21,736 nucleotides of DNA from Nitrospirales bacterium (lineage in GTDB: Bacteria; Nitrospirota; Nitrospiria; Nitrospirales; UBA8639). The stretch is taken from assembly GCA_029261305.1 (NCBI GenBank), contig JAJDBO010000324.1:1-21736 (forward strand). The letters run 5' to 3'. The notes below the pieces were generated by a model that was not told the origin of the DNA, ran no database searches, and was given only the letters and a program-made list of their open reading frames with translations. The position numbers and the translations under genes are program-made. Of this stretch, positions 1-21,736 are shown piece by piece (position 1 is the first letter of the stretch; the number at the start of each line of letters is the position of its first letter).

Positions 1-3000
1 TGCCCATCAGAGACGGTCAGTTGCACCACATAGTCTCCCAAGATATCGGGGATCAACGATGCAATGGAAGTTGTTGGGTTGATCAAATCGGCAGTGGAGA
101 GACTGCTCCCCGCAGGCACACTCACCAGTATCCACTCGAAGGTGAGCGATGAAGGGAACGCATCCGGATCATTACTGGCGCTTCCATCTAATACCGCCGT
201 CTCACCTAAAGCAATGGATTGATCAGGTCCTGCGTCTGTTATCGGTGGGGTATTTGGCACTTCTACACGGGCTGTTGCTGTGTCATTCCCTCCGCTCGGA
301 CTTTGCGAAGTAATGGTGACATCCACAGTCCCTTCCCCAACCTGCGAAATATTTGTATTCAGCAAAATGGCGCCGGTGCTATGCCCAGGCAATCGGAACG
401 TTTCAATTTGTTGGGTGGGTTGGTCATCGAGTCCTGTCAAATCACTGGCCAAGGGACCAGTCGTTCCTGCGATCGTCGCAGTAAACGCATCCTCGGTATT
501 ACCTTCATTCTCGACAATCACCGTGAATCCAGCATCACCAGGCGCAGGAAGGATCTGCTCAGTCGGATCAGCCACAGCTCTCACGCCTTGTGTCGGTGCA
601 ATCGTAACAATAGCCGTCGCGTTGGCTTGTACCGCCGGACTTGTTTGCGAAGTCACTACAGCTGCTAAGGTCACATCCCCGGGAAAGAGCACAAACTCAG
701 AATCCACCATGATGGGAATCACAAGGAAATCCCCTGCGTTGAGCGTGACATCCGACACAGGAATCAAACTAAACGCGCCTAACTCACCACCAAGACCCAC
801 ATCAAAGGTCTCGGCTACGGTTCCGGTGTTGGTCACCGTGATTTCAAACGGCGTCGTTGGCGTACCCGTCGTCGGCGATAACGAAACGGCAACGCCAAGG
901 TTCACCACCGTATGTGTTCCAGTCGCACCATCCTGCACCGATGCATTTGTAGTTGAGGTCCCTGTGACTGTGAACGGGAAATTACCTGGCGTGGTTCCTA
1001 CTGATGGCGTGAGACTCACCAACACTTCCCTGAAGTTCGTCAGTCCCGCAGGCACTTCCACGCTAGTTTGATCAAACACCCCAGTAAAGCCCGCAGGGAA
1101 ACTCCCATTGAGAGTATACGTATCCGTCACATTCCCGGTATTCGTCACGCGCGCCACATACGTCGTGCCAGTCCCTTGTCCACCGGTTAACGTAGATGGC
1201 GTAAGATCGACAACCACCGCAAGCGTATCACCTGATGGCACGAGTGGACTACCCGCGAGAATCAAGGTCCCTTGAACCGTTCCTCCCGACACACTCGTCC
1301 CAGGATCGTCAATGGAAACCACAAACCCATTTTCGCTCACTGTCGCGATTGACTCCGATTGCAATATTAGAGGTACCTGCACAGAAACTTGAGCAGGAAC
1401 CGTCACAGAGGATGCGAGGGTCACCCATTGAGCTGGAACACCGGAGACAGAAAGATCGTGAGTTACCTGAGTATCTGTCGGATTGTTTACCGTGACGGAA
1501 AATGCCGCCGGGGCACCAGGCTGAACCGTTTGAATGCCGGGAGTGAGACCTAACAGCTGTTCACTGATCACAAACTGCGGGGGCAGTTCAATTTGCCCAG
1601 AGCCTTCATCCGCCACCATGAAATCAATCGTCGCCCCTTCAATAATCTCACGGCCTTCCCCTGCTTGAAGTCCTGTAACGGACAGATCCCAGGTAAAGGT
1701 TTCGCTGGTTCTGGCTTCATTGAGGGACCGTGACCATACGAAGGTATCAAAATCTGTCCCTGAAATAATTTCTGTTGGGGCAATATTAAAGGTATTAGGC
1801 ACGAGTGCCACATCCGTATTCTTGGGTATGCGCACTTTGCTAGCAACCCGCGTTCCCACCACATCGCCAATGTCATAAATCCCAAGTCCAGCACTGCTCA
1901 CGGTATGTAGCCGATTCTCAATCACACGAGCTTCATGCACGAATTCTGGCACATTGATATTAGTCACTTGTAGATTTTGCGGATCATTGGTATCCACGAC
2001 CATTAACACCTGGGACCCACTGACCGTCGTCCCGCCAACGGAGAAGAAGCCATTTCCCAACGCAGTGACATTCGTTTTAAACGTATTCGTCGCAGTGGTC
2101 GTGAGTTCCCCAAGAACCTGAGGATTGGCAGGATCAGTCATATCCAAACTAAACAATTTGACAGTACCGGAAAATGGAAACACCGGGCCAGAATTAATCC
2201 GGTGGCCTGTATTTCCAACCGCAAGCCCCACATTTCCTTGAACAGCGATACCCGTTCCATACACAGTCCCTGGCAACGTCACGGACTTGGAAATAAACAA
2301 ATTAGCTGGGTTGGCAATATCCACCACCAATACCCGCCCAACGCCGGATCCACCGACCCTCCCGGTTTCAGTCGTCGTGGCCACTAAAGCTAGTTGGTCA
2401 TTGATGGGGACGGCCTGAAACATATTAACGTTGCCCCCATCAGGATTCGAAGTAGGCGCGAGCAACGCATCACTAAACTGCGGATTGGTAATGTCACTAA
2501 AATCAACGGAAAAGAAGTCTCCACGTTGGGACGTGAGTAAATTGTTAATAAAAAACAACGTGAGGCTCGTAAGATAGGCGCTATTACCCTGTACAAACAT
2601 GCTATTGATGAACCGACGATTCACCGTCGTATTACGAACCAGATTAGGGCTAAGCGGATTGGCGAGGTCATAAACAAGCAGTGGAAGCGCATTCGCATTC
2701 AACCCAATTTGCCAAAACACGATCAGATGATTATTGAGAATACGGCACTGGGTATTAAACGAGCCGGCAATCAAACTCCCCGCGAAGTTGCTGAGAATTT
2801 GAGGGGATGTCGGATCATTAATATCCACAATCGCAATATCTTCAGTTCCACACACGTAGGCTAGGTTATCTTTGAATTCCACTGTCGTCGCTGAGGCAGG
2901 CGTATCAACTAACCCCAAGAGATTAATTTGTGGGCCCGGTAACGGCACAAGACTTTCGACATTCAACGTGGCGCTCACCATGCCATCCCCTGGTGGCAGA

Positions 3001-6000
3001 ATCTCCGGAGTAATTGAAAGCGTCGCATTCAACGGCGAGCCAATGAGCAAACTACCCTGACCTGTAACACTAGATAATGATGGATCAGCCACATCAGCCA
3101 CCGTAACTTCAATAGAGTGCGTACCATCAACAAAGCCTGTCGTATCCAGCACACCCAGATCGATAGTATCTAATGATGAGGCAACACTCAGTGTTGTTTC
3201 CACAGGTGCTGCTGTAAACACCACAGCATCTGTGGGATCTTTGACCACATAGGACACCTCGACCAATCGAGGTTGATTCACAGCATTGAGCAATCGCGTC
3301 GTGACTTGCACGCTGTCACCGGCATCAACAAATCCTGGGTCTGGTTTCACCTCAACCACCGTCACGAGCTCTTCTCGTGCGGTCATCGTGCCATGTGCCA
3401 ATTGCGTAATCCCCGGCTGGCTTTGTACGGTCGCCGTCACGTTAAATCCAAAGGCCTGCAGAGACTGACCCGTTTGGGTCAATGTCACGGTAGGCCCAGG
3501 CGCTCCATCCACGCCTACTGCCTCACCAGGCGTTAACGTAATCGAACTCTGATCAAGTGAGCCAATCACGTCTCCAGGTAGAGCAGAAAGCACTAGTACA
3601 TACGTAGTCGTCTGTGTCCCAGTGTTTTGGAGAAACACATCAAAGATGGCTGGCGTATCAGGCAGCGCCACTCGGCTTGGAGGGAAGAGGGAAATATCCA
3701 TTCCGCTCGCCACGAGGCCCGAGAGAACTCCCTCAATTGAACCAAGCACACCACTAAGCTGATTCAACGCATCACCAATCGTCGCAGGTGTACTGTTGGC
3801 AAGCGCATCCCTCGCAGATATCAGATCGCCAAGGAACGGCGTAAGCAATGGGTCATCCAATTGACCAAAAAGAGTTTCCAGCAAAGCCAGCACTCGACTC
3901 TTAAAGAGTTCATTGGTGAGATCATTGAACAATTCGGTAAGAGCCGTACCCAAGGCATCCAACGTACTAGCTAACTCTGATTGGCCAAGCTGTCCTGCCG
4001 CTATCGACGCATCTACAGCAGGCTGTGCCCCAGGGGCAGCAATCTGTAAACTAATCGGCGTGGACACGGTGAAAGGGGCTACAGGCAACGTGGCAGTCAC
4101 CGTGGCAGTAAGCGTGCTGTTCAACGGTGTGCTACCCGCAGGAGTCAGCATGAGCGTTTGAGTCGTTGATTGCCCTGCACCAAGTGTAATGGGACTCGTC
4201 AGCCCAGTCACCGTTAATTCTGGCGAGAACTCAAGAGTCAACGGCACATCTTGTAACGAAACATTCCCCACAGACGAAATCGTGAGCGTACTGCTCACCG
4301 GCAAACCAGGCGCACTCGCTAACGAAGCCGGAGAACTACTCAACGTCACCCCCGGCACATCGGGAATGGTGAACAGTTCGGTGTCTGTACTGGCGACCGT
4401 GGGATTCGTGGTACTTACCACATCCGCAGTAAACGTTGCCGGATCACCGACATTCCCCAACGACCCATCCGGAACCACACAAATACCAATCTCTCCAGTA
4501 TGTCCCGCCGGAACGGTTAGCGTAGACACACTACTCTGAATCGTGAACCCACTCGGCACCTGCGAAAAACTCAATGCAAAACTGTCCTCATCCGGTCCAA
4601 GATTTTGAATTTGAGCTTTAAAAACGGAAGGGACTTCAGCACCTCCTACTGGAAGTGTAAAAAGATCGTCGAGGATAACTTGGAGCGCAACCCCTGAAGT
4701 GCCAGTAGCAAAGGGGGCAGGAGGTATTAAATCATTTGAAAGAAATTGGAACACAGGAGGATCATCGGGAAAATTTCGTTCAAGCCATGCTGATGCCACT
4801 CTAGACCCAGCTTTCATTCCTAAAGCGAAATTTAATCCAAGCAATGATAAATCCCTTGCTGATTCAGCAAGAAGCGCAATAAATATCTGGTTCATGATTA
4901 AATTTGCAGTTTCTTTTGCATTGAGGACCAGTAGACTCATATTGATAATAGGGGTACCTCCGTCCAACAATTGGACCATAAAAGCTGCTTGAAATAAGAC
5001 AATTTCCGTTGCAAAACCACTCAAGGTTCCTATACCAATAAAAATGGCCTGATTCACTTTACTTGGAACTAAAAAGCCAAACTCCAAAGCTGCTGGATGA
5101 CCACCGTCCATCATCACGCTAACGGTATGTCCAGTTACAAGATCTGTTTCAAACCAACTAATGTCAGTTTTCCCTTCAATGGTGACCATTTTTCGTGGGG
5201 AAATAACCCCTTTTCCCTTTCTTACTGCTTTCGTAATTCGTGCTTTAGCAACATCAGAGATTGGTAAAGACTCAAGTTCTTGCAAATTGTCATCCACAAT
5301 CAGCACAAAATCTTGCGAGCCTTCGAGATTGTTGAATATGTCTAAAATAGATATCGCATTTTTCCCGGTCACCGCAGAAAGCACCTCACCTTCCAGTGCA
5401 CTTTCAATTACCCCTCTCACAATCTGAAAGACATATCCGATCGCAAATTCGGCATCATTCTGATTTCCCACAATTCCTGTTTCTTTAATTGTAGTAACCT
5501 GGCCTGGTGCAGGTATTATTCGAATATCGTTCTTCCTAAGATCGAGTTTAATCGAAGCAGTTTCACCATCGACTTGGGTTAAAGCCAAGATTAGTCTAGG
5601 TGAAACATAGTGGGCTTTAGTTATAAAACCCTGCTCCAGTTGGTTAAGCATGACATCTGATGCCGCAGCATGGGTTAACGTCAATGTCTCTCCCGTGACG
5701 TTCAAAATGTTTCTTAACAATACGAAAGCACGACCCATTAGGGCTTGTTCTTCGGTCGTTAAATCTCCACTCTCAGGAAGAGCATTTAACAATGGTTGAA
5801 TTTCACTCAGCTCTTGCGTCAAGGTTGTTAAACGGTCTTGCTGAATAGGAAAAACCAAATCAGATTGAAGCCCTGGCAGTGCATTGATAGTAACTACATT
5901 AAATTCACTAAAACTGGGTTCTCCATCCGTGTTTACACCTATATTGCTTGTCCCCCCTACTTGCCTAGCTACAAATCCAATGCGATCGAAAAGGTCGCGT

Positions 6001-7361
6001 TGATGATTCTTCACAAGTCTTTGAGCATTCTCATCCTCTGGATCAAGCACATCGATTTCTAAAAATACGCCCGTAAGGAATGTTGTAGAGAAAGCCAAAT
6101 TAGAAAAGAGTTCTTGGTAATCTTGCCCCAAGATGAGTTCATCATCGGAAATATCTGCATCGTTTTGACCGATGAGAATGTAGGGGGAGTAAGTGTGGGT
6201 CGTAGTAGTAAAAACAGCTCCTCCTGTGGTTTTTGTATTTACAAAATTGCCTACAGAGAGAGGGTGCCCCACAAGTTCAACGGTATTAAAAGTTTTGTTT
6301 AATACCTCCTTTGGATCCTGGATTCCACCCGTTAAACTATTATTGAACTCCACAATTAACCGAACATCCACTTTGTGGCGAAGAGCCTCTGACACCTCAG
6401 AAAAAGTTCCCTCGACATCTGCAAAAGCATTTCCGATTTGTGCATTGGATACTGTGGGGTCAGCTGAATTAAAACCTCCACCTGTATCAAGTTCCACCCA
6501 ATAGTGCTCACGGGTTTCGGCAAGCAATTGGGGATCGTTTGCTGGATCAGTGCGTTCCACATCATCAGGAGGACATCCCACCATACGCGTAGGATTGGGA
6601 AACATGGAAAGAATCAGTTGTTGAGCTAAAGGATCGGACAACGTGCCCTGCGCATAGCGAGCTGGAACGCCAGATGCCCGCAGTAACGCAATCAACAAAC
6701 TGGCTTGGTCAAGGGCATTGCCAGACTTACTCCACAAGGTTCCTCGCGCTCCTCGGAGTGACCCGCGGTAAGATTCATATTCAATCTCATCACGCACAAA
6801 GGCGAAGATCGCATCAGGATCATTCCCCAGCTCTTGAGCTTTATCGACAATGAACTGATCTGTGGTATTGGCATCAGCTGTCGACTCAAGATTGGGATCT
6901 GAAGTCTGTGCATGAGCCTCGCTCACTAACAAGCTCGATAACAAGTCGAGCCACGTTTTACCCTCCCCTTCTTCTTTTCCCATTCCTTGACTAACATATC
7001 TTCTTTCTTTCGAACGGCGAGGGGTCTGTTGAGGCTCAAGGCTTTTTGCGGATGCCAACTGCTGGTTATCTGACACATCACAACTCGCTGCATCGCTTGC
7101 ATGCCGCTTCGTCAGACTTTCAATATCCGGTAGCACCTCTAGGTCTTGGAGTTGGCCATTAACTTTCTCAATGATGGAAGAGATTGGATTCTGGAGCTTA
7201 CTTACAGGAAGCGCTGATTGAACCGGCCTGGATTTGGTCGAAATCGAGGCAGACTGAGGTGGAGGAAACCCAAATGCCGTGGGTTGCACACTCTGAAAGG
7301 AAAAAATGATAACGATCGCCATGCATAAATTATCTATCCAACTTCTATCAGTCCACTTCAT
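1..7361 (-). CDS. Giant exported protein: transglutaminase-like module, Ig-like, LVIVD and PKD repeats (C-terminus beyond window)
   Basis: One frame stays open from ATG 7361 to the window edge, 2453 complete codons, with GGGGAG nine bases before the start. Residues 11-30 are a hydrophobic export segment; a second site, SLLVSEAHAQT, lies near 143-153. Residues 160-310 are transglutaminase-like (GVPARYAQGT, EHYWVELD, SADPT), with Ala216 where the catalytic Cys is expected. The module shared with the 8297-9727 gene ends at about 467 (IGFVARQ). Residues 470-900 are unassigned and AT-rich. From about 900 come Ig/CARDB-like repeats with a helical insert near 1105-1215. About seven LVIVD-type repeats follow (AIVDINDPTSPQIL, VLVVDIANPA, LFSLDMTDPANPQVLGEL; about 1475-1835), then further Ig-like repeats. 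A PKD-type domain (TPPITDAGPDQSIALGE...) begins near 2370. I infer a surface or secreted adhesion/binding protein. The missing C-terminus may hold an anchor, more repeats or an RHS-like end. Confidence 0.9.
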   Translation of the reverse strand, partial: MKWTDRSWIDNLCMAIVIIFSFQSVQPTAFGFPPPQSASISTKSRPVQSALPVSKLQNPISSIIEKVNGQLQDLEVLPDIESLTKRHASDAASCDVSDNQQLASAKSLEPQQTPRRSKERRYVSQGMGKEEGEGKTWLDLLSSLLVSEAHAQTSDPNLESTADANTTDQFIVDKAQELGNDPDAIFAFVRDEIEYESYRGSLRGARGTLWSKSGNALDQASLLIALLRASGVPARYAQGTLSDPLAQQLILSMFPNPTRMVGCPPDDVERTDPANDPQLLAETREHYWVELDTGGGFNSADPTVSNAQIGNAFADVEGTFSEVSEALRHKVDVRLIVEFNNSLTGGIQDPKEVLNKTFNTVELVGHPLSVGNFVNTKTTGGAVFTTTTHTYSPYILIGQNDADISDDELILGQDYQELFSNLAFSTTFLTGVFLEIDVLDPEDENAQRLVKNHQRDLFDRIGFVARQVGGTSNIGVNTDGEPSFSEFNVVTINALPGLQSDLVFPIQQDRLTTLTQELSEIQPLLNALPESGDLTTEEQALMGRAFVLLRNILNVTGETLTLTHAAASDVMLNQLEQGFITKAHYVSPRLILALTQVDGETASIKLDLRKNDIRIIPAPGQVTTIKETGIVGNQNDAEFAIGYVFQIVRGVIESALEGEVLSAVTGKNAISILDIFNNLEGSQDFVLIVDDNLQELESLPISDVAKARITKAVRKGKGVISPRKMVTIEGKTDISWFETDLVTGHTVSVMMDGGHPAALEFGFLVPSKVNQAIFIGIGTLSGFATEIVLFQAAFMVQLLDGGTPIINMSLLVLNAKETANLIMNQIFIALLAESARDLSLLGLNFALGMKAGSRVASAWLERNFPDDPPVFQFLSNDLIPPAPFATGTSGVALQVILDDLFTLPVGGAEVPSVFKAQIQNLGPDEDSFALSFSQVPSGFTIQSSVSTLTVPAGHTGEIGICVVPDGSLGNVGDPATFTADVVSTTNPTVASTDTELFTIPDVPGVTLSSSPASLASAPGLPVSSTLTISSVGNVSLQDVPLTLEFSPELTVTGLTSPITLGAGQSTTQTLMLTPAGSTPLNSTLTATVTATLPVAPFTVSTPISLQIAAPGAQPAVDASIAAGQLGQSELASTLDALGTALTELFNDLTNELFKSRVLALLETLFGQLDDPLLTPFLGDLISARDALANSTPATIGDALNQLSGVLGSIEGVLSGLVASGMDISLFPPSRVALPDTPAIFDVFLQNTGTQTTTYVLVLSALPGDVIGSLDQSSITLTPGEAVGVDGAPGPTVTLTQTGQSLQAFGFNVTATVQSQPGITQLAHGTMTAREELVTVVEVKPDPGFVDAGDSVQVTTRLLNAVNQPRLVEVSYVVKDPTDAVVFTAAPVETTLSVASSLDTIDLGVLDTTGFVDGTHSIEVTVADVADPSLSSVTGQGSLLIGSPLNATLSITPEILPPGDGMVSATLNVESLVPLPGPQINLLGLVDTPASATTVEFKDNLAYVCGTEDIAIVDINDPTSPQILSNFAGSLIAGSFNTQCRILNNHLIVFWQIGLNANALPLLVYDLANPLSPNLVRNTTVNRRFINSMFVQGNSAYLTSLTLFFINNLLTSQRGDFFSVDFSDITNPQFSDALLAPTSNPDGGNVNMFQAVPINDQLALVATTTETGRVGGSGVGRVLVVDIANPANLFISKSVTLPGTVYGTGIAVQGNVGLAVGNTGHRINSGPVFPFSGTVKLFSLDMTDPANPQVLGELTTTATNTFKTNVTALGNGFFSVGGTTVSGSQVLMVVDTNDPQNLQVTNINVPEFVHEARVIENRLHTVSSAGLGIYDIGDVVGTRVASKVRIPKNTDVALVPNTFNIAPTEIISGTDFDTFVWSRSLNEARTSETFTWDLSVTGLQAGEGREIIEGATIDFMVADEGSGQIELPPQFVISEQLLGLTPGIQTVQPGAPAAFSVTVNNPTDTQVTHDLSVSGVPAQWVTLASSVTVPAQVSVQVPLILQSESIATVSENGFVVSIDDPGTSVSGGTVQGTLILAGSPLVPSGDTLAVVVDLTPSTLTGGQGTGTTYVARVTNTGNVTDTYTLNGSFPAGFTGVFDQTSVEVPAGLTNFREVLVSLTPSVGTTPGNFPFTVTGTSTTNASVQDGATGTHTVVNLGVAVSLSPTTGTPTTPFEITVTNTGTVAETFDVGLGGELGAFSLIPVSDVTLNAGDFLVIPIMVDSEFVLFPGDVTLAAVVTSQTSPAVQANATAIVTIAPTQGVRAVADPTEQILPAPGDAGFTVIVENEGNTEDAFTATIAGTTGPLASDLTGLDDQPTQQIETFRLPGHSTGAILLNTNISQVGEGTVDVTITSQSPSGGNDTATARVEVPNTPPITDAGPDQSIALGETAVLDGSASNDPDAFPSSLTFEWILVSVPAGSSLSTADLINPTTSIASLIPDILGDYVVQLTVSDG

Positions 7362-7745
7362 GATGACGCACTCCCCATTAAAAATCCATTTTCTCTTTAA
7401 GGTGCAAATCTGCCTTTCATTCTGCACCACTTTCCACGACTATTTCTCCTACTGCTCTTTATTTTTTCGCTCAACAATACACGCACTAAAGTCTCAAAAT
7501 CTTGATTAGCCTGGCGGACATTAGCATCCCAATATTTGCCAATTATGAAAAAATGTTCACCCTTACAAAAGCTACAAGAACAAATTGAATTAACATTTCT
7601 AAATCTCAAGTCTTCTGAATTTTCTTCCGAAACTAGGGTGTAAGGCAGAAAATGCTCATAAATATTTCTTCGTTTCATACTTAAACAATATGGACTTTGT
7701 TGTCACCATCACAAACAATAACTTTTGAATAACACAGCTAACCTT
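7362..7745. other. Divergent intergenic region between the giant gene and the first 147-residue gene
   Basis: This AT-rich gap of about 380 bases should hold both divergent promoters; I could not pick convincing -35/-10 pairs. The 25 bases before the giant gene (ATGGGGAG plus about nine bases) resemble those before the decayed copy at 11443, so the ribosome-binding region was duplicated along with the coding module. The palindromic element seen upstream of that decayed copy is absent here. Confidence 0.5.
7397..7678 (-). CDS. Doubtful small ORF, 93 residues, upstream of the giant gene
   Basis: An open frame of 93 codons ends 35 bases before the giant gene on the same strand. The predicted protein has a CxCxxC cluster (ICSCSFCKGEHF), is rich in Arg/Lys and aromatic residues, and has no signal peptide or membrane segment. 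No clear Shine-Dalgarno sequence precedes ATG 7678 and no relative is found elsewhere in the window. It could be a real leader gene, a remnant, or chance. I do not recognise it. Confidence 0.25.
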   Translation of the reverse strand: MKRRNIYEHFLPYTLVSEENSEDLRFRNVNSICSCSFCKGEHFFIIGKYWDANVRQANQDFETLVRVLLSEKIKSSRRNSRGKWCRMKGRFAP

Positions 7746-8189
7746 ATGACCAGCCTTCTTACATTGAGACAAATTCAGGTCCGGTCGACCCTTGCGACAC
7801 TTCCTTTCTTGATACCTATTCTGTATGGCTTAAGTTATTTCCTTTACATAGACCTTGAAAATAGCTCAATCCAGTTTTTCCTTCGAGCAAGTCTTGGCCT
7901 TATCCTGACATTTTTCATTTGTTGGAAGTTGTGTCCCCTCCCCACTTCTCCTGAATTTAAAACTGCAGGCATAAGCCAAAAATCAGTTGTAACCATTTCC
8001 ACGATTATTATTTTGGAATTTCTTATAGATCTTTTGCCTGATACTATTGCTCCTACCTGGATCAATTCTGAGGCAGGGCTTTTTGTGAGTTCTTTCGTCC
8101 TAACCTACGCAATTTTCTTCATCGCATTCAGGCACTGGGCTCAAAAATCGACAGACAATCCTTCTCAACCCAATCAACTAATCTCCTAA
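7746..8189 (+). CDS. Four-helix membrane protein, 147-residue family, copy 1
   Basis: An upstream TTG at 7725 is in frame, but I place the start at ATG 7746 because the relative at 14743 begins at the equivalent residue (MTSxLTLRQIQVRST) and both proteins then have exactly 147 residues. Four hydrophobic segments lie near residues 18-36, 45-62, 80-98 and 110-128. Conserved family patches are LTLRQIQVRST at the cytosolic N-terminus, FFLRAxLGL, TAGISxKSV and the C-terminal FFIAFRHWAQKS. No catalytic motif is visible and I do not recognise the family. It converges on the 8297-9727 gene, and its 3' flank resembles the flank of copy 2, so the duplicated unit extends past the gene. Confidence 0.8.
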   Translation: MTSLLTLRQIQVRSTLATLPFLIPILYGLSYFLYIDLENSSIQFFLRASLGLILTFFICWKLCPLPTSPEFKTAGISQKSVVTISTIIILEFLIDLLPDTIAPTWINSEAGLFVSSFVLTYAIFFIAFRHWAQKSTDNPSQPNQLIS

Positions 8190-8296
8190 CACTATTAACA
8201 ATTGTAGAATCCACTCTTCATCTTTTTGCACACTCCGTTCCTGATGTTGAAAGCCATCTGGGTCGCGTTCCAATCATACTTTCTACACTCTCCCAT

Positions 8297-9727
8297 CTAT
8301 AACATGTAGGTTCTTGTCCCATTAGCCATTAAACTTTGCCTGGCCGCAAAACCCAGACGATCCAAAAGCGTTCGGTCATGTGTCTCGACAGCCCGTTGAC
8401 CAGTCTTGTCCTCCGGCTCCACCACATCCATTTCTAAAAACACGCCTGTAAGAAATGTCGTGGAGAACGCCAAGTTGGAAAAGAGTTCTTGATAATCCTG
8501 CCCACGGATAAGTTCATCGTTGGAAATACCTAAATCATTTTGGCCAATTAGAATGTATGGAGAATAGGTATGGGTGGTTGTGGTAAACACGAGGCCACCT
8601 GCTGTTTTCGTTGTCACAAAATGGCCAACAGAGAGGGGATGCCCCACGAGCTCGACCGTATTGAAGGTTTGATTTAAAACCGTATCAAGGTCTTGGAGTC
8701 CACTGGTCAGACTATTATTGAACTCTACCTTGAGCCGCACAATCACTTTGTGTCGAAGGGCATCAGAAATTTCAGAAAAGGTATCTTCGGAGACGGCAAA
8801 AGCATTGCCTAATTGTGCATCAGGCACAGTGGGATCAGCTGACGTAAAGCCTCCACCTGTATCTAGTTCCACCCAATAATGCTCTTTGGTTTCTGCCAAC
8901 AATTGTGGATCATTGGCCGGGTCCGCACGCTCGACATTATCAGGAGGACAACCCACTACACGAGTAGGATTTGGAAACATAGAGAGAATGAGTTCTTGCG
9001 CTAAAGGATCAGACAATGTTCCCTGCACATAGCGAGCAGGAATCCCCGATGCACGTAGCAACGCAATGAGTAAGCTAGCCTGATCAAGGGCATTTCCTGC
9101 ATTACTCCATAACGTTCCCCGTGCCCCACGAAGCGATCCACGGTAGGATTCGTAACCAATATCATCGCGGACAAAGGCAAAGATGGCGTTCGGGTCATTG
9201 CCCAACTCTTGTGCCTTTTCAATGATAAATTGGTCTGTTGTATTTGCATCGGGTGTCGATGCTAAATTCAGATCCGGAGGAGTCTGTGCATGGACCTCAC
9301 TTACCAGCAGGCTGCCGAGCCATTCCAGCCATGGGAACCCACCTTCGTTGATCTCAGTACTTCGCGCTTCTTTGAGAGGAGAATCGGAGATAAATGGTGA
9401 AGTTTTAGGGGGAAAGGGCTTATCAATTGCGAGGTCGGGCACCGAACAACTTGCCGTCTCTTTGGCCAGAGGTTGCGTCAATTTTTCAATATCAGGCGTT
9501 GCTACTAGTTCGTGGAGTTGCCTTTTCATCTGATCAAGTATGTAAATACCTTTATTCCCTGAAAGGCCTTTCGGGAATTCGGTGAAGGTGGCTTGAGCTT
9601 TTGATGGCACCGAGGCCGACCGTGGCGATGCAAACCCATACGTCAGCGACTGCACACTTTGTGACAAAAAAACGAAGACAATCATAAAAGAAAGATTTCT
9701 AAACCAGGTTGCCTCGGTCCACCTCAT
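8297..9727 (-). CDS. Stand-alone transglutaminase-like exported protein (copy B)
   Basis: This 476-residue protein is collinear with residues 1-467 of the giant protein and then stops after a unique tail of about ten residues ending TRTYML. It starts MRWTEATWF with GAGGAG eight bases upstream. A hydrophobic export segment spans about 11-30, and a second export-like site (WLGSLLVSEVHAQT) ends near 149. The transglutaminase-like core lies at about 160-305, with the GIPARYVQGT, KEHYWVELD and SADPT motifs. His283 and Asp298 occupy triad positions, but the Cys position is Ala213 (GNALDQASLL). Residues 330-465 carry the conserved extension (HTYSPYILIGQND, FSNLAFSTTFLTGVFLE). The frame is fully intact, so the gene may be expressed. 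It is either a truncated descendant of the giant gene or a genuine single-module partner. Confidence 0.88.
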   Translation of the reverse strand: MRWTEATWFRNLSFMIVFVFLSQSVQSLTYGFASPRSASVPSKAQATFTEFPKGLSGNKGIYILDQMKRQLHELVATPDIEKLTQPLAKETASCSVPDLAIDKPFPPKTSPFISDSPLKEARSTEINEGGFPWLEWLGSLLVSEVHAQTPPDLNLASTPDANTTDQFIIEKAQELGNDPNAIFAFVRDDIGYESYRGSLRGARGTLWSNAGNALDQASLLIALLRASGIPARYVQGTLSDPLAQELILSMFPNPTRVVGCPPDNVERADPANDPQLLAETKEHYWVELDTGGGFTSADPTVPDAQLGNAFAVSEDTFSEISDALRHKVIVRLKVEFNNSLTSGLQDLDTVLNQTFNTVELVGHPLSVGHFVTTKTAGGLVFTTTTHTYSPYILIGQNDLGISNDELIRGQDYQELFSNLAFSTTFLTGVFLEMDVVEPEDKTGQRAVETHDRTLLDRLGFAARQSLMANGTRTYML

Positions 9728-10042
9728 GAATCTACTCCTCTCCAGTTCTACCCAATTACTTACAATTGGTAATTTAAAAGGATTTTCTTTTTCGTTTTTT
9801 TCACAGGATCATGCTACGCGTCACCCATTGGGACAGAAAAACCATTCACATTTGGGCCAAATCCGCATTCCAGGTTACTCTGGGAAAAACATCACTTTTA
9901 TGGCTTAAGTTCCGATAGAGAGATAGTAGATTGCAATTGACTAGCCCTAAGGATAAATTCGTCTCTAATATGGCTTTTGCACCTAAAAAAACTCATCAGA
10001 TTGAATCAAATACAAAGGAAAAAAATTCAAGGGGCCAACCAA
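9728..10042. other. Intergenic region between copy B and the 212-residue membrane gene
   Basis: This AT-rich stretch separates two divergent genes and must hold both 5' regions. A small inverted repeat (CCAATTA...CAATTGG) lies near 9750-9768, close to the copy B ribosome-binding site. The TATCTAATC palindrome seen upstream of copy C is absent. I see no gene here; in-frame TTG/ATG codons before 10043 lack a good ribosome-binding site. Confidence 0.4.
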
Positions 10043-10681
10043 ATGAATGTTGAATCACTCAGCAATGAAACTTTAATTGGAACAAGACGATTAAATCGGT
10101 TTTTTGCAGTTTACCTTGGGGCCTTCTTTTTCATAGGTTTTGCGATATCTTGTGTATATGGCTTCACTGCATTAGCTAAGACGAAAGAGCTCCAGCTTAC
10201 ATTCGAATTCATATTAAGTTCGATGGGCTTGCTCGTCATAGGGATGGCAGTTTCCTTTAGTATTTCATTATTGCTTGGGAGTAAAATGGTTCAAGCTCTT
10301 GCTCGCAAATTAGATCATGAGAATGTGATCTCCACACTTCAACCCTTAATCATTAGTGGGGACTTCCCATTCATTGGATTCCATATCTGTTTTTTGACTG
10401 GAATCATGCTTACCCAGCTTGATGAAACACTCTGCACTACTCCATCGCTGAAAGCCTTTGAAGATTTAATTTCCATACAATGCATTCCACTTTTCCTTGG
10501 CCTGAATGCTTTCATTTTAGGCATTGGTGCTGGTGTTGCCCTATGGGCCTATCTTTGGACGACGAAACGAGAAAAAAAGACTTCTTCCCCCATACATGTG
10601 AACTTCTTCTGGACAAAGAATTCCTCCATTGAATTCGGTATCCTCGCGGGCATCGTTGTCTTACTATCCCTATTCTTTTGA
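10043..10681 (+). CDS. Five-helix integral membrane protein, 212 residues
   Basis: The start is chosen at ATG 10043 because AGGGG lies eight bases upstream; a longer frame opening at TTG 9977 would add a charged N-terminus without a ribosome-binding site. Hydrophobic segments lie near residues 20-42, 55-78, 104-124, 145-172 and 197-212. There is an acidic/Cys-containing outer loop (QLDETLCTTPSLKAFED) and a basic loop (TTKREKKTSSPIHV) before the last helix. The gene sits between copies B and C, both on the other strand. Topology and the SSPIHV patch resemble the protein at 18335 (SAPIHL), so the two may be distant paralogues. Function unknown. Confidence 0.75.
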   Translation: MNVESLSNETLIGTRRLNRFFAVYLGAFFFIGFAISCVYGFTALAKTKELQLTFEFILSSMGLLVIGMAVSFSISLLLGSKMVQALARKLDHENVISTLQPLIISGDFPFIGFHICFLTGIMLTQLDETLCTTPSLKAFEDLISIQCIPLFLGLNAFILGIGAGVALWAYLWTTKREKKTSSPIHVNFFWTKNSSIEFGILAGIVVLLSLFF

Positions 10682-10763
10682 CTTTTCCAACTCACGTCGC
10701 CCCCTGCGGACTTATAAAAACATAGTAAAAGTTATAGAAATAGAAGTAGGTATGAGGATTGAT

Positions 10764-11443
10764 CAATAACGCAATTAACAGACCGGCTTGATCACGAGAA
10801 TTCCTCTCCTTACTCCACAACCTTCCTCGCGCCCCACGTAGTGACCCATGGTAGGATTCATAGCCATTTTTTCACGCACGAAGGCAAAAATGGCATCAGG
10901 ATCGTTTCCCAATTCCTGCGCTTTATCGATAATGAACTGGTCAGCCGTGTTTGCATCAGGGGTGGATTCCAAATTGGGATCTGAAGTCTGCGCATGCGCC
11001 TCGCTCACGAACAAGCTCGACAACAGGTCGAGCCACGTTTTCCCCTCCCCTTCTTCTTTGCCTGTTCCTTGCCTAACATATCCTCTATTTTTCGAACGGC
11101 GAGATGAATGTTGGGGCTCAAGGTTTTTTGCGGATGCCAATTGCTGGCCATCTGGAACATCACAACTCACCGCATCGCTTTCGTGCCGCTTCGTCAGATT
11201 TTCAATATTTGGCAGCACCTCCAGCTCTTGGAGTTGCCCATTAACTTTGTCAATGATGGAAGAGACTTGATTCTTGAGCATATGTACAGGAATCGCTGCT
11301 TGAACCACCCCGAGTTTGGCCGAAACCAAGGGTGGCTGAGGTAGAGCACACCCAAGTGCTATTGGTTGCACACTTTGCGCAATAAAAATGCACGCAATGG
11401 CAGTACATAGATGCTTAAACCAGAATGTTTCTATCCACCTCAT
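10764..11443 (-). pseudogene. Decayed transglutaminase-like copy C (frameshift plus 3' truncation)
   Basis: It begins MRWIETFWF with GGGGAG nine bases upstream and matches copy A most closely (SSIIDKVNGQLQELEVLPNIENLTKRH, KEEGEGKTWLDLL, VSEAHAQTSDPNLES). After FAFVRE a single base is missing beside a run of six T on the plus strand (10867-10872). The frame as written therefore ends at 10775 in unrelated residues. Restoring one base recovers GYESYHGSLRGARG and then DQAGLLIALL. Homology stops at about 10764, inside the core and before the His and Asp motifs. The gene is therefore dead as an enzyme or module, although a 222-residue exported fragment could still be made. Confidence 0.88.
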
Positions 11444-11851
11444 AACAAAACTCTCCCCATGTTAAGTAGTTTCACCATTTAAGTTGAATTATTCTGATTT
11501 AACCAGTTTGTTAGTCCAGGCATTGGTTGGATAGTACGCAACAAGCATGCCATTAATAACCATAATAGGTACATAATTAAATATTTTTATAAATCAATGG
11601 GTTATTGTTGAAATAGAGGAAGGCAGGGAACCAGTTTAGTTCAGTGATTATTAAAAACTGTATCTAATCAGATACAGTTGTTTATCAGATTAGATACACT
11701 TTGTGCGAAACTAAGGTTTTTTAGAAGGACGCCACACTACCTGCTGAGGAAGGTATACGAAGAAACACTTAAAATCTAAGGAGAACGTTCGGCAAAGATA
11801 TTCCGACAAAAGGGTTATAAGATAGAATCTTTGGGGCATTTCTGCTACGCA
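11444..11851. other. Upstream region of copy C, duplicated at about 15340-15600
   Basis: This is a non-coding, AT-rich stretch of 408 bases. The portion near copy C matches the region at 15340-15600, for example CGCAACAAGCATGCC against CGCAACAATCATGCC, and includes the two-part palindrome. The remainder up to the 197-residue gene shows no gene. The matched region therefore appears to be the ancestral 5' region of a transglutaminase-module gene. Confidence 0.55.
11656..11699. repeat. Two-part palindromic element, copy 1 (possible operator)
   Basis: A perfect hairpin has arms AACTGTATCT (11656-11665) and AGATACAGTT (11670-11679) around the loop AATC. GATTAGATAC at 11688-11697 is the inverted copy of GTATCTAATC at 11660-11669, with starts 28 bases apart. 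The element can be read as two inverted TATCTAATCNGATA sites. It lies 213 bases upstream of the copy C start. A dimeric regulator site or alternative RNA hairpins are both possible. Confidence 0.6.
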
Positions 11852-12445
11852 TCATCCAATTGAAGTCTCCTCCTTTTCTTCAATGTAAAGAATGCGGTGA
11901 TTTTGGATCTCCCACCACCAGACCCATCCACATTCAAGACATAATATTCCTAAGAAGTACCCAATTAAGATCCCTTGGAAAAGATTCAGGCACAGGCTTT
12001 CTCCTCGAATATCAAACACCTGACACAAGATAGAATTTGAAGAATCCATAACACCCAAAAAGAGAAAAACTCCAACTACGCAAAATCTGGTTAAGCCAAT
12101 TAAGTACCCCCCTCTGTTTATTCCTCTGAGAGCTCCATTTTTGATCCGAGGCACAAGACTAAACTTCACGCCAATAATTCCCAACATGAGCCCTACGGGG
12201 ATTCCCAATAACACTCCCTTACTCACAACCACCCAATTCTGGATGAGGCCCCAAAAACAGGGTTCGCTAAACATCAAAAACACTAAGACAAATGTTAAAG
12301 TATATCCCAGATTCTCACTAAAAATTTGATTCAAGACACGTTCTTTTCGGCCCTTCACCAAGCGGACCATATCCATTACATTATGGAAAGGACCCAGCAC
12401 CAGAAGTAATAAGGCAAGGAAAAGCAAACTATTGCACATATTCAT
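11852..12445 (-). CDS. Five-helix integral membrane protein, 197 residues
   Basis: This intact frame starts at ATG 12445 (MNMCNSLLFL), with AAAGG about eleven bases upstream; the ATG two codons later is an alternative. Hydrophobic segments lie near residues 5-27, 46-62, 74-95, 113-133 and 152-175, separated by short basic loops (RLVKGRKERVLNQ, PRIKNGALRGINRGG). The tail is acidic (YIEEKEETSIG). Cysteines and tryptophans cluster near 169-178 (CLECGWVWWW). It has no paralogue in this window and I do not recognise the family. It lies in the same orientation as decayed copy C, about 410 bases upstream of it, so they are unlikely to form one operon. Confidence 0.7.
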   Translation of the reverse strand: MNMCNSLLFLALLLLVLGPFHNVMDMVRLVKGRKERVLNQIFSENLGYTLTFVLVFLMFSEPCFWGLIQNWVVVSKGVLLGIPVGLMLGIIGVKFSLVPRIKNGALRGINRGGYLIGLTRFCVVGVFLFLGVMDSSNSILCQVFDIRGESLCLNLFQGILIGYFLGILCLECGWVWWWEIQNHRILYIEEKEETSIG

Positions 12446-12571
12446 TAAGGCTAAAACCTTTCAGGTCTTTTACATTAGGATAAAGCTGAGGTTGCAGTTT
12501 TTTCAGTTTATAAAGAGCTTCAACTTGGTTAACCTACACAACTAAACTACTACACCCAAAAGTCTCTAGTC

Positions 12572-12837
12572 TTTTATCGGAACATTCCTCACTGGCCTTA
12601 CCAAAATTACCCTTTTCTCTTTTCCTGTTAGTCTTATTCAATCAAGTTTTATTTTTTTCATCGCCCTTCATTGTCCTTCACCTACGTTTCCTTACAATTA
12701 TAAGTTTAGAAAATTGGCAAAACCCAAACTGGTGTATTTTCTTTCTTTCAATGCTCATGACTTTTCAGGAAAGTCCGAGAACTACATAGGGAAATATGCC
12801 CCCGCGAGACCAATCATCAACGTGAGGTTACTCATCT
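12572..12837 (+). repeat. Conserved leader region before the 268-residue gene (copy 1)
   Basis: About 250 non-coding bases here are repeated at 17113-17357 with high identity; GAGAACTACATAGGG is shared exactly and long stretches differ only by point changes. Both copies immediately precede a member of the same membrane-protein family. The leader therefore probably carries its promoter and 5' untranslated region. The upstream stretch 12446-12571 shows nothing else. Confidence 0.6.
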
Positions 12838-13644
12838 ATGCTACCCCCTCTCCCCACCCTTTCAGGTAATCACCTTCATCTTTGGCCAGTTATTCGTGAG
12901 GCCGTCGCCTTTCCTTGGCAATACCGACAGATGTTGTGGAAATGGGTATTGGTGTGTGGAACGTTGGCAGGGCTAACAAATTATGTCCTCGAAAGCTACA
13001 TTGTCCCCGAAAGTGAAAAGGTCGATGACCTGTCAGGCCTGTTTGATGATTTAGGATATACATTTATCCTTGGGGCTCTCAGCATTTTCGTTTATACCCT
13101 TTTTTGTATTCGCTGCCATAGATTGGTGTTGTTGAAACCAACTCCTGAAATTGAAGCCTCGGTTTTCCAATTGGGCAAGCGAGAATACAACTTTCTCTCT
13201 TTTCTTTTAAAAGTTTGTTTGAGAATGTTTATTCTCATCCCGGTAATTCTTCTGATTGCCGTGCTTTCAACCCTTATTGGCATTTCCGACGGTCCCTATC
13301 AAGATATGATATTCTGGCTTGTCTTAGGCCCACCAACTGCCTATATTTTAGGCCGATTTTGTATGGTTTTTCCTGCTACAGCAATCGATTTAGAACCTTC
13401 CTTGGCTTGGGCCTGGGAGCAATCCAAAGACTTGGCATGGCGGCTTGGAATACTTGCAGGGGTTCTGCCTTGGCTTTTTTCTTTCATCTATGAGGGAAAG
13501 TTATTCTTCGGAATCGATCAATACGCCTTGGCCCATTCGATCACCTACGGCTTCTTGTCATTTATCTTTATCGCCATAGAAGTGGCTGTTATCAGCATTG
13601 CCTTTCGGGAACTTTCAGGATTTGAGAGTCCACAAAAAACTTAA
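12838..13644 (+). CDS. Six-helix membrane protein, 268/288-residue family, copy 1
   Basis: The start is ATG 12838; a stop lies in frame five codons upstream and GTGAGG sits ten bases before the start. Hydrophobic segments lie near residues 35-52, 74-92, 118-148, 156-180, 198-218 and 234-256. Shared with the protein at 17418 are AFPWQYR, LWKW, FCIRCHRL, LGRxCMVFPxTAID, WAWEQSK, WRLGILAG, PWLF and IAFRELS. The pattern GR..MVFPATAID...AWAWEQSK...WRL resembles bacterial membrane families such as UPF0259/YciC-like or the membrane domain of glycerophosphodiesterases. That assignment is tentative. The gene heads a plus-strand run with the genes at 13669, 14200 and 14743. Confidence 0.8.
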   Translation: MLPPLPTLSGNHLHLWPVIREAVAFPWQYRQMLWKWVLVCGTLAGLTNYVLESYIVPESEKVDDLSGLFDDLGYTFILGALSIFVYTLFCIRCHRLVLLKPTPEIEASVFQLGKREYNFLSFLLKVCLRMFILIPVILLIAVLSTLIGISDGPYQDMIFWLVLGPPTAYILGRFCMVFPATAIDLEPSLAWAWEQSKDLAWRLGILAGVLPWLFSFIYEGKLFFGIDQYALAHSITYGFLSFIFIAIEVAVISIAFRELSGFESPQKT

Positions 13645-13668
13645 GCAGGAACACCCTAGCTGGGAGCT

Positions 13669-14016
13669 ATGACTTTTCTTATTAAAAAATTTGCCAATTT
13701 TCTCCATTCACGTGGATATATCTCGATCACCAACAGCGATGCCATAAATTTGTTACCCGGAAGCGTGGCTTTAATCCTTCTTGTATGTGCGACTTGGTTT
13801 TCCGATTTTACGATAACCCTCAGTGAGGGCTCCTCTTTTCTTCCACCGTTCTTTGGGTCCGGGCTACTCAAAATTTTGTTTGGGGTTCCGCTCTTGTTAC
13901 TTGGTGCGTTTGGGTTTGTGATGTTCTGGCATACAAAAGATAACAACGGGTTACCTTCTAAGAAGAACGTTCTTTCCAGCCCTAAACCAGCAAAGGAAGA
14001 CAATAGCCAAAATTGA
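13669..14016 (+). CDS. Small two-helix membrane protein, 115 residues
   Basis: This frame opens 24 bases after the preceding stop, suggesting co-transcription. The nearest ribosome-binding candidate (GGGAG) is only two bases from ATG 13669, so the exact start is uncertain. Two hydrophobic segments lie near residues 28-46 and 64-87. The N-terminus is basic (TFLIKKFANFLHSRGY) and the hydrophilic tail is Lys/Ser-rich (PSKKNVLSSPKPAKEDNSQN). A reverse-strand frame of equal length overlaps it, but lacks membrane character and context. No equivalent is present in the second unit (17418-19658). Function unknown. Confidence 0.6.
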   Translation: MTFLIKKFANFLHSRGYISITNSDAINLLPGSVALILLVCATWFSDFTITLSEGSSFLPPFFGSGLLKILFGVPLLLLGAFGFVMFWHTKDNNGLPSKKNVLSSPKPAKEDNSQN

Positions 14017-14035
14017 GAGAGTTATAATAAGAGAG

Positions 14036-14057
14036 AATTTGGGGTCGGCCCCAAATT
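14036..14057 (+). terminator. GC-rich stem-loop after the 115-residue gene
   Basis: The arms AATTTGGGG (14036-14044) and CCCCAAATT (14049-14057) pair perfectly around a TCGG tetraloop, 20 bases after the stop codon. No T-run follows, so this is not a textbook intrinsic terminator. It could be an attenuating or mRNA-stabilising hairpin between the first two and last two genes of the run. Confidence 0.45.
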
Positions 14058-14199
14058 TCAAAATGACCCCAATTCCAATTTCTGAAACCCATGACGACTA
14101 GGCTCAAGAGATTGAGAGCCAAGCCGAAAAAGAAGAATGAGAGAAAACGAGGTCCCCTCACACCGGACTAAGGAATTATAGTTCTGCAAAGACATTTAT

Positions 14200-14691
14200 A
14201 TGACTTCCTCGCCTCCATCCCAACCGATTGTGCTCCGAGCCGCTTTCTTAACAGCAACATTTTTTATTTTTTTGATAATACTTCTGATGTTTCTGTATTA
14301 CCCCAAGTACACCACCTACAGACTAATGGATATCCTAGAAGCTTCCCTCCCTATAAGTCTGGGAATTCTGATCGGAGTGGTAGTTATCTGGCTGGTATTT
14401 CCTTCGTCTTATGCACCAAAATACTATGATGAATTTTTCCCGAAAATTTCTTGGGTCTTTTTGTCGTATTTGTTTTTTGCCCCCTTGGTCTTTGTGACAA
14501 TTTCAGGCATCTCTCCTTTTGACTACCACAAAATTCTCTTTTCCACTCACTCTCCCCTTAATTCTGTTTTCTATAATACCGAGAACATAGCCTTTCTCAC
14601 TTATCTCATATTCTTCTTAGCCTTGGGGGTCGGGATTAAAAAACACATGGCCCATGGCAACAACTCGCCTAACGTTCAATACCCCCCTTAA
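14200..14691 (+). CDS. Four-helix membrane protein, 163 residues
   Basis: The frame begins at ATG 14200 without a strong Shine-Dalgarno sequence and ends 51 bases before the next gene. Hydrophobic segments lie near residues 12-33, 48-67, 84-105 and 128-147. Tyr-rich loops (YYPKYTTYRL, YAPKYYDEFFPK) separate the early helices. The short tail is polar. It occupies the position between the 268-type and 147-type genes that the unrelated-looking 222-residue gene occupies in the second unit, so it appears to be exchangeable cargo. I do not recognise the family. Confidence 0.7.
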   Translation: MTSSPPSQPIVLRAAFLTATFFIFLIILLMFLYYPKYTTYRLMDILEASLPISLGILIGVVVIWLVFPSSYAPKYYDEFFPKISWVFLSYLFFAPLVFVTISGISPFDYHKILFSTHSPLNSVFYNTENIAFLTYLIFFLALGVGIKKHMAHGNNSPNVQYPP

Positions 14692-14742
14692 CAAGACATG
14701 GGCTTCATCACCAAGAATTACGTTGAAAAGTAGAGATAACAC

Positions 14743-15186
14743 ATGACTAGCCCCTTGACCTTAAGACAAATCCAAGTCCGCTCTACAGTAACAACACTTG
14801 TTCTCCTTTTCCCTCTTCTTTTTGCTATTACCCATTTCTTTTTTTTAGAACTTGAATTTAGTTCAACACCCTTTTTCCTTCGTGCAAACCTTGGTCTCGT
14901 CCTGGCCTTTCTGCTTTGCTGGATGTTGTCCCCATCCCCCAATGCTCCTGAATTTCAGACTGCAGGCATAAGCCGAAAGTCAGTTACAGTCATTTCCATG
15001 GTTCTGATCTTTGGGGTTCTTGTTGGTCTTTTTCGGGATTCCATTGTTCCTCCTTGGGTCAAATCTGAGACAGATCTTTTTGTCACTTCCTTCTTGTTGA
15101 TTCACGTGGTTTTTTTTATCGCGTTTCGTCACTGGGCTCAAAAATCTTCAGTCACTTCTTCGCAACCTAATCAATTACACTCCTAA
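14743..15186 (+). CDS. Four-helix membrane protein, 147-residue family, copy 2
   Basis: The protein has 147 residues, the same length as copy 1 at 7746, and aligns along its whole length: MTSPLTLRQIQVRSTV, FFLRANLGLVLAF, TAGISRKSV, FFIAFRHWAQKSS and SQPNQL. Hydrophobic segments lie near residues 18-36, 45-62, 80-98 and 110-128. It is closer at the DNA level to the broken copy at 19212 than to copy 1, so copies 2 and 3 separated more recently. It is the last gene of the plus-strand run that starts at 12838. The ribosome-binding site is weak (GAGA). No function can be assigned. Confidence 0.8.
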   Translation: MTSPLTLRQIQVRSTVTTLVLLFPLLFAITHFFFLELEFSSTPFFLRANLGLVLAFLLCWMLSPSPNAPEFQTAGISRKSVTVISMVLIFGVLVGLFRDSIVPPWVKSETDLFVTSFLLIHVVFFIAFRHWAQKSSVTSSQPNQLHS

Positions 15187-15934
15187 CCCTATCTCCCCTT
15201 GCAGAATCCAATCTAAACCCTTTTGGCAAACTCCCTCACAAATCATGAACCCCTCAGGAATCAGATCTTCAATCACACTAATTACAAATTCCCGTCTATA
15301 ACATTTTTGCTGATTTTTCCTTCCACATCATTGCGCAATTCCCCTTCTAATGTAGGTATTCCCCTTATTCAGACCAGATTCTTCTGAATTCACTAGTCGG
15401 TCATTCATGACACCGGTTAAATCTCACGCAACAATCATGCCGTTCGAACCCAAGATAGGGACGAAAAGATAAATAACTTAAAAATCAAACTATTACGTTA
15501 CGGATAGGGAAGCAGAAAAAAGTGAGGGGGACTCAGATAATTAAAAAAAAAGTATCTAATCAGATACAAGGATTTATCCGATTAGATACACCCTTAGTGG
15601 AAAACACGAACTGCGCAAAGGGGACTAGATACGTTTATTAATTGAAGTGATTACCGGTAGGGAGCTGGAAGGAAACTTAAACTGTCAGCAAAATAATATG
15701 AACAATAAATTGAGACTGGCCTACCATTTTTCGAAAGTGCCAGTTATTCTTCAGTTCTATAGCTGCCCCAATTATATCACCGACTATTTTTCCTGGGATA
15801 AAATAAACAGGAACTTCGGATTTGTGGTCGCAAAACTCAATATTTCTCCTGCGAGAGCTTTCATATTTAATGACTACGAACAATGCCAATGTACAGCATG
15901 TACTTTCAGCAAGGTGAGTATATTATCCAACCAG
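15187..15934. other. Gene-free region with duplicated flanks and a deletion scar
   Basis: Bases 15187-15304 match the 3' flank of the 147-residue copy 1 (8190-8305), including TCTATAACAT, which in copy B contains the reverse complement of its stop codon. Bases from about 15338 to 15600 match the 5' region of copy C, including the palindromic element. About 35 bases remain where a 1.4-kb transglutaminase-module gene would be expected. Between 15600 and 15934 I see only short frames without context: 110 codons on the plus strand (15647-15979, overlapping the DUF3592 remnant) and 70 codons on the minus strand (15677-15889). Neither is convincing. Confidence 0.55.
15552..15591. repeat. Two-part palindromic element, copy 2 (possible operator)
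   Basis: GTATCTAATC (15552-15561) and its inverted copy GATTAGATAC (15580-15589) start 28 bases apart, exactly as at 11660/11688, although the bases between them differ. A shorter hairpin GTATCT-AATC-AGATAC sits at 15552-15567. Conservation of spacing and core with divergent filler suggests a protein-binding or RNA-structural constraint. Confidence 0.6.
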
Positions 15935-17011
15935 TTATATTATTCGAGCATATCTCAAATTTGTAACTCCCCGCCTTAAGAAGAAAAAACTTCCCCCCAG
16001 CATTATCCATAACGGAATACGTAACCAAGGGAAAACGTTTTCATTGGCTTGATGTAAGATGGCTTCATTAGGATTTTTGGGATTTACGTAACATGTGGTC
16101 TTCGTACCCGAAGGTTACTCTGCAATAACACGTTTCGCTTTTTCTGCTGTCATATCATTACCAGCCATCGAGTAGTTACTCGATTCATATTTCTTTCCTT
16201 TTATTTGGTAACGGTAGAATATATCAACTATGTATGCCGAACTTTTTGAAATAGTTTCGCCCTTTTGTACCAATCCACTTTTTACAATGAGACACGATGT
16301 TGGGTGCCAATCCTCGGTGGTAAGGACTCTAGATTCAGCGTAATAGCTCATACCCAGAACAATAATAGCGGGGATAAAAAGGAGGGCACCATAGAACAGT
16401 TGTTGGGGAACCCTTGCCGCAGCTTTCCAATCTTGAATGCTAGCTTCAGGTTTTATACTTTCAGATGTCTGATCAACCAGAGGAAGATCAAAGTATTGTT
16501 TTAGAGCCTCGAATTTTTCTCGTACACGTGATTCGTGAACGGGAGAAGCCGCAATTAAGGGAATTGTCTTACCGGACTCTGGATGCGCTAATTCAAGTGC
16601 TAAAACATCACCCAGTTTCCAGCCCAATACCGTTTGAGGTATCTGTTTGAATTCGAGAGCAGTGTATTCATGAATTGCAGCTTTCCAGCCCTGTTTCCCC
16701 AGAGGAGATTTAGAACGAAACGTAATGTGATCAGGACCAATTTCGACCTTCAGATTGGAAAAAAACTCAATCGTTGCTTTAAAACTCAAGGACAAGACCA
16801 AAACTGCCAAAATTCCATAAAACCAATTTTCACTTTGTGATATCGCATTCCACGAAAAGCTAAAGCCCATACAGTATAGCGTAAGAAGGGCAACTATTGA
16901 CTGCAGGCTTGACTGGCTTGGGCTAAGGTCAAGAACCATAGGTAGCTTGGAGGGATCAAGCGGTTCCTGGTCAAGGATCTTTTTCCTCATCAAATTATAA
17001 ACATCATTCAT
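15935..17011 (-). pseudogene. DUF3592-like membrane protein interrupted by an in-frame TAA
   Basis: ATG 17011 has GAGGTG five bases upstream, and the frame runs 298 codons to a TAA at 16117-16115. The same frame then continues without a shift for 59 codons (PSGTKTTCYVNPKNPNEAIL...NLRYARII) to TAA 15937-15935, giving 358 residues if read through. Hydrophobic segments lie near 36-58, 63-85, 203-228 and, after the stop, about 328-345. The C-terminal half (WHPTSCLIV...VDIFYRYQIKGKKYESS...RVIAE-stop-PSGTKTTCYVNPKNP) has the layout of DUF3592 proteins, where an aromatic residue is usual before P.G. One base change of a Tyr codon (TAT/TAC to TAA) would explain the stop. The product would lack its last helix unless the stop is suppressed. 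Confidence 0.8.
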
Positions 17012-17023
17012 GCAAACACCTCA

Positions 17024-17041
17024 AACAGAAAGGTTTCTGTT
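17024..17041. promoter_or_regulatory. Inverted repeat just upstream of the DUF3592-like gene
   Basis: Arms AACAGAAA and TTTCTGTT pair perfectly around GG, ending 13 bases before the start codon and adjoining the ribosome-binding site at 17017-17022. The position suits a repressor site or a translational hairpin. No second copy was seen. Confidence 0.4.
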
Positions 17042-17112
17042 GCATTCAATGCCTACGAATTCAATACCTTGATGTGACAGGCAATAAAACCATTACGCTC
17101 TATAGCGTATTA

Positions 17113-17357
17113 TATTCATCGGAACATTCATCACTGGTCTCACCTAAATTACCATTTCCTTGCCCATTAGCCTTTTTCAAGCAGAATATATATTTTCATG
17201 ATCCTTGATTATTCTTCACCTACGTTTCATTACAATAATAAGATTAAAAATTACCAAAACCCAAACGGGTGTTTATTCTTTCTTATAATGCTCATAACTT
17301 TATTGGGAGAGGCCGAGAACTACATAGGGAGATATGACCCAGTAAGACCAATTATCA
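17113..17357 (+). repeat. Conserved leader region (copy 2)
   Basis: This stretch matches 12572-12822 nearly end to end, including CGGAACATTC, CACCTACGTTTC and GAGAACTACATAGGG. Unlike copy 1 it does not run into the start of a complete gene. It breaks off after CAATTATCAA and continues straight into an internal piece of a 268-type gene, so the 5' end of that copy was deleted. Confidence 0.6.
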
Positions 17358-17455
17358 AGTTGTAGAAATGGGTTTTGGTGTGTGGAGAATTGGTTGGGTT
17401 ACTGAGAGTCAAAGCCTATGAAACTTACTACATGCCTTCAGAAAATATTCGATAA
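17358..17455 (+). pseudogene. Internal remnant of a 268-type membrane gene
   Basis: The bases aligned with codons for WKWVLVCGTLAGL...VLESYIVPESEK in the 12838 gene (about 12933-13025) reappear here in degraded form, for example GGTGTGTGGA and the stretch around TGAAACTTACTACATG. A complete second copy follows at once. The arrangement records a tandem duplication whose first copy collapsed to about 100 bases. Confidence 0.6.
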
Positions 17456-18284
17456 AATAATAGTCCAAGCAGGCGGAGACTTAGCTTCGACTACACCACT
17501 CCCAATACTATCAGGGAATCGCCTTCCTCTATGGTCTATTTTTTGTGAAGCCTTAGCATTTCCCTGGCAATACCGTCATTTGCTTTGGAAATGGATATTA
17601 GTGTGTGGGGTGGTATTAGGATTAACAGACTTTGCCGCTAATATTTTTGATACTCACGAATCCGCAGAAGAGAGGGGCTTCTTAGATCTTCTTTACGAAC
17701 TTGTCTTCGCAGGGCTCGATTTTGTCCTGTTCTTTACTCTATATACCGTCTTTTGCATTCGATGCCACAGATTGATTTTACTTGGCCCAACAGCTGACGC
17801 TGACGTATTCCCACTTCCATTGGGTGAACGAGAATCCTACTTTTTGCTATTTCTATTAGTCATCTATGGCAGCATCACATTCGTATTTATCTGTGGAATA
17901 TTTTTTGAGGTTTTTCTTGATATTTCAGATACCAGATATGCGGACTGGCCCTTTTTTACACTTTCCATGATTCCCCTCTCCTATATGCTTGGACGTTACT
18001 GTATGGTCTTCCCTGTTACCGCTATTGATATACGGCCAACCTTCAAGTGGGCTTGGGAACAATCCAAAGGCATTGGGTGGCGGCTTGGGATTCTTGCCGG
18101 ATTTCTACCTTGGCTTTTTTTCTTTATCTATAACGGCAAATTATTTTTCGAATTGAATGAGCATCCATTTGTATTTTCACTTATTACGGAAATATTGAGG
18201 TTCGTCTTTGCCACTATAGAGGTGGCCGTACTCTCGATTGCTTTTCGGGAACTATCAAGATTTGAGAGTCCACAACAAACATAG
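17418..18284 (+). CDS. Six-helix membrane protein, 268/288-residue family, copy 2
   Basis: Residues 24-288 align with the protein at 12838 from TPLPILSGN to RFESPQQT, with AFPWQYR, LWKW, FCIRCHRL, LGRYCMVFPVTAID, WAWEQSK, WRLGILAG and IAFRELS conserved. Hydrophobic segments lie near residues 56-74, 94-112, 140-168, 176-200, 218-238 and 255-276. The first 20 or so residues (MKLTTCLQKIFDKI...) have no counterpart in copy 1. They are encoded largely by the tandem remnant, read in a different frame. ATG 17418 is the only good in-frame start I see, with a weak GAGAG eleven bases upstream. The gene is followed 50 bases later by a 222-residue membrane gene. Confidence 0.75.
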   Translation: MKLTTCLQKIFDKIIVQAGGDLASTTPLPILSGNRLPLWSIFCEALAFPWQYRHLLWKWILVCGVVLGLTDFAANIFDTHESAEERGFLDLLYELVFAGLDFVLFFTLYTVFCIRCHRLILLGPTADADVFPLPLGERESYFLLFLLVIYGSITFVFICGIFFEVFLDISDTRYADWPFFTLSMIPLSYMLGRYCMVFPVTAIDIRPTFKWAWEQSKGIGWRLGILAGFLPWLFFFIYNGKLFFELNEHPFVFSLITEILRFVFATIEVAVLSIAFRELSRFESPQQT

Positions 18285-18334
18285 TTAGCGACCTCGAAAG
18301 AATCTATATTAAGTCGAACAAGAGCTCTTCTCCT

Positions 18335-19003
18335 ATGAATCTTCCTGTCAATCAAAAAACAAAATCTTCAACATTAACTCCCTTAATAAGAGTCTGCCAT
18401 GGAGACTTGCTACTCTTCATATCATTCTTGTGCCTAACTTTTTGGGAAAACATTGAATCCCATTGGCGCGACGCCTCCTTTTGGCTTGAAAGTGCCTCTC
18501 AAGTATCAGGGCCCTTTTTCATTGGTGTGGGGTTGGCTGGATTAGTCGTTCTTACCGGACAAAATCGGCTCCCTCAACTTCAAACCCGAATGGGAGATCC
18601 TCCGATTATTCCAGATCAAGCTGGCCCCCTGAACGGAACATCATTCTTTTTCCCTTTACGAATTGTTAATGCATGCATATGGAGCTTCCTCACAATTTTC
18701 TTTTTTAACCTCATTGCATGTAAGGAGGTGAATCATGCCGCCTTTCCTGCGCTCCATCCATTTTGTCAAAGTGTTGGGCAAAACATTTCACATGGTCTGA
18801 TCGGTCTAGCCCTTGGATACATTCTCTGGCTCCTATCCTATGCCTATAAGATTGAAAAAATACGTTCTGCACCTATCCACCTCGAAACACCCTGTCACCC
18901 TGAAACTTTTTTCCAAAATCCTCTTTTGAAATTAGTGCTCATCTCGCTCTCTTTGCTTGTAACCTTTGAGGTCGTATTTTTAGCCTTACGTTTAAATCAA
19001 TAA
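18335..19003 (+). CDS. Five-helix membrane protein, 222 residues
   Basis: The frame starts at ATG 18335, 50 bases after the preceding stop, and probably shares its transcript. Hydrophobic segments lie near residues 22-38, 58-76, 103-127, 150-172 and 196-218. A hydrophilic loop of about 25 residues at 77-102 (GQNRLPQLQTRMGDPPIIPDQ) follows the second helix, and an outer loop holds Cys129 and Cys144. The basic loop KIEKIRSAPIHLETP before the last helix resembles KREKKTSSPIHV in the protein at 10043, which has the same helix layout. Distant homology is possible but not proven. It occupies the variable position between the 268-type and 147-type genes. Confidence 0.75.
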   Translation: MNLPVNQKTKSSTLTPLIRVCHGDLLLFISFLCLTFWENIESHWRDASFWLESASQVSGPFFIGVGLAGLVVLTGQNRLPQLQTRMGDPPIIPDQAGPLNGTSFFFPLRIVNACIWSFLTIFFFNLIACKEVNHAAFPALHPFCQSVGQNISHGLIGLALGYILWLLSYAYKIEKIRSAPIHLETPCHPETFFQNPLLKLVLISLSLLVTFEVVFLALRLNQ

Positions 19004-19211
19004 TACAAATATTAAAACATATTGCCCTACGTTCACCTCTAAGAAGCTAAGAAGATCAAATATTTTTTTTGAGAGTTACGCTTGTCCATAGTTCTTTTCT
19101 CTGACCAATTAGTATATCCATTGAAAATTCCCTAAATTCTTCTGAGGACCATTGGCCTGATCTTCAAATCTGACCTTACTAACAGTAGCCGTGAAATACT
19201 CAGCCACCCAT

Positions 19212-19658
19212 ACAGTTACCCCTCTGACATTGAGACAAATCCAACTCCCCTCTACGTTAATGACACTTGTTTTCCTTTTCCCTCTTCTTTTTGCAATTAC
19301 ACATTTCTTTTTTTAGAAATAGAATTTAGTTCAATGCCCTTTTCCCTCCGTGCAGGCCTTGGCCTTATCGTGGCCTTTCTGCTTTGCTGGAAGTTAGTGC
19401 CCTCCCCCCACTCCTCTTGAATTGCAGACTGCAGGAATAAGCCGAAAGTACGTTATAGTTATTTCCGTGGTTCTGATCCTTGGGGTTCTCGTTGATCTTT
19501 TCCGGGATACCATTGTTCCACTGTGGGTCAAAACTGAGACAGACCTTTTTGTGACTTCTTTCTTACTAATTCACGCAATTTTCTTCATCGCATTCAGGCA
19601 CTGGGCTCAAAAATCTTCTGGCACTTCTTCTCAACCTAATCAATTACCCCCCTATTGA
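19212..19658 (+). pseudogene. Broken 147-residue-family membrane gene, copy 3
   Basis: DNA identity to 14743-15186 is obvious over the whole length (LTLRQIQ, then CTTTTCCCTCTTCTTTTTGC, TAGISRKYV, FFIAFRHWAQKSS, TSSQPNQL). The ATG at the family start reads ACA (19212), although a GTG lies in frame a few codons upstream. A T-run has seven T (19308-19314) where copy 2 has eight, giving an immediate TAG at 19314. A C-run of six (19404-19409) carries one extra base that restores the original frame. The intact 3' part could give a 78-residue fragment from TTG 19422. Both indels are in homopolymers, so sequencing error must be excluded. Confidence 0.8.
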
Positions 19659-19697
19659 AAGATTTTTTTTAGAAACACTCAGGCCGTACTTATAAAA

Positions 19698-20630
19698 TTA
19701 AAACCGGCCATGAGGTGAGGTAAGATCTTGTTCGGGTCCTAAGGGGACAATGCGGGTGGGATTAATGTCATCGTGGGTAATGTAATAGTGGCGCTTGATG
19801 TGATCAAAACTCACGGTCTCGGCTATACCTTGGTGCTGGTATAAATCTTTGAGGTACCCAAAGAGGTTAGAGTAATCAATGATACGTCGAATATTGCATT
19901 TGAAATGGCCATGGTACACGGCATCGAACCGAATCAGTGTTACGAACAATCGCCAGTCCGACTCGACGGGAGTCGATCCGCAAAGGTAGCGTTGATTACT
20001 CAGGCGAGACTCTAGCCGATCCAAGGCATCAAACAGTCGCCGCACGGCCTTCTCATAAACAATTTGTGAAGTCGCAAAGCCTGCTCGATACACCCCATCG
20101 TTCACGTTCTCGTATATATCCTCATTGAGTCGGTCGATATTTTCACGAAGAGATTCTGGATACAGATCCAAGTCGCTATCGGTGAAGCGATTAAACGCGA
20201 TATTGAACATGCGCAGGATGTCATCCTCGGAATTATTCACGATGCGTTTGGTTTCCATATCCCATAACACCGGAACCGTCACGCGTCCCTGATAATCAGG
20301 CTGTGTCGCAAGATACGCCTCGCTCAAAAACTGAAACCCATTGATCGGATCGTTGGTATGGCCTGGCCCCTCACGAAAAGCCCATCCCCGATCATCGCGA
20401 ATGGGATCGACCACGGTCATCCCAACCACACCTTCAAGACGCTTTAGCTTTCGAACGATGATGGTCCGATGCGCCCAAGGACATGCCAACGACACATACA
20501 AATGATACCGCCCCTTCGCAGCAGGATATTCAGATGTCTCATCGGCAGTGACCCAATTCCGAAAGGCATCATTCTGCCGTTCAAACGCACCTTCCTCCGT
20601 TTGTTCATTTGGAAATTGTGCTTGTGTCAT
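19698..20630 (-). CDS. yqjG: Glutathionyl-hydroquinone reductase (Xi-class glutathione transferase)
   Basis: This 310-residue protein has the family hallmarks. The active-site motif SLACPWAHRT carries Cys50; TVPVLWD (118-124) and NNSEDDI (132-138) are the glutathione-binding patches of the thioredoxin-like domain. RFDAVYHGHFKCN (234-246) and the C-terminal HYYITHDDINPT...GP are typical of Xi-class enzymes. Length is slightly under the usual 320-330. The family reduces glutathionyl-hydroquinones to free hydroquinones in the cytosol, using a second glutathione. No signal peptide or membrane segment is present. It converges on the broken 147-type gene and is separated by about 70 bases from the small exported-protein gene upstream, so it may be transcribed alone. 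The gene name follows the E. coli orthologue family. Confidence 0.93.
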   Translation of the reverse strand: MTQAQFPNEQTEEGAFERQNDAFRNWVTADETSEYPAAKGRYHLYVSLACPWAHRTIIVRKLKRLEGVVGMTVVDPIRDDRGWAFREGPGHTNDPINGFQFLSEAYLATQPDYQGRVTVPVLWDMETKRIVNNSEDDILRMFNIAFNRFTDSDLDLYPESLRENIDRLNEDIYENVNDGVYRAGFATSQIVYEKAVRRLFDALDRLESRLSNQRYLCGSTPVESDWRLFVTLIRFDAVYHGHFKCNIRRIIDYSNLFGYLKDLYQHQGIAETVSFDHIKRHYYITHDDINPTRIVPLGPEQDLTSPHGRF

Positions 20631-20700
20631 AATTTTTGGTGATGATTTTAAAATTCCTATCTTACTGTCATGAAAGCCATTAAGTTACCCTCAACCTAGC

Positions 20701-21003
20701 TTACACTTTTGATGCCCGACATCCATCGTTCTCAGCTTCCTCGGGGAAGGCATAGCAACGCTCTGGCTGAGTTTTGTTATAAAACCGCTGCCCTGGCATA
20801 TGGTAAATACAGCGTTCCCCACTATGAGTGGTAAAGTTGCCTTTTATAGGGTGAGAGGAAGGACAAGAATTTTTGCTTGAAGGTTCCACCCCAGGTTCCT
20901 TGTTCGACTCCTCGTTCACTTTTTTTTCAGCTGAAAAGGCAATGGGAACCACAAGAATCAGGACCCAAACTGAAACTTGAATTAATCCTTTAAATTTCCC
21001 CAT
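20701..21003 (-). CDS. Small exported 'sunset'-type domain protein
   Basis: I place the start at ATG 21003 because AAGGAGGA lies just upstream with suitable spacing. An ATG at 21036, overlapping the preceding stop as ATGA, would add eleven residues before the signal peptide. Residues 1-24 form a signal peptide (MGKFKGLIQVSVWVLILVVPIAFSA). A Glu/Lys/Ser linker leads to a C-terminal module of about 55 residues (CPSSHPIKGN...CIYHMPGQRFYNKT.PERCYAFPEEAENDGCRASKV). This matches the HPIKGN / IYH-PG / T-PE-CF / GYR-SK pattern known as the sunset domain and also found at the ends of some secreted nucleases. The four cysteines are suited to disulfides. Function of the stand-alone form is unknown. Confidence 0.8.
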   Translation of the reverse strand: MGKFKGLIQVSVWVLILVVPIAFSAEKKVNEESNKEPGVEPSSKNSCPSSHPIKGNFTTHSGERCIYHMPGQRFYNKTQPERCYAFPEEAENDGCRASKV

Positions 21004-21032
21004 AACCATTCCTCCTTCAGGAAATTTCAATT

Positions 21033-21644
21033 TCATGATGATCTAAACCACCAAAAAGGCCACTGCGCCACTAGGCTAGCCAATCTTTCATACCCACCCG
21101 CCCCTGGATGCGCGCCATCATCTTCATTAACCTCTTTCATCCAAATGGCATCCTCCTGCAACGGTTCAAACACCGACAAAAAAGGCACATCGAGTTTTTG
21201 GGCTAACTCCTCAAAGGACTGTGACAATTCTTGAATGCGTCGGTTTTGGTCAGGATCACTCACAGGAGGCGGGCCAATCATTGCGGTGGAGTATTGAGCC
21301 CGCAATGGCTCAAGAATCTTTTGGAAATTCTCTCGACTCTCGTTCAAAAAAATTCGACGAGCACCTTCTTCCATCATCGTATCATTCACCCCGAACGAAA
21401 ACACGACGTAATGGTGCGTGTCAGGTGGAAACCGCCTCGCACATTCTTGCGCCCATCTCACGAGAATATCTCGACTCGTATCACCACGAATGCCAAGGTT
21501 GTAGTTGGTCACATTCCATCCGGCCTGCCGAGCTTTCGTCTCAACCCGACCAACCCAACCGAGACAGTCAGGATCGCCAACACCTTGGACCAAGGAATCC
21601 CCGACAAAACAAATCCGATGATCACCAAGCTTATCGACAGTCAT
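21033..21644 (-). CDS. SGNH/GDSL-family hydrolase
   Basis: This 203-residue protein carries the SGNH blocks in order: ICFVGDSLVQG with nucleophile Ser17, the block II region NLGIRGDTS, block III FSFGVND with Asn87, and DDGAHP with Asp176 and His179 as the remaining catalytic residues. Length fits the compact single-domain lipase/esterase type. No signal peptide is seen, so it is probably cytosolic. Substrate cannot be predicted. ATG 21644 overlaps the stop of the upstream gene (ATGA), and its own stop overlaps a possible ATG of the next gene, indicating translational coupling in a minus-strand operon. Confidence 0.93.
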   Translation of the reverse strand: MTVDKLGDHRICFVGDSLVQGVGDPDCLGWVGRVETKARQAGWNVTNYNLGIRGDTSRDILVRWAQECARRFPPDTHHYVVFSFGVNDTMMEEGARRIFLNESRENFQKILEPLRAQYSTAMIGPPPVSDPDQNRRIQELSQSFEELAQKLDVPFLSVFEPLQEDAIWMKEVNEDDGAHPGAGGYERLASLVAQWPFWWFRSS

Positions 21645-21736
21645 AAAGAAATAATCCGCTTCAACTTTTTTCCGCCAGCCACAGAAAACCCATGTTGTTC
21701 ATAAAACTGTAACGTCCTCTCAAACACGGGCAACGG
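21641..21736 (-). CDS. C-terminal end of a GNAT-type acetyltransferase-like gene (partial)
   Basis: The last 31 codons of a frame entering from the right edge read PLPVFERTLQFYEQHGFSVAG...KRIISL and stop with TGA inside the start region of the SGNH gene. The FYEQHGF motif followed by a final beta-strand ending near the C-terminus is typical of GNAT N-acetyltransferases, which use acetyl-CoA. The fragment is too short to name a substrate. The four-base overlap with the next start suggests one operon. Confidence 0.65.
   Translation of the reverse strand, partial: PLPVFERTLQFYEQHGFSVAGGKKLKRIISL

Follow-up and report, generated by a model that had tools for sequence, protein, structure and literature searches.

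The window analysed in this study, a 21,736-nucleotide metagenome contig of Nitrospirales DNA from a relative of marine nitrite oxidisers, probably holds an accessory island that adjoins a GST gene and in which copies of a small set of gene families arise, recombine and degenerate. Families were defined by self-BLAST of the window, and the named similarities were far beyond chance; the duplication claimed in the original prediction was confirmed in this way for the 147-type genes, the 268-type genes, the leaders and the transglutaminase-like (TG) genes. The window contained three copies of a TG N-module (one in a giant gene, TGbig, and two truncated, one of which is also frameshifted), three 147-type copies (one broken), and two 268-type genes plus one stub (Table 1). 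Four of these pieces were degenerate, namely the third 147-type copy, TG222, TG476 and the 268-type stub. The DNA divergence between copies in the window was about 16–30%.

Table 1. Features of the window, with positions counted from its first nucleotide
Feature	Position	Strand	Description
TGbig	7361 to beyond 3	-	Giant protein of 2453 aa or more; 3' end lies beyond the window
147a (147-type copy a)	7746..8189	+	Membrane gene, TM by simple hydropathy; homologous unit 7707–8305
TG476	8297..9727	-	Truncated TGbig N-module (464 aa) with unrelated 12-aa tail
g234	10043..10681	+	212 aa from ATG, 234 aa from TTG at 9977; putative membrane, possible two-cysteine family
TG222	10764..11443	-	ORF 10775–11443; truncated and frameshifted N-module
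47-bp double palindrome, copy 1	11653..11699		
g197	11852..12445	-	Putative membrane gene, possible two-cysteine family
Leader 1	12573..12820	+	Non-coding
268-type gene, tree group A	12838..13644	+	CysZ-like predicted fold
115-aa ORF	13669..14016	+	Two predicted TM segments
163-aa ORF	14200..14691	+	Four predicted TM segments
147b (147-type copy b)	14743..15186	+	Found by self-BLAST
47-bp double palindrome, copy 2	15545..15591		On the - strand resembles a terminator stem, then T9
g298 (298-aa ORF)	16115..17011	-	Two TM segments predicted; matched no curated family above cut-off
Leader 2	17115..17358	+	Non-coding
268-type stub	17359..17417	+	Gene-start piece (LWKW motif region), directly 3' of leader 2
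268-type gene, tree group B	17418..18284	+	288 aa
g222 (222-aa gene)	18335..19003	+	Putative membrane, possible two-cysteine family
Third 147-type copy	about 19212..19658	+	Broken by loss of the start codon, one -1 indel and one +1 indel

Transglutaminase-like and 147-type copies

The N-terminus of TGbig is hydrophobic by eye and is followed by a transglutaminase-like N-module and by Ig-like/FixG_C, LVIVD and PKD stretches (Pfam: PF01841, E = 2.5e-11; FixG_C, E = 4.2e-9; LVIVD, E = 1.2e-4; PKD_4, E = 0.014, under its Pfam cut-off). The protein is presumably exported. TG476 and TG222 were each 68% identical to the TGbig N-terminus, over 464 and 204 residues, respectively; in TG222, the match to TGbig residues 195–227 resumes in another frame at 10862–10764. 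PF01841 scored 49.2 bits in TG476 and 44.2 bits in TGbig (cut-off 23), and no PF01841 match was present for TG222 in the Pfam scan. A hydropathy scan of TG222 and TG476 detected, at its threshold, a hydrophobic segment near the N-terminus of TG222 and none in TG476. The region upstream of TG476 carries a purine-rich, RBS-like stretch, GGAGAGGAG. The dN/dS ratio was 0.12 for TGbig/TG476 and 0.37 for TGbig/TG222; like the ratios of the 147-type and 268-type pairs given below, these values point to constraint in the past. TG476 matched no solved structure at E ≤ 1, and its structure model was discarded as unusable (mean pLDDT 38.8).

Among the 120 listed TG homologues, residue 213 of P0013, which we take to be the catalytic Cys column from our reading against the Pfam consensus, was Ala in 88, Ser in 30, Thr in 1, a gap in 1 and Cys in 0, while His283 was kept in 118 and Asp298 in 113. 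If residue 213 is the Cys column, the catalytic Cys-His-Asp triad is incomplete in these homologues. Two TG relatives, P0014 (827 aa) and P0016 (474 aa), lay on contigs of 4317 bp each, and the tail common to P0017 and P0021, RNKPRCSGCIKSSNDPKH, had no significant match in the window besides the TG part.

Copies 147a and 147b shared 59% amino acid identity (E = 1e-55; dN/dS 0.30). The third 147-type stretch proved homologous as predicted, with 68% amino acid identity to 147b, but it is a broken copy and not an intact gene; its start codon was altered by substitutions, and one of its indels lies within a T run. A conversion test revealed a run of nine sites at which 147a and the third copy are alike against 147b, a run reached in 0 of 2000 shuffles under the assumption of independent sites, although the sites sit in adjacent codons. 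Alternatively, the change may have occurred in 147b only. The TG scar once proposed for run 2 was not recovered, with no TG similarity found there or after 19658 (tblastn, E ≤ 1). If the word scar meant the 147 gene, a broken 147 copy does sit in run 2.

268-type genes, leaders and middle genes

The two 268-type genes were 50% identical at the amino acid level (E = 1e-78), with a dS of 1.7 and a dN/dS of 0.23, and the alignment of leaders 1 and 2 spanned 249 columns at 80% identity (E = 2.5e-54). Mismatches between the leaders were distributed 24/28/22 by codon phase, indicating no codon-phase bias. The leader RNA folds gave z values of 0.64 and 0.24, with no structure signal, and the one Rfam match across the window (E = 0.65, below the gathering score) lay outside the leaders; an RNA element in the leader was therefore rejected.

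In the family tree, the two 268-type genes of the window fell into separate groups with branch supports of 95/96, which earns the tool's star, and 93/97, which narrowly misses it, the order within groups being mostly unresolved. The two runs are therefore not a simple duplication. Because the 268-type genes belong to different groups, yet the leaders above them remain so similar, the sequences suggest that a gene was likely replaced beneath a preserved leader in run 2, where the group B gene directly follows the stub of another 268-type gene after leader 2.

The middle genes differ as originally predicted: run 1 carries the 115-aa and 163-aa ORFs and run 2 the 222-aa gene, and no pair among the three was detected by BLASTP at E ≤ 5. 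The claim of an amplified unit with fixed outer and variable inner genes was not supported, as the copies are old and an outer gene, the 268-type gene, is itself the part seemingly replaced. From the proposed cassette-like recombining unit, we retain a decaying, recombining locus, supported by the placement of the stub ahead of a 268-type gene of another group, by the four degenerate pieces and by the apparent 268-147 pairing on two other contigs, and abandon the unit with swapped inner genes. It is possible that g234, g197 and the 222-aa gene all belong to one weak two-cysteine family. In 48 family genomes, g222 and g234 were each found in none (a search without a positive control), and g298 was found in one by a weak match (E = 7e-4).

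The 147-type and 268-type genes appear to form two membrane families. No window member of either matched Pfam above cut-off, and the one member of each that was scanned had no NCBIfam match. A Pfam scan of 12 members of the 268 family returned eight families, each in a single member, none of them CysZ or EI24.

Neighbourhood, occurrence and alternative explanations

In the window, TG N-module copies truncated at different points alternate with small membrane-protein genes; under the preferred reading of an accessory island, the whole would have been inserted beside the GST gene, as suggested by one compared genome, G215. The G215 counterparts of the window's GST and GDSL genes were 86% and 84% identical, and the cluster was absent there; the genes after GDSL-GST were instead DksA-like and bactofilin-like (gene names by reading). 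In run 2, the leader retains the stub of one 268-type gene and lies ahead of a 268-type gene of another group. The shuffling would be driven by homologous recombination, both from leader to leader and from one paralogue to another. The membrane proteins would reside in the inner membrane, and it is conceivable, though rather doubtful, that they contribute to the export, anchoring or protection of the giant protein, itself presumably exported. A narrow literature search found no account of such a locus.

It is possible, if somewhat unlikely, that the region 3' of GST acts as a hotspot for insertions, where accessory genes accumulate and the TG and membrane genes are functionally unrelated passengers. 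The 268 family occurred in 14 of 235 Nitrospirales genomes, the TG module and the 147 family in 0 of 235 each, and in four genomes (G218, G227, G229 and G235) the neighbour of the 268 relatives, no more than 3 kb away, was instead a VIT/vWA-type gene (ORFs by reading). GC content was 48–49% in the TG pieces and 48% in GST-GDSL, against 42% and 41% for the two runs. Since 268 relatives live without TG or 147, there is no sign that the families work together. However, 147a and g234 each end convergently with a truncated TG copy, and the 268-147 pairing appears to recur on two other contigs: among the outside proteins (268, n = 10; 147, n = 3), two 268/147 pairs came from contigs that agree in size and origin (P0005 and P0134, 103424 bp, jgi; P0009 and P0135, 6037 bp, lgn). 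The TG count covers 235 genomes, and relatives may exist in others.

A viral origin was rejected, as no locus in viral_contigs was confirmed for TG, 268 or 147, with no PADLOC match and a single PHROGs match at E = 0.09 (10 window proteins scanned in each case). A plasmid origin of run 1 was also rejected, no match having been found.

We consider it improbable that the locus is an inverted orphan-module store, in which the cell would keep N-terminal export modules, detached from a giant pseudo-transglutaminase surface protein, alongside fast-diverging membrane partners and would reshuffle the partners beneath conserved leaders, varying the surface protein that is exported or tolerated. It is quite improbable that TGbig is a polymorphic toxin, its C-terminus lying outside the window, with the membrane genes providing immunity. 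Several small divergent membrane genes do lie beside the giant protein gene, and the TG module matched RHS-annotated proteins in 4 of the 12 matching plasmid records. However, the membrane genes are upstream of TGbig, the 268 family is found elsewhere without TG, and no toxin or immunity model matched the proteins scanned (Pfam, 17; NCBIfam, 9; PADLOC, 10), the giant C-terminus being beyond their reach. The detached pieces are N-terminal and have start codons, whereas CDI orphans are described in an excerpt of PMC3150448 as C-terminal toxin fragments that lie downstream of the main genes and for the most part have no translation start. Since the pieces detached here come from the opposite end of the protein to CDI/Rhs orphans, an immunity role of the membrane genes is unlikely.

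An assembly artefact, that is, a collapse or chimera of paralogous regions with sequencing errors as indels, is very unlikely. A single contig of exactly the window's size carried the window's proteins, and the T-run indel of the third 147 copy would fit such an error, but the copies are too far apart in DNA to have been collapsed, the third 147 copy has substitutions in its start codon, and the 268-147 pairing appears to recur on other contigs. It is highly unlikely that the truncated TG copies are silent cassettes donating to TGbig by gene conversion: three N-modules of one family do share one locus, but the runs observed in the TG trio were equalled or exceeded in 280, 689 and 1372 of 2000 shuffles, and TGbig/TG476 is near synonymous saturation (dS 2.0).

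Comparison with known systems

The only repeat of at least 40 bp outside the family units and leaders was the 47-bp double palindrome, in two copies, and no integrase was found among the ORFs scanned; an integron array would carry an attC-like site after each gene and an integrase. The 268-type gene has a predicted fold like that of CysZ, at 9–10% identity and with 0 matches to solved structures at E ≤ 1. Like the PF01841 N-modules of large repetitive/RHS proteins, the TG module has a core above cut-off and conserved His and Asp, and is N-terminal in a giant protein; it differs at the presumed Cys position, where 118 of the 120 listed homologues carry Ala or Ser and none carries Cys.

The locus resembles CDI/Rhs loci in that a big protein gene, detached fragments and variable small genes occur together, with recombination. 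It differs in that the fragments (TG476 and TG222) are N-terminal, have an ATG and a purine-rich upstream stretch, and lie upstream of TGbig, and in that no toxin or immunity domain was recognised in the scanned window proteins. According to an excerpt of PMC10579370, no genetic tools are available for Nitrospirales, an order of nitrite oxidisers. Even if the gene families do not cooperate, the window offers two putative membrane families, whose members in the window matched no Pfam model above cut-off, and a likely gene replacement under a kept leader; if they do, its detached N-terminal modules would mirror the reshuffling of CDI/Rhs systems in this nitrite-oxidising order.

Duplicated families and their divergence

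The original prediction named duplicated families of membrane-protein genes (147-type and 268-type) and transglutaminase-like (TG) genes, and self-BLAST of the window confirmed them. The 147-type gene was present in three copies, the third lacking a start codon and carrying one -1 and one +1 indel, and the 268-type gene in two. The truncated genes TG476 and TG222 both matched the N-terminal module of TGbig, the giant TG gene, at 68% (over 464 aligned residues for TG476, and over 204 residues followed by a frameshift for TG222). A transglutaminase scar had also been proposed in run 2; it was not recovered, as TG queries at E≤1 matched the three TG places only.

Coordinates of the main features
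Feature	Position	Strand	Description
TGbig	from 7361	-	giant TG gene, extends past the window end
147a	7746		147-type gene
TG476	8297-9727	-	truncated TG module
g234	10043-10681		membrane ORF between TG476 and TG222
Palindrome	11653-11699; 15545-15591		47-bp double palindrome
g197	11852-12445		membrane ORF before run 1
Run 1	12572-15186		contains 268a, g115, g163
Leader 1	12573-12820		non-coding
147b	14743		147-type gene
Run 2	17113-19658		contains g222
Leader 2	17115-17358		non-coding
268 stub	17359-17417		gene-start remnant
g222	18335-19003		membrane ORF of run 2
147, third copy	~19212		damaged copy
g111	20701-21036		111-aa ORF between GST and GDSL

We estimated dS at 0.85 for the 147 pair, 1.7 for the 268 pair, 2.0 for TGbig/TG476 and 0.57 for TGbig/TG222, with dN/dS of 0.12-0.37 across the four pairs. 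These values argue that the copies were constrained during evolution and are not fresh. For the third 147 copy, dN/dS over the 77 codons of its final open segment was 0.18 against 147b and 0.51 against 147a, and the N-terminal 200 codons of TG476 were saturated against both TG222 and TGbig and gave no ratio. GC content was 41-42% in runs 1 and 2 and 48-49% in the TG pieces, a split expected of a patchwork.

Proposed gene replacement, possible recombination and the middle genes

The leaders of the two runs were 80% identical over 249 columns in self-BLAST, and mismatch-phase and folding tests of both leaders found neither a codon phase nor an RNA fold signal. In a tree of 12 proteins, 268a grouped with P0002, P0003, P0008 and P0012 (support 93/97, not starred), and the run-2 268 protein grouped with P0009, P0005, P0004 and P0006 (95/96, starred), with P0009 as its sister (100/99); P0010 and P0011 lay outside both groups, and most within-group forks lacked resolution. 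Immediately 3' of leader 2 we found a 268 gene-start stub, 28 bp of which were 93% identical to 268a and whose region gave weak translated matches (21.6-26.2 bits) to all 12 family members. Since the leaders are alike, the 268 genes fall in separate tree groups and a stub follows leader 2, the simplest account would be that one 268 gene was swapped for another beneath the old leader.

As a possible sign of recombination among the 147 copies, a run of nine informative sites, at which 147a and the third copy agreed against 147b, was reached in 0 of 2000 shuffles, in a test made optimistic by informative sites falling in adjacent codons. None of the remaining run types stood out, either the two among the 147 copies (245 and 622 of 2000) or the three of the TG trio (280, 689 and 1372 of 2000). 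At one codon of the nine-site run, 147b has V and the outside 147 proteins P0134, P0135 and P0137 have I, so the deviating copy may be 147b.

Copies of the 47-bp double palindrome lie on either side of the segment holding g197 and run 1. In 48 family genomes the core, GTATCTAATCNGATAC, turned up 14 times, spread over 13 of them, with no occurrence of the backwards control; an operator, a terminator and a dispersed element are all candidates.

The membrane ORFs g222, g234 and g197 shared a weak pattern in their C-terminal half, two cysteines at a spacing of 11-15 residues. In every one of the three pairs the score (29.3, 23.9 and 17.7 bits) was higher than that of any of the 40 reversed-and-rotated controls, but profile comparison was weak (hhalign probabilities 33, 0.6 and 0.2%). 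As a lead, the three may belong to one fast-diverging membrane family. Self-BLAST matches of g115 and g163 within the window were short and non-significant, the best being g163 against 147b (E 0.044).

Relatives of the TG module

This TG module was detected in none of 235 genomes of the order at E≤1e-20. Sampled across the phylum, 395 genomes included 49 with a match to the same profile at E≤1e-10, and by genome identifier these 49 had no overlap with the 235; in the 48 family genomes the profile gave one weak match (E 6e-4). The protein comparison covered the best 120 of 265 TG homologues, giant TG proteins being beyond the length limits of the search. Leaving TG476 aside, each of the other 119 came from a contig whose size no outside 268 or 147 protein shared.

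Five outside homologues of 474-480 aa among the matches listed (P0015, P0016, P0017, P0018 and P0021) aligned to TGbig as far as residues 451-474, beyond which their tails differed or were missing; contig ends may explain some of these short proteins. P0017 and P0021, although divergent, both ended in one unrelated tail, RNKPRCSGCIKSSNDPKH, suggesting that an element where they are truncated is common to the two. Contig sizes were equal for P0014 and P0016 (827 and 474 aa; 4317 bp) and for P0028 and P0085 (4714024 bp), so several TG modules in one genome are probably not peculiar to the window.

The expected catalytic Cys (TG476 residue 213, a column chosen by our own reading) was present in none of these best 120 of 265 homologues, with Ala in 88 and Ser in 30; the His was kept in 118 and the Asp in 113. 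The TG module is possibly a widespread pseudo-enzyme module.

Membrane-gene relatives and the setting of the cluster

The protein database held 12 proteins of the 268 type and five of the 147 type, each count including two from the window. Two of the three outside 147 proteins matched one of the ten outside 268 proteins in contig size and source (103424 bp, jgi; 6037 bp, lgn), from which we infer that the paired proteins sit on the same contigs. A 268 relative was found in 14 of the 235 genomes of the order and a 147 relative in none, the latter by a search without a positive control. The genomic context of 268 relatives was read in six genomes and at L001, the one locus from a scan of genome contigs, where the gene stands alone between asnS-type and rsmH/dcw-type genes (by reading). 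In G218, G227, G229 and G235, a VIT/vWA-type gene (by reading) stands no more than 3 kb from the 268 relatives, which are paired in G227, G229 and G235; G145 (contig C2) and G216 had other neighbours.

The contig recorded for the window's own proteins has exactly the same length as the window, which is therefore most likely a metagenome contig. The right end of the window carries GST and GDSL genes. The GST was 86% identical to that of G215, another Nitrospirales genome, and matched in 25 of the 48 genomes of G215's family (full-length matches 73-86%). The GDSL protein was 84% identical to that of G215; in a sample of 97 genomes of the order, 89 gave some match, and the next best reached no more than 33%. 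These identities make G215's Nitrospirales family the window's most likely source. In G215 the GDSL gene adjoins GST, followed by DksA-like and bactofilin-like genes (identified by reading of the sequences). Because different genes come after GST there, the gene cluster would, by comparison with this one genome, be an insertion. The small ORF g111 contains Cys and a hydrophobic N-terminal segment; it was not found between GDSL and GST in G215.

An immunity role for the membrane genes, raised in the original prediction, did not agree with the one structural feature that could be compared; the partner role raised alongside it is a candidate function. The locus is most likely the product of an ordinary process in which genes of an accessory region arise, are replaced and decay, here with gene families that are uncommon and unnamed.
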